DNA of 64,000 nt from Prorocentrum cordatum (lineage: Eukaryota > Sar > Dinophyceae > Prorocentrales > Prorocentraceae): assembly GCA_963575745.1 (NCBI GenBank), contig CAUYUJ010015849.1, positions 522,328-586,327 on the forward strand, in the 5' to 3' direction. Below the pieces are notes generated by a model, which was not told where the DNA came from, ran no database searches, and worked only from the letters and a program-made list of their open reading frames with translations. The position numbers and the translations under genes were made by a program. Of the stretch, positions 1 through 64,000 are shown one piece after another; the stretch's first letter is position 1, and every line of letters begins with the position of its first letter.

Positions 1-314
1 TGGCCGTAAGCCTGCGTGGGGGTGGACGCGGCACAATGTCGTATCTCATGTTTCCATGCATTATGCATTCGAAGAAGATTTTAATTGGAGTAGGCGGGTG
101 GACCTCAGGAGTGTAGTAGCGCAGGGATGTGGGACGCAAGTAAGATGCCTCCGCGTAGGCAGAGGTGTCACTGCAAGTGTCCTCGCTTTGCTGCGTAATT
201 GTACACATTCCTCTGCACAAACCCACTGCACCCTGATGTTCCACCACGCCAGTAATCCACCAGATAGTGCCGTGGATATTGAGGAGTAGAACTAGAGCTG
301 ACCACTGACCACCA

Positions 315-960
315 TAGGCCAGCTCCGCTACAAAGTTTGAAAAGGGGTTGGGAGGCCCAACCAGCAGTTTCGCCTCAGGCGAAGCCCAGCTCCCGCTCTG
401 CTGTACCGTAGCAACGATAGTCTCACTAGTAGGGGGCGAGCCATCTCCAGCAGTTTTGGTATCGATGGCACATGGTACACCTCGCGCTGAGGTGTAGTCA
501 GAACTGGGCGGCTGGCCGCTTTGAGCCAAACAGACGCGGAAGCACCCTCGTTCCCACTCACATGCAACGCCCAGCTCACTTTAGAGTTACCTCCCCTCCC
601 CTGGACCTGGACGGGGTGGTCTCGACCCATTGGAGCCTCCAAGAAGGCCTAGGCGAGAAGGCAACAATCATCGATGTTCTTTGCGTGTTGGGCCAATTTT
701 GGCCTCATGAGGGGGGAGAGGCTCGAACTCCTCCAAGACGGCCGCAAGATAGCCCCCAAGGCTGCCAAAAATGCTCCAAGAGGGCCCCAAGAGACCCCAA
801 GCAGGCCCCAAGAAGCCCTCAAGGTCCGCAAGATGCTCCGAAAAGACCCCAAGAGCCCCCCCCCCCCCGAGGCACCCTCAAGTCCGTAAGAGGCCCCTGG
901 GACCGGCAAGAGGCCCCGAAAACGTCCCAAGGGGACTCAAAGAAGCTCGCAAGAAACATC
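315..960 (+). repeat. AAGAGGCC mosaic repeat, copy 1 with left arm
   Basis: From about 716 to 960 the sequence is a degenerate array of CCAAGAGGCCCC-like 9-12-mers. Its left part (315-560) shares patches with the left part of another copy at 22550-22830, for example GCCAGCTCCGCTAC followed by AAGT. The same array recurs at 22.9-23.4, 24.3-24.9, 25.6, 30.3-31.4, 32.5-33.0 and 45.2-46.0 kb. Open frames across it give only RGPQEAP-type low-complexity peptides, so I call no gene. Positions 1-314 show nothing recognisable. Confidence 0.6.
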
Positions 961-2169
961 TGAAGAGACTCCGAGAGGCATCCTTACGATGCCTCTGGCC
1001 TTTCTGCTCGCCATCCTCCTCTTTCTCCTCCTCCTCCTCTTCCTCATCCGCCTATTCCTCCTCCCTCCTCCCTCGCTCCTCCCTCCGTTCCCTCCCCCTC
1101 CTCCTCCGATTCCTCCTCCATCCTCTCCCTCTTGGGGTATGACGGCTTTCCAACTCCTCATTCCACTGCATGCTCCTCCACATCCCTGATCAGGGCAACT
1201 CGCCAGGGCATCGTTTCTGGATGGGCTGGTGGGTTACGCGATGCGTTTAGAATCACATGAACACGCTACCCAACAACGAGGCACTGGCGACGGAGATTAA
1301 TCGCAGCGATCGCGGGCAATCAAATCTACTAGTCCTAGGAGAGGATGGAATCGAAGAGAAGCCCCCCCACCCCTCCGAAACCCAATGCTCCCCGTTGTTC
1401 TTCTCGCCTTCGCTTCCACCTCCTCCGGGGGGGGGGAGGGGGCAAAAAGATAACGATACCGCTACTCCCCAAACCTCCAGACTAGGGTGCGTTATGACCA
1501 ATATCGGAAGGGAAGGGAAGCGGTATCGGCACCGCTTTCTCCTCTAGTCCTCGTCGTCCTCGCCCTCTGCGTCCTTCACCTAAGACGAAACCAGAACGAA
1601 GATAATCGGGTGAGGATAACTCGAAAATATGTGAGATCCGGCGGCCCTGGCTCAGGCGCCGCGGCCTTCTCAAAACGTGCCGGAACGCTCAGAAAGCGTT
1701 CCGGAACGCTCTGCAACGGCTCTATCCTCGTCCTAGCCCCGTCCGACACCCTCCTCCGCCGCATCCCACGTCCTCTTCCGCGTCATCCTCGTCCTCCGCG
1801 CCCTCCTGGTCGGGCACGCCTCCTGGATGTTGCCCAGCAGGTCATTGCGACCCTGCCGCACGACCTCGGCTGCTGGTGTGGCGCTGGGCAAGGCACCAGT
1901 GGCCCGCCCCCCCGCCAGAAGGAGCCCTGAGTCCCCCTCCTCCTCCTCCTCCCCCTTGTCCTCTCGGCAGAGGACTTACTGAAGAATTGGCTCGATGTTG
2001 TGCGAGCCGTTTTCTTTTGTATGTGGATTGCCTCGGCTGGCCGACGAGGGACCCTAGCAGGCGTTTCGGCAACATAGTTGCGATGCGAATATCCTGTATC
2101 TTCCACATCGGCGTGGTCCTTGTCTTCACTGACCTCATCCTCCTCCGCCCTCCACGCGGTGACAGTCGC
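961..2169. other. No gene recognised; pyrimidine tract and GC-rich DNA
   Basis: A CTC/CCT-rich pyrimidine tract runs from about 1008 to 1132 on the plus strand, with a smaller one at 1930-1965. The short open frames of this stretch on both strands are proline/arginine/serine-rich and show no domain. Confidence 0.5.
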
Positions 2170-3000
2170 GCAGGCCCCCAAAGACACGAGCTGATAATTC
2201 TATCGGCGCAGCCTCGGCGCCGCATTGTGATCTTCAACGAATCGTCGGTGAATATGCGGGACACCGTCGGTCAAACTGAGGCCCTCAACCAGAAAAACAA
2301 GCTAATCACATAGACGCAATTTTGGCGGCGCACTGCGATTCTTAATTTCCAACTCATCATCTCATAACACACGGCATGCTGGCTCGCATTCGTTCATGGG
2401 CAAAGCAATTACGCGGGGACCCGGCGATCAACATATTTCGCTTCACGGCATGTTCACACGGGTCCGCGACGGCGCTCGTGCATCTGTCGGTTCGGCAACG
2501 CAGGTTGCCCTGACTGTGCGGACCAAAGCGTTGTTGATGGTGAGGGCGGTTTTGATCACCCTTGGCACCACAACCGCACGGGCCCTCAAGGAGGCCCTCA
2601 ACCCAAACAAGGCGAGCGAATCCCATTGACGCAGCTTCGGCGGCGCATTGCGATTCAAATGTTCCACGAATCATCGCGGAACCTGTGCAACTCCAGCGGT
2701 AGAAATGTGCACCCATCGAAGATGACCTGGCGACGTGCTCGCATTCGTTCGCAGGCAGAGCACATGTGGAAGGCCCCTTGGGGAGGATCATGGGCCGCCC
2801 CACGCTAGACCCCCAATCGTGGCATGATCGTGCGAACCCGCAGCGGCACTCGCCAAATTCGGTTCCGCAACGCAAACTGTCATCACGGCGCGGACCAAAA
2901 CGGCCAAAACGTTGTTGAGGGAAAAGGCTTCCTTGGTCAGCCATGGCCATGGCACACCCGACAGCCGCACGAAATCGCAAACATACCCTTACATTACAAC
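2170..3000 (+). repeat. ~370-bp satellite family, array 1 (degenerate)
   Basis: A conserved block containing GCAACGCA, then GTGCGGACCAAA or a close variant, occurs near 2495 and again near 2865, about 370 bp apart. A second block (GACGCAGC-CGGCGCCGCATTG type) occurs near 2205 and 2630. The same blocks in the same order make up the arrays at 17620-19510 and 25690-26310. Copies are perhaps 65-80% alike by eye. No coding potential is claimed. Confidence 0.6.
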
Positions 3001-3129
3001 CTGATTACTCCGACGGTGGGACCCCGCTAGAAAATCAGTTTAGCTCGCCCATCGCTTGTTCCCCTTAGCTTTGGCGGAGGCCCTCCTCCCGCCCTCTGTT
3101 GCGCCTCCTCTTTATCATAATCATATTCA

Positions 3130-3277
3130 CCTTTCGTTTCCTCCTCCTTTTCGCCCTCCACCTCCTCGCCTTTCCCCCCCTCCTCCCCCCACTGTTCCCC
3201 CTCATCCTTCTTCTTCTCCTCCTCCTCCTCCTCCTCCTCCTCCTCCCTCCTCCTCCTCCTCCTCCTCCTCCTCCTCA
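3130..3277 (+). repeat. CTC/TCC microsatellite at the 5' edge of the retrotransposon
   Basis: Pyrimidine-rich DNA that becomes an almost pure (TCC)n run from about 3205 to 3276 and abuts the spliced leader at 3278. A similar TCC run starts at the element's other end (10013). The element therefore sits inside, or created, TCC microsatellite DNA. Confidence 0.9.
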
Positions 3278-3299
3278 TCCGTAGCCATTTTGGCTCAAG
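3278..3299 (+). other. Dinoflagellate spliced leader, perfect 22-nt copy
   Basis: Reads TCCGTAGCC then ATTTTGGCTCAAG, identical to the 22-nt leader trans-spliced onto nuclear mRNAs in dinoflagellates (first base variable, here T). It lies directly after the TCC microsatellite and 118 nt before the ORF1 start, in the sense orientation. This is an integrated cDNA end and not an SL RNA gene: no intron part, Sm-type site or tandem array follows it. Confidence 0.97.
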
Positions 3300-3314
3300 C
3301 CGTTCTGGCGCAAG
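3300..3314 (+). other. Relic second spliced leader
   Basis: CCGTTCTGGCGCAAG directly follows the intact leader and matches positions 8-22 of the leader at 12 of 15 sites. In known dinoflagellate recycled cDNAs, an older integrated leader is trimmed at its own internal AG and a new leader is joined there, leaving exactly this 15-nt remnant. Its decay relative to the perfect leader fits two successive rounds of retroposition. Confidence 0.7.
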
Positions 3315-3416
3315 TTTTGTGCTTGCTGTCACTGACGATTCAGAACGGCTGGGTGACAGCGGGTCATTCTGGCTCTCGTTTCCTCCAGCCACGTCCTGCC
3401 ACTTCCAGCAGCCGCA

Positions 3417-4691
3417 ATGGTGCCGCCGCCGAAGGCCCAGCCTTGGGAGGAGCGCCCGTTTGCTAAGCGTGTTCGATTCGCCGCGGGAGGCGACGGAGCG
3501 GACCCTCAGCATCGCGGGGGCGGTCGCCAGGCGATGTGGAAGTGCAGCTACGAGGATTGTGGATGTGGAAAAAATCTTGCCAAGTGGTGGTTTTGCAAGC
3601 ACTGCAAGCGTGAACGTGTCGAAGTGCCTGTGCGCGAAGTACCTGCGCCTCGTGGGAGCTGGCAGCGGGGCCCACCGCACTTGTCGCCAGCCGCCGTCAT
3701 GGTGCCCGACACAGCGACTGAAGACGATGTCAAGCAGTTGCTCGCTCTGGCTGAGAAGTTCGGTGATTCAGTTGCAGCTTCTCAGTACAAGGTGTGGCTT
3801 GCAGCTAAGAAGCCCAAGGAGACCCCACCAAAGCCCCTGGAAAAGCAATCAGAAGAGGCGCGCCAGCGAGTTCATTCCATCGAGCGCCGCCTCAAAAAGG
3901 AGATCGACGATGTCGCCAGGGCTAAGAAGTGGCTGTGCGAATGCGAAGAAGCTATGGCCAAGCTCACGGACGAGCTGTCCACGGCCGACAAGGAGCATAA
4001 AGCCTTGGTCGAGCGGCTTCATCATGTGGTGCACCCTGATCCTCCTCAGTCTGTTGGTAAGCTCTGCCTTCGTGACATCCTCGACGGCAAGGAAGGGGCC
4101 CTCACCATTGACTACGGAGAAGGCATCCTTGGCCTCGACGCCAAGGAGTACGAGTTATCCGCCGACGACCACATCCAGTTCGAGGCCAGGAAGCGCGAGC
4201 TGGAGCAGAGTGTGGTCGCCATCACGAAGCAGTTGTTTGAGAAGGTTCAGCAGTCTGTGGACCAGATCAAAGCCTCCCACCGCCAGCGCATGTCCAAGTT
4301 ACACAGGCGGAAGCCTGAAGAGACTTCCGTCCAGCCCGCCGAGAAGGTCGCAAGTGGCAACAGCCCCGCTGGAGCTCGGCCACCACATGAACTTGGAGAT
4401 GCAGCAACTGGTGATCAAGAGGACGCCGCCAGCGGGGCCGGAGGTGCAGCCAGCAGCTCTGCAGGCGCCCACGGGGGAGCTCACGAGGCTGATGCGCCAC
4501 CGCACCAAGATGTTCGACAGCTTGCGCAGGAACTGCTCGCCAACAGGAAGCCGCCTGAGCCGCCTTCCCAAACAACCCCCCCCCGGCGCCTGATGCTCAC
4601 GCGAGCAGTGTGTCGGGGGGTAACTTCTTACACTTCTCACATGCTATCGCCAGGCTGTGCCGTGTTCCCGCCCCCAAGGCTCCGTCCTTGA
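3417..4691 (+). CDS. Retrotransposon ORF1: zinc-finger / coiled-coil protein
   Basis: 424 residues. Near the N-terminus (residues 41-63) lies a zinc-finger-like motif: Trp41, Cys43, Cys48 (Cys50), Asn53, Trp57-Trp58, Cys60, Cys63. This is close to the RanBP2 pattern W-x-C-x(2-4)-C-x3-N-x6-C-x2-C but with an extra residue. Residues about 145-205 are charged and heptad-like, and a second such segment lies near 260-300. ORF1 proteins of LINE elements bind the element RNA and multimerise; that role is inferred. The start is the first ATG after the leader in this frame. The last ~35 residues follow a C8 run and may be out of the original frame. The 3' end overlaps ORF2 by about 80 nt in another frame. 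A competing 424-residue frame from 3319 lacks any of these motifs. Confidence 0.8.
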   Translation: MVPPPKAQPWEERPFAKRVRFAAGGDGADPQHRGGGRQAMWKCSYEDCGCGKNLAKWWFCKHCKRERVEVPVREVPAPRGSWQRGPPHLSPAAVMVPDTATEDDVKQLLALAEKFGDSVAASQYKVWLAAKKPKETPPKPLEKQSEEARQRVHSIERRLKKEIDDVARAKKWLCECEEAMAKLTDELSTADKEHKALVERLHHVVHPDPPQSVGKLCLRDILDGKEGALTIDYGEGILGLDAKEYELSADDHIQFEARKRELEQSVVAITKQLFEKVQQSVDQIKASHRQRMSKLHRRKPEETSVQPAEKVASGNSPAGARPPHELGDAATGDQEDAASGAGGAASSSAGAHGGAHEADAPPHQDVRQLAQELLANRKPPEPPSQTTPPRRLMLTRAVCRGVTSYTSHMLSPGCAVFPPPRLRP

Positions 4692-7600
4692 ATTTTGGCA
4701 GGTGTCTCTGGGCCCCAGCTTGCTCGGATCTCGACAGTTTTGAATTGGTCGTGGAGACGGCAAATTGCACTGGGTGGAATGCGGCGAAAGCGTGGTTGAG
4801 TCGTACGACGGCTCATGTTGTACTTGCTCAAGAACTTCATCTTCTGGGTGACCAGGTTGGCGAGGCCTCTCAGTGGGGCCTCCGCTCAGGCTGGAAGTCC
4901 AGGATCGTCCCAGCGGCCCCAGGTATTGGGCTCGGGACCTCTGGAGGCGTGGGCATCTTCGTCAGGGACTTCTTGGGTTGTCATGACGTCTCGGCTAAGG
5001 TGGGCCCCACTCTGGTTCCCCACCGTGCTGCCTCAGCTATTGTTCAGATCCCAGGCGGAGTCTCTATCCTTGTGGTCTCCGCGTATCTCAGGGACTCCGA
5101 GGGCCTCTCCGAGTCCAATATGGGTATTTTGTGCAAGCTTCGTGCTGAATTATCCTCGTTGCTTGGGCCGTTCATCTTGGGTGCGGACTTCCAGATGGAG
5201 CCTGACGTTCTGGCTTCATGTGATTTGGTCTCGGTGCTCAGTGCCAACCTGGTCGTGCCTGAATCCAAGGGCACCTGCGTGTGCACGAGCAAGGCATGAG
5301 TCCGCATGCTCGACTATTTCCTGGTTTCCAGTGGGCTCTCGCAGGCCGTGAAGGCCACCCGTGTCTGCCTGGAGGCGGCCACCAAGCCGCACAAACCAGT
5401 GCAGTTGAGCTTCTTCCCTCAGCTGGCCAGCTTGCAGGCTTTGGGGTTTGTTAACCCTCCCCCCATCCCGATCGAGCCCCCTATCGGCCCTGCCCCTGCC
5501 CCTCAAGATTGGAAGGATGTCTTAGACTGTGCGTCTTATGGTTTGGGGTTGGTTCGCAACCGTGTCCCCAGACAGCGTTTGCAGCGTCATCTCAATATGT
5601 TGTATAAGCTTTGGGCTGACACGGCTGAGAGAGAGTTGGTCGCTGATCGACAGTGTTCACTTCCTGTTTTAGACACCCGTGGCAGGTTGCCCAAGCTTGC
5701 ATGGCGCTCTGTTTTGGATAAGGATAGGCGCACTTCTCGGCAGCCTGAATTGTGCGGAGTTCGATGTCTGGAGAGCACCCTGCGCATTTTCTGCTCGAAC
5801 CTCGGCTGCGACGTGAAGGGCTCGGCCCTCGACTCTGGCAACTTCCCCCCCCCCCCCCCCCGACATCATAGCCGACAGCATGGGGGTCCGCCAGGGTTGC
5901 TGGGATAAGGTACAACATTTCGTTCAACGATGTATGAGGTCTAATCCTCCGTCCTGCCGTGGGAAAAGCAACCCGTTCAACTCGACCAAGGGCGACGGTT
6001 CAACTGGTTGTATTCCTCGCGATGATCCTCTTGGGGCCGAAGTTTTAGAAGGTTTGATTGATGATGGTGCTAGCATCCTGGACGAGGTTTCGGAGTTCCT
6101 GGGTGAGTTTTCCATCAAGCAGCGCGATGTGGCGAACAAGTCTTGGAAGTCTTGGAACCTGGAAGGTGTCTCGAAAGGAGCCCGAAGAGCCCACTGGTGG
6201 ACCAAGGAAGTCGCCCCCTGGACCCCATGTTCTACTCTTTCGGCTAAGGGTGTTGTTTTATCTGATCCCCAAGCTCTTCTTCATTCGGAGGCTGCTCGGT
6301 TCAGTGGGCTATGGAAGGCCACGTCGGAGCCCCCCAAGCAAGAGCCCATCGAGTACCGGGATCCGCTCCCCTTCGAGTCGCCAGACTTGTTGAGAGAAGT
6401 TGCCAAGTCGTACCCCACTCGCACGGCCACCAGTGTCGACGGCTTCCATATGCGCCACTATGCTTCTCTCTGTGATGACGCGCTGGTGGCATGAATGAGT
6501 ATTTTCAGCATCATGGAAGCGTCCTCCCTTTTGCCCAACCACCTGCGTGCCATCATGGTTGCGCTTCTGCCCAAGCCTGCTGGAGGTTGGAGACCCATCG
6601 GATTGTTTAGCTCAGCATATCGGTATAGGGCAGGATGAGGAGACCACACGCAGTCCAATGTGAGGCCAGGCTCAATACAAATTATCTCAGTGCGGGAGCT
6701 TTCACTGGGGCTGGGGATGCTGTTTGGAGGCAAGCAGTGCGTTCGGAACATGCGACTAGCAGGAAGGGTAAGAAGGGTGTTGCGTGCACTGTGTTATGGG
6801 ATCTCCACAAGTTTTACGAGGCTATTAGGCTCGACATTCTACAGCGGAGGTGTGACGACTTAGGATTCCCTTCTCCTATTTCACGTCTCTGCATGGCGGC
6901 CTATAGAGGCCCAAGGTTCATCAACATCAGCGGGATCGTGAAGGGCCCTTTCTTCGCCTGGCAAGGAGTTCTTGCGGGAGTTTCCTTTGCCGCTACTTTC
7001 GTGAGGGTCTACGCCATTCCCACGATTGACCTGCTGCCGCAGAAAGTCCGCGATGCCCTCGATATCTACATCGATGATTACGGATTGCAAGCGACGGGGT
7101 CGGCCAGATCAGTCGTCGATGACATTGTGACGGGGGCCACTCAACTGTACTCGGTATTGCCGGACGATATGCAGGTGGTTGTTTCTGAAGACAAGGCGAC
7201 TGTGATCTGCTCTGATCAGGCTGTCGGCAACAAGATCAGGTCGCTGTTGGAGCATGTGGGAGGACCCTCATGTAATTCTTCTGCTGTGAATCTAGGTGTT
7301 GATGACGCCGCTGGTCGGCCCCGACGGCAAGCTGGGCGCGGCCGCAAATTTGCTGGTAGGTGCAAAGTTTTCAAGCAGAGGGTCGCCCGTCTCAAGAGGT
7401 TGAGAGGCATCCTGGGGCAGCGCTGCTGCAGGAAAGTTTTCACGTCGGGGCCCCTAGCGGGCGTCGCGTACGGATCGGTCCAGGGGCTCCGCCAGGGGCT
7501 CGGTCGGGTCCTGAAGCCTTCCGCTGGCATGAGGCCCCTCACTTCCCTGCTCATCCTTGCGAGGGACCCTACTGCTACCTCTGCTGTCGCTCCAGTCATT

Positions 7601-9907
7601 CGTTACAGCAAGGAGGTCTGGGCCAACCAGGTTAGGATTTTCAAGTATCCCCTGGATTTCAAGTTCCTGCGCGAAGCCTGGGAGACCATCTTCATCAGGG
7701 ATCCTGACGGTAAGGACCTCTCGTGGCGTATTGTGTCTGGGCCTTTGGGGGCCATGAAGCTCTCTCTGCAGCGTATCCACTGGGGTATGAAGTCTTTCAC
7801 TGAGCTCATTAATGATTTCGGGGAAACGATTGGGCTCACGTCTTTTTCCCCCTCCCTGGTCAAAAAACTGTTGGTTGAAGGGGTCCTCCGCCAGCTGCAG
7901 AGAGTCTCAGGCCAGGCGTTAGGTGTTGGCAAGCGCTTGTGCTACGATGTGGTGGAGGCCCAGCTCCACTCTAGCAAATTCACGGCCCTCGAGAAGGGCA
8001 GTATCCGTGGGCTTAGCTGTGGGGCGACCTGGACCAGGGACCGTGCGATCGCCCTGGGCTATCAGCTCGACTCCGATATCTGCCCTTTGTGCTTGGCTGC
8101 GCCAGACAGCCTCATGCACCGCCTGTGGTTCTGCCCCAGCGTTCAGGAAGATCGCGACGACCTTGTGAAAGATCGGATCCAGCAAGATGCTCGGTCGTGC
8201 GATCTTTCTGATCCTGCTACCCTCCTCCTCTATACTAAGGGTCTGTTCCCACACCCAGGTGACTCGGTTCCCCGTCCTCGCGGTGAAGGAGGTACCCAGA
8301 CCAGGTGGGAGGGAGAGCCTGATAGGGTCGACACGGCGGTCTCGGGACACATATTCATGGACGGCAGCTGTCAGAGACATAGCATTAAAGAACTATCCAG
8401 AGCAAGCTGGGGTTTTACAGCCCATGCAGACGACGGGTCTAAACTGTTTAGTGCGTTTGGGCCTATTTGGGCCCCCCTCCCCCAGACCAGCCAGGCTGGG
8501 GAGCACGGAGCCCTCGAAGCCTCCTCCCAGTGCCTTGTAGGCCCCTCTACTGGGTACTCCGATTGCCTCAACGTTGTTCGTGCCCACGGTGAGCCCCCCG
8601 CCATTAAACTGTCCCACAAGAGGCCATACGCGGGGCTCATGTTTTCTAGCTTTTCTTCGTGGTGGTCGGGAACCCTCCGCAAAGTCAAGGCCCATGTTGT
8701 GGACTCGGACGACCTGTCCGACAGGGGCCGATTTTTTAAAATTGGTAATGATGCAGCTGATGAGGCTGCCAAGGCTGGTCTTGCCACGCATCCTAGGCCC
8801 ACGGACGCCCAACTGACCGACCTTACGCACAAAATCAGCGTTGCGAAGGCCGTTTGCCGCCTGGCCGCTCGGATTTTGCCGCAGTGGCCTCGTCTCGACC
8901 TCAGCGGGGTTGAGCTGGCCAGGTCCCCGAAGAAAATCAACGTGAAACCTGGCACTGAGTTTGAGCATGTTTGGGAGTGGTGCCGCTCCTATTGGCGTTG
9001 TGGCGTTTGCTTGCGCACGAAGCATCCCACTCCGTTCATTTTTGGTAAATCAGCCAAGCCTGCATGTGAGGGTTGTACTGGCGTTATCCCCGACACTTTG
9101 TGGCAGGTCTCGGCCCTCGGACACAGGCTTTTATCATTCCAGTGCAGCGATGACTCGCCGCTGTTCGTTTGTGTTAGTTGCAAGGCTGTCTCTACCCTGG
9201 GTCCGCTGGCTCTCCTTGGTAAGCAGTGCGGACGCCCAACCAGGAACAATTCTGAGAGATGGAAGTACAGAATATGTAAGGGTCGGCACCCACGACTTCC
9301 AGGTGTGACCGTGGAAATCTCACCAGAGGTCGTGGATGCGCACCCTGGCTCGCAGGAAGAAATTGTCGTCGAGACGTCGTCCGCGCATCCTGCGAGCCAG
9401 GAGCTGCAGCAGCTTAACTCTGTCGTTGAGTCTTCGTCTGTCGATACTGCTGCCGCAGCAATCTCAGCGAGTGGCCCAAGTGGCCCGCGCTCCTGTTGGC
9501 CTGAAGAGCGCCCGGGCAAGTTCGCCCGCACCGCCCCTATGCAGGCTGACGCCGTAATGCCGTCCACGGGAGATGGGCGGCAGCGCGAGGATGTCGTCGA
9601 CCAGTCGTCTGTCGTGCAGGTCGCGGTAGCTGCTGCCACTCCCCAGTTGTTCCACTCGACCCCTGCAGACCAGGGGTCGAGGACCCGCCCCGCTTCTGCT
9701 TCTGGCGCCGATGCTCGGCCCAACAAGTCCGCTCGACACGCCGCAAATCGAGCCGAGTCAGTGCAGCAGGCTGTGAATTATTTTCCCTCGGCTTCCTCCA
9801 ACGAGAGTGGTGCGAGGGGCCGCGAGCTGAGCTGTGAGGATGGTGCGGAGGGCCCTCGCTCGAAAGCTGCTCGCGTGAGCTATGAGCCCAGAGGTGGCTC
9901 GAATTAG
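4610..9907 (+). pseudogene. Retrotransposon ORF2: endonuclease, reverse transcriptase, RNase H (broken)
   Basis: Four pieces read as one protein. Piece 1 (4610-5299) and piece 2 (5306-5908) are in the same frame, split by TGA at 5297. They carry an EEP endonuclease: AN-C-TGWN, then QELHL, GVGIFVRD, VVSAYLRD, GADFQMEP (usual GDFN altered), MLDYFLVS and PHKPV. Piece 3 (from 5862, other side of a C17 run, to 6494, then on to 6638 after TGA 6492) ends in the RT entry motif WRPIGLF. Piece 4 (6635-9907, 1090 residues) has RT motif A VLWDLHKFY (Asp56), motif B AWQG (110-111) and motif C YIDDY (145-149). It continues with a CPLC-x8-H-x4-C zinc knuckle near residue 483 and an RNase H fold with FMDGS, GEHGALEAS, YSDCLN and GNDAADEAAK. 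The end carries paired CxxC motifs (about 789-860). It would nick DNA and copy the element RNA by target-primed reverse transcription; this copy cannot make an intact product. Confidence 0.92.
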
Positions 9908-9973
9908 CTCGTTGTTGTCGGGGCCCGTGGGTTGCTGCCGAAGTCAGCCACCGCATGAGGTCACCGCTTGCGT

Positions 9974-9995
9974 CCTAGCCTGAGACCAGGCTAGG
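9974..9995 (+). promoter_or_regulatory. 3'-UTR hairpin of the retrotransposon
   Basis: A perfect 9-bp stem, CCTAGCCTG / CAGGCTAGG, with an AGAC loop, 67 nt after the ORF2 stop and 17 nt before the TCC tail. In several LINEs a 3' stem-loop is the recognition site for the element's own reverse transcriptase; that role here is inferred from position and perfection of the stem. Confidence 0.65.
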
Positions 9996-10012
9996 AAAAG
10001 GTCCAGGTGAAA

Positions 10013-10062
10013 ATCCTCCTCCTCCTCCTCCTGCTCCTCCTCCTGCTCCTCCTCGCCATCCT
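10013..10062 (+). repeat. TCC-rich 3' tail of the retrotransposon
   Basis: (TCC)n with occasional TGC follows AAAATCC. It could be a microsatellite tail added during reverse transcription, as in LINEs with short-repeat tails instead of poly(A), or the right half of a split TCC target. Positions 10063-10302 hold no recognised feature. Confidence 0.75.
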
Positions 10063-10302
10063 CACCACTGTCCTGCTTGTTCTCCCCGCGCGCACCCCCC
10101 TTGCTTCATCGCCGGGGCAAATCGATCATCCTCGCGCCGCTGCCGCCGCGGCCAGCATGGGCGCGTTCTTCGACGGCCGGATCGCGAAGCCGCCGGGGCA
10201 GCCCCGCGGGCGAAAGCGTTGCAACAACCCCGCGAGCCGCTGGGGCGCGGAGGCCACCCGTTGGGCCAACCCCGCAGGTCTCGAGCTAGACCGCGGCCGC
10301 GC

Positions 10303-11641
10303 TCAGGCGGGGGGCAGCGCGAAGTCCAGTTTCGCCGCGAGCTGGTCCGCCTCATTCATGGAAATCACCGCTTTCTTGTCAATCTCCCCGAGCGCTGTCC
10401 GCATAGGCGCCGGCGGCCCGCGCCGCGAGAATTTCCGCGCGGGCGGCCGCAGGATCTGCGCGTGCCGCGCGCGCGTGGCGCGGGGGGGCGCGACGTGCAA
10501 GTGCAACCGCAACTGCTCGTCCGACATCCTCGCGGGGCCACCGCCCTTCTCCCTGGCGCAGTCAATGGCGGCGCCCTTGCGCAGCGCCCAGCCCTGCGAC
10601 AGCGCGGAGGTCAGGAAGGGCGCGGGCGCTGGGGTGAACTTCAATCGACGTGCGACGCGCGTCCCCGAGCTCTGCCAGGCGAGCTCCTGCCCGCTGGGCC
10701 TGAACATGAGCAGGCCCCTCGCCCTCGCCTCGGCATCGCCGTCGTCATCGCCAGCGCCATCGGCGCCCTGTGGCGGCAGCTCGACGACCTCCTTGTAGAT
10801 CGGGGCTGAATCCGTGGACCGGCATCTGAATTCCCTGCGGCAGGCAGCGGGGGCGAAGAAGCTGGCCCGGCGCGCGCTCCTCGCCACCCCGCTCGTCGCC
10901 AAAGTAAAACCCGAAGGGCGCGGCGGAGGCCCGCTGCTCCTGCGCGACCTCCAGCTTCTTCTTCAGCTTCTCCTGCGCGGCCGCGAACCGAACCTCTAAT
11001 GCCGGCGCGTGCCGGTGAAAAGCCGCGGACGCCCCCCGTCGCGCGCGTGCTCGGGACATTCAGCGGGCGCTGGCCCGCGGCTGGATCGCCTCGCAGGAAA
11101 AGGAGGCGCGCGCCGAGACACCGCGCGCCGCGAAGAGCGCGCGCGTTGATCCAACTCGCCAGCGATTCCCAATAGATGCTCGCGCCGTAGCCGAGCCGAA
11201 AGTTCCCGTGCTGTTGCCGCGGCCCAGGGCGCCGTAGTTGTCCGAGGCCAACGTCTTCTCCCAGGCGGACCAGACCTCGCTTGGGAAGGGCCTGCCCTCG
11301 CGCGCGCAGCTCAGGAGCGCGATCAGCGGGTCCCTGGGCTCGAAGCGCCTCGTGCCTTTCGGCTCGAAGGCGCAGGGGATCTCATAGAACATAAAAATGG
11401 AGTGCTGGATATCCATCGCCGGCGGCTCCGCGTAGTTGCACGACCCGTCGCCCAAGAGCATGCTCACGTCCGTCAAGAGGCCGATGCTGCCAGTGCGCTT
11501 CAGCTGCAAGAAATCGCCGAGGTGCAACACGATGGGGGCGCGCCCGAAGTTGTGGCGCGGCCGCTTGTAGGTGAACTCCTGCGCGTCGTGCGTGCCGCTG
11601 CGTCCGTGGCGGGGTGGACTTCGGCCGTTCACATTCCTCAA
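10303..11641 (-). pseudogene. PIF1-type DNA helicase remnant, N-terminus missing
   Basis: Two frames read on as one minus-strand protein. The upstream part (11641-11060, continuing through a TGA into 10745) holds NFGRAPIVLHLGDFLQL, the GDxxQL motif III of PIF1-family helicases. After it comes a block with DPLIALLSCAREGRPF resembling the segment after motif III. The downstream part (10902-10303) has FLTSALSQGWALRKGA, matching the T-x-x-x-SQG motif of superfamily 1B helicases, then LHVAPPRATRARHAQILRP, matching the VALSR...LRP motif VI region with Leu-Ser replaced by Pro-Pro. Walker A and B regions are absent. PIF1 helicases unwind DNA 5' to 3', and the family is large in dinoflagellates. Frameshifts, a stop and altered motif VI mean this copy is non-functional unless introns explain them. 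Confidence 0.6.
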
Positions 11642-11689
11642 TCGAGCCCTCGTCTTACAGCCTTGGCATCAACATTCGCATATACGAGA

Positions 11690-12260
11690 GACCGTCAGCA
11701 GGGGCGCGCTTCGGCTTTCCTGTTGACGCACAGACATGGTGGCGCCCTATGGAAAGGGAGCTCCCGCCTGAGACTCCCTCGCATTTCATCCACAGACGAG
11801 GCGCCCGCCTGATGCGTCCCATGTTCAGGCTTCAAAAGCAAAAAAACGGCAGTTACAAGTTTTCGGAGGGCATTGTCTGCGGGCCCCAAAGGGACGATCC
11901 CCCCGCCATAAACTGCCTCGCGTTTCACTCGCAGACGAAAGTCCCGCCTCATACGCGTTCCATGTTCAATCCTCGCGTTCCCAAAAGTGACGATTGTTAC
12001 AGGTTGTCGGAGGACACGCTCGGATTAGTAAGATGAATTGCGGGCCCAATGCGGAAATGCCTCAGCCGGAGGCTTCCTCGCACTTAGCGAGGCCCAAACA
12101 TTAAATGTTTCCGGCAGACGCGCTCGGATTAGGCCCCCCGCCTGAAACCTCCTCACGATTCACTCAAAGACGAGGCTGCCGCTCGACGCCTCCTCCACGT
12201 TCAGGCGTGAGGGTCCCCGAAAATGACGACAATTGTAATAGTATGTAAAGAATGTGTCAT
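11690..12260 (+). repeat. ~158-bp satellite family, degenerate array 1
   Basis: Shares with the array at 15770-16990 the blocks CAGTTACAAGTTT-CGG, GCGGGCCC-A, TTCACTC-AGACGA and CCATGTTC. Spacing between equivalent blocks is irregular (about 110-140 bp). No gene is supported. Confidence 0.6.
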
Positions 12261-13860
12261 CCAAAAATTGGGTCGCCAAACCCCCGGCCAGCCCCGGCCA
12301 ACCCTTCCAAGCAACGCAATGCGCGCTGGAAGCGAGCGGGCGCGCTCGGACTGAGTTTCCTGGCGTCGACGCCGGCGTCGCGATGGCCACGTGGCCGCTC
12401 GCGCGCGGTACCGCGCGCGAGCGGGCGCGCGTGGAGTGAACTTCGTGGCGAAAGTGCTGGCCGCGCGATGTGCGCCGTGAACAAACCGGCGCGCTCGGAT
12501 ACAGTTTCCTGTCGACGCCGCTGGCAATGCGATGCGCGGTGCCCGAGAGCTGGCACGCCTGGGGTATGTTTCTTGGCCTCTACTCCGGCAGCGCGAAGAT
12601 CGTCGGATGCAAGCGGGCATGACTGGGCTGAACTTATCCGCAAGATCCTCGGCAGAAGCTCCGGCAACATAAGCAAGCTGGCAGGCTCGGGAAGGGTTCC
12701 CGCCGACAGCGCTGGCGATGCCGACGAGGGGGGCGACGGCGAGGACGGCGGCCGCGCACCCCGCCCGCCGCGGCAGCGGGCTCGGCCCCGCCGGGACTTC
12801 CAGGACAAGCAGGATAAAGAAAAGGAGGTGGAACAGGAACGATAGCTGGAAGAGCGGCCTACAGCCGCAACCGCGCCCGCGGCCCAAGATTGCGCGCAGG
12901 ACCGCGGGCGCGGAATCCCAGAGCCTGGAAGTTCCGAGGATGTTTCCCGTGAAACATGCCTCCTCCTTCTCTTCCTATTTCCCCCCCCCGCCCCTTCCCC
13001 GGATGGTTTTCGGCAGGGCGGTGGAAGTATCCCAATCGAAAGGGGCCGGGTAACCCAACGACCCCAAGCCGAGGCATCTCGGGGCCCACTCCCGAGGATG
13101 GTTCACGCGAAACGGGCCTGCACCTCCTCTTCCTCCTCCTCCGCCTCCTCCTCCTCCTTCTCCTCCTTCCCCCCCTATCCCTGGACGCCCTCGCCCAAGG
13201 CGACGCAGGCACCTCGGGGCCCGGAGTTCCGAGGATGTCTCGCGCGACATGGGCCGGAACACTTCGAGAACCGCATATTGCTGGGGCCCAGGGTTGCGGG
13301 GATGTCCCGGGCAGACTGGGCCCGAAGAGCGCCTGGCGATTGCTGCCGTGGGCCCGCGTGGTGCCCCCCCGCGGAGCGTCAGATGCGCCCCCATCCTCCT
13401 CTTCCTCCTCCTCCTCCACCTCCTCCTTTTCCTCCTCCTTCCCCTCGTCACTCTCCTCCTTCCCTTCTCGTCCTCCTCTCACTATTCCTCCTCTTCCTCC
13501 TCCCCCCCCAATCCTCCTCTCGCCGCCCTTTCCCGCGCCCTCTCCTCTTCCCTTCCGCATCTTCCTCTCTCCGGCATGGCGCCCCCGCGACGACGCGGAC
13601 GGCTGTCGAGCCCCGCCGAGAATATCGGGGCCCTGAGGGCGAGCCAACGCTGGCCGACCCACAATCCTCAGCAGCGGCGGGGCGCGGCCACCCCTCTATC
13701 CTCACCCCCGTTCCTTTCGGGGTGGCGGGCCCGAAGCGAGAGGGGGGGGCAGGGGATTTCCCCCCCTCATCAAGGCCCGTTGGCGGGAGGGGGGGGGGGG
13801 GGGTGCTGAGCCTGGCCAACCTCCAACCTCCAACCGACCCCCAACCGCGCCCCCGGCCAA
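12261..13860. other. GC-rich repeat DNA, no gene recognised
   Basis: 12315-12700 contains a loosely repeated ~150-bp segment (GCGCGCTCGGA near 12340 and 12490, each followed by AGTTTCCTG and GTCGACGCC). Four degenerate copies of a GAGGATG-TTTCxCG-GAAAC block lie at 12936, 13094, 13231 and 13294. CTC/TCC tracts run at about 13121-13170 and 13390-13560. Overlapping frames on both strands are Arg/Pro/Ser-rich. A minus-strand frame (12201-12887) starts with a hydrophobic stretch but has no other sign of being a gene. Confidence 0.45.
12395..12424. repeat. Perfect 30-bp palindrome
   Basis: Two 15-nt arms meet at GGTACC (12407-12412) with no mismatch; the arms are made of CGC and GCG runs. It can extrude as a cruciform or hairpin. 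No neighbouring gene gives it an obvious role. Confidence 0.9.
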
Positions 13861-13865
13861 GCCCC

Positions 13866-14612
13866 CGGCCCCCCCCCTTAGATTTTCTTCAACTGGCACG
13901 TGCGCGGCCGCCTTTCGAAGAGGACGAAGCTCGTTCGAAGGAAACGAACTGCTCGTCGCCGCCGTCGGGCCAGAAGGGCCGAAGAGGTGATCGAGGGCCC
14001 CCGCTCGCTGCGCCAGCGACAGGGTTGGGCATTTCTGGAGCTGCGCGGCCGCCCTTGCCCTCTGGTCGGCGTTCCTGTGCAGCTGCTCCCGGAGCCTCGC
14101 AGGGCGCAGGCTGCGCGAGTCTTCGTGCCGCCCCGGCGCCGTCGTCTCGGCGCACTTGCAGGCCTTGGCCAACCTGTCTCGGACGGCCTTGACGGGGGCC
14201 CTTCTGCTTGCTGCCGTGTTCTGCAGCGCGGTAGCACTCCGCGGCCGCCTCCCAGACCACCTCGAGCTGCGTCTCAGCCGCCTTCCGCTCTCTCCACGTT
14301 CGTTCGGCCCTGATCTTCGCGGCAGCGTCCGCGATCGCCTTGTTCGCGACAGCCCGCTCGTCGTCGGCCACCGTGGGCCCCGGCGCCGCTGCTGCCGCCT
14401 TGCGCTTATTGTTGCTGTCGATCCACCGCTTCCGCGCGGCGGGCGCGGCCTGCCGCGCGGCCACCTCGACTGGGGCTCAAGGCGCCCCATGTCTGCCGCG
14501 TGGTCTAAGGCGTCGTGCACCTGTTCGCTGACGAGAGCGGCCTCCGTCCTCCACAGACCGACGCCGTGCGGGCGCACTCCCTAATCACCTCCTGATACTC
14601 GGGCGCGCCCAT
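13866..14612 (-). pseudogene. Uncharacterised Ala/Arg-rich ORF-B, frameshifted
   Basis: Starts with ATG at 14612, three bases after the stop of the ORF upstream (14616-15093). Reading follows MGAPEYQEVIRECARTA, then after a shift EAALVSEQVHDALDHAADMG. After another shift it reads RKRWIDSNNKRKAAAA...ERTWRERKAAETQLEVVWEAAAEC (residues in part), and after a third ...AVRDRLAKACKCAE and AQRAGALDHLFGP. It is charged and mostly helical in character, with no domain I know. Three or more frameshifts make it a pseudogene, or a gene with introns or assembly errors. The tight coupling with the upstream ORF suggests they were once expressed from one RNA. Confidence 0.4.
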
Positions 14613-14615
14613 GGC

Positions 14616-15093
14616 TCACTTGGAGCGCGCTACGAGGTCGCCGAGGCCGGCTTTGTAGTAGTGCGCTTGCGTGGCGACCCCTGACATCACCAACGCTGCC
14701 GCCGCGCGTTCTGGATGAATATTCATCCTCTGCGCCGTCAAAGCCACGGCATCCAATGCCGTCTGGACGTTTGTGTCCGCGTGCGGAGCTCGGAAATCTT
14801 TCCTATGGCCAAGCTCGGCGACAGTTTGGTCGTAACGCCACCGGAAGTTGAAATCATACATCCGCTGGTCGCTCGGGCGCCGAAGGGCCCACCGAGGCGG
14901 CGCCCAGCCCTCAAGTGTGCGCCTTCAACCACGTATTGACATCCACCGCCTTGTCGTGCTCGTCGCGCAAATACTGGATGGCTGAGCCGTCCTTGTGTTT
15001 CTGGCCTTTTGTCGGCGGGGGCCGAAGAGCGGCCGAGGTCGACGCCAGAGCGAAAGCTACTACAAGCGAGCTTGAGGCCAGGGTGACTGCCAT
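14616..15093 (-). CDS. Uncharacterised ORF-A with N-terminal hydrophobic segment
   Basis: ATG at 15093 begins MAVTLASSSLVVAFALAS, a signal-peptide or anchor-like segment followed by Pro-Pro-Pro-Thr-Lys. The first frame ends WLKAHT-stop at 14911. One base of shift near 14914 joins it to a frame reading LEGWAPPRWALRRPSDQRM and on to the stop at 14616. The second part contains HADTNVQTALDAVALTAQRM and an ALVMSGVATQAHYYKAG end. Together about 158 residues. I do not recognise the family. The join is inferred; a short non-canonical intron or a base error would both explain it. Confidence 0.4.
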
Positions 15094-15104
15094 AAGCTAT
15101 TACG

Positions 15105-15769
15105 CAAGTGCGTGGGCCCCGTGCGTTCCTCCCTCCGCCTCCCTCCTCCCTCCGCCTCCTCCCTCCTCCTGTTCCTTCTCTTCCTCCTCCTCTTCCTCCT
15201 CACATGCTCCTCCTCTTCCTCCTCTTTCTCCTCCTCTTCCTCTCTTCCTCCCCGTCGCCCATGGCGGGAAGGAGGCCCGGGAGCGGCCCGGCCGGGCCGC
15301 GACGCGGGTCGCCCGGCGGGGCCGGGAGGAGCGCTGATCATCACACGCGCGAGAGAACCTAACGCCTTCACCGCCTCCCCGCGGAGGCGCACGGAGGAAC
15401 CCACGACTTGAAAGCCCACGACATGTATGCCATACCGTGGCGTGGGTCACGATGACACTCGCTTCTGTGCTATGCTGCGCTACGTGTTCTTCCATGGCCC
15501 CTCGATCTCGCACCAGACTTCCTCGCAATGTCTCAGACTGGAACCTTGTCTTTCATAGCAACGTTTCGTTTTTTCCCAGAAAGGACGTCTCAGGCGAATA
15601 CCTCATTTGTCAGAACCAACGTCGCAAATCACCTCGCGAGACGACGGGCCCGGCCAACCTGCCCAACCAACCCCCGGAAATACGGCCAACCCACCCGGCC
15701 TACCCCCTCCGGCCAACCCTGGTTAGACCAATTATTTCCATAATCTGTCATATCAGTTTGCGGACAACC
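15105..15769. repeat. CTC/TCC tracts, then non-coding DNA
   Basis: 15110-15250 is pyrimidine-rich (TCC/CTC) on the plus strand. 15340-15640 shows nothing recognisable. 15640-15725 has CCGGCCAACCC-type repeats, also seen at 12270-12305, so this motif accompanies the ~158-bp satellite at both of its loci. Confidence 0.5.
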
Positions 15770-16990
15770 CGCTCGGATTACCAACACGAGGTAGGGGCCC
15801 CATAGGGAGGGGGCTCCCGCCTGAGACTCCATCGCATTTCACTCACAAACGAAACTCCCGCTTGACACTTCCTCCATGTTCCGGCGTGGGGACCCCCCGA
15901 CAAGACGACAACTACAAGTTTGCGGGCGACCCGGTCAGATAACCAACGTGAAGTGCGGGACCCATAGGGAGGGGGGCCCCGCCTGAGATCCCATCGCAAT
16001 TCATTCACAAACGAGGTTCCCGCTTGATACTTGCTTCATGTTCAGGCATGGGGAGCCCCACAAGAGACGACAATTACAAGTTTGCGGGCGACCCGCTCGG
16101 TCTACCAACGCGAAGTGCGGGCCCCAAAGGGAGGGGGCTCCCGCCTGAGATCCCATCGCAATTCGCTGACAGAGGACGTTCCCGCTTGATACTTGCTCCA
16201 TGTGCTGGCGTGGGGACCCCCCAAAATGACGACAGTTACATGTTTGCGGGCACCCGCTCGGATGAATGACATGGTGTGCGGGCCCCATATGGGGAGCCGC
16301 CCGAGACTTCCTCGCAATTCACTCACAGACGAAACTCCCGCTTGATACGACCCCTGTGTTCGAGCATCGGAACCCCCCAAAAGAGACGACAGTTACAAGT
16401 TTGCGGGGGACCCGGTCAGATAACCAACATGAAGTGTGGGCCCCAGAGGAAGGGGGGCCCGCCTGAGATTCCATCGCAATCCATTCACAGGTGACGTTCC
16501 CGCTTGATACATCTGTTCATGTTCAAGCATGGGAACCCCCGAAAATGACAAGTACAAGTTTGCAGACGACCCGCTGGGGCTACCAACGCGAACTGCGGGC
16601 CCCATAGGGAGGGGTTCCCGCCTGAGAGCTCCTTGGAATTCAATCACTGACGACGCTCCCACTTGACACTTCCTCCAGGTTCCGGCGTGGGGACACCCCG
16701 CAAAGACGGCAGCTACAAGTTTGCGGGCAACCCGCTCGAATTACCAACATGAAGCGCGGGCCCAAACACCCCATCACAATTCACTCACAGACGACGCTCC
16801 CGCGTGATACGTCCTCCATTTTCAGCCATGAGGACCCCCCAAAGTGACGACAGTTACAGGACTGCGGATGGCCCGTTCGGATTGCCAACTTGATCTGCGG
16901 GTCCCATAAGGAAGGGGCTCCCGCTCGACACGTCCTCGCAATTCATTCAAATACGAAGCTTTCGCTCGAGCCATCCTCCATGGCCAGGCC
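15770..16990 (+). repeat. ~158-bp satellite, array of about eight units
   Basis: The block GACGACA-TTACAAGTTTGCGGG recurs at about 15903, 16067, 16227, 16386, 16545, 16702 and 16844, i.e. every 142-164 bp. Each unit also has GCGGGCCCCATAGGGAGGGG, TTCACTCACA-ACGA and a TCCATGTTC-GGC block. Conserved bases in all frames argue against a protein repeat. Confidence 0.9.
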
Positions 16991-17619
16991 AGGGGACCCA
17001 AAACTGATGATGATATCGATATGTCGGTTATGGAGATGATGATGAGTGGCGATGGATGGTGATGATGATGGTGGTGATGATGATGGTGGTGACCATCGTG
17101 AGCTTGCGAGTAAGTGACTGAGTGATGAGTGGCGATCGAATTGGCGAGTAAGTGAAAGAGTGATGCTGAGGTGCGATGATGGTGGCGATGATGGTGACGA
17201 TGAGATCGCGGTGTTGACGGTGACGGCGATGATGAGGACGATGTTGCTGATGATGCAAATGCTGATGCCGGTGGCGACGATGGTGAGGTGTGAACAAGTG
17301 CGAGAGTGAGTAAAAGATGCGGAGAAGAAAAGGGCGTGGGGGGCAGGACTGCGCGGAGTGTCTAGAGAAGACAAAAACCGTAGGATGGGGGAAAACACAT
17401 TATCCGAATGCACCTGCTAAAACTACAAATACGCACAACACATACACATACAAACGGTTTTACTACGACTAAAGCAACGGGAAACACCAAGAAACAATGA
17501 TGCCCCACCGGTTCCAACTCAGGCAATGCCCGTACTCGGCATCGTGTAAACTTCGTAAAGTACCATGACTGACCAGCTGTGTAAAGTCACACAAAACGAA
17601 AAAAACTAATCGATGAACC
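16991..17619. other. GAT/GGT-rich microsatellite and unassigned DNA
   Basis: 17000-17300 is rich in GATGATG, GGTGATG and CGATGATGG on the plus strand; the long frames over it are His/Ser/Thr repeats. 17300-17619 shows no recognised feature. Confidence 0.6.
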
Positions 17620-19510
17620 CTTGGCCCCGCATCATCATTGCGGCAAACCGCAGCGGTGCTGGTGCCTCTGTCTGCTCAGCAATTCAATGTATCCTCCCTG
17701 GTCGGACAAACGCCTCGCTGCCGCACAAGGCCGTCAAGTTCGGCCATCCAGCCCCCGACAGCCGCCCGAGCCTTCAAAAAGACCCCTAACCATGCAAGAC
17801 GAGTTTGTCCCATCGATGCGGCCTCGACGCCGCGCTGCGATTATTAATATCCAACAAATCCTCGCAATCCTGCGGCGCGTCACCTGTCAAAAAGCGCGCT
17901 CATTGAACAATGAACCAACGACGTCTTCGCAGTCGTTCACGGGCAGAGCAACTATGAGGGATCCAGGCGAGCAACGTGGGCCGCCCCGCATCATCCTACC
18001 AGTTTTTGCATGGTTGCTGCGACGGCCCGCAACGGCGCTCGTGCCTTCGTCTGCTCAGCAACGCAGGCTGTCCTCGCTGCGCGGGCCAAGACCTTGCTGA
18101 CGGAAGAGGCCGTCTACTTCGGCAGCGGACCTCCTGGCAGCCGCATGAGCCTCCAAAGAGACCCATGACCACACAAGACGAACTGATCCCGTCGACGCAG
18201 CCTCGACGCCGCACTGCGATTATTCATCTTCAACGAATCATCGCAGAATCTGCGGGGCGCCGCCGGTCAAGGAGCGCGCCCATCGGAAATGCGCCGGCGA
18301 CGCGCTCGCACTCGTTCGAGGGCATTCAATTACTTACGCCGGAACCCGGGAGAAACATCGGCTGCCCCACATCCTTCCAAGGATGGCATGTTCGCTGGAG
18401 TCCGCCACGGCAACCATGCCTCTGTCTGCTCAGCAATGCAAGCTTGCCTAACTGTGCGGGCCAAGGCCTCGTTGGCGGAAGACGCGGCCCCGCTCGGCCA
18501 CTGCGCCCCTCGCAGCCGCGCGAACCCTCAAGCAAGCACCCAACCAAGCATGACAAGCTAGTCTCATCGACGCAGCCTCGGCATCAATCTCCATCGAATC
18601 ACCGCAGACCCTGCGGGACACAACTGGTCCAAACATTCGCTCGCCAAATGCTCTGCAGCCCCCTGTTTGCTGGAAACAAAGAATTGTGTTACACCGCCTT
18701 CGGCTGCCCCCATCCTGCATGCCCCTCCTCCCATGAGGCCCTCAACCCCGTTCGGGCAGGGGGGCGGGGGCCCCTTGGCGCACATGCCGGGCCCAGGGGG
18801 GCTCTTGCAGGACTTTGGCTGACTCTCCCGCGGCGCTGTGACATGCGCGACTCTGCGCCGCGTCGGCTTCGCTCTGGCCCATGCCTGGGCAATTCTGGGC
18901 TTAGTTTGGGCCCCGAAGCCAGGGCCAGACTGGCCCTGGCGCAGGCGGGGATGGGCGCGATTCAGACGGGCAGTTTGTTCGGCCATCTTGTTGTCCTCTT
19001 GGGAAGTACCTGGGCAATTTTGCATCGTCGCGGGGCCGTTTTTGGCCTCCTCTTGGGCCGTCCTGAATTTCGCTCGGCACGTTATCAGCGCGTCTCGGGG
19101 CCACTCTCGCCTCGCATGGCGAAAACAAGACAGGGCGGGCGGCGGGCGCGAAACGCGCAACATAAACCGGCAGCGCGTTCACGGGCAATGCGCTGACGCA
19201 GGGTCTCGGCGAGCAAACGTGCGCCGTGGCCGTGCACCCCCCTAGTGGCGGCGCGTCCGAGGGGGACCGCCACGGCGTTCGCGCCTGTCTAATCAGCGAC
19301 GCAAGGCGCCCTCAAATCGTGGACCAAAACGTCGCCGACGCGAGAGACCGTCTCGCTCGGCCACGACGCCCCCGGCATCCGCGCGAGCCCTCTTGGAGAC
19401 CCCGAACCAAGAGAAAGGGGCGCACCCCATCGACGCAGCCTCTGCGCCGCACTTCGGTCACTTATCTGCAGACTCAGGCAGGGGAACGTTGTCCACATAC
19501 TTCAGTGGCT
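17620..19510 (+). repeat. ~370-bp satellite family, main array with an inserted segment
   Basis: The block CTGTCTGCTCAGCAA occurs at 17671, 18041 and 18418 (spacing 370 and 377 bp), each followed by a TGCGGGCCAAG-type block and later by CGACGCAGCCTCG-CGCCGC. A fourth, more diverged unit begins near 19280. Between them 18730-19225 is a different sequence, about 70% like 24890-25300 over its last part (CTCGGCA... to ...TCGCCTCGC-TGGCGA-AAC). Frames through the array read different peptides in each unit. Confidence 0.8.
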
Positions 19511-21009
19511 GCGTTGCGCGGAGGCTGTTGCGCGTGAGCTGCATATCCTTTGCATGAGCGAGGCTCAGCTCGAATTGGATTATACGTTGAAGGCGCGCGA
19601 GCCCCCAGTCCACAAGCCCGCCCGTCCTGTTCGACATCGCGGCAGCAGACGGGCTAACCTTTGGTGGATCAGCTTCTGGCGCCGGTAGCGCAACCCTGCA
19701 AGTGGAGCCGATGATGCCAGGGGTGAAGCTGGCGGCGCCCCTTCGTACTTGGATGTTGCACTCGGCCAAAAAGTTTGAATGTGGAGGCCGGCCGGTCTTG
19801 GTCGCGCGGCCGCGGTTCGCTTCGGACGGGGCGTGGAAAAAAGCTCTGGAAGCTGGCGGCGCGCTCTGAGATGCCGGCGGAACGCTGTCTTCGGTTTTGC
19901 TGCTTGCGCTGAAGATGTGACTCCGCCAGCGTCGCCCCTTCTTCTGGAGCGCGCTTCTCGTCGCCTGGCTCGGGCCGCGGCATGGCGATGGGATTGCCGA
20001 CGTCTTGCGCAGTCTGTCGGCCATGGCCTTCTTCGAGCTTAAATGTTCCTGCTGGGGTCGATCCCAACGTTCCGAAAGTTCTCTCCTGGTGGCGCCTCCT
20101 ACGGGGCGTCTCGGGCGCGCCTGCACTCGTCTGCTGGCTCGGCCGGCGCGCGTGGAGACTTCTCCTCGCCCCCTTCCGCCCCGTCCTCGCCTTGCGTTGA
20201 TTGCGGGGGGGCGGGGGCGTCAGCGGGAAGGGCGGCGCTGAAGCTGCCGACAATCTAGTTGGTCGCGCTCAGCTCTCGACGTCGAGGGGCACTTGCGCCG
20301 CTGCCCCCGCCCCGCGAAGCGTCGCCGCGCGTGTCGCGCCAGTTCCGCCAGTCAGCCTCGCGGCGATGACTGTCGGGAGGTAACCTCCAGCTCTGCTCGA
20401 TATCCATGATCTGCGCATCGCCGAAGGGAAGATACTCGGCTCCGGCATCGGCTCTGCCCCTGAGACCGTCGCCGCGATCGGGGCGCCACAACGTCGCGTT
20501 GCAGCGCGCCCGGCCGGCCCCCCTCGCCAGCGAAGCCAAGCGCCGTCGGCGTTGATTAGCTGGAAATGACCGCCCCGATCATGTACGAGCTGAAGTCGTT
20601 GTAGTTCTTCTTCGGTGGCAGGGGTGGTCGGAGTTTCAAACGCGCAATCGCCCTCGTCTTCATTTTGCGCGTGTCCGCGCTCGTCGGCATTGCGCGCGTT
20701 TCCGCGCCATGGCAGCCCCGCCCAGTCCTCGAGCGGCGCCTCGAGTAAGTCCCCCATGCCGTCGCAAAAGTACTCGGCGCAGCGTTCGACCGCCGCGGCT
20801 GCCTCGGCGCATCTGGCATTCGGGAACCAGGCGGTTCCAGAGTGCACCTGAGAGGACTGGTCGATTTCGGGAAGATCAAAATACTCGCGCACTTGTCCTC
20901 GTGTTGCTCTGGGCCAAGACGCGCGGATCCACTCCGCTCTCCTTTGCCATTTGGACACTGTGCCTGAACGCAAAAACGTACGGCGATCCCGCAAGGAATT
21001 GCATGTCAT
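19458..21009 (-). pseudogene. Uncharacterised gene, three frames on the minus strand
   Basis: The N-terminal part (21009-20269) has protein-like composition. It includes SKWQRRAEWIRASW, RATRGQVREYFDLPEID, SGTAWFPNARCAEAAAAVER and an acidic region. The frame then moves to one with FGDAQIMDIEQSWRLPPD (20539-20255). The C-terminal part (to 19458) has GGLVDWGLARLQRIIQFEL and SLAHAKDMQLTRNSLRATQ. No catalytic motif or known domain is visible. Frame changes near 20430 and 20255 could be introns, decay or base errors. The last bases overlap the edge of the ~370-bp satellite. That it is a single gene is an inference from order and orientation. Confidence 0.42.
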
Positions 21010-21693
21010 ACGATGGCCATCCTGACCCCTAGGATCTAGCTTGCGCCCCTTACCTCTGCCTGCGACTGAACCGCCGAACGACAGTTCCTAGAAGCCGTGG
21101 TCAGGGAGGCTGGCTAGGAACTTGGCCATCCCTCTGCCGTGCAACCTGCGGGCGCGCCTGCCGCACGCACCACGACCATTACCCTCGCGAAAGAAGACAA
21201 AACGCACTGCTCGCTAAAACCACCTAGCTTTTCTTTCTGTTCTCCATGTACCGTCTTCCATCTGCTTTTAGCGCGATGGTGGCCTAGGTGTAGGCATTGT
21301 GCTGCTTGAGCGTCGCCAGCAGGCAGATCCGACCAGTCAATTGCCTCAGCGTCAATTCGTCACTGCGTTGGCCTGAAGATCTCCACAAGGCCGCCTCTGC
21401 GGGTGGCATGTAGCTGGCAGAAGCTGGACAACTGGCGTTTGGACCGGAGGCCTGTGGGCTGCCAGTTTCCTGGCCTGAGAATGTTGTGGATTCGGTGGGC
21501 TCCTGGTCGCCCTAGATACTGCCAAGCGTGGCCGCCGGCGTGTCGCTTGCTCCGGCATGGTAGGTGCCGGCACTGCGGCCACCGAAGATGTTCATGATGA
21601 TGCCAGGAGCGCAGCTAGGTGTCCGTAGCTGCGCATGCGTTCCAGTATTTGACCGTAGTGTTGTCAAGTACGGGGCACCTGGTGGTTGAGTGG
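21010..21693. other. Unassigned, probably degraded 3' part of the gag-like gene
   Basis: On the minus strand 21512-21690 encodes SCAPGIIMNIFGGRSAGTYH-type sequence in a frame shifted from the gag-like ORF upstream, compatible with its decayed C-terminal part. 21010-21500 shows nothing recognised. Confidence 0.3.
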
Positions 21694-22215
21694 TTAACCG
21701 AATTGTGATGTTCGGCAGGTGCATACTCCCAGAAGCAATATGAACGTCAGGATCTGGAAGTTGAAGCTGGCCGGATCCGCTTCCTCCCTGGCGATTTCAA
21801 ATCGGGCCCGTACTGAGTCGATGTGTTCGCCCCTATCGACCATGAAATCGCCAAAAGCGGTTCCCGAGGTGAGCTGCCGTTCGTCCTCGACGTTGTCAAA
21901 TTCGGTGTCGTGGAAGTACATGATGTATATGAAACCGTCGGCGCGTCTCCTTTGTAAAGTGACGCCGTAGTTGATGGCAGACGGCACCCTCATTGCCAGG
22001 GTCCTGGTTAGACCCCCAAGGCCGCGCTGTAGCGAAGCGGCCTGTCTTGGTGGAGTCATGGTCCCACTTGTGACGTTGAGCCGCGCATGCACTTCGGAAA
22101 CGAACTCGCGGAATGGTGCGTTGTCTGCACGGTCCCAGTGCGGACCTCGAATGCGTGATTCAGTCATTCCTCTTTGCATGCGCCCCGCCGCCAAACCAAG
22201 GCACCCCCATAACAT
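21694..22215 (-). CDS. Gag-like protein of an LTR-type retroelement, partial
   Basis: 173 codons from 22215; a more likely start is the internal Met of MTESRIRGPHWDR. The protein has NAPFREFVSEVHARLNV, ASLQRGLGGLTRTLAMRVP, IYIMYFHDTEFDNVEDERQL, GTAFGDFMVDRGEHIDSVRARFEIA and a hydrophobic end ILTFILLLGVC. This order (PF-x-E-F start, small-helix block, F-x-x-LEDE-x-QL, F-x-x-R-x-GE-x-x-DS-x-x-x-RFE) resembles the gag/UBN2-type capsid region of copia-like elements as found many times in dinoflagellates. It would form the particle shell. No protease, integrase or RT is found next to it, so the element is a fragment. The identification rests on motif order recalled from the family, not on a search. 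Confidence 0.5.
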   Translation of the reverse strand: MLWGCLGLAAGRMQRGMTESRIRGPHWDRADNAPFREFVSEVHARLNVTSGTMTPPRQAASLQRGLGGLTRTLAMRVPSAINYGVTLQRRRADGFIYIMYFHDTEFDNVEDERQLTSGTAFGDFMVDRGEHIDSVRARFEIAREEADPASFNFQILTFILLLGVCTCRTSQFG

Positions 22216-22549
22216 TCAAAATAAAATAACATTGACATAATGCATGTTCATATTACAATTGGCGATGTTATGGTCGGTATCTTTGGTGGCTGACGTACCC
22301 GTCAAGTTACGAATGGATGTATGGTTTGAGATGGCCGTCAGGTTGGGAATGGGTGTAGGGGTTGAACTTGCACGTGGCGTGTTGCCACGCGGTAGGGAGA
22401 TGGAAGAGAAATATCGTAAGTTACACATTGGTTGAAAAGCACTGGGGCTGAAATGGCTAATAGCCGGCGCACCTCGAAGTTCCACTGTGCCGTGGTAAAT
22501 GTTTATGTTCATAACATATGATGCAAAAACCAACCACATAAAGATGAGG
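22216..22549. other. No feature recognised
   Basis: AT-richer DNA with no coding frame or repeat shared with the rest of the window. Confidence 0.5.
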
Positions 22550-23450
22550 CCAGCTCCGCTACCAAGTGAAAGGAAGAAGGGTCAGGAGGGTGTAAGCCGA
22601 GACCCTGCTTAGGATGAAGTCGTAGACGTATCACGGTATCCCACAGCTTATTCCAAACTGAAGAGCAGGACGATAGACAGGAGTCGAGGTATGAGATGAG
22701 AGGATGCACCATCGAAGGACGTGGACGCCTCCTGAGGTGCGATAGCACCTCGCTGGCGCGAGGTAGTCAAATAGGACATCGTTGTCTTGAACCAGACAGC
22801 GGCGGACGTAGGCAAGACGCTCGCTATGCTCGTGTTTGCCCCTTTGATATTCCTTCAAAAATTCCTCATGCTCGCACTTCCCAAGGAACCAATCTCTAAT
22901 TTTGAGCAGGGGGGGTCGGGAACTCGTCGACACACCTGCCAGGTCCCAGAAACCCACCGAAATGGCCAATTGGGCCCCCAAGGCCTTGAAAAGTGATCTC
23001 GATCGCTCAAGGTCGTTCCCACGAAGAGCCCAGGGTGGCCTGAAAAGCCTCAGAATCGGTGGTGCGGGCATATGTTTTGCATGAACTACTGTTCGACCCG
23101 GTATGAACCCAAGGAACGCTGCAGAGGCCTCCGAGGGAGTCCAAGGAGCGTCCAAGAGGCCCCAAGACGGCACAAGGTTCCTAACACAGCTCCGAGATTA
23201 CCCCTGAGCTCCTAGCTGGCCTCCAAGAGAACCTCGAATGGGCTCCCGAACTGCCCAAGACCACCCCAACACTGCCACTGGACTCCCCCGCGCGGCCCCA
23301 ATGGCCTCCCTCCCGAAGGGACGCCAAGATGGCTCCGAGAAGCCAGAAAAGAAGACCTCAGAGAGCGTCCCAAAGCGGACCCAACAGTGCCTCAAGACAG
23401 GCCAAAAGAGTTCGGCCACCCGCGCGTCGAGGCTATACCCCCGAACACCC
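22550..23450 (+). repeat. AAGAGGCC mosaic repeat, copy 2
   Basis: Left arm 22550-22880 is related to 315-560. The array of CCAAGAGGCCCC-like words follows from about 22970 to 23430. The minus-strand frame 22631-23173 is open for 180 codons, includes the array and has no domain; I treat it as spurious. Confidence 0.6.
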
Positions 23451-24319
23451 TCTGATTAAGAAATGTGTCGACGAATTGACCCCTGGGCGCCCACAGTGTC
23501 TCCTGTTTGCGGGCTCACCAGTTGCCCCCCTCTTTCGTTGGTAGTGCACTGTTTCAATGAATAGGTTCGTCATTCGGGGCTCGTGCTTCCAAGGCCCCGA
23601 AATTACTGTACTCCTATTGCTGGCATTTGTTCTTCTCCGTTTCCTACTCCTCCTGCGCCGTATACCCTGCACTGGGCATCCGATAACCCCTTGCTTCGGC
23701 AGCCGGCAGAATGGCGCAAGCCTCTCGAATCCACCCGCCCTCCAGACTGAGGAGCGTCCGGAACCTAGCTTCCAGAGCTTATGTGAAGGCTTTAACTCCC
23801 TTCATCCCCAAAGAAGACTCCGCCAGTCTGCCGTCTGCTGCGGCCCATTCTTTTTCAGGGCCCAAACACGGCTTCAAGATGGCGCCAACAACGACCTTGA
23901 ATTCAAGATCACTCCCAGCCCCCTTTCGGAACGGATTGTCACGCCAATTTGGCTCCTCTGGGGCGCACATGTGGCTTCAAACATCAACTTCAAAATGAGG
24001 CGTCCACTTTGGTTTCCACTTTGTCGAGAAGTCGGAAAAGAGAAATGATGGCAACACCACCAGGCTCGAAATAAGTTTCGCATGGTTTGGGGTCGCTGGG
24101 CCACTTATCGGGCTCGTCTGCGACACCTTTTCACATGGAAATGGCCGCCATCGTGCCCTCGATGCACAAGTTGGAGTGTTCTCAGCAGGTCCCTTGCTCG
24201 ATCCCCTGGAGGTTCAATCCTCAACCCTGAGGGTTTTTTCTAGGGGTCCAGACCCCAAAGTGCCAAATCTCCCGTGGCCTGTCGCGTGGCTCCCGGGGAC
24301 CCGCGCGTCGTCCTGTATA
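23451..24319. other. No gene supported
   Basis: Contains a direct-repeat-like pair around CTTGAATTCAAGATC (23897) but no coding region I can support. A plus-strand frame of 163 codons (23557-24048) begins with a hydrophobic stretch and then is low in protein-like character. Confidence 0.4.
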
Positions 24320-24880
24320 ATTGTTCGGTCCCAAAAGGGCCCTACGACCGACCAAGAGGGCTCCGAGTGGCTCGGAGGACTGTACAAGAGGGCCCCTAGT
24401 GGCTGAAAGGTCGCTCCAAGACGCCCAACCAAGTTGGCCTCAAGACGGCCCAAGCTGCCCCGAAGATGCCCCAAGAAGACTCCAAGAGGCCTCCCAAGAG
24501 GAGCCCAAGATGCAAACATCATTGGTTGTCCTTAGGTGTTTGATAGATGTTGGCGGTCTCGCATTTCCGGCTCCCTGACGCTCCAAGACAGCTCAAGAGG
24601 CCACCCCAAGACGGCCAAAGAGGCCTCTGAGAGAGCCCCAAAACGGCCCAAGAGGGCCCCAAGTCTGTCCAAGAGGCCCTCAAGACGGCCCAAGAGGCCC
24701 CCAAGCTAAGAATGGGCCCAGACGGGGGACCTGAACTGACGTTTCGAGCCCTCGGCCCTGAGAGGCCTTCAGGCGGCCCTACCCCAAGAGGCGTTCAAAG
24801 AGGCTTCCAAAGAGGCCCCCAAACTGCCCCCAAACTGCCCCCGAGAGCGCTCCGAAGAGACCTCATCAAGCATCCTTGAG
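24320..24880 (+). repeat. AAGAGGCC mosaic repeat, copy 3 with spacer module
   Basis: The array is interrupted at about 24505-24580 by the ~90-bp spacer module (GCAAACATCATTGG, GGTGTTTGATAGATG, TTTCCGGCTCCCTGACGC) also found at 30590, 31170, 32810, 45450 and 45815. 24890-25305 is a diverged copy of the segment at 18730-19170. Confidence 0.75.
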
Positions 24881-25307
24881 GACCCTGACCCACAACCCAG
24901 GCACGGAGGCGGGATGGGCCGATGGCCATTATTAGTTCGCCGTTTGGGGTCCGTTCCAGGGTCCCCTTTTGGACAGTGCTGGGCCCAACCGACTTGTGCC
25001 CACAAGCTTAAGCCAAACTGCCCAAACACTCAGATGGGACTCGGGCCGAACATGGGGATGGCCGCGCCTCGGCCCCGTCTAAAGAATCATCCTGGGCAGG
25101 ATTGGACCTGTCTTAAGCAACGTGCTGCCCCACTTGGGAGTGCCTGTTTGGCCGTCTCTGGGCCGTTCTCGATCGTCGCGCATGGGGTGCCAATTGTTGG
25201 CATCCTGCGAGACCATGTTGGACTTATCTCGGCAAGTGCTCAGCCCATCGTGGAGCCATCTTCGCCTCGCCTGGCGAGAACCAAAAAGGCAAGCTGTGAA
25301 CGCTAAC

Positions 25308-25700
25308 CGTTTTGAATTCGCAGGCCCGACGGGCCAGAGGAGTGCTAAGATCTCCGGTAACTGGTTAACAATATTTCTAATTCGCGCGCGCGGGGCGGCC
25401 CCTGGGGGCCCCCGGACGCAAAGTACCCCAGCTAGGTCCCGGTCCACTCCTGGGCCACTCCCGGGCGATCCCCCCAGAACGCCACAGGGGAGGGCCATTT
25501 CTCGACACCCCTCACGAGGATCGTGGCCTCCGAGGGGGGGAGACGCAATCGACCTCCTCCCCCTCCCGCCCCAAGAGGCCCCCAAGAGCCCCCCAAGAGG
25601 CCCCAGGGGCCCCGAAGACGCCGGCCAAGGAGCCCCAAGAGGCCCCCAAGAGGCCCCAAAGAGCGCTCCAGGGCCGGCAGAATGAGCGAAGCGATTAAAT
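25308..25700 (+). mobile_element. Short mosaic element with defined ends, copy A
   Basis: The left end AATTCGC-GGCCC-ACGGGCC, then GTGCTAAGATCTCCGGTAAC and GCGCGCGCGGGGCGGCCC, is nearly identical to 45085-45170. The right end GAATGAGCGAAGCGATTAAA (25680-25699) is identical to 46104-46123. Between the ends copy A holds only ~130 bp of AAGAGGCC array, copy B about 850 bp. No terminal inverted repeats or ORF are seen, so it would be non-autonomous. Calling it mobile is an inference from shared ends at two loci. Confidence 0.6.
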
Positions 25701-26310
25701 ATGCAAGCGGCGTGTGTACCCTCGTTCACGGGTGTAACACTTAGACAAGGTCCACCCCGCATTATGAGTGTTGACATGTTGGCGCACGTGTATAGCAACA
25801 CTCCTGGCTCCATCTGTTCAGCAACGCAAGACGTCCTCACTGTGCGGACCAAGCCGTTGCTGACGGCAGAGGCTGTCGCGTGCGGCCACTGCGCCCCTGA
25901 CAGCCAATCAAGCAAGACGAATTGTTCCTATTGATACAGCCTCGGCACCGCACTGCAGTATCCATGTTCAACACATCACCGACAAGTCTACAGAACACGC
26001 GCCACAGAAGAGACTTGCCCACTTTGGTCCACGTGGAAACAATAACTATCTACGCAGGGTCCTGGGCAACAACATGGGTAACCCCATTTCCAATTGTTGG
26101 CATGTTCGCGGGATCCGCAACAGCACTCGTGCCCCTGTCTGGTCAGCAACGTAATATTTCATCACTACGCGGAGCAACAGACAACAATTGGCTGACGAAT
26201 AAATCTGCCTTATGCGGTCAGAGTGCCCCTGACAACCGCAAGAACCCCTCAAGAGACACCCAACTAAACAATACGGGCCAAACCCATCGACGCAACCTTG
26301 GCGCAACGCT
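25701..26310 (+). repeat. ~370-bp satellite family, array 3
   Basis: Blocks CTGTTCAGCAACGCA (25819) and CTGTCTGGTCAGCAACG (26135) are ~320 bp apart. Each is followed by the downstream blocks of the family, including CATCGACGCAACCTTGGCGC near 26287. It begins at the right end of the short mosaic element. Confidence 0.65.
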
Positions 26311-27111
26311 TACATGCACCTATGCGACTGCTGTTTTCCTCACCGCACGGCAACGATCCCGACATCGTCATCGCCATCAACTGTTGCACCCCTCCTCCTC
26401 CTCCTCTTCCTCATCCTCCTTATCAGTAGTATTATCTTGACCATATTCGCCAATATCATCATTGCATATTCGCCGCACGCCGGTGAATTGCCAGATAGAA
26501 CGTAGTGTAACATCACGCCATATGGGCATGTTCTCGGGAGGATGGGTTGATCAAACAAACGAGCAGGGAAGGGTAGGAGAAGGCGATGTTGATGCAACTC
26601 GCAAATGCAACGTTAACGCAGACAGATAGACATACACAACAATTAACACCGTGTGGGTCACACGCAGCTGGGGCAGAAGTCACTCGAGCGCTCCAAAAGA
26701 CGCGCACACACACATGTATGGCGCGTCGCAATCACGCGCGCAACGACGCGGCGAAGTCAAGCAAAGGTCGAGGGAGGCGCACGGACTGGCCCAGCCAGCA
26801 CACACACACACTTGTTCCCGCTGGTGCACCGACGATGTACGATCCCTGGGCCAAGTACAATCGAAACTATTCGCGCCCAAAATTGGTTAACCATATTGCG
26901 CGGTTGCGTGAACGGAACGAAACAGAAACAGAGGAACGAGCACAGCCGACAGCTGAGCCGCCAAGGCCAGCGGCGTGCAGGACGCAAAGCCGCACACACA
27001 TACCGACAGGCACGCTTTTGGCATTGCGGCCACGCGCGCCCATCCTGTCTCACGCGGCGAGGAGAAGCTGGATACACACATGGGGGATCGATTACAACAT
27101 TCAAAAGGGGC
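26311..27111. other. CTC and CA-rich DNA, no gene supported
   Basis: A (CTC)n tract at 26390-26430 and several CACACA stretches (26705, 26800, 26992). The plus-strand frame 26586-27443 is open for 285 codons but its 3' third lies antisense to a P-loop exon and the rest is Thr/Arg/His-rich. Confidence 0.4.
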
Positions 27112-28178
27112 CATGGGAAGTTCGGAAGTTGGAGGCCCTGCCGTGCAGTATCAACCCATCAACGGCGTTGCAGCAAACCTGGTGGCTCTGGGCGGCCATA
27201 AGGACGGCCGCGTCCTGCTGGCAAGAATTGGCGAAGAGGGCAATGAGGGCGCGGGCGGCGTCCGACTTCCCAGTACCCGGTGCTCCTTGGACACATATGA
27301 ACCTAGATGCCGCTGCTGTTCGGGCGGCCCTTGCTTGCGTCGTTCAGCTCTCAGGTGCCGAACACTGTACTGATGTCGGCGTCCGTGGGAGGAGTGGGAC
27401 GACGCTGAAGGGCTGCGCCGGCGAACTGTCGGCAGTTATCTAGGGATCAGGACGGGGAAGCCGCCGCAGTGTCAAGTGGGGTTGGGACCGCATCTCCTGC
27501 GGGGAATCCCTCCGCACGGGGGCCATGTCGTCGTCCTCCAGATCGTAATCGGGGGGCTGGGCTCGCCATCCGGGCTTGGTTCCAGATCAATCGGAAAGTA
27601 AGGGACCTGGCGGGCATGCACCCGGAGGGTTTGGCAACACTCGCTAGAGTGCCGCAACTCGAGGAGGCGTCGGCGCTCGGAAGCAGGGAGGTCGCACGCA
27701 ATGGCAGCTGCTTCTGGGAAGACGATGGAGCCGAGCCGCTCATCTGGCGAGTGGTGCAGGCCCGAACTGACGGACGGCGGCGTGTACTCGCTGCGACTGG
27801 AGGTAACCCTGCAACAAATCCAGGCGCAAGCCATCCGTAAGGTAGCTTCCCCAGGCGGCGGTAGGTATCCCACACACTCTCTCACACACACACGCGCACA
27901 CACGCACGCGCACACACGCACGCGCACACACACACACACACACGCGCGCACACGCGCCCATGTGCAGCGACGCCCATGAGCGTCGGGATGTGTTGGCGGT
28001 GACAGCGGAACCGCACGGCGGCCTCGTCGGTTGTGAGGAGCACGTGCTCGCGCAGCGCGTCGCACTGCGCCGCCGACAGAAGGCCCTGAGCGGCGGCTTC
28101 TTCTCCATCAGACACAAGACAATGAGTTGATCTCGGGGCACTCGGCTGGCGAATATGTTCGGGAAGGCAAGCGGGCAC
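27112..28178 (-). CDS. P-loop helicase-like gene, three candidate exons
   Basis: On the minus strand a frame at 27350-27112 reads FICVQGAPGTGKSDAARALI: a Walker A motif (GAPGTGKS, 27263-27286). It is followed by VLMAAQSHQVCCNAVDG and LILHG, which fits the motif Ia region (A-x-x-x-x-A-x-x-x-x-G-x-x-x-H) of PIF1/RecD-like helicases. The frame has no nearby ATG and would be missed by ORF calling. Two upstream segments on the same strand look coding: 28130-27960 (GLLSAAQCDALREHVLL, RFRCHRQHIPTLMG) and 27850-27590 (DERLGSIVFPEAAAIACDLP, LLELRHSSECCQTLRVHARQ). The CA repeat 27880-27950 lies between them and would be intronic. Helicase motifs II-VI are not found, so the gene is incomplete. That the exons belong together is inferred. 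Confidence 0.42.
27880..27960. repeat. (CA)n / (CG-CA) microsatellite
   Basis: CACACACACGCGCACACACGCACGC-type alternating purine-pyrimidine run of about 75 bp; it can adopt Z-DNA. Confidence 0.9.
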
Positions 28179-29076
28179 TTCCTCCTACTCAGGATCACGA
28201 CCCGCTTAAATCACAGAAGAAATCCATACCCTCACTGATCACTGAAAATGCGGCGTCCCTGCAAGCATCGATCAACTCTAATTACATTCGCTCCTAATGC
28301 TAATCGAATCCAGGTGTTGCTGACCACGTGATGGCCAAAGAAGGCAATGAGTACGACGACTAGACACGAATGAAACATGGGACTCCACATGCAGCCTCAA
28401 ACGGTGTGTAAACTGATAGATGCTTAGAACTATCAAGGCCCAACCTGCCCCAGAAAATACTAATACGGGCGATGAATACTGGTTGTAGATCCCACGGGCG
28501 AACAGATCAAAGGGCGCGTGACGCAAGTCGTATGCTCGCGCTCGGGCTCGGGCTCACCAGCTTTAGGACGCCGGGCCTGCAAACACGCTTGCCCCAGACC
28601 CAACCACAGCACGAAGTGCAGGGGGCTCGGGTCAATGTGACGATCGTGACGAGCTAAATGCGTGTATATCGCATGCGTTGCCTGTGCTCCACCCCGCCTT
28701 CACCTTCCCTCCATCCCTCCCTCCATCCCTCCCTCCCTTCCTCCCTCCATCCCTCCCTCCCTCCCTCCCTCCTCTTTGCAGTGACACTCACAAGTTTGCG
28801 CCAATAGTCAAGTCTTTCGCCTGAGCCCTGAAGTCTAGATTTCACAGCCTCGTCACACGACAACTATGGAATCACCGTAGCAAACCAACGCAATGGCTGT
28901 GTGTTGCAAGCGCTCGAGAACAGGAGCATCGAGATGGTAGTGGCCGCGACAGCCTGCAACAGCCTGACAGCCTGTGCCTAGCTCCTCGCACGCAAATTCT
29001 GCACCGCCACACACCACTGATAAGTTCGCAATGGTGCCGACTTCTCGCAGACACGAGGCGAATAGAGGGCCCACCC
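28179..29076. other. No gene recognised; CCCT/CCAT microsatellite
   Basis: 28690-28772 is a CCCT/CCAT pyrimidine repeat. The rest shows no gene or repeat shared with other parts of the window. Confidence 0.45.
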
Positions 29077-29451
29077 TCAACCCCCTGGAAGTGAACCCAA
29101 AGCCAGCGCGGTAGGAGAGCGGTGCACAGGGAATGGACCGCGCGAACAACGCATTGGTTTGGCCCCCAAGTTTCCCGATGGCTGCCTCTGGATGGCCCCC
29201 TTGGCTCTTGGATCAACTAGACCGCTCCCCGTCCTTATTATGTGTTCGAGGCTGCTGATCCCTAGATCCCCAGGGTCTCGGTGGGCATTGGCTTTGGCCA
29301 GGGACCTCGAGCGGCCCTCCACCGCAGACAATCCTTGAAGCAGCAGGCCGAAGTGCTGCAGCTCTGGCGATTTACAGGCTACGAGGCCTAGGAAGCACTG
29401 GCAGACCAAATGAATATAATCAAAGAAAGCATCAGGCTCGCCCCACAGCAT
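29077..29451 (-). CDS. Possible exon, unknown protein
   Basis: Frame from ATG 29451 reads MLWGEPDAFFDYIHLVCQC, FLGLVACKSPELQHFGLL, HRDPGDLGISSLEHIIRTG: balanced composition with hydrophobic and charged residues, unlike the low-complexity frames nearby. No domain recognised. An acidic frame just upstream (29570-29470, EDEEETMEEETMEED) comes from a microsatellite-like TCC-TCC-ATCGTT repeat on the plus strand and may not be coding. Confidence 0.28.
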   Translation of the reverse strand: MLWGEPDAFFDYIHLVCQCFLGLVACKSPELQHFGLLLQGLSAVEGRSRSLAKANAHRDPGDLGISSLEHIIRTGSGLVDPRAKGAIQRQPSGNLGAKPMRCSRGPFPVHRSPTALALGSLPGG

Positions 29452-29900
29452 GTGCCAGAGGCCGCGTGAAATAGATGTGTGTCGCCTTCGACCTTCTCGA
29501 CTTGTACCTCATCCATCATATCCTCCTCCATCGTTTCCTCCTCCATCGTTTCCTCCTCATCCTCCCACTTCAATCCCCCTTCCTGACACGAAGCAAATGT
29601 ATCTCGTCGAGCCACCATACGTGTTGGATAGGCTGTCTGGGCGTATTGCCATGAACATTCCAATATATGCTGTTACCCTACAGTTTGGGAAATCCAGAAA
29701 TCCGTGATAGTGGCGAGGCGCGCCCCGTTTTCGCAAAGTTGCTCTCGCTGTAGCGCCGCGAACATTTCCACTGAAAACCTAGATATCCGTACATGGGTGA
29801 AGGATGAGTCGTCTTCACGATGTGGTTATCGTAATAGCGCTGTCTACATCAAACTTAACACAATTTGCACACACCTATGTGTATACAGTATGTATATAGG

Positions 29901-29983
29901 CTAGAACACTCGAGCGCGCGCTTCGCGCACGCTCAGGTTCTAGCTAGGCTGGATGGTCGAACTAGCTAGGCTGGATGGTCGAG
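29901..29983. repeat. Long hairpin and adjoining 22-bp direct duplication
   Basis: 29901-29943 folds on itself: outer arms CTAGAAC / GTTCTAG and inner arms GAGCG-GCGC / GCGC-CGCTC around a TTC loop. It is followed at once by two copies of a 22-bp unit starting CTAGCTAGGCTGGATGG (29940-29961 and 29962-29983) that differ at the last base. A related piece, CTATCCTGGATGGTCG, lies at 31442 beyond the mosaic repeat, so this may mark one border of that element. Confidence 0.8.
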
Positions 29984-30299
29984 CCCTTGGGGGACTCCGG
30001 GGCTTCCAAGAAGCATGAAGACGGCCCAAGTGGCTTTCAAGTCTACGGTCCATCCACGGCGGCCTGAGACTTGCCCAAGAGGCACTGTGCGGGTCCTTCT
30101 ATTCGCCGCGGCTGGACGTAGCCGGAGGAAGAGGGAGAAGAGAAGGCGAAGGGGTTCCTGGGGGGGGAGGATGAGGCGGAGTTGGAAAAGGTGGAAGAGG
30201 CCGCAGAGGAGGAAGAGCAGGAGGAGAAGAAAGAGGATGAAATATGATGCTTCTTCTTTTTGCAAGCGTAGCCAAGCTGACAGGCGAACTTGAAAAAAA

Positions 30300-31420
30300 A
30301 CATGAAGTGTTGGAATCACCTTTTTCCTAATGCCCTCGGGTCCTCGCTTGGGGCTCTTTGGGGCCTCTTGCAAACTTATTGGGGGGGCTCTTAAAGCCTC
30401 CTGGGGGTCTCCTGGGGCGAAGATCTCGAGTTCTCGGTTTACGTTCCTGTTTTATTGGGCCGTGGTTGGGGCTCTCTCGAGCCATCTTGACGTCTCTTCG
30501 GCCGTTTTGGAGTCGTCGTGGAGCCGTCTTGGGGCGCTTTCGAAGCCTATTGCCCGTCGTAAGATGATCCTCGGAGCCTCTTGTGGCATCTTGCAGCGTC
30601 GGGAAGCGGAACAGGCGGAAACGCCGAAGTTGTTCATAGTATGCGACATGAATGTTTGTTGGCCTCTTCGAGCTCTCTTGGAAGACCTCTTGGAAGCCTC
30701 TCGGGTATCTTGTGGGTATCTTGGGCCGTCGGGAGGCCGTCTTGGGCGTCATGGACCGTCGAGTGGCCTTCGGCCCATGCCACCACCGGGCCTGGGTTGT
30801 GGGTTAGAAGCGTATTGGAAACTCGTTTGGAGATCGTGGGAGGCCTCTCGGGGCACTCTCAAAGGCAATTTTGGAAGCCTCTTGGGGGCCGTTTGGCGGC
30901 CTCTGGGGGCTTTTTTTTTGCCGCTTGGGGGCCTCGTGGGGCCTCAATGGGGACCTCTTGGGCTCTCTTGGGGGCCTCTTGGGGCGGCAGGCTCGAATTG
31001 TCTGTTCGCGTTACCCCTCTTGAGCCCCTCTTGGGCCCATCTTGGGGCCCTCTTGGGCGACCTTAAAGGCCTCTTGGGCTGTTTTGGAGCTCTCTTGGAC
31101 CGTCTTGGGGCCCTCTTGGGGGCCGCTTGGGCCGTCTTGGGGCGGTCTTGGGGGCCTCTGGGGCCATGTTGGAGCGTCGGAAGCCCATAACGCGAGGACG
31201 CGACAAGCATACAGAAACTTAAGGAAAGTTACGGAGTGTTGCCTCTTTGGGCCCTTTTGGGGGTCAACTTCGAGCGCTCTTGGGTTCCTTTGGTGCCTCT
31301 TGGGCCGTCCTTGGGCCATCCTGTGCGTCTTGAAGCGCTCCTGGGCATCTTGGAGGCCTCTTAGACCCTATTGGGCGCTTTCTGGGACACTCTGGCCTCT
31401 CCGGGCCGCCTCTGGAAAGC
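30300..31420 (-). repeat. AAGAGGCC mosaic repeat, copy 4 (reverse), two spacer modules
   Basis: Reverse orientation: GGGGCCTCTTGGG-type words throughout. Spacer modules lie at about 30585-30660 and 31165-31245 (each containing the reverse of TTCCGACGC-CCAAG). The frames give WGLLGASWGPLG-type peptides only. The adjoining 30120-30240 is purine-rich (GGAAGAGG). Confidence 0.8.
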
Positions 31421-31800
31421 GAACCGGGAGGGTAGCAAAAAGCTATCCTGGATGGTCGCGGGTTGGGCGCCCCCAGGCCTAGGGGGGTCTGTTTAGTTAT
31501 ATCATATATCATACATGTATTCTCCAAACAACGCGTGCACTCAAGGGTTCTCACTTCTGCTCTGCAGAACTGGGCCGTGAGGCCGGCCTGCCCGCTATGT
31601 ATTTGCCGTCGCCGCCCCGTCGCCGCTTCGTCGCCGCCCGTCGTCTGGGCCGTGTGGCCGGTCTGGCGGCTATGTACTCGCCGTCGCCGCCCAATCGCCG
31701 CCTCGTCGCCGCCCGTCGCCAACGTTGGACTGCACCGAGTTGTTAGACTGCACGAAAAGAATGTCGCACCTGCGGCGCGCTTTTTGATCTTACAAAGCAG
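31421..31800 (+). repeat. 75-bp tandem duplication and flanking DNA
   Basis: TGGGCCGTG-GGCCGG ... GCTATGTA-TTGCCGTCGCCGCCC is present twice, starting at 31571 and 31646. The rest of the interval shows no gene. Confidence 0.8.
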
Positions 31801-32131
31801 ACCCGTGTAGATTGCACGACATGCATTGCTCAATCACACGAAGTGCACAACATGGATTGCACGACGTTGATTACAGTACATACACAACACCACGTGGACT
31901 GCACAACATAGATTCCGCAACCGATATTGCACAACCTAGCCTGCACAATATACGTTGCACCGCATGGATCGCACCGCAGAAGCTACACCACACATATTGC
32001 ATCACGTAGACTGCCCCGTATACCATCGGTTACACCGTGTAAATTGCACAGCATCGACCGCCCCACATACATTGCCCCACGTACATTGCGTCACATCGAT
32101 TGCACTACACAACTTGCACCAATGAGGTTGC

Positions 32132-32134
<3 letters not shown>
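31801..32134 (+). repeat. ATTGCACRACRT short-unit array, left arm
   Basis: About 16 degenerate copies of a ~20-bp unit with ATTGCAC and ACATGG/ACGTAG. The same unit recurs in reverse orientation at 33660-33850. Confidence 0.75.
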
Positions 32135-32169
<35 letters not shown>

Positions 32170-32205
32170 GTATATATATATGTGTGCAAATGTACATGTC
32201 TGCGC

Positions 32206-32242
<37 letters not shown>

Positions 32243-32480
32243 AGATTGCAGTGGCGCTTCGCGCCATGCACCTTGGTCCGTGAAGTTTGGTGCGCAGGCG
32301 AGATGGCAAGAAGGTCAAGCTGACAATTTAGCGATAACTCCTTGTTGCCTGTTCCGGCATCGCCGCTATGATAATGTTTTTCGTCATCCTTCCTCCATGC
32401 TTATTTTCCCTCATTTTCGCCGTACCCTGTGCATTCTCCTCATCCTCCTCAGCTCTTTTTTGCGGAGGCTCCTTCTGGGA
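32135..32480. repeat. (TA)n / (TATG)n microsatellites and unassigned DNA
   Basis: 32135-32180 and 32206-32240 are nearly pure TA with some TG. 32245-32480 shows no recognised feature. Confidence 0.85.
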
Positions 32481-33010
32481 GAGCCTGTGGGGGCCTCACA
32501 AAAGTTGTTTCAGGTTTTCTTAAGGTCAGCTGGAGGTTTCCTGGGCGTATTCTGGGGGCTCTGGGGGCTTCCTCAGGCCACCCTGCCTCCAACCGCGGTT
32601 TCCCTGAACGACCGGGTCACGATCTGGAATGCTTCGGAGGGTGTCTTGGGGCCATCTTGGGCCGCCATGGGGCTCTCAGAGGGCCATATTGGACCCGTGC
32701 TGTGCCGTTTTAGGGCTCTCTTTGGACTGCCTGGAAGCTCTTTCGGATGGTTGTGGGGCGATTTGGGAGCCTCCCCGGCGGCTTCGGACGCCCAGAAAAC
32801 CGCCGTCTTGGAGCGTCGGGATGCCGAAAAGAGGAGGACCCCAAAATTCACCAACAACCAACAGAAAATCCATGATTGTTACCTCTTGGGGCTTTCTTGG
32901 GAGTGCTCTTGGAGGCCTCTTTGGGGCCATCCTGGATGCCTCTTGGGCCATCTTGAGGTCACGTCGGTCACTCTTGGAGCGCTCTTGTGCTGTCTTGGGG
33001 GTCTCTGAGA
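32481..33010 (-). repeat. AAGAGGCC mosaic repeat, copy 5 (reverse)
   Basis: Reverse GGCCTCTTGGG words, with a spacer module at about 32805-32890. In forward sense the module reads CCAAGAGGTAACAATCATGG and onward to GGCATCCCGACGCTCCAAG. Confidence 0.78.
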
Positions 33011-33193
33011 CGTCTCTGGCGACCCCCCTGATCGCCCGAGGTGTGCTGGGAAGGCTTGGCAAAACGCCCTGCGATGCCCGGGGGGCCGCTTCGAGGCCCG
33101 TGCGGAAGGTCTCGAAGCCCAACATCCCGGGAGTCTGTTTTTTTTGGGGGGGAGGGGGGGGGTCCCCCCGCACGGGCGTATACAAGTGTAGGA

Positions 33194-33226
<33 letters not shown>

Positions 33227-33660
33227 CATACATACATACATACATACATACATACATACATACATACATACATACATACACACATGCATACATATATGTA
33301 TATATATATACATATATATATATATATGTATATATATATGTGTATGTACATATTGCTATACACATGTACATGTTGCACCTCGTAACGCCCCATATATAGC
33401 TATATAAACATGTATACATAAATAAATACATATGCACATGCATATATGTATTGCATCACGCTTGCGATCCACCTAAGCTGACAACCTAGATAGCCTGCCG
33501 TCGATGCCACCACATACGTTGCTAGAAACACATGGTTTGGGGTTCGCGATGGCTAACGTATACATATACGTATACATTCTCAAATGTATGTGTGTGTCGA
33601 TATTCACACGGGCATGTATATGTATACACATGTTGCCAGCGCGGGCCACGAACCGTGTGT
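33011..33660. repeat. (TACA)n and (TA)n microsatellites
   Basis: 33195-33225 TA-rich, 33226-33282 (CATA)n, 33295-33345 TA/TG-rich; 33400-33650 is AT-rich with CATATG/TGTATA words. No gene seen. Confidence 0.85.
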
Positions 33661-33850
33661 TTAGAATACGTGTTGGCGCAATACACGTGATGAAACCCAC
33701 GTGGTGAGATCTACGCGGTGCAATACACGTGGTCCAATATGTGTGCTACGTTTTGCAACATATGTCGTGCAGGTTACTCGATGCAATATATGTTGAGCAA
33801 CTCACGTCGTGCAATACGCGCGTTGCAAGTTGCGTGGTGCAATTGACTTA
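33661..33850 (-). repeat. ATTGCACRACRT array, right arm (inverted)
   Basis: CACGTGGTGCAATA-type units are the reverse complement of the array at 31801-32134. The two arrays face each other across 1.5 kb containing AT microsatellites and a mosaic repeat. Confidence 0.75.
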
Positions 33851-33884
33851 ACGTCCTGGCGCATGGCCGCCCCACATGCTCGCG

Positions 33885-34215
33885 CAACTCGGTTTGCAAA
33901 ACCCGTGCGGCAGCGATGGCGATGGCTGCTTGGCGCTGGTTGGTGCATCGTTGCGGCCGCGCTATCGCGCGCAGGCTCGCGCGCAGACCGGCCAGCTAGC
34001 CTGGAGCGACCGACGCGGCCGCGGTGGCGGTGACCGCTGGAAACTTCCCACCGCGTTTCGCAGGCCGCGCTGGCGCGCGGGCACATCACGGCGAGTCGGG
34101 GATTCGGGCGGGCGCAGTATTATGGCGACATCGGCGACGCAAGCACAATGATGGTAGTAGCGATGCTAGCTACGATTATGACAATGACGACGGCAAGGGC
34201 AATGACGGCGCCGAT
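33885..34215 (+). repeat. ~330-bp dispersed repeat, copy 1
   Basis: Shares GCGCGCGGGCTCGCGCGC-type palindromic DNA, GGCCAGCTAG, GCGACCGACGCGGCCGCGGT, GCGCGCGGGCAC and the ATGATGGTAGTAGCG block with 43780-44095, in the same order and orientation. No ORF is conserved between the two copies. Confidence 0.75.
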
Positions 34216-34784
34216 GCTGATCACGCCGATGACGACGATGATGTCCTCGCGTCGGTGATGATTTGTCCCTACCTAGGCTCTGCCTGGAGGGTGCTTACTC
34301 TATTAGCTTCAAGGGGCCGGGCAGTGTTCCTCGCCCCGGGCGGTTCCCCCGGTCCCCGCCCCGCGGTTACCCCAGTTGCGCCCCCTTACCGTAGCTTTGC
34401 GTATCTCATCTTAGCTTAGCTAAGCTTAGCCTAGCTCAGCTTAGTTTCATCTTAACTTCGCGTAGATGTAGCTTAGCTTAGCTTAGCTTAGCTTAGCTTA
34501 GCATATCATAGCATAGCCCATTATAGCATAGCGTAGCGCAGCATAACATATCATATTATAGCATAGCAAAGCGCAGCATGGCACAACATAGAATAACATA
34601 GCGCAGAATAGCATAGCATACCATAGCCTGGCAAAACATATCGCAGCCTAGCGTAGCACAGCATAGCGCAGCATACCATAGCATAGCATAGCATAGCATA
34701 GCATAGCATAACCTAGTGCAGCATATCATAGCGAAGCATTGCATAGCATATCACAGCATAGCAGCGAAGCAAGGGCAAATCCAC
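34216..34784 (+). repeat. (TAGCT)n and (CATAG)n pentanucleotide repeats
   Basis: 34400-34500 is TTAGC/TTAGCTTAGC; 34500-34770 is AGCATAGCATAG with many variants. 34216-34400 is unassigned. Confidence 0.9.
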
Positions 34785-34875
34785 AACAGCAACAGCACCG
34801 CAAAACACAATCAACGCAAAGCAAAGCAAAGCAACAGCAAAAGCAAAACAAAGGGGAAGGCAAAGCAAAAACAAT
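34785..34875 (+). repeat. Left flanking direct repeat (CAACAGCA / GCAAAG)
   Basis: ACAGCAACAGCACC, CAACGCAAAGCAAAGCAAAG, CAAAAGCAAA, GGCAAAGCAAAA and CAATGTGC follow in the same order at 38112-38200. Both copies are preceded by TTAGC repeats. Confidence 0.75.
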
Positions 34876-34934
34876 GTGCGACAGATGCCGGGCTAGCCTC
34901 GATGGGTGGAACGGAGCCCCCGCAAGCAGCGCCT

Positions 34935-34956
34935 TCCGTAGCAATTTCGGCTCAAG
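34935..34956 (+). other. Degenerate spliced leader (20 of 22)
   Basis: TCCGTAGC-A-ATTT-C-GGCTCAAG: two substitutions (positions 9 and 14) relative to the leader. It is 34 nt upstream of, and in the same orientation as, the ATG of the gene that follows, exactly where a retroposed mRNA would carry it. Confidence 0.85.
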
Positions 34957-34989
34957 CCCGGAGGCCCTGCCACACAGCCGCTCACGCTC

Positions 34990-37560
34990 ATGTCCCGAGG
35001 ATGGCGGAGTGAGGCGTTCAGCGGTGCTGCGCAGCCCGCCTCGGCACCAGGTGGCGCTGCATAGCCCGCCCGGCCTGTCGTGGCCATCGACGCGGGCGAC
35101 GTCGCGTCCAACCGGAACGACGATCAGCGGGTCGAAGGCAGCGAGATGCACGCGGCTGTCGAGGAGGGCTTCTGGGCATTCGTTGCGCTCTTTGCGGCTG
35201 AGTTCGGCCTTCTGGACATGCATCTCATCAGTCGCACGACGCGGGGCACGCGGCGCCCGCGCCACGCCCGCTTGGGGAGGGTAGAGGCGCGGGCCGCCAG
35301 GCTGATCCGGAGCACAGGCTCGCTCGAGATGGGGGCGCCTGAGGCGAACATCCATTTGACGTCTGAGAAGAGCGGGCGGGATAGTCAGGGCGTTGCTTAT
35401 CGGGACTTGCAGCTGACCCACACGATCGACTACGATCTCGAGTGCTTGTTGCGCGTCTTGAACGACCGAGCCGGCAATTCGGGCCTGTCGATCAGGCGGA
35501 GCATGGGCCGCGTCATCCAGCACATGCGCCTCCGCCCTGCGCACAGCAGGCGGCGGCGTGATGAAGACTACGACTGGCTGGAGAGGAGCAACTCGTGGTT
35601 CGAGGTTGCCGAATATTTCCAGCTGGAGCCACTGGACATCTGGGGTGAGTTGGCGCAGCTCGGGCCGCCAGCGATGCCCCGCCCCGTGTCGCGCCGAGGC
35701 AGGCCTCTGACAACGGCGGAGGTGATCGATCTGTGTAAAGGCGGTGGTCGCCGCGAGCCTAGCCGCAGGCGCGGCCGCGCGCGCCATCGCCGCGGCGACG
35801 GCGACGACGATCACGCCGATGATCCTCGCCGAGTCGAGGCCAGGCGCCGCGGGGGCGGCGGCGCTGCACAGCCCGCATTCGCAGCAGGGCCACGCAGCGC
35901 AAGCGGGGATGTCTCGGTGGTGCTGCACAGCCCACCTTCCCGCACAGGGAAGCGCCCTTCGCGTGAACAGGATACGAAGCGCATCCGAGTTGTCTACCGA
36001 GGCGAAGTTCATACGCTCTGCGTCATCCAAGGATGTTGGGCCTGACAAAGACATCACATTGGAAGATCTCGAGGACGTCTTTAACTCCGGCAAAACCATG
36101 ATAGTGGACACCCTGACTGAGCCTCGCATCGATATCGCCTTAGCGGCAGATCTCTCCGATGGCAGGATCACCCAGATAACCTTGGCAGATATGGCGAGTG
36201 CTGCACTGACCGCTCCGGTCGCCTGCCACTTCTCGGCCAAGGATTGTTGTCAGACGCAGACGTTCAAATCGGCGATGGACGTTCTCCAAAGGCCTACGAC
36301 TTGGATCGCTATTCCCACGTGCTCTTCACACGGTTTGATGCAGAACTCCTGTCCAGCGTCGACGAGGCCAAACCTTGTGGCTCCGTTCTATCAGACCCGG
36401 GGCAAGGAGATGGATGACGTCATCTTCGCGTTGCCTGCTTCTCGGTTTGAAGAATTGCAAGCAGCAGTGAGCATCCCATCGCGTTCAAGGGGCAAGTTCG
36501 ACTACAACTCCCTGCATCGCCTCAACCTGCCAGGCACGGAACTCCTGACCAACAAGACGATCGACGCCAACACGACCAAGGAGTGGAATTCCTATTGCTC
36601 TTTAGAGGGGCGCAGCTCGAAGAAACCCCCGCCAGGTGGTGCTGCACAGCCCACCTTCTCTGCACTGCCTGCCAACACGACCGAGTTGACACGCCGCGGC
36701 GCTCGTCGCGCAGCGACACGCAGCCCGCCGCGCAGCGCTGCACAGCCTGCCGCCTCGTCCAACGCGGTACTCAGGCCCGCTACGCCCCGTATCAACGCCA
36801 TCTTCGGCAACGACGCCTCCGCCGAAGCAGCGTTGCAGGAGGTGCTCGAGAAGATCCGCAGAGAGTTCCTGTTCGGCATAGTGGCCGCGGCTCGGCCAGA
36901 CGTTTCTCGGATGGCTCGAGGTTCCGTGGTGGAGGCGGAGGTTCCTCGGCAGAAGCTGGAAGAGCTCTTACGAATCGTCGAGCAGCAGCGTGCGAATCAC
37001 CTGCGCCGCACGCCGGGCCTGCACTCCGACGAGGTCTTCACGAATGACGACATGCAAGAGATCCACAGCGAGTGGATGAACGACTATAGGTCGTGGATGA
37101 ACGCGGAAACGGTCCAGGAGTATGAGCGATTGCGCAACGGGAGGTGCCAAGGCGATACGCAGAAAGCGCACCAGCTCCGACGAAGCGCTTTCTCCTCCGA
37201 CGAAGCGCTTTCTCCGCGTACGTGTTCCAGATCATCGGCAACAAACATGTGTTGCTCTCCACCATCCAACACCCAATCTGCAGTGCTGCACAGCCTGCAG
37301 ACGCAATACGGCGGTTCCTGGACGCGTGCGAGCGTGCGAGTGAACGGGTGCCGGGCCCCCGCCGAGCCCCCGCTGGGCCCGCGCGGGCGCCGGACCCCCG
37401 CAGGACGAGGTCCAGGTCGAGGACGCCCCGCCGAGCCCCCGTCGAGGACGCCCCGTCGAGCTCGAAGGCCGAGGCAAAAGCAACAGCAAGAGCAAAAGCA
37501 ATGCAAAGCACGAGCTCAAAGCAACGGCAACAGCAGCGGCGAGGGGACACAACTCCCCAC
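34990..37560 (+). pseudogene. Retroposed gene of unknown function behind a relic spliced leader
   Basis: From ATG 34990 the frame reads MSRGWRSEAFSGAAQPASAP, meets TAG at 35061, and continues open to about 35940 (FWAFVALFAAEFGLLDMHL, DYDLECLLRVLNDRAG, DYDWLERSNSWFEVAEYF). It then moves to a second frame (DKDITLEDLEDVFNSGKTM, DVIFALPASRFEELQAAVS, FNSLH-like FDYNSLHRLNLPGTELL, ALQEVLEKIRREFLFG, RSWMNAETVQEYERLRN). A third frame from about 37190 gives AFSAYVFQIIGNKHVLLST and AIRRFLDACERASERV. The tail is basic and Gln/Lys/Ala-rich. No known domain. A short DNA motif (GGTGCTGCACAGCCC) is repeated through it. The leader and lack of obvious introns support a processed copy; the stop and shifts support decay. 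Confidence 0.5.
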
Positions 37561-37639
37561 TAACGCCCCGCCAGCGACGCTCTTTTCCCTTAACTTCCTC
37601 CCGCGGCCTGTTGAGACGCTAGCACCGACACTCAAACCC

Positions 37640-38035
37640 CACCAGCACTGCACTCGACGAACATCACACCCTCGACCAGCGCGTAGAGCCCGAGGTCACT
37701 ACAAAGCGTCCCACGTCCAGCACTAGAGGCCGAGGTCCCTACAAGACGCCCCACAACTTGCACGTAGTGGCCGAGGTCCCTACCAAGCGTCCAACGACAT
37801 GCACTAGTGGCCGAGGTCCCTACCAAGCGTCCCGCGACGAGCACGTAGAGGCCGAGGTCACTACAAAGCGTCCCACGACCAGCACTAGAGGCCGAGGTCC
37901 CTACAAGACGTCCCACGACTTGCACGTAGTGGCCGAGGTCCCTACCAAGCGTCCAACGACATGCACTAGTGGCCGAGGTCCCTAACAAGCGTCCCACGAC
38001 GAGCACGTAGAGGCCGAGGTCACTACAAAAGCAAA
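37640..38035 (+). repeat. ~40-bp tandem repeat with 162-bp higher-order period
   Basis: Units GGCCGAGGTCCCTACAAG... alternate in four variants (ending ACGAGCACGTAGA, ACCAGCACTAGA, ACTTGCACGTAGT, ACATGCACTAGT). The set of four repeats after 162 bp (37683 to 37845 and on). A minus-strand frame is open across it only because the period is a multiple of three. Confidence 0.9.
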
Positions 38036-38400
38036 TGCAACATCAAGCAAAAGCAAAGCAAAATCATCAAAAGGCTTAGCTTAGCTCAGCTCAGCTTAGC
38101 TTAACTAAGCTACAGCAACAGCACCAGCAAAGCAAAACACTAGCAACGCAAAGCAAAGCAAAAGCAAAAGCAAAGGAAAGGCAAAGCAAAAGCAATGTGC
38201 AATAATACGATCAGAGAGCCCACCCGGTGAGCGAATGCAAAAACATGCGTGTGTGTGTGCGAAGGCAAAGCACAAGCAAAACCAAGCACAAGCAACAACA
38301 AGCAACAACAAAGGCAACTACGACGATGAGGAGAAGGAGGAGGACGGCGTTTACCGTTACTACTAATGCTGTTTTCCTAGGGGCTCCAACTCCTAGGTAG
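38036..38400 (+). repeat. Right flanking direct repeat and unassigned DNA
   Basis: TTAGCTTAGCTCAGC at 38078-38110, then 38112-38200 matches the left flanking repeat at 34785-34875. 38201-38400 shows nothing recognised. Confidence 0.7.
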
Positions 38401-40110
38401 GGTCGCACTGGGGTAATTTTGGAAGGGCTTCGACATGCGCTCTCGGTCGACGCGCGCGAGTGGCCCGCCCGCATGGTATCATTTGAGAAGGATCGTGCCC
38501 CCCCCCCCGCACGCGCGCAAGGGCGTTCGAATGACTTCGACACGCCCGCGCGAGAGGCACGCTTGGTGGCACGTGATGGCAAAAAGGAAGCGTGCGTTTT
38601 CTGAAGAACTCGCAAGAACACGAGCGCACGCAATTTTTGGACTTATGTGGAAGAATTTGTTTCGCGCTTGCCGGGCAACACACGTTGACACGTTGGAGCC
38701 AGCCCCCCCCTCCACACTGAGCCTCCCCATGGACACCAGCCTCCCGAACCCGAAGGGCCCCTCCCCTTCCAAGAGGGGGGAGGTTTGAGCCGGGGGGGTA
38801 GCCTTCCCTGCCCAAAAGGGGAAGGCTCGAACCGGGAAGGGCCCCCCCCGGACCAAAGGGGGGGTCCGAACCAGAAGGGGGGGCAATCGTCGTCGTCGTC
38901 GTCGTAGTCGGCGGCGTCGTCGTCGTCGTCGTCGCCGTCGTCATCGTCGCCGTCGTCGTCGTGGTCGTCGTCGTTGTTGTCGTCGTCGCGGTCGTCGTCG
39001 TCGTCGTCGTCGTCACGGTCGTCGTGGTCGTGGTCGTCGTCGTCGTCGTGGTCGTCGTTGTCGTCGCCGTCGTCGTGGTCGTCGTCGTCGTCGTCCCTGT
39101 CGTCGTCGTCGTCGTAGTCGGTGTCGTCGTCGCCGTCGTCGTGGTCGTCGCCGCGGCCGTCGTCGTCGTCGACGTCGCCGTCGTCGCCGTCACCGTCGTC
39201 GTCGTCGCCGTCGCCGTCGTCGTCGTCGCCGTCGCCGTCGTCGTCGTCGTCGCTGCCCGACGGCGACGGCGTTGGCGCTGGCGCGCCGTCGTCGGTTGCA
39301 AAGGGGGGGGCTCCCTCGTTGTCGCTGCCGAAAGGGGCGGCCAGCCCTGGCGCCGTCGTTCGTTCGCCCCTCTCACTGTGGTGGGGGGGGCCTTCCGATT
39401 TCTAACCCCCACCCCATTGGGCAGGGCAGGGAAGGCCCCTCCCCACCATGGGCAGGGGTGGACCCCCCCCCCGGTTCGAGCCCCCCCCCCCTTTGCACTC
39501 AGTGGGGGGCCTCCCCTGGTTCAGGACCCCCCTTCCCGTTGGGCACTGGGGGCGCCCATCCCCCAATTTGAACCCTCAGGGGGAGGGGGGCCGGCTCGAA
39601 TCCCCGCCCCATTGACGGGTGGGGACTCCACCCCTGGTTCGGCGCACTCCACCTTGCATCTCAAGGACCCCCCTCCATTCGACCACCCCCGCCTTTCCCA
39701 GCATCCACATAACGCGCTCTTTCTTATATATTTTCGGAAGCCAGATGTTTTGAAAGGATTTCGGCATGCGGGCGCGGAGGCGCGCGCGCGTGCACTTCGC
39801 GGTCAAATTTGTTGCAAGAAATTCTTGCGACAGCACACGCGCACGGACGTTTGAATGACTTGGATATGTGCGCGCGGGGCACGATTGGCTGCATGTGATG
39901 AAAAGATTGAGAAACCGATGGTTTCCTCAGGGATTTGCAAGAACGCAAGCGCAAGTTGTTGTCAAACCTCTTTTTGCAAAGCCAATGCTATTCATATGTT
40001 TCCACGACACTCGGTGTCCCGACGGAGCCTGCGGTTTTTGAGAGACTTCGAGATGCGCGCGCGACGACGCGCGCGCATTTCGTCCCACCTTTGCAAGGAA
40101 TCGTGGCACA
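38401..40110. repeat. GC-rich repeat block around a (GTC)n tract
   Basis: 38410-38700 and 39750-40000, and a shorter piece at 40010-40100, are diverged copies of one unit (GACTTCGACATGCGC, GCGCGCG, GGCACG-TTGG, AAGAACGC-AGCGCA). 38883-39262 is (GTC)n/(GCC)n, ~380 bp. G/C-run repeats around GGTTCGAACC-like centres flank it on both sides, in one orientation at 38760-38880 and the other at 39400-39660. Long poly-Thr or poly-Val frames over the GTC tract are artefacts. 40111-40395 is unassigned. Confidence 0.75.
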
Positions 40111-40843
40111 CATCGCTGAAGATCAGGAATCAGGAAATGCGCGCGCATGGTGCCCTACGCAAAGCGCACGAAGGATGGAGGGTTGACGATACTGGCCTGG
40201 CTGGGAGCATAACAGCTCACACTTAGAAGGGACGATGAGGCATACCCATATGTAAAATGACCATCCCCAGGGGGTGCGGATAGGTCCGGCCTCGGGAAGG
40301 CGATTGACCCTAACTCCGTTCGAAGAAAGAATATTGACCCAGCCAGCCTGAAAATGATCAGCTCCACTGCTCGCGCAATCATCCCACCCACCAACATGGA
40401 GAGAGGTTGAAGTATCAAATGAAAAAGGTCCATGAGTGTTGCAATCAATTGCCAAAGAAATGCGGAAGGCAAATGGTGCGCTTCCTTTGGTTGTGGACGG
40501 GCGTATGGTGCCCATCCGAGAGGCCGATTGGTGCCTCATCCCAAGAAGAGGCCCATGACGGCCACGACTTGGGTGCGGGATGCCATTTGGTGGCCCCCCT
40601 GTGCCCACCCCGTCCCGCTCACAGGGTCTTCACATCCCCCGTATGGTGGTGGGATGGGTGAGCGGTCCGCCTCCCCCCGGGCCGCACGTACTGCCCGAGG
40701 TTCGTGGGGATTTGAATTGAAGGCAATGAAGTTTCCCGTTCCCCCCCTCTCCCTTCCCGTGGGGTGCACAATCCCGACGAAGCCCCCCAAAAAGGAACGG
40801 CCCAAAATCCAGAGCCACTCCCGAGCCCAAAGTTGTCCTTATT

Positions 40844-41256
40844 TCAGCATCTTAACTGCGTGACGCCTGGGTGTGGGCGAGGTGGTGGTTGCGGGAGATC
40901 ACGGCGCTGATGCTGCCTCGGCGTGAGGAGGAGCGGCAAGTGCGCTGCGGAGGACGATTTTGGTGTGGTTGCTGGACTCGCCGCCGACGGACAATCACGA
41001 GCAAGATGACCACGGATACCGCATTGCGGACACAACGGGCCTTCAGAACCCTATGGTGGCTCCTGGAGCGGCCGCTGGCCCTATGATGGGCAGGGGTCCG
41101 CTCCATGTCCCGAGCCCTATGGTGGCTCGTGCCCGTGTCCCGCGTCCGTGCCCTATGGTGGCTACGGCTTCTGCTACGACGTTCCCGTGGACCCTCATAA
41201 CGAACATCGTCACGAAGACCTCCCCTAGAACGTTGCTGTTCCCCGCCGCCTGCCAT
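40844..41256 (-). pseudogene. RS-rich zinc-knuckle ORF, tandem copy 1 (1-nt deletion)
   Basis: Start MAGGGEQQRSRGG at 41256, then an Arg/Ser/His-rich region with SRSRSHHRAR and HHRASGRSRSHHR. It ends in a canonical CCHC knuckle, CPQCGIRGHLARDC, followed by Ser/Pro/Gln-rich sequence. An intact version would be 137 residues. The layout recalls small SR-type or zinc-knuckle RNA-binding proteins; no RRM is visible in the unit. This copy lacks one base in the CTTCAGAACCC segment (near 41050), which throws the knuckle out of frame. Confidence 0.55.
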
Positions 41257-41916
41257 GGCAAGTACGCCGACCGAGAATCGGTTGCGCCCACCGGGACCTA
41301 CAGAGTGGTCACAAACTACCTGGAGGGAGCCTGAAAGGGCAGCAGAACGCAAAGAAGGCACCAAAACAACCCCTCCAGCCCTCCCCCCCAAGTTCCATGA
41401 ATTCAATGAGGTCAATGTGGGGGCACTGGACGGCCGGCAGGGGAATCAAGTCCCGTTCACGGCCCACACTGGAGAGAGGTTGAAGTATCAAATGAAAAAG
41501 GTCCATGAGTGTTGCAATCAATTGCCAAAGAAATGCGGAAGGCAAATGGTGCGCTTCCTTTGGTTGTGGACGGGCGTATGGTGCCCATCCGAGAGGCCGA
41601 TTGGTGACTCATCCCAAGAAGAGGCCCATGACGGCCACGACTTGGGTGCGGGATGCCATTTGGTGGCCCCCCTGTGCCCACCCCGTCCCGCTCACAGGGT
41701 CTTCACATCCCCCGTATGGTGGTGGGATGGGTGAGCGGTCCGCCTCCCCCCGGGCCGCACGTACTGCCCGAGGTTCGTGGGGATTTGAATTGAAGGCAAT
41801 GAAGTTTCCCGTTCCCCCCCTCTCCCTTCCCGTGGGGTGCACAATCCCGACGAAGCCCCCCAAAAAGGAACGGCCCAAAAACCAGAGCCACTCCCGAGCC
41901 CAAAGTTGTCCTTATT

Positions 41917-42317
41917 TCAGCATCTTAACTGCGTGACGCCTGGGTGTGGGCGAGGTGGTGGTTGCGGGAGATCACGGCGCTGATGCTGCCTCGGCGTGAG
42001 GAGGAGCGGCAAGTGCGCTGCGGAGGACGATTTTGGTGTGGTTGCTGGACTCGCCGCCGACGGACAATCACGAGCAAGATGACCACGGATACCGCATTGC
42101 GGACACAACGGGCCTTCAGGAACCCTATGGTGGCTCCTGGAGCGGCCGCTGGCCCTATGATGGGCAGGGGTCCGCTCCATGTCCCGAGCCCTATGGTGGC
42201 TCGTGCCCGTGTCCCGCGTCCGTGCCCTATGGTGGCTACGGCTTCTGCTACGACGTTCCCGTGGACCCTCATAACGAACATCGTCACGAAGAACTGCTGC
42301 TCCCCGCCGCCTGCCAT
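41917..42317 (-). pseudogene. RS-rich zinc-knuckle ORF, tandem copy 2 (13-nt deletion)
   Basis: Same ORF as the other copies with the knuckle intact and in frame with the His/Arg/Ser region. A 13-nt deletion near 42290 disconnects the N-terminal MAGGGEQQ. An internal Met (MERTPAHHRASGRSRS, 42180) could still give an 87-residue protein containing the knuckle. Confidence 0.55.
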
Positions 42318-42977
42318 GGCAAGTACGCCGACCGAGAATCGGTTGCGCCCGCCGGGACCTACAGAGTGGTCACAAACTACCTGGAGGGAGCCTGAAAGGG
42401 CAGCAGAACGCAAAGAAGGCACCAAAACAACCCCTCCAGCCCTCCCCCCCAAGTTCCATGAATTCAATGAGGTCAATGTGGGGGCACTGGACGGCCGGCA
42501 GGGGAATCAAGTCCCGTTCACGGCCCACACTGGAGAGAGGTTGAAGTATCAAATGAAAAAGGTCCATGAGTGTTGCAATCAATTGCCAAAGAAATGCGGA
42601 AGGCAAATGGTGCGCTTCCTTTGGTTGTGGACGGGCGTATGGTGCCCATCCGAGAGGCCGATTGGTGCCTCATCCCAAGAAGAGGCCCATGACGGCCACG
42701 ACTTGGGTGCGGGATGCCATTTGGTGGCCCCCCTGTGCCCACCCCGTCCCGCTCACAGGGTCTTCACATCCCCCGTATGGTGGTGGGATGGGTGAGCGGT
42801 CCGCCTCCCCCCGGGCCGCACGTACTGCCCGAGGTTCGTGGGGATTTGAATTGAAGGCAATGAAGTTTCCCGTTCCCCCCCTCTCCCTTCCCGTGGGGTG
42901 CACAATCCCGACGAAGCCCCCCAAAAAGGAACGGCCCAAAATCCAGAGCCACTCCCGAGCCCAAAGTTGTCCTTATT

Positions 42978-43391
42978 TCAGCATCTTAACTGCGTGACGC
43001 CTGGGTGTGGGCGAGGTGGTGGTTGCGGGAGATCACGGCGCTGATGCTGCCTCGGCGTGAGGAGGAGCGGCAAGTGCGCTGCGGAGGACGATTTTGGTGT
43101 GGTTGCTGGACTCGCCGCCGACGGACAATCACGAGCAAGATGACCACGGATACCGCATTGCGGACACAACGGGCCTTCAGAAACCCTATGGTGGCTGCTG
43201 GAGCGGCCGCTGGCCCTATGATGGGCAGGGGTCCGCTCCATGTCCCGAGCCCTATGGTGGCTCGTGCCCGTGTCCCGCGTCCGTGCCCTATGGTGTCAAC
43301 GGCTTCTGCTACGACGTTCCCGTGGACCTTCATAACGAACATCGTCACGAAAACCTCCCCTAGAACGTTGCTGTTCCCCGCCGCCTGCCAT
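42978..43391 (-). pseudogene. RS-rich zinc-knuckle ORF, tandem copy 3 (nonsense)
   Basis: Full length in frame (414 nt including stop) but a GGCTAC to TCAAC-type change near 43295 makes TGA within the SRSR segment. An internal Met at 43241 leaves an 87-residue frame with the knuckle, as in copy 2. Some Arg codons in the His/Ser region differ (RSSSHHRVSEG), consistent with relaxed selection. Confidence 0.55.
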
Positions 43392-43779
43392 GGCAAATAC
43401 GCCGACCGAGAATCGGTTGCGCCCACCGGGACCTACAGAGTGGTCACAAACTACCTGGAGGGAGCCTGAAAGGGCAGCAGAACGCAAAGAAGGCACCAAA
43501 ACAACCCCTCCAGCCCTCCCCCCCCAAGTTCCATGAATTCAATGAGGTCAATGTGGGGGCACTGGACGGCCGGCAGGGGAATCAAGTCCCGTTCACGGCC
43601 CACACTGGAGAGAGGTTGAAGTATCAAATGAAAAAGGTCCATGAGTGTTGCAATCAATTGCCAAAGAAATGCGGAAGGCAAATGGTGCGCTTCCTTTGGT
43701 TGTGGACGGGCGTATGGTGCCCATCCGAGAGGCCGATTGGTGCCTCATCCCAAGAAGAGGCCGATTGGTGATCTGCAAA

Positions 43780-44095
43780 AGCCAAGCGGCGGCGATTGCC
43801 ATGACTGCTTGAGACTGGCTGGCGCATCGATGTGGCCGCGCTAGCGCGCGCGGGCTCGCGCGCACAGCGGCCAGCTAGTCAAGCGCGACCGACGCGGCCG
43901 CGGTGGTGCTGACAGCTGGGCACTTGCCAGCGCGTCTCGCAGGCAGGCCGCGCTGACGCGCGGGCACTTCAGTGCGAGTTGGTGGCCCGGGCGGGCACGT
44001 TATCATGGCGACGTCGGCAACGGCAGAAACGATGATGATAGTAGCGGTGCTGGCGACGACGATGATAATGACGACGGCACGGCCAATGAGCAGCG
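43780..44095 (+). repeat. ~330-bp dispersed repeat, copy 2
   Basis: Counterpart of 33885-34215, starting 13 bp after the truncated end of the tandem array. Confidence 0.75.
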
Positions 44096-45071
44096 TGAGT
44101 GTTGCGCGACGCGGACACCCTCGACGAACACGCTCTCTGGGGTTCCTCACCGCCGCCCTCGTCCACGCGTGCGGGGAACACGGGGCGAGCAGGTTGACAG
44201 CGGCAAAGCAAGATCGCGCAAAAGAAAACCGTCCGCTTCATCGGCCTGCGGGCCCCGCCCTTGCCTGCTGGCCCCTCCCAGGCCTGCGGGCCCCTTCCGG
44301 GCCTGCGGGCCCCTCCCCGGCCTGCGGCCCCTCACCGGCCTGCCTGCAGGTCCTCCCCAGCCTGCGGACCTCCCCAGCCTGCGGGACCCACCCCAGCCTG
44401 CGGGCTCCTCCCTGGCCTGCGAGCCCCTTACGCGCTTGCCCCGACCCCCTCCTAAGCTTCCCGAGGCTTCCTGAGGTTTCCTGGGGCATCCCAGGCCGTC
44501 GAGAGCTACCCGAGAGAGTCCGCTCCGAGGAGCGGTTCTTTATGTTGCTGTGCGATTTACCTTCCCCTGACCGTCCTGGCGGGCCCTCTAACAAGCCCAC
44601 CCGGGGCCTTCAAAATGACGACGGTTTCGAGGATAGGAACCCTTCCGTGACGACGGTAACACACTTGAGGCCCAAAACCGTGTTGAACGCCACATGGCGC
44701 GAACCAGATCCCAAACGACACGGTGCGATACCCCCCCTATGTTCCGCCTGGCCCTGGGAGGGTGGGTTTTCTCATTTTCGCTGGTGAGAAACACTTCCCC
44801 CCCCTCACGGCGGTGACGGAGGACAGGCGGCGGGGGTGGGCAGGTTGGCGGGTTGGCAGGGTGGCGGGGTTGGGTTGGGCTCGTTGGTTGGGTGCGTTAG
44901 CGGGTTAAAACGGCTAGGGTCTTTGGTTTCGACAGGACGACCCGTTTTCAAAATGCGTCGCTCGGCTAAGAGCCGGGTACAGCCGCCGAAAAAGTGTCTA
45001 ATCGCTGCCCGCATGGAGGGCGGCTCCTTTATCACAACGTCGTTCTCGCCAAAGAGCAGGGCACAGTCGTC
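44096..45071. other. Minisatellite and unassigned DNA
   Basis: 44260-44450 is a ~18-20-bp repeat (CCTGCGGGCCCCTCCC). 44830-44910 is GGTTGG/GGGTTGGC-rich. A CCTAAG/TTCCCGAGG-like mosaic fragment lies near 44450-44500. No gene is supported. Confidence 0.5.
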
Positions 45072-46125
45072 TCAATTCGCCGGCCCAACGGGCCAGAGGC
45101 GTGCTAAGATCTCCGGTAACTGGTAAACAGTATTTCTAGTTCGCGCGCGCGGGGCGGCCCCTGGGGGTCCCTGGATCAAAAGTACCCCGGGAGGAGCCCG
45201 GGACACGCCCGGGACACGCCCGAGACACGCCCGGGACACTCCCCCAGATCCTCCAGGATCGCCCCAAGACGGCCCCAAGAGGCCCCCAACACAATCCAAG
45301 AGAGGTCCGAGACGCCCGAAGATCGCTCCACGGCGCCCAAGATGGCCTCCAGACGGCCCAAGACGTCTCCAAGATGACCCAACAAGCCTCCAAGATGCCC
45401 CAAGAGACCTCCAGGAGCACTCCCAAGAGGGCCCCAAGAGGCAAAAATCAATGTTTTTTCTTAGGTTTTGGACAGATTTGGGCGTTTCAACCTTTTCGGT
45501 TCCCCGACGCCCCTAAACGGCTCAAGAGGCCTCCAAGATCGCCCCAAGAGGGCCCAAGAGGCCCTCAAAAGGGCCCCAAGACGGCCCAAGACGGCTCCAA
45601 GACGGCCCCAGAGGCCTCCAAGACGGCCCAAGAGGGCCCCAAGAACGCCCCCAACACGGTCCAAGAGAGGTCCGAGACGCCCGAAGATCGCTCACGACGC
45701 CCAAGATGGCCTCCGGACGGCCCAAGACGTCTCCAAGATGGCCCCAGAAGCCTCCAAGATGCCCCAAGAGGCCTCCAAGAGAACTCCCAAGAGGGCCCCA
45801 AGAGGCAAAAACCTGTGCTGATCCTTTGGTTTTGGACAGATTTGGGCGTTTCAACCTTTTCGGTTCCCCGACGCCCCTAAACGGCTCAAGAGGCCTCCAA
45901 GATCGCCCCAAGAGGGCCCAAGAGGCCCCCAAGAGTGCCCCAAGACGGCCCAAGACGGCTCCAAGACGGCCCCAGAGGCCTCCAGGACGGCCCAAGAGGG
46001 CCCCAAGAACGCCCCCAACACTACACAGCTCCCGACGCCGCAGCTCCACACTGCAAACGACCACTCGGACAGGCGACCACGGTGCGACATTATGGGCCAG
46101 CGGAATGAGCGAAGCGATTAAATAA
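45072..46125 (+). mobile_element. Mosaic element with defined ends, copy B, containing a 364-bp dimer
   Basis: Shares both ends with copy A (25308-25700). Its interior is an AAGAGGCC array with the spacer module at 45445-45510 and again at 45809-45874. The two repeats are 364 bp apart and nearly identical, including GACAGATTTGGGCGTTTC (45471, 45835). Tandem duplication inside the element therefore explains most of the length difference between copies. No ORF with protein-like composition. Confidence 0.65.
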
Positions 46126-47583
46126 TGTTCAGCAGCTGCGCGGATGAAGGGCGGCACATCTGAATCGGGGGCTCTCAGGGGCACAACGAGCAAACATTCC
46201 AAGAGTCACACGGGGGAGGCGGTGCCTTTTCAATGTGCAACTCTCGACTGGAACTTCCGAATGTGTGTACATATGAAGCTCCCCAACAACTGAATACACA
46301 AGTAGTGGGCAGCACCTGAGCTTCAAACTTCGATCAGCTACACATAGATGGATGATGGTATCTGTTCAAGCGATTGTCTATGTTCAAGCGATTTCTAGCA
46401 CCTGCGGCAACAAGTTACGAAAACCAAATAATTGCCCGGATGGGCTGCTCCCTTTCAGAATTGTGTTCTCGGTCTGGCTGCTCCCTTTCAGAATGGTGCA
46501 CACATGGAAGGAATGCGATCCTGTCCTAAATCCATGGTGGCTCGTGACGCCGTGCGGTCGGATATTAGCATGTTAACCGATTTGCATGTAGTAAGACACC
46601 TTCCAGCGAATGCCAGCCGTAGTGGCAAGAAGCGAATTGGGATGGGAGGTGTGCTGCAGCCCCCATTTCGCGTGCTGGATTTACTCTGGGCCTCTTCATT
46701 TGCATCCAATGGCCCCTCCATCCACCTCCTCCTTCTACTAACGCGTTCCTCTGCATTGAGCTGTTACCTGTTCAGCCTGGCTGCAGTGCTCCCCTACCGA
46801 CCAGCACAGTGCGCACAATCAACCCTGGACGTTGTCAGCGCTCTAGAACCTTAATGTGACCAATGAGACTTGTTCATTCCACCTCTTCCGTTCCCCCCAG
46901 CAGGCGGGAGGACATCCACAGGAGGCGGGCGTGACTCCAGGAGCCGGGCCTGCACGACCACGTAGCCCTGCTCTCTCAGCAGTGCCAGTTCCTCCTCTGG
47001 CGGGCGGCGGCGGCGCAGGGCGGTCACGGCCGCCACCTCCCCGTCCAGAGGAAAAGGAGGAGGAGGAGGAGGAGGAGGGGGAGGACGACTGAGGGAGGAG
47101 GGAAGGAGAGAGGGAGGGTGGGAGCGGGGAGGGAGGGGGCAGGGGACCCGGAGAAGACGAGGAGAGAGGCGGGGAGAGGAAGACGAGGACGACGGCCAGG
47201 AAAGAGGATACGTCCGCAACCAGTTTGCCTCGAACTGATTCGGGCTCAAGGCCATGCGCGGGAACTCCAGTCCCACCCCTCTCTCTCATCCTCATCGGCA
47301 TTTTCACTGCTCATCCCCATCCCTATTCCTCCTCCTACTCCTCATCATCCTGCTCCTTTTGCTCCATGGTTGTCCCGTTCCCCATTCCTCTCCCGTTCCT
47401 CCCTCTCTCCGCCTCCTCCCGCATCGCTCATCATCCTCACTCCTCCTTTTCCCCTCACCGCCGCCAAGGTGAAGGAGGTATCCCAGGCCCCTTCGATGAA
47501 CCGAAAATTACACGGCGACGTATACAATGTTTGCACACGTGGGGCGACTAGACATGGGACCGCTCAATATAAACAAACATTAT
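46126..47583. other. No gene supported; small duplication and purine tract
   Basis: GGCTGCTCCCTTTCAGAAT occurs twice (46443 and 46478). 47055-47170 is GGA/GGAG-rich and 47330-47450 is TCC-rich. On the minus strand 47060-46855 could be an exon (LDGEVAAVTALRRRRPPEEE, LALLREQGYVVVQARLLES) but nothing confirms it. Confidence 0.4.
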
Positions 47584-47946
47584 TATTCCCCCCAAACTCC
47601 GTTAACTGTCAAGAGAGGAGGGGGCCCTGTTTTGGCGACGACCGCGAGCACAGCCGCAGGCATTCCGCCCTGGAGCACTCCGACTGACGAAGGGGACTCC
47701 AGGGAACAGCTCCTTGAAAAAAGTTGTGGGGTGGGAGGTGGAAAAGCACAGCTCGAAGCGCAGACGGCTGCGGAAGAGGGGAAAGGGAAAAAGGGGGAGG
47801 GAGCCAGACGCTGCGGCCTAGGGGGGATAAAACCGTTTAGGCATAGCCAAACGAGACCATATTCCCCCCAAACTCCGTTAACTGTCAAGAGAGGAGGGGG
47901 CCCTGTTGTGGCGACGACCGCGAGCACAGCCGCAGGCATTCCGCCC
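47584..47946 (+). repeat. 87-bp direct repeats, 276 bp apart
   Basis: 47584-47670 and 47860-47946 (TATTCCCCCCAAACTCCG ... CAGGCATTCCGCCC) differ at one base. They lie downstream of the two-ORF unit on the minus strand. They may be a partial tandem duplication or part of that unit's terminal region. 47947-48347 shows no gene. Confidence 0.9.
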
Positions 47947-48347
47947 ACGCCCGTCCCGGGCCCCACCCTCCGGTAAAAGTCCAAGCCACCGCCGACCTCC
48001 AGTGGGCAAACTGCTCACAGGCAGGGGGCGGGGCCCCACGAAACGATTAAAAAAGGGGGCCGCGGGCCAGCTCCGCCACCGAGCCCCGCCTAGGGGGAGC
48101 TCCACTCCAGGCGCACCGGGGCATGTCCGCGCAGTGCGCCACGTGGGGCGGGGAGGGGGGAATGACCGGGGCCGCGCAGGGGTCACCCTGCCCGCATCCT
48201 GTGCAGCCGCTTAACACGCGCGCGGCCGGCGCGCGTGCAGGGGGGCCCAAAAACTCGGGGCCACCCCTCCAGAGGGAGGGGGGTCCGTGATGAATTCATG
48301 GAGAGGGCCACCCGCCTCCCGGACGTCCGCACAAGGCCGGGTCCGGC

Positions 48348-48827
48348 TCAATCCGTCTCTTCCAGCTGCAGTATCGCCCCCGCCGGGGGCTCCGGGGTCG
48401 CCTCCCGTGCACGGCTGGTAGGGGCCCCCCCCTTGCCCCGTGCGTCGGTCTCCCCAGCCTCGCGGGGGGAACGGGGCAGCCCGCCCCGGGCTGGTTTCGG
48501 GGCTTCTGCCTCCGGCCGGGTCACTTCCAGGCTCCTCCGCAGGGCTGCCTCCCTCGTCTCCTGCAACTTCTCCATGACCTCGGGGATCCTGTACTCCCTC
48601 CCGGTGGACGGGTTGGTATTGGTCTGAACGCCTTCCCCGAACGTGTCCTTCAGGTACTCCTCCGCGATCCGCCCGTTGGTCTGGCCCAGTCCCGCCTGGG
48701 CCCTGCGGCTGAAGTTCTCCAGGTGGAACAGGCGCTCTCCCCCGGGGGAGGGGGAGGCCCCCGCCCTCTGCTCGTCGACGAGGATCTCTACCAGGACCTG
48801 CAAGACGTTGCGGAAGCCGCCACCCAT
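48348..48827 (-). CDS. Downstream ORF of the two-ORF unit, unknown function
   Basis: 159 residues starting MGGGFRNVLQVLVEILVDE, with ENFSRRAQAGLGQTNGRIAE and EYLKDTFGEGVQTNTNP, RIPEVMEKLQETREAAL, then an acidic Pro/Ala-rich tail ending AILQLEETD. Mostly charged and helical. Its ATG is six bases after the TAA of the upstream ORF (48834-48836), too close for an ordinary trans-splicing interval, so both would be translated from one RNA. No family recognised. Confidence 0.55.
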   Translation of the reverse strand: MGGGFRNVLQVLVEILVDEQRAGASPSPGGERLFHLENFSRRAQAGLGQTNGRIAEEYLKDTFGEGVQTNTNPSTGREYRIPEVMEKLQETREAALRRSLEVTRPEAEAPKPARGGLPRSPREAGETDARGKGGAPTSRAREATPEPPAGAILQLEETD

Positions 48828-48833
48828 CGGGGC

Positions 48834-51800
48834 TTATAGCCACGCGTCCGACCAGAATAGCTCCCGGGTCTCGACCTCGGCCGGCGCACCCTCGGCCGGG
48901 GGTGCCGGCTCGGGCCCCGGGGGCCCTTCCTCCGGCAGCTGGAAGCGCGGGTGCCTGGGCTGGGCGCCCTCCGGGGGCTCGGGTGACTCGGCCGGTCCCT
49001 CCAGCCCAGACCCGTCCTCCGCCGCGCCCTGAGCCGGGCTGGCGGCCCCGACAAGGTCGGCCTCGCCCTTCTGGTCCGCCCCCCCTCCCGGCTCCGCGCC
49101 CCCGCCTCCCCGCCCCTCCTCAGCGGGTGCGTCCTGTGGCGGCTCCGCGCCCTGATCTGGGAGGGGTCTCCCGCCCCCACTCTCCGCGCCGGCGGGGTGC
49201 CCCCCCGCGGCCCCGTCCGCCTCCCCGCCGGCGACGGGCTCCGCGGTCGATCTTCCGAAGCGGCGGGGGGGGGGAGGCGTGCCGCGCGGAGCTTTTGCTC
49301 ATCCCGGTGCGCCCTGAGGTGCTGGGGGACTGGGCCCTGGACCAGGTGCATCAGCCTGTAGACCTCCCGCGCCTCCACGAAGAACAGCAGCATGTGCTTC
49401 GGGTGGTAGTAAACCGTCTCCGTGCCTCCCTCCTCCAAGCGGAGCGGGAGGGTGCGGTGGGTGTCCAGGCTCCGCGGGCACCCATCCAACTGGGTCCATC
49501 CATCCCCCCCGACCCGAATGGTGGAGTCCAGCCACGCCGCCAGCTCCGGGGGGAAGTGGCCCATCTCCTGCAGGACCTCGGGCTTCCACAGCTCCACCCA
49601 GTTTGGGGGGATGGGCGCCCTGATAGTGTAGCCGCCCGTCGGCAGCATGGGGGTGCGCACCCAGTCCGCCGCCGTCCCTTCCGGGATCCAGCTGGCCACC
49701 CAGTCGTAAGGGTCCTCGTCGGGGTCCTCCTCGTACGCTCCTCTTGCGCTCCCGCCCGACTCCCCCGAATCGCCCTGGGCTTCTCCTTGCGCCGGTCCAG
49801 CAGGGCCGGGGGCGACCGGCGCGCTTCCGAGGTCTGCGGGTGCCGGGGGTGGCTCCTCCGGGGGAGGCTCTTCCGCTTCCCGCGCGGGGTCGAGGCCCCC
49901 CTCCGCCCGTCGCTGCACCGGGACCACCCCGGGTCCCAGGGCCGCATGGAGGGCCCCCTCATGATCTCCTTCCTCGAGTAGCTTCTTTGCGGCCTCGGGC
50001 CTGCGGGTGAGCTCCGGGGGCCCGACCCCGGAGGCGAACGCGAGGGCGCGCCGCGACTCCGCGCAGAACACCAGGTGAACCTCGGAGTACGACTCCTCCA
50101 GGGAGGCCACAAGGTCTTCGTGCGCGCAGCCCCGGGCTCCCCGGTCACCGGGCGTGTCGAGGACGCCCAAGAGGGTGATGAGGCGCGCCCGGAGGAGACG
50201 GTGACGCTCCTCGACGTGCTGGGGGCCCGCTATCCCCTGGAGCGTGATCCGGAGGCTGGGCCGGGCGGCGAATGGGTCGGCGCCTGCCGCTCCCCCCGCC
50301 GTCCCGGATGCGGGCGCGGCGCCCGCCGCCCCCTCCGGCGGGGGCTCGGGCTGGGCACGCGCCCGGACTCGCTCCACTTCCTCCGCCTGCTCCAGGGCCC
50401 TCCAGATCATGCGCTGGTCGCTGGCGGCGGGGAAGTGCAGCCTCCGGAAGTCATCCACCGACACCAGGACGTACTCCCTGCCCGGCGTGCCCCTCCACTG
50501 CCGCAGGCTCCCTTGTACCGAATGGTAGTGGTAGTAGTAGGCTCTGTCCTGGGTGGAGCGGAGCCGCCGGGCGTAGGGGTGAGCAGCCCCAGGGGTCTCT
50601 TCCGCAGGGTGCTGTGGGCATTCCCAGACGTGGGTGACGGTGTCGCAGTTCGTGGACGGAAAGTGGGCGACCCCGAGTTGCTCGTCCAGGGCCCTCCAAG
50701 CGGTAACCACGGCCGACGCCTCCCCGCACCGCTCGACCCCGTGCACCAGGGAGTGGGACCCATCTGAGCGGCGTTCCACTAGGGCCAAGACCGAGGAAGG
50801 TGGGCCCCGCATGGTTGCGATCACGCATGCGGTCCGAAGTGGAGGGGGCTCCGCCGGGGGCGGGGGGGCGCCTTGGGGCCCGGCGCCCGCTGCGGGCGCC
50901 GTGCTCCTCCCTCCGCTGCCCGGCGCGGGAGCCCCGGCCGCCGGGAACGCTGGGGTGGCCTTGTGTGGCACAGCTGAGCCCCCCGCGCCCTGGGCTGGCG
51001 CGCCACCCCCCGGTGACCTCCCTCCTTCGGGGGTGGGGGTCCCGCCGGTGGGGGGACGCCCCCGGGCCCACTGGGCGCCCCTCTCCCCGGAGCACCCGTT
51101 GCCGGGCCTCCCTCCCCCTTTCCTCCCCCGCCGGGGGCCTGGGATGGTGGGGGAGGACTGTAGCGCACGCTGCAGCCTGGCACCGTCGTGCGCGCATCCG
51201 CTTCCGGGGGTCCCTCTTCGCGCGGCGGCGGCGCGGGGAGGTAGATCCGCGCGATGTGGGCGTAGGGCTTGACGTCCAGGTCGTAGTAGTCGGGGGTTGT
51301 CGCTCCGCGCTCCCCGCACGACCCCGTTCACGTAGTTGCCGTAGGTCAAGCTGTTGTAGATCACCCGCGCGCCTGGCAGCAGGTCGATCTGGCGGGCCCT
51401 CGGGCCCAGCCCCCTCCTGCTCTCCCCCTCCCGGGCGGGCGCGGGTCTCTCCGGAGGCCTCGGCTTCGGGTTCCCGCCTTTGGGAGGGGGGGCGGGGCGT
51501 CCTGGGCGGCCATCCCCTAAGGCCGCTTCCCAGCCTTCCGCTGGCTCCTCGGTCAGGCGCGCCCTTGCCGGGCCTCCTCCCTCTTGAGGGGGGCCGTCCG
51601 TGCTGGACCTCGCCCCGGACGGGGCTCCCCCCGGGGGTCGGGGGCGCTCGGGCGGGGGCTCCTGGGCCTGGCCCTCCCCGCTCCGCCCGGGGTCCGCGGT
51701 CCCTCCCCCGGAGGTTTGGGGGGCCCCCCACGCGGTGGGCCCCCTCCGGGGGGGGGCGACACGCGCCAAAAAATCATTATAGGCCGCCTGGTGGATCTCC

Positions 51801-53106
51801 TCTCCCACCTCCTCCCGCTTCCGTTTGATTAGGCCCGTGTAGTACTTTGCGAAGTTTTCGTGCCGGGTCATCCCGGGGTCGGAGGGGTGCCAGTCGCGCA
51901 GGACCCTCCGGGCCACCTCCGCGGGCTGCTGGCACAGGTACTGCCTCGCCCTGAAGTCCGGGGGGTAGTCCGCGAGGTGGTCCCGCACCTGGGTGTGGAG
52001 ATCCTCCCACCCCTCGTTGTCCAGCTGGTCAGCCAGGGGCCCGTAATCCTCCACCTGGGACAGGAAGGCGCGGGCAACGTCCAGGGCTCGGTCGGGGTCG
52101 AAGTCGCTGCTCCCGCACCGCCGCACGAAGTCGTGCCAGAACTTGGAGTGCCACTCCCCGCCCCTCTGGAAGTTGCGGATCGCCCGCCCCCCCCCCCCTC
52201 CGTCGTCCTGGCATGGGACCTCTCCGCCCCCCGGACGACCAGGGTCGGCCCCCCGCGGAGGCGGGTCCGGGGGTCGCCGATCCCATCCCCCACGTCCGCA
52301 TCAGGGGGCGGTCCCTCATCCTGCAGGATCAGCCGGAGCAGGAGGGCGGCCGCCCCCGGTCGGCCCATAGCCACCAGGTCCCTATGCATCTGCGCCACGG
52401 CCTCCTGATGCAGGGGGTTCATAGCGCGCGCGGGAGGGGCCCCCACCACCTCGGTCGCGCCCGCGGGGGCGCCCCCCCTCCCCGAGGGGGCTCCGCCCGC
52501 GTGGAAGGGGTAGAGGGTCAGGCTCTCCGTGGTCGGGCCCCGCCAGGCCTCCCACTGCACGGGGCGAGCAGGCAGGCCCCCCGAGGGGGCAGGCAGGGTC
52601 GCCGTGTAGCAGACGTGGCCCGACGCGTTCTGGACGATCGGCAGCCCCCGGGCGCCAAGCTCCCAGAGGTCAATAACTCCCTGCGAATGGAGAATGTCCA
52701 TCCCGAGGTACCGCTGGTCTGGGACCCCCAGGGTCAGGTCCATGTCCCGGAGGTCGGCACCAAGCAGCTCCGCCGAACGGATGGTGTACTCCCTCCCGTT
52801 CGCCGCCAGGCGGAAGTTCCAGGCCCGGCGTGCTTGGGCGCTGCCCTGCCCGAGTCCCGGGAACAGGTGGGGCCCCTCGCCCACCCGGAGGCCTCTTACG
52901 AAGTCGAGTCCGAGGGCGCGGGCGACCTGCAGGTACTTGACCCGGAAGTCGGACCCATGGAACGTCATGCCTCCGTTGGCGGTGTCGACCGCGACCAAGA
53001 GTCGCGGGTTGACGTCCGGCTCCAGGCGGGGCGCGCGGGGCACCTCGGAGGCTCCCTCCACCGCCCATCCTGGCCCTGAGGTTGGATCCGGCCTTTTTTT
53101 GCACAT
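48834..53106 (-). pseudogene. Large polyprotein-like ORF with retropepsin-like N-terminal domain
   Basis: ATG at 53106. Residues about 30-150 resemble a retroviral-type aspartic protease: LLVAVDTANGG (Asp-Thr-Ala for Asp-Thr-Gly), KYLQVARALGLDF, a Gly-rich flap region, then DQRYLGMDILHSQGVIDL as in the LGxDfL...ID end of retropepsins. After a shift at the C12 run 52187-52198 comes GEWHSKFWHDFVRRCGSS and ARAFLSQVEDYGPLADQL, then Pro/Gly-rich linker. After another shift at 51292-51296 comes DYYDLDVKPYAHIARIYLPA. Later segments have protein-like cores (SSVLALVERRSDGSHSLVHG; AYYYHYHSVQGSLRQWRG; PNWVELWKPEVLQEMGHFPP; ETVYYHPKHMLLFFVEAREV). A further shift at the G10 run 49265-49274 leads to the end ETRELFWSDAWL-stop. 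No RT, integrase or RNase H is seen. Roughly 1,400 residues if joined. It could be a retroelement gag-protease, or a host protein with a protease fold. Confidence 0.5.
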
Positions 53107-53379
53107 AGGGAACCTATGACCAAATCATTTGGCCATGAAAGCGTGAAGGTTATTTTGCAAGCGCACGAAATGGCCATAGCATTATAATCATATATGAAAT
53201 GGACATGAAACAAGTTAGTTCGTCATGCAACTCTCCGAATGTAGATCAGTGCTCGAACATATAAAGTTTCGCTGACATGCCGACGCGTCGCAATCTCTGA
53301 TCGACACGCACGCGCGCAACGAAGCCAACGCGCGCGCACGCGGCGCTTACGATCCGAGGCAGCGCGGCCCAGAGTCCAC
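53107..53379. other. AT-richer 5' flank of the two-ORF unit
   Basis: Small perfect inverted repeats at 53104-53118 (CATAGG-GAA-CCTATG, covering the start codon) and 53121-53133 (CCAAAT-C-ATTTGG). No spliced leader is seen. AT content rises sharply compared with the ORF. Confidence 0.5.
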
Positions 53380-54960
53380 GGAATTTGGGGGCGGAAGGGG
53401 AGAAGGGGGCGAAAGAGGAGGAGGAGGGGGAAGAGGAGGAGGAGGAGGAGGAGGAGGAGAAGGAGGAATAACAACTTTGTTCACCATCCAGGCCCATTCG
53501 AACGTCGCAGCGCAGCAGCAGCGTGCTACGTGCGCTCGCCATTTTTCGGCGCGGAAGCAAGCAGAATAAACAGCGAGCAACAACGAACGCAACAAATGTC
53601 GTGAGTGTCGGGCCAAAACCAGATTCGTTAAACGTCGAAGGCTGGAAGGAGGTGGATCAGGAGAAAAGGAGAGTGAGAGAAGGAGGAAGGGAGGAGGGGG
53701 GGAGGGGGAGGGGGAGGAGGAGAGCGAGGAGGAGGAGGGAGGGAAGAGGAGGAGGAAGAGGAGGATGAGGAGGAGGAGGCGGGGGGGGGGAGGAGGGAGG
53801 ACGAGTAAGAGGAGGAGGAGGAGAGAAGGAGGAGGAAGAGGAGGTAGGAGGAGGAAAAAGGGGGGGGGGGAAGAGGAGGGGGAGGAGGAGGAGGAGGAGG
53901 AGGAGAAGGATGAGGAAGAGGATGAGGAGGAGGAGGCGGAGGAGGAGGAGGAAGCGGAGGACGAGGAGGGCGAGGAGCAAAAAGGGCATGCGAGGATGAG
54001 GGGGTGGAGGTGGCGGAAAGGAACAGGACGCAATACATCAGGAGCAGGGTGCTTCACATTTGACCAACGCGTGCGGTTCACGTTGCCACGCCACCGATCT
54101 CACGTATGAGGCGGACCACTTGCTAGGCCGACTTCGGCCTGTCTCTGCAAACCATGAACGGGTCTGCGTGCTGGCACAACAACCAACGCAACATCGTGAA
54201 AACAAACCACGGGCTTCTGCGATTGAGGAAAACGTGCGCACGAGGGGAGAAGGGAGGAACGGAAGGGGGGCGGCTGGAAAGGAGGCGGAGAGGGGGGGAT
54301 AGGCAGAGGATGATGGAGAAGAGAGGGGAGGCAGGAGAGGAGGAGGAGGAGGCGCAGGAGGATGGAAAAGGAAGGTGTACCTTTGTCAATGGGACGCGGC
54401 GACGGCGGTCCTGCCGCGGCGGAGCGAGAGCGTTTTCAGTTGTGGTCAACGTTTATTGTTCCAAGCGTTCTCCCGTCATCCCCATCCGAAGCTGAGCCCG
54501 CGCATTGGAGGAGGATGATGATGCGGAGGACGAGGAGCAGGAAGTGGTAGAGGAGGTGGAGGAGGAGGAGGAGGAGGGAGAGGAGGATAGGAGGAGGAGG
54601 AGGAGGAGGAGGAGAGGAGGAGGAAGGAGGAGAGGAGGAATAGGAGGAAGAGGAGGAATCGGAAGGGGAAACGGATGATCATACTGAAATGATCTGCTGA
54701 TGATTGCGCTGATGATGATGACGAGATGGTGATGATGATGATGAGAGGAGGAGGCAGTAGGAGGAGGATGATGATGATGAAGCGCCTTGAAAGGTCGGTT
54801 CTCCCAAAACACAAACCTGAGAAGCCACCAATACGCCAAATGCGTACGGTAGAGAAAGAGGGAAGCGGGAGGAGAGGCGGAAGAGAAAGAAACGGAGGGA
54901 AGGTGAGGCCCAGCCCAGGATTGAAACCCATGATACTGAAAGAAATCACGAATAACAGAC
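53380..54960 (+). repeat. GGA/GAG purine-rich tracts
   Basis: Plus strand nearly all G and A at 53380-53470, 53640-53970, 54250-54365 and 54530-54665, with short mixed sequence between. GAT/ATG-rich at 54700-54780. Open frames are poly-Glu/Arg on plus and poly-Ser/Pro/Leu on minus and are artefacts. Confidence 0.9.
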
Positions 54961-55420
54961 TGTCCAATATCTCAAATGAATCCCACCACAAGGTCTCTCT
55001 TGCGTTGAATGAAGATGAGAAACATGAGAAACGTAATGCAAGATAATGAAAGAGTTGCCCCAAATTGATTAACAAGCTCTCGAGTAACTATTGAAGCCAG
55101 CCTTGAGGGCCCATGGTCCCAAGGTCACAAGTAAGTAAGAAGTGAGGAAAACTTCCATTAAGTCCCATGAAACTCATTGAACATAAGTAGCAGCCAATAC
55201 GGATATATGTACTGATAACGAATCTGAAATATAAACTGAATGTCCCAAGCACGCAATGAACCCAGAAGATACGTGGCCCAATCCTGAACAGACGTCAGAG
55301 GAGGCACACCTGCGACAAGCACCTTTTCGACAGGCCAGGCATCAGGAGCGCGGTCGCCTCCGTAGAGAAGCCCCCCCCCGTGGGGTGTGACGTGTTGAGA
55401 ATGTATTGCCATTGGCGTTG
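54961..55420. other. No feature recognised
   Basis: Mixed-composition DNA between purine-rich and G/T-rich blocks; no coding frame with a domain. Confidence 0.4.
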
Positions 55421-56470
55421 CTATTGTTGGTGTTGCGGCGGTTAGTGGTGTAGCTGATGTTGTTGTTGGCGGTGGTGGGGCCTTTGCTGCTGATGGTGGT
55501 GTTGTTGCTGGCGATGGTGATTGGGGTATAGTGTTGGTGGTGGTGGTGGGGTTGTTGGTGGTGGTTGTTTGACGTCGGGCGTGATGTTGTTGGACATGTC
55601 GTGGGTGTTGGTGTAGTTATTACGTATGGTTGGGGTTGGTGTTGTTGGTGTTGGTGTTGGGAGAGGATTGGTGGGAGGGGGTGGTCAATTGGGCACTTGT
55701 GGGAGGGAGGAGGTAGGAGGCGTTGGGGCGGGGGCTTTGGCGGGGGGGGAACAGTTGCGGGTGAGGTTGTTGGGGAGGGGTGGGGTGCGGGGAGTGTGGG
55801 ACAGGCTGGGGGTGTTCTGAGGGAAAGGGGGGATTAGGAGGGCCGTAACCACGAGGTTGGGTGTGGTTGGGTTGGTTTGTTTGTGAGGTGGGGTTGGTGT
55901 TGTTGGTGTTGGTGTTGTGTTGTTGTTGCTGGCGGTGTCGTGGTCGCTGCCTTGGTCGGCGTCGCCGTCGTCGTTGTTGGCGTTGCTAGTGCTGGTGTTG
56001 ATTGTGGTGGTGATGGTGCGGTTGGTGTTGTCGATGGTGGTCGTGCTATCGGTGGTGTTGAGGCTGACGATGATGTTGTTGTTGTTGGTGTTGTTGGTGC
56101 TGTTGTTGTTGATGGTGTTGGTGGTGGTGGCGTTGGTGGTGGTGTTGTTGGTGACGTTCGTGCTGTGGCTGGTGGCGGTGTTCGAGATGGTGTCGGTGGT
56201 GGCGGTGGTGGTATAGTGATAGGTGTTGGTGTTGGTGTTGCTGGTAATATCGTGGTGGTGTTGCTGCTGCTGTGTGTGCTGCTGTCGGTGTTGTTGGTGT
56301 CGGTGGTGTTGGTGCTGGTGTTGTTAGTGGTGGTGCTGCTGTTGGTGGTGTTCCTGTTGCTGATGCTGCTGCTAGTAGTGTTGGTGGTGGTGTTGCTGGC
56401 GTGACGTTGGTGTGGTAATTGTTGGTGATTGGTGTTCGTACATGTTGTTAGTGTTATTCAGTTTGCTGGC
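55421..56470 (+). repeat. G/T-rich (TTG/GTG)n block
   Basis: About 1 kb in which the plus strand is nearly free of C and A (GTTGGTGTTG, GGTGGTGGTG). Frames are Val/Leu repeats. Clusters of GG and GGGG could form quadruplexes. Confidence 0.92.
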
Positions 56471-56509
56471 GTGGTTGTTGGCGTTGGGTGTTGGGCGCTA
56501 GCCTTTCCA

Positions 56510-57450
56510 ACGTTGGGCTCTCGCCTGAGGTGGACCTGCTCTGGGCGCTCTGGAAGAGGAATCCCAGGGGGGAGATGCGGCTTGCAGGCCGAGGGCCCCG
56601 AGGTGTGGGCCCGACCAGGGCAGCGAGGAGGAACCCCACAGAGCCCCCATGGTGGTCCCGTCCTAGATACGTGGGGTTCCTTTTGAAAATTGGGTTCTCG
56701 CTTGAGGGGCGCCTGCATGCAGGGGCCTCTGGAGGAGGAATCCCAGGGGGGAGATGCGGCTTGCAGGCCGAGGGCCCCGAGGTGTGGGTCCAAACAGGGC
56801 AGCGAGGAGGAACCCCACAGAGCTCCCATGGGGGCCCCATCACAAGCACGGGAAGTTCCTTCTCAAAATTGGGTGCTCGCCTGAGGGGCGCCTGCATATA
56901 AAGGCCTCTGGAGGGGGAGGAAGGCCCTCTTGAGGGAATCCCAGGGGGAGATGCGGAGATGCGTCTTGCAGGCCGAGGGCCACGGGGAGGCGAGGGTGTG
57001 GGTCCAAACAGGGCAACGAGGAGGAACCCCGCAGAGCTCCCATGGGGACCCCATCCTAAATGCGGAGAGTTCCTTCTCAAAATTAAGTTCTCGCCTGAGG
57101 GGCGCTTGCATATAAGGGCCTCTGGGGGAGGAATCCCAGGGGGGAGATGCGGCTTGCAGGCCGAGGGCCCCGGGGTGTGGGTCCAAACAGGGCAACGAGG
57201 AGGAACCCCGCAGAGCTCTCAAGGGGGCCCCATCCTAAGTAAGTAAATGTGGCTCCTTCTCAAACTTGGGTTCTCGCCTGAGGGCGTTTGCTCAGGGGCC
57301 TCTGGAGGAGGAATCCCAGGGGGGAGATGCGGCTTGCAGGCCGAGGGCCCCGAGGTGTGGGTCCAAACAGGGCAACGAGGAGGACCCCCACAGAGCCCCC
57401 ACGGGGGCCGCATATCCTAGGCACGGGCGGCTCCACAAGAGAAGGAAACA
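56510..57450 (+). repeat. ~180-200-bp satellite, array 1 (five units)
   Basis: AATCCCAGGGGGGAGATGCGG recurs in part or whole at 56561, 56740, 56937, 57132 and 57313, each followed by CTTGCAGGCCGAGGGCCCC, GTGTGGGTCCAAACAGGGCA and ACCCCACAGAGCTC blocks. Unit length is 179-197 bp. The consensus is conserved in all frames, so it is not evidently protein coding. Confidence 0.95.
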
Positions 57451-58979
57451 TGCGGACGATGAGAGTTGATACTACCCGTTTTTTTATATATATATATATA
57501 TATATTTTTTTGTTATTATTTTTTATATAATACATATATATATATATATATATTCTTTCCAAATTCATCAAGTTCGTGCACGACCAAGCCTGCAACGCGT
57601 TGGGAAGCAGGAGGTCTGGGAGACGCGGGAGAGGCCGCGACTCCAACCCCCGCCCGCGCCATACAGGCTTTGCTGCACGGGGAGCGTTGGGGGGAAGGGG
57701 GGTGGGGTGGGGGGGGGGGGGGCGCAGTGCGCCAAGTGGCAGGAGCTGCCACCAAGAAAACCTGGAAGCCAAAATCGACCACCCACACAAGGACGACGAG
57801 ACCTGCCACCCCTGGTGCAGTGAGCGCCAGGACGGCGGCAGGCCTCGCCCCAGATGTGGGGTATGCACACGGATGCCTGCCCTGAGGGTCAGTCGCATCG
57901 GGCCGTGCGCCATTGGCAGGAACAAAAACAAAACACACACCACGCGCCGTCCGCGCGAGCAATTACAACGCACTGCATGCACAGGGCAAGTGCTAGGACG
58001 CAGGGGATGGCCGCCCCCCCTCCCCCAGCTTGAACTTAACTGCCACGGGCAAAACAGAACATATCAAGATGAAATCGCGCCGTCCGCACAACCTCATCGG
58101 CGCAATGAGAAACTGAAAACAAAAGGCGACGCCAGCACGACAGAGCTAGGAACCCCCTGGTGTACCGAACACCAGGACGGCCCCCAACTTTGCCCCTGGT
58201 GTGGGCCTGACTCAAGCACCGAGCCAGTGTCCCCGTGACGGGCCCCCCCAGATACGGCCAAAGACCAACTGGTTAGAGCGATAAAGGACCCGCCGCCATC
58301 CGCTCCAACGCAGGGGGCAACGACTTCAGGCAGCCGAGTCTGATAAAGGGAAAGGCAACGGTCGGGGTGAGTGTTCACTCCCGTGCCAGACCCGTGGAAC
58401 AACGTAACACAGGAAATACAGACACATAATAATACTGAGAGGCATCACGAGGGAGAAAAGGCTCGCCGGCCCCTGGTACAGGGAGCGCCAGGACGGTGGC
58501 AAGCCGCTCCCCACAAGTGGGCTGAATAAAGGGTGTCTGCCCCGAGGGCGCTCACTGGACGTCAGTCCGATGAGCCAGACTCCGCGTGAAGACGGGTAGC
58601 CGTTTTGACCAGCGATCCACCGAGCTCGCACCTCTTCTCTTCCTCCTCCGAGTCCGACAGGGGGGCTGCATTTCGACGAGGGCGGATTCGGTGTCCCTGG
58701 GCCAGGTCCGAAAAATCTCAAGAGCATTCAACACGGACTGAAGCACGCTTGGGCGCTTTGGCCCCCCTAGTTCGCGGGACGGGTAGTGCGAGGACGGCGG
58801 GGGAGGGGGCGAGGAGGGAGAGGAGTAGGGTGAGGAGGATGACGAGGGGGGGGAGGATGAGGAGGAAGCGGGGCGAGGAGGAGGATGGGGATAGATGAAG
58901 AGGAGCGCAGAGAACGGACGGAGGAGAATGAGGAAAGGGAGGAGAAGGGGGAGAGGCTAAGCGGCACTCCAACTTTGCA
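57451..58979 (+). other. TA microsatellite and ~330-bp CCAGGACGG repeat
   Basis: 57480-57560 is AT-rich (TATATA). Then a segment with CCTGGTnCA-nGAGCGCCAGGACGG occurs at 57811, 58157 and 58471 (about 314-346 bp apart). In one plus frame the first two encode PWC-S/T-E-R/H-QDG followed by CGVC or CPWCG. Whether this is a peptide repeat or only DNA is unresolved. 58800-58960 is GGA-rich. Confidence 0.5.
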
Positions 58980-60225
58980 TGATCGGTTATATATGTGTTG
59001 GTCGCTTTCGCTGCGGGCCAACACATGTATGCCGTTGCATCGACCATCCAGCTCGTGCCCCCGCGCAAAGTCAACCTGTCCCCGCTCGTCGTTTGCCAGC
59101 GACACGTAATCATAGTTGCGCATGTTCTCCAACAGCGTCCGACACACGAGACATGGATGATAACCGCTACCGAGACCTCTGAGCCCGTATGGGATGGATT
59201 GCTACATGAGGTCCCCTTTGAGCCACGCCAGGGCCCCGTTGCGGATTCCTGTGCTTGCTCCCGCGATCATTGTGTCATTCGGGGGGAATGGTTGAGGATC
59301 GTGGGTAATGTGAGGTCAGTTCCGTTTAAAAGCGCTTTAATTGATCTTGCAATCATCAACATTAGTGGGTAGATAGTGCACCACCCTCGACACCCGCATC
59401 GGCACTGCTCGCTGTGTCTGAGGATCGTTATGGTGTGACGCCTGGCGTGAGGCACAAGGTAAACGAACAAAACTAGGAGTGCGTCGGTCTGTCCATCTCG
59501 TTCAGACCGAGTAAAGCGAATGTCGTCGGAATGCAGACTCGGCAGCCTCACTCGTTCTCAATGCAAACTTAGACGCGGCGCACCCCAGGGTGCCAACTCA
59601 ATGCCCACATGACGTTCGGACACTGCTTCCTGACCTCCCAGCAATCCCGACCCCTAAGGGGCGATTCTGGTGGTTGGTGGGTTGGTGATTGTGGATGTTG
59701 GATTCTAGATTTCTTACGGTGGCGATTGTTCCTCGGGCGTTTGGGTGTCGGACAGCGGGGTTAGGGGCGGCAGCTTCCGAACCCCAAACTATGCAACTCC
59801 AGGAACTCTGGGTTGGCGTCCAACTGATCGCGCGATAGTCCGGGGGACGCGGTCACCTGCTCGTCGACCGCCTCGTGTAATGGCACCGTTGGAATCCGCC
59901 TCGTTGTGCGCCAACCACCTCTCGAGAAACCGTGTGTCTCTACACGCACGTAACCCTCGGGTGGCCTCTTGGGGGTACATGTATCGAGGTGCTGCTGGTA
60001 CGAACCCCCCTTGTGTTTCGGGCCCATTGCCAAACTACAAACAGCGCCAGTAGCTCCAGCCATTTTAGCGTGCCGTAACAGTATACAACACACGTCGTTC
60101 GCTGTCATGGGACGGCTCTCCGCATACATCGACAAGGGGTATTCACAGAGTGTCCCGCCAGCATTGTCACGTCTCCGAAGTACCTCCCTCTCCCGCTCCC
60201 ACGTCACGTCCCGTCGGTTGTTCAT
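58980..60225 (-). pseudogene. Decayed gene with a CRCGCRGWC cysteine motif
   Basis: The upstream part (60225-59761) reads TANDVCCILLRHAKMAG, GPKHKGGSYQQHLDTCTP, then VPLHEAVDEQVTASPG. The downstream part (59551-59267) reads LPSLHSDDIRFTRSERDGQT, DALLVLFVYLVPHARRHT, EQCRCGCRGWCTIYPLML. After a shift at a C6 run near 59283 it reads TMIAGASTGIRNGALAWLKG, a stop, then LGSGYHPCLVCRTLLENM. The series HYQ-HLD, an LPxHE-like block, D-G-x-x-x-T, R-H-T/CxCxCRGWC and GxRNGALAWLKGD matches, as I recall it, a large uncharacterised dinoflagellate protein family, possibly of transposon origin. It has at least one frameshift and one stop, and 59552-59760 is not accounted for. Confidence 0.5.
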
Positions 60226-60289
60226 CGCAGCATTCAGAACTTAGGATGGGCGTATGGGGCGCTCCGATCAGCTGGAGCCAGGACATGCT

Positions 60290-61075
60290 ACCTACGGCGT
60301 GTGGGCCATGGCGAGGAGCCCTACAGAGCTCTCTCCATGGGCGGCTCCTTATTTCAAATTGGTGTTATCGCTTGAGGTTGGTGGGCCTGCCCTGGGCGCT
60401 CTGGAGGAGGAATCCCAGGGTGGGAGATGCGGCTTGCAGGCCGAGGGCCCCGAGGTGTGGATCCAAATCGGGCAACGAGGAGGAGCCCCGCAGAGCTCCC
60501 ATAGGGACCCCATCCTAAGTACACGTTCTTTTTCAACATTGGGTTCTCACCTGGGGAGCGCTTGTACATGGGGCTTCTGGAGGAGGAATCCCAGGGGGGA
60601 GATGCGGCTTGCAGGCCGATGGCCCCAAGGTGGGGGTCCAAAAAGGGCAACGAGGAGGGGTCCCGCGGAGATCTCATGGGGGCCTCATATCCTAGGCGCG
60701 GACGGCGTAGTTTACAGCGTGGTGCTCGCCTGATGTGGGGCCTGCTTGTAAGGGCCTCTGGAAGAGGAGTCCCAGGGGGGAGATGCGGCTTGTAGGCCGA
60801 GGGCCCCGAGGTGTGGGCCCAAACAGGGCAACCAGGAGGAGTCCCACATAGCTCTTGGAGGCCCCATCATAGGTACCTACAGCTCAAATTCCACATTGGT
60901 TTTCGCTTGAGGGGGTGTGGGGGAGGTGGGGGTGGGTGGGCTGCTTTATACAAGGGCCTCTGCAGGAGGACTCCCAGGGGGGAGATGCGGCTTGTAAGCC
61001 GAGGGCCCCGAGGTGTGGGTCCAAACAGGGCAACCAGGAGGAGTCCCGCTGAGGTCATGGGGGCCTCCTCATTGG
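60290..61075 (+). repeat. ~180-200-bp satellite, array 2 (four units)
   Basis: The same unit as at 56510-57450: AATCCCAGGG block at 60410, 60588, 60770 and 60971. The array starts just upstream of, and in the opposite orientation to, the decayed gene. Confidence 0.93.
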
Positions 61076-62612
61076 CACCGACGGGTCCACCCTACCCCCC
61101 CCCCATCGACTAGGGAGGGGACATGGTATGTCAAAGTCTATCAGGAGTAGTATGTGTCCTGTTATGCGTGTGCACACCGCGTTGCAGCTTCCTGCTGCAA
61201 GCATTGTTGCTCCAGGAATGAAGCATGTTCATGAGAGGGGAGAAGGAGGAGGAACATGAGGAGGGGGAGGAGGAAGTTGGGAAGGAAATGTATTGGTATG
61301 CTTGTGATGTTGGCTCGTTGTTTGCTATGTGTTACTGGTAGTATACTGTTGTGTGCCATGTTTGTTTGTTGTGTTGTGTGTTCGTATCCTTGTTTGCCAT
61401 GGTGCTTAGGTTCGTGTGTTACGAATGTTATGTTGGTTTCGTAGCATGTCTCGTACCTCGTAACTACTTGCGCGGTCGGTACAATCGTTGCGTGCCCATT
61501 GTTTTTTTTGCGACTTGCGCCGTCTGTTTGATGTATGCCACAGCTTCAACACAACGCGAGAGAGCACAGGGCATGCACGCGCGAGCGTTCCCAACTCGCC
61601 TTGATGCCTGGAGCGTCGCTTGTCCTCACAACTCACCTCCTCATCTTCATACTTCCCTCCTCCCTCCTCCTGTCCCTCCTTCTCCTCCTCCTCCTCCTCC
61701 TCCTCCTCCTGATTGCCGCTCCCCCCCTCCACCCTTGCCTCCTCACCCCATGTCATCTCTGCGCGCCCGCCTCATCTGTCCATCACCTCGATTTTTTGCG
61801 CGAGAGTGTACTTTTTGACGCACGGAAAGGATTTTTGCGACCAGACGAGAAGGATTACATGTGCACAACCGAAATTTGGTCCCGACAGAACAGCAGGGAA
61901 ACTCATCGCAATTTCATCGCAAATTCATCGCAAATTCATCGCGAACTCATCGCACATTTCATCGCGGTGAATTTTGTGTTTTCTATATATATATATATGG
62001 TTCGCGTGTCGATTTCATCGCAGATTCATCGCAAATTCATCGCGAATTTCATCGCGCGTTTTTTCCAACAGATCGAGCAAAAATACCCGGCACACCGGTA
62101 ATTTTTGAAAAATGCCCGGCAAATCCGGTTTTTCATGACCATTCCGAACAATTTCTGGATTGTTTGAAGAAAATCGAACGCGAAATGAAAAAATATGGAT
62201 TGTTTGACAAAAAAGGACGAATGGCCGATCTATCCTCTCTCACCCCTTTAATCCTTCTCCTTTTCCCCCCTCCCCTCCTCCTCCTCCTCCTCCTCCTCCT
62301 CCTCCTTTTCCTCCTCCTGATCCTCCTCCCTCATCTTTCGTCCGTCTCCCCCCTCCCGATCCTCAAGCCACGGCTCGACTCATCAACGAGACGCGTCCGC
62401 CCTGCTTGCACTCGTGCTGAGTGCATTCCCACTCGCTCGCAGCGTGCTGCTGCGAGGCCTCCAAACAAAATGCGACAGGCCGTTGCGTGGCCCGAGGCTG
62501 CGGCCGATGCACTGAAGACGCCACTCACTCACTTCGCACTTCACTCACTTCATCGAACGACCGAGGCTCTCCACCAAGCCTCACCGTCTGAAGGTGGATG
62601 GCATGCACGCGC
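61076..62612. repeat. TCC tracts and ATTCATCGC minisatellite, no gene
   Basis: 61660-61712 and 62265-62335 are (TCC/CTC)n. An 11-bp unit AAATTCATCGC repeats with small changes at 61901-61967 and 62011-62058, with a short TATATA run at 61984-61998 between. Frames over it are Ser/His/Arg repeats. Nothing else recognised. Confidence 0.75.
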
Positions 62613-64000
62613 TTACTGATCATCATCCCCCATGGCAATATCGGCTGCCTTGAACGACGCGCGCATGCTGTGCAAGCGGCCCATCTCCGCCATCACCTTC
62701 GCGACCTTGGGGCGGATCGCCTGGGTCACGGGGCCGACATGCTTGTAGAAGTACTCATCGCCCCAGTCGTGCTTCACCTCGTTGAGTGGCAAGAAGAGCA
62801 TCTGCGACATGAAGGTGCCAGACTTCGTCGTCACGCCGTTGAGCTCACTCAAGGCAGCCGTCAGCTTCTTCGTGTTGATCTCGTTGTTGGCCCACTGCCA
62901 CTCTGACACCGTCGCGATGTTGCTCAAGAGCAGCGTCGACTGCGTGCTGGCCGAGCTGTACGCCTGGATCTGCGCCTGGGCCTCGCTCTCCAGCTTCTTC
63001 CTCTCCCTGGCCAGCTCCTTTGCCGCCTCCTTCGCAGCAGCTCTGTCGTCGGCTCCGTCGCCTCCGCTCCCTCCGCCGCTGCTGCTGGCGGCGCCCTTGG
63101 CCGCAGCCTTCGCCTTGGCCTTCGGCGCGCCCGCCTTGGCCTTCGGCGCGACCGCCTTGGCCTTGGCCAAGGGCGCCTCCTGGGCCGCGCCAGCCTTTGG
63201 CATCGACGGCTGGCCCGCGCCAGCTGGAGGGGCGCCTGCAGCCGCTGTCGGAGGAGCGCCTGTCGCGGGCGCGGGTGCTGCCGCCGCCTGGCTGGCGGGG
63301 ATGCCTGCCGCAGAGGCTGCGGGCTCCGCAGCGGCGGCCGTCGCACTGGGCTCCGCCGCCGCGGTGTCTGACGTCTTGCCCGTGAGGCGGCGGCGCTTCG
63401 CTGCCGTCTCGCCCTCGCTGTCCGCCACCGCGATCGCGAACTGCTCCACGAGATCACCCTGGTCACCGTACTCCTCCTGGTGTTCTTGCCACTTGCGCTC
63501 CCACCTCCAGCGGTGCTGGCCCTTCACGTGCAAGAACTGCATCCTGCGGGGCCAGGCGTCATACCTCACGAACGGCGCCCCCATCTTCATGCAGGCCAAG
63601 CAGATGTTCAGCGCCGCGGTGGCCCCTGACTCCGTGATGCCGACCCCGCTCTCCTCTCTGGCAATGACCTCGAAAGCTTTGTATTCGCCCCAGTCCTCGA
63701 TGCTCTCGGATTGTTCCCTCACGTGGCTCCTGGCGTCATCTGGGACTGTGACCCGTTCACTTCGACCATAGCCTCGAGCGCCCGACTGAGGACGTTGGGT
63801 GCTATGGTCGAGGTGAGCGGTGCACGATCTGAGATGCCCATCGATCCGCTTGGTCTGCACCTTCGCCCACTCCTTGTCAACCCAGTCCAGCCTGAACGCC
63901 TCCTTCGCGTCGCGACCGACGCACTTCTTGTACTTGGCCGCCTCCTGCGGCTCGTCGGCGATGAAGCGCCTGAACTTGCTGTCGATGGCCGAACGGGCTG
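62613..64000 (-). CDS. Uncharacterised Ala-rich protein, 5' end beyond the window
   Basis: The frame is open from the stop at 62613 to the window edge: at least 462 residues with no break, the best-preserved coding region here. The visible N-terminal part is charged (SKFRRFIADEPQEAAKYKKC, FRLDWVDKEWAKVQTKR). It is followed by GITESGATAALNICLACMKM and WPRRMQFLHVKGQHRWRWER, then a long Ala/Pro/Lys linker with KAKAGAPKAKAKAAAKG. A coiled-coil-like KEAAKELARERKKLESEAQA and a C-terminal domain (STLLLSNIATVSEWQWANN, LTAALSELNGVTTKSGTFM, ending IAMGDDDQ) complete it. The layout resembles a repeated dinoflagellate family without assigned function. The linker could make it DNA- or RNA-binding. No start is available inside the window. 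Confidence 0.72.
   Translation of the reverse strand, partial: ARSAIDSKFRRFIADEPQEAAKYKKCVGRDAKEAFRLDWVDKEWAKVQTKRIDGHLRSCTAHLDHSTQRPQSGARGYGRSERVTVPDDARSHVREQSESIEDWGEYKAFEVIAREESGVGITESGATAALNICLACMKMGAPFVRYDAWPRRMQFLHVKGQHRWRWERKWQEHQEEYGDQGDLVEQFAIAVADSEGETAAKRRRLTGKTSDTAAAEPSATAAAAEPAASAAGIPASQAAAAPAPATGAPPTAAAGAPPAGAGQPSMPKAGAAQEAPLAKAKAVAPKAKAGAPKAKAKAAAKGAASSSGGGSGGDGADDRAAAKEAAKELARERKKLESEAQAQIQAYSSASTQSTLLLSNIATVSEWQWANNEINTKKLTAALSELNGVTTKSGTFMSQMLFLPLNEVKHDWGDEYFYKHVGPVTQAIRPKVAKVMAEMGRLHSMRASFKAADIAMGDDDQ

Follow-up and report, generated by a model that had tools for sequence, protein, structure and literature searches.

A LINE copy in Prorocentrum cordatum that begins at a perfect spliced leader, with a probable relic leader behind it

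Background

Slamovits and Keeling reportedly described in 2008 recycled host cDNAs of dinoflagellates that carry DinoSL together with relic leaders. The recycling of host mRNAs and cDNAs with their leaders is now established. Genomic DNA derived from trans-spliced mRNA shows a leader followed without a gap by positions 8-22 of another (PMC6050394, PMC7245778, PMC12014239); the leader-then-relic arrangement has been documented for host messages (PMC12014239, PMC7245778), in which CCATTTTGGCTCAAG stands behind the leader (PMC12014239). This register is expected, since a new leader that is joined at the AG of leader positions 6-7 leaves exactly positions 8-22. In one of these reports, the enzyme that recycles dinoflagellate mRNAs is called unknown, with an inclination towards LTR elements (PMC6050394).

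Several described retroelements and parasitic RNAs are comparable in other respects. SymbioLINE-Dnmt and other dinoflagellate LINEs are two-ORF elements in dinoflagellate genomes (PMC5890265); the main text of that paper lacks words for the leader and uses trans-splicing once. The L1Tc/ingi elements of trypanosomatids are LINEs in a host with polycistronic transcription and leader trans-splicing (PMC8190864, PMC4035085). Leader-bearing and endogenised dinoRNAV are parasitic RNAs with a host leader, and genomic copies were reported near leaders for 6 of 26 RdRp ORFs (PMC10235124). In the literature on dinoflagellate LINEs, viruses and genomes, sampled mostly outside subscription journals, we found no description of a LINE that starts at a leader; retroelement genes may stand unremarked among published lists of leader-tagged genes. 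Here, we describe such a copy in a 64-kb stretch of P. cordatum DNA (the window, 64,000 nucleotides).

Results

The window contains a perfect 22-nt dinoflagellate spliced leader (TCCGTAGCCATTTTGGCTCAAG) on the plus strand at 3278-3299, which matches all 21 bases of the invariant part and has T at the D position. With up to three mismatches allowed, the leader pattern occurred twice in the window (3278-3299 and 34936-34956) and in none of 100 shuffled sequences, bearing out the original prediction of a perfect leader at 3278. The leader is followed directly by CCG rather than by a GT donor, and its identity as an SL RNA gene was ruled out for this reason. It contains two AG dinucleotides, at 3283-3284 (leader positions 6-7) and at 3298-3299 (positions 21-22). 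The former is the first AG from the leader onwards and the preceding 30 nt are 93% pyrimidine; therefore, a new copy of this kind may land ready for re-splicing.

The DNA on both outer sides of the element is a (TCC)n array. The 5' flank (3139-3277, plus strand) is 95% C/T and ends in (TCC)9-TCA, and the 3' flank (10014-10054, plus strand) shares a 19-nt exact direct repeat with it, although a target-site duplication of this kind is indistinguishable from the array itself. Since TCC-like 15-mers start at only 0.5-0.6% of the positions per strand, the presence of the array on both sides favors insertion into a single array. Flanks that match by chance are conceivable, because TCC-type tracts are frequent in the window (counting both strands, the 64 kb contain 18 runs of at least five exact units, the flanks of the element accounting for three of these).

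The insert thus begins at the leader with host DNA upstream, within an ambiguity of 3 nt. The 5' array reads (TCC)9-TCA-TCC|GTAG and is in phase with the TCC of the leader, so that leader bases 1-3 could be derived from the target. For the same reason, the first T of the leader was rejected as a marker of where the element begins. The fourth leader base is certainly element; a start at the first leader base is compatible with the data but unprovable because of the 3-nt microhomology between leader and array. The original claim that element and leader share their first base therefore held for the position of the insert, whereas the exact base is blurred.

Directly behind the leader and without a gap, 3300-3314 (CCGTTCTGGCGCAAG, plus strand) matches leader positions 8-22 at 12 of 15 bases, as originally predicted and in the register of the recycled host cDNAs. 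The probability of at least 12 of 15 matches at this fixed place was 3.5e-5 in 200,000 Markov samples. When the whole window was scanned, 63,986 positions on the plus strand gave three matches of 12 of 15 or better, of which two lay within the two leaders, and the minus strand gave one (25007-25021). A further stretch on the plus strand, 3364-3378, matches at 11 of 15 bases and is a weak candidate for a third, older relic (P approximately 0.014 for one such match anywhere in 102 nt). We consider it likely that 3300-3314 descends from a leader. The relic is probable rather than certain, because the same bases coincide with the arm of a hairpin.

This 5' UTR hairpin (3298-3350, plus strand) consists of a perfect 10-bp stem, 3298-3307 with 3341-3350, and an inner stem; its 5' arm is formed by the last two leader bases and the relic. 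Of 1,500 length-matched Markov sequences, 0.4% contained a stem of this length, as did 3 of 108 windows along the element. When the 53-nt hairpin piece was shuffled 200 times, no shuffle folded equally well (z = -3.96). The folding of the whole 117-nt and 143-nt 5' regions was unexceptional (z = -0.81 and -1.39, respectively). At each of the three differences from the leader, the base found in the relic pairs better with the present partner strand, and when leader bases were put into the relic, the long stem was lost and the folding energy changed from -24.2 to -14.1 kcal/mol. Either the relic was later shaped for pairing or its resemblance to the leader is due to chance. A second inverted repeat (GCTGTCAC/GTGACAGC, 3325-3332/3353-3360, plus strand) would make a predicted pseudoknot with the hairpin.

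The body behind the leader is a decayed LINE of 6.7 kb, comprising ORF1, an endonuclease, a reverse transcriptase (RT), an RNase H-like region and a 3' hairpin. ORF1 (3417-4691, plus strand, 424 aa) starts at the first ATG counted from the leader, and the intervening 5' UTR of 117 nt falls inside the range of 51-369 nt reported for another dinoflagellate (PMC2488372). Over 285 aligned positions, it shares 40% identity with the N-terminal part of P0002, a protein of P. cordatum; further along, P0002 also matches the RT region of the window. No methyltransferase was present among the six Pfam matches of ORF1 up to E = 1. Our protein searches each scored about 8,000 candidates, namely those that shared the most words with the query; on this basis, one related protein was found for ORF1 and nine for the RT part (P0001, P0002-P0005 and P0007-P0010).

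ORF2 is best read through P0001, an uninterrupted relative, to which three pieces across the endonuclease and RT are 47-48% identical. The endonuclease part (4706-5791, plus strand, in-frame stop at 5297) is 48% identical to P0001 residues 133-494, which hold an Exo_endo_phos domain that passes the Pfam cut-off (E = 1.6e-12); an APE-type endonuclease thus lies upstream of the RT. The RT and RNase H-like part (6063-9331, plus strand, in frames 6063-6623 and 6629-9331, with a stop at 6492) corresponds to P0001 residues 557-1643, and over the RT part the identity is 47% at 917 aligned positions, supporting an RT of LINE type. P0001 itself is barely above the Pfam cut-off for RVT_1 (30.3 versus 29.6 bits). 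The assignment of both domains in the window rests on these relatives, because the window's own pieces score under the Pfam cut-offs (16.4 bits for its RT frame with RVT_1; E = 0.18 for piece 4706-5296 alone with Exo_endo_phos). An RNase_H match was found only in P0003, where it is under its Pfam cut-off. A profile built from the window frame and four relatives (A1) matched LINE-1 ORF2 structures with E = 1.7e-4.

The copy is defective: in addition to the two stops (5297 and 6492), its reading frame is broken twice, once between 5791 and 6063 and once between 6623 and 6629. Another P. cordatum protein, P0006, aligns with the window in three segments (97%, 79% and 99%) and terminates where the window has its stop at 5297; judging from these matches, it very probably represents the LINE locus itself, as a gene model with predicted introns. 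At the other end of the element, a perfect hairpin (CCTAGCCTGAGACCAGGCTAGG, 9974-9995, plus strand; arms CCTAGCCTG/CAGGCTAGG) precedes the 3' end (GGTGAAAA, 10013). It occurs once in the window and is a possible candidate for the recognition site of the RT. Blastn detected no part of the element anywhere else in the window, and no relatives were found in IMG/VR, where records of the element's own genome may be excluded, by protein, by alignment or by the leader-plus-relic pattern.

Leaders were also seen in other settings. The second leader of the window (34936-34956) matches 19 of 21 bases (two mismatches), has no visible relic behind it and precedes ORFs without Pfam matches; it probably marks an older leader-tagged insertion. 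Behind it, between 35013 and 37313, six or seven widely spaced sites share a short motif around GGTGCTGCACAGCCC (families D3 and D4). In IMG/VR, the leader pattern occurred in a single, unrelated contig, the viral contig L001, which carries two exact dinoflagellate leaders on its minus strand (2893-2913 and 2746-2766). This contig is AT-rich by eye and has a glycosyltransferase ORF, and its leaders just precede an ORF that looks richer in GC (1936-2700); perhaps a host message was captured by the virus together with its leader.

When GTDB contigs were scanned for the leader alone, two had a match (L002 and L003), and inspection by eye showed no LINE in either. L002 is a MAG contig that otherwise looks bacterial by eye; at its edge (1-60), a (TCA)n array is immediately followed by the leader, a second case of a leader adjoining a trinucleotide array. 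In L003 (4334-4354, minus strand), the leader is followed by a GT donor and lies between LSU and SSU rRNA genes. The arrangement resembles that of an SL RNA gene within an rDNA spacer, on a contig that would be eukaryotic contamination of a bacterial MAG.

Discussion

What can be read from the DNA letters is a leader at the boundary, flanking arrays, proteins of LINE type and the resemblance of 3300-3314 to a relic. From these we infer that the element, a LINE (non-LTR retrotransposon) of P. cordatum, was likely inserted into a (TCC)n microsatellite, in sense orientation, by way of a reverse-transcribed, trans-spliced mRNA. A genomic LINE copy would be transcribed, most likely by read-through from upstream, and its RNA would receive the 22-nt leader from the host spliceosome, at an AG close to the 5' end of the copy. 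Starting at a nick in (TCC)n, the LINE RT would then copy this mRNA as far as its 5' end, leader included, presumably by target-primed reverse transcription, so that the leader DNA would become the 5' end of the new copy. The relic would stem from an earlier round, when the acceptor was the AG of positions 6-7 in the genomic leader of the parent. The simplest reading is that the trans-spliced mRNA of a LINE was reverse-transcribed, and probably twice or more.

The original prediction held that the RNA had been trans-spliced, probably twice in successive generations. At least two rounds follow if the relic is real, but they need not have been consecutive, because splicing at the AG of positions 6-7 would nest the leaders, whereas splicing at positions 21-22 would replace the old leader exactly. 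As both AGs are possible acceptors, the number of relics is a lower bound on the rounds and not a count of generations. A genomic origin from RNA trans-spliced by the host is supported for this copy by the leader at the boundary, the sense orientation of the LINE proteins and (TCC)n on both sides, but not for the whole family.

The leader might instead have come from an unrelated host retrocopy or an SL RNA gene, the LINE being a chance neighbour or having inserted downstream. Host retrocopies tagged with a leader are reported to be frequent in dinoflagellates (PMC6050394, PMC12014239), and the window does hold a second, older leader; we nevertheless regard this origin as highly improbable, given the missing GT donor, the ordinary length of the 117-nt gap in which no ATG precedes ORF1, and the array on both outer sides. 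It is also unlikely, though less so, that the relic is no descendant of a leader and that its likeness to one is a coincidence, the bases simply forming the 5' arm of a functional hairpin in the 5' UTR. The rarity and stability of the stem and its dependence on the three departures from the leader speak for such an arm, as does the scarcity of relics in one genome study, where they were found in 0.68% and 2.31% of full-length transcripts (PMC7245778). In other sets, however, about 20-26% of leader-bearing transcripts had relics (PMC6050394); the match lies in exact register directly behind the leader, the 5' regions as a whole fold unexceptionally, and the two accounts are compatible if a relic was later shaped to pair.

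A more serious possibility, although we still hold it to be somewhat doubtful, is that the LINE has its own 5' start signal and that this copy is an occasional by-product of a trans-spliced read-through transcript, the leader being accidental. The host recycles leader-bearing mRNAs in any case, the copy is defective, and the trypanosomatid LINEs, also in a leader-splicing host, rely on their own promoter and ribozyme and on unspliced RNA (PMC8190864, PMC4035085). Against this stands the relic, which, if real, implies a lineage that passed through at least two leader-bearing rounds. In addition, no Rfam ribozyme reached the gathering score in the window, the HDV-like type of L1Tc/ingi included, and a lax search of 3260-3450 (E up to 10) gave four chance-level matches to other families. 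A ribozyme at the 5' end was thus rejected at the level of Rfam, and an HDV-like order of the two inverted repeats at 3298-3360 was not seen by eye. The low share of leaders reported for P. cordatum, 4.95% of transcripts and 20.1% of gene models, counts against our preferred explanation of a reverse-transcribed, trans-spliced LINE mRNA; its authors are cautious about these values and blame fragmented assemblies (PMC10666404).

A start at the leader is thus well supported for one copy and unproven as a strategy, since no 5'-end strategy can be demonstrated from a copy that is single and defective. Two of the original statements, that such a LINE needs no 5' start signal of its own and that all insertions are marked as full length, were overstated, as they extrapolate from this one copy. 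The bolder idea of a self-renewing, host-supplied 5' end remains tentative, and we think it rather unlikely: the AGs of the inserted leader would be the next acceptors, pyrimidine microsatellites would provide the upstream tract, no promoter would be needed beyond host read-through, and the relic would be reused as a hairpin arm. Should leader starts be the rule for the whole family, trans-splicing would play the part that an internal promoter and a ribozyme play in trypanosomatid LINEs, that of providing the 5' end, and the decay of the leaders would help to date rounds of LINE activity. That the copy begins at a leader suggests that a LINE RT can make leader-bearing copies, which, if family-wide, would bear on the question of the enzyme that recycles dinoflagellate mRNAs.

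The differences from the known systems are as follows. The dinoRNAV sequences are thought to have been moved by host retroelements (PMC10235124), whereas a LINE moves itself. SymbioLINE-Dnmt has a DNA methyltransferase in ORF1 (PMC5890265), unlike the ORF1 described here, in which no methyltransferase match was found. L1Tc/ingi elements carry the 77-nt Pr77 promoter and an HDV-like ribozyme at their 5' end and use unspliced RNA (PMC8190864, PMC4035085). The arrangement at the 5' end of our element, a gapless leader and positions 8-22, is the same as in the recycled host cDNAs; unlike those, the recycled message here encodes the retrotransposon itself, and the leader could therefore be renewed by the element in cis.
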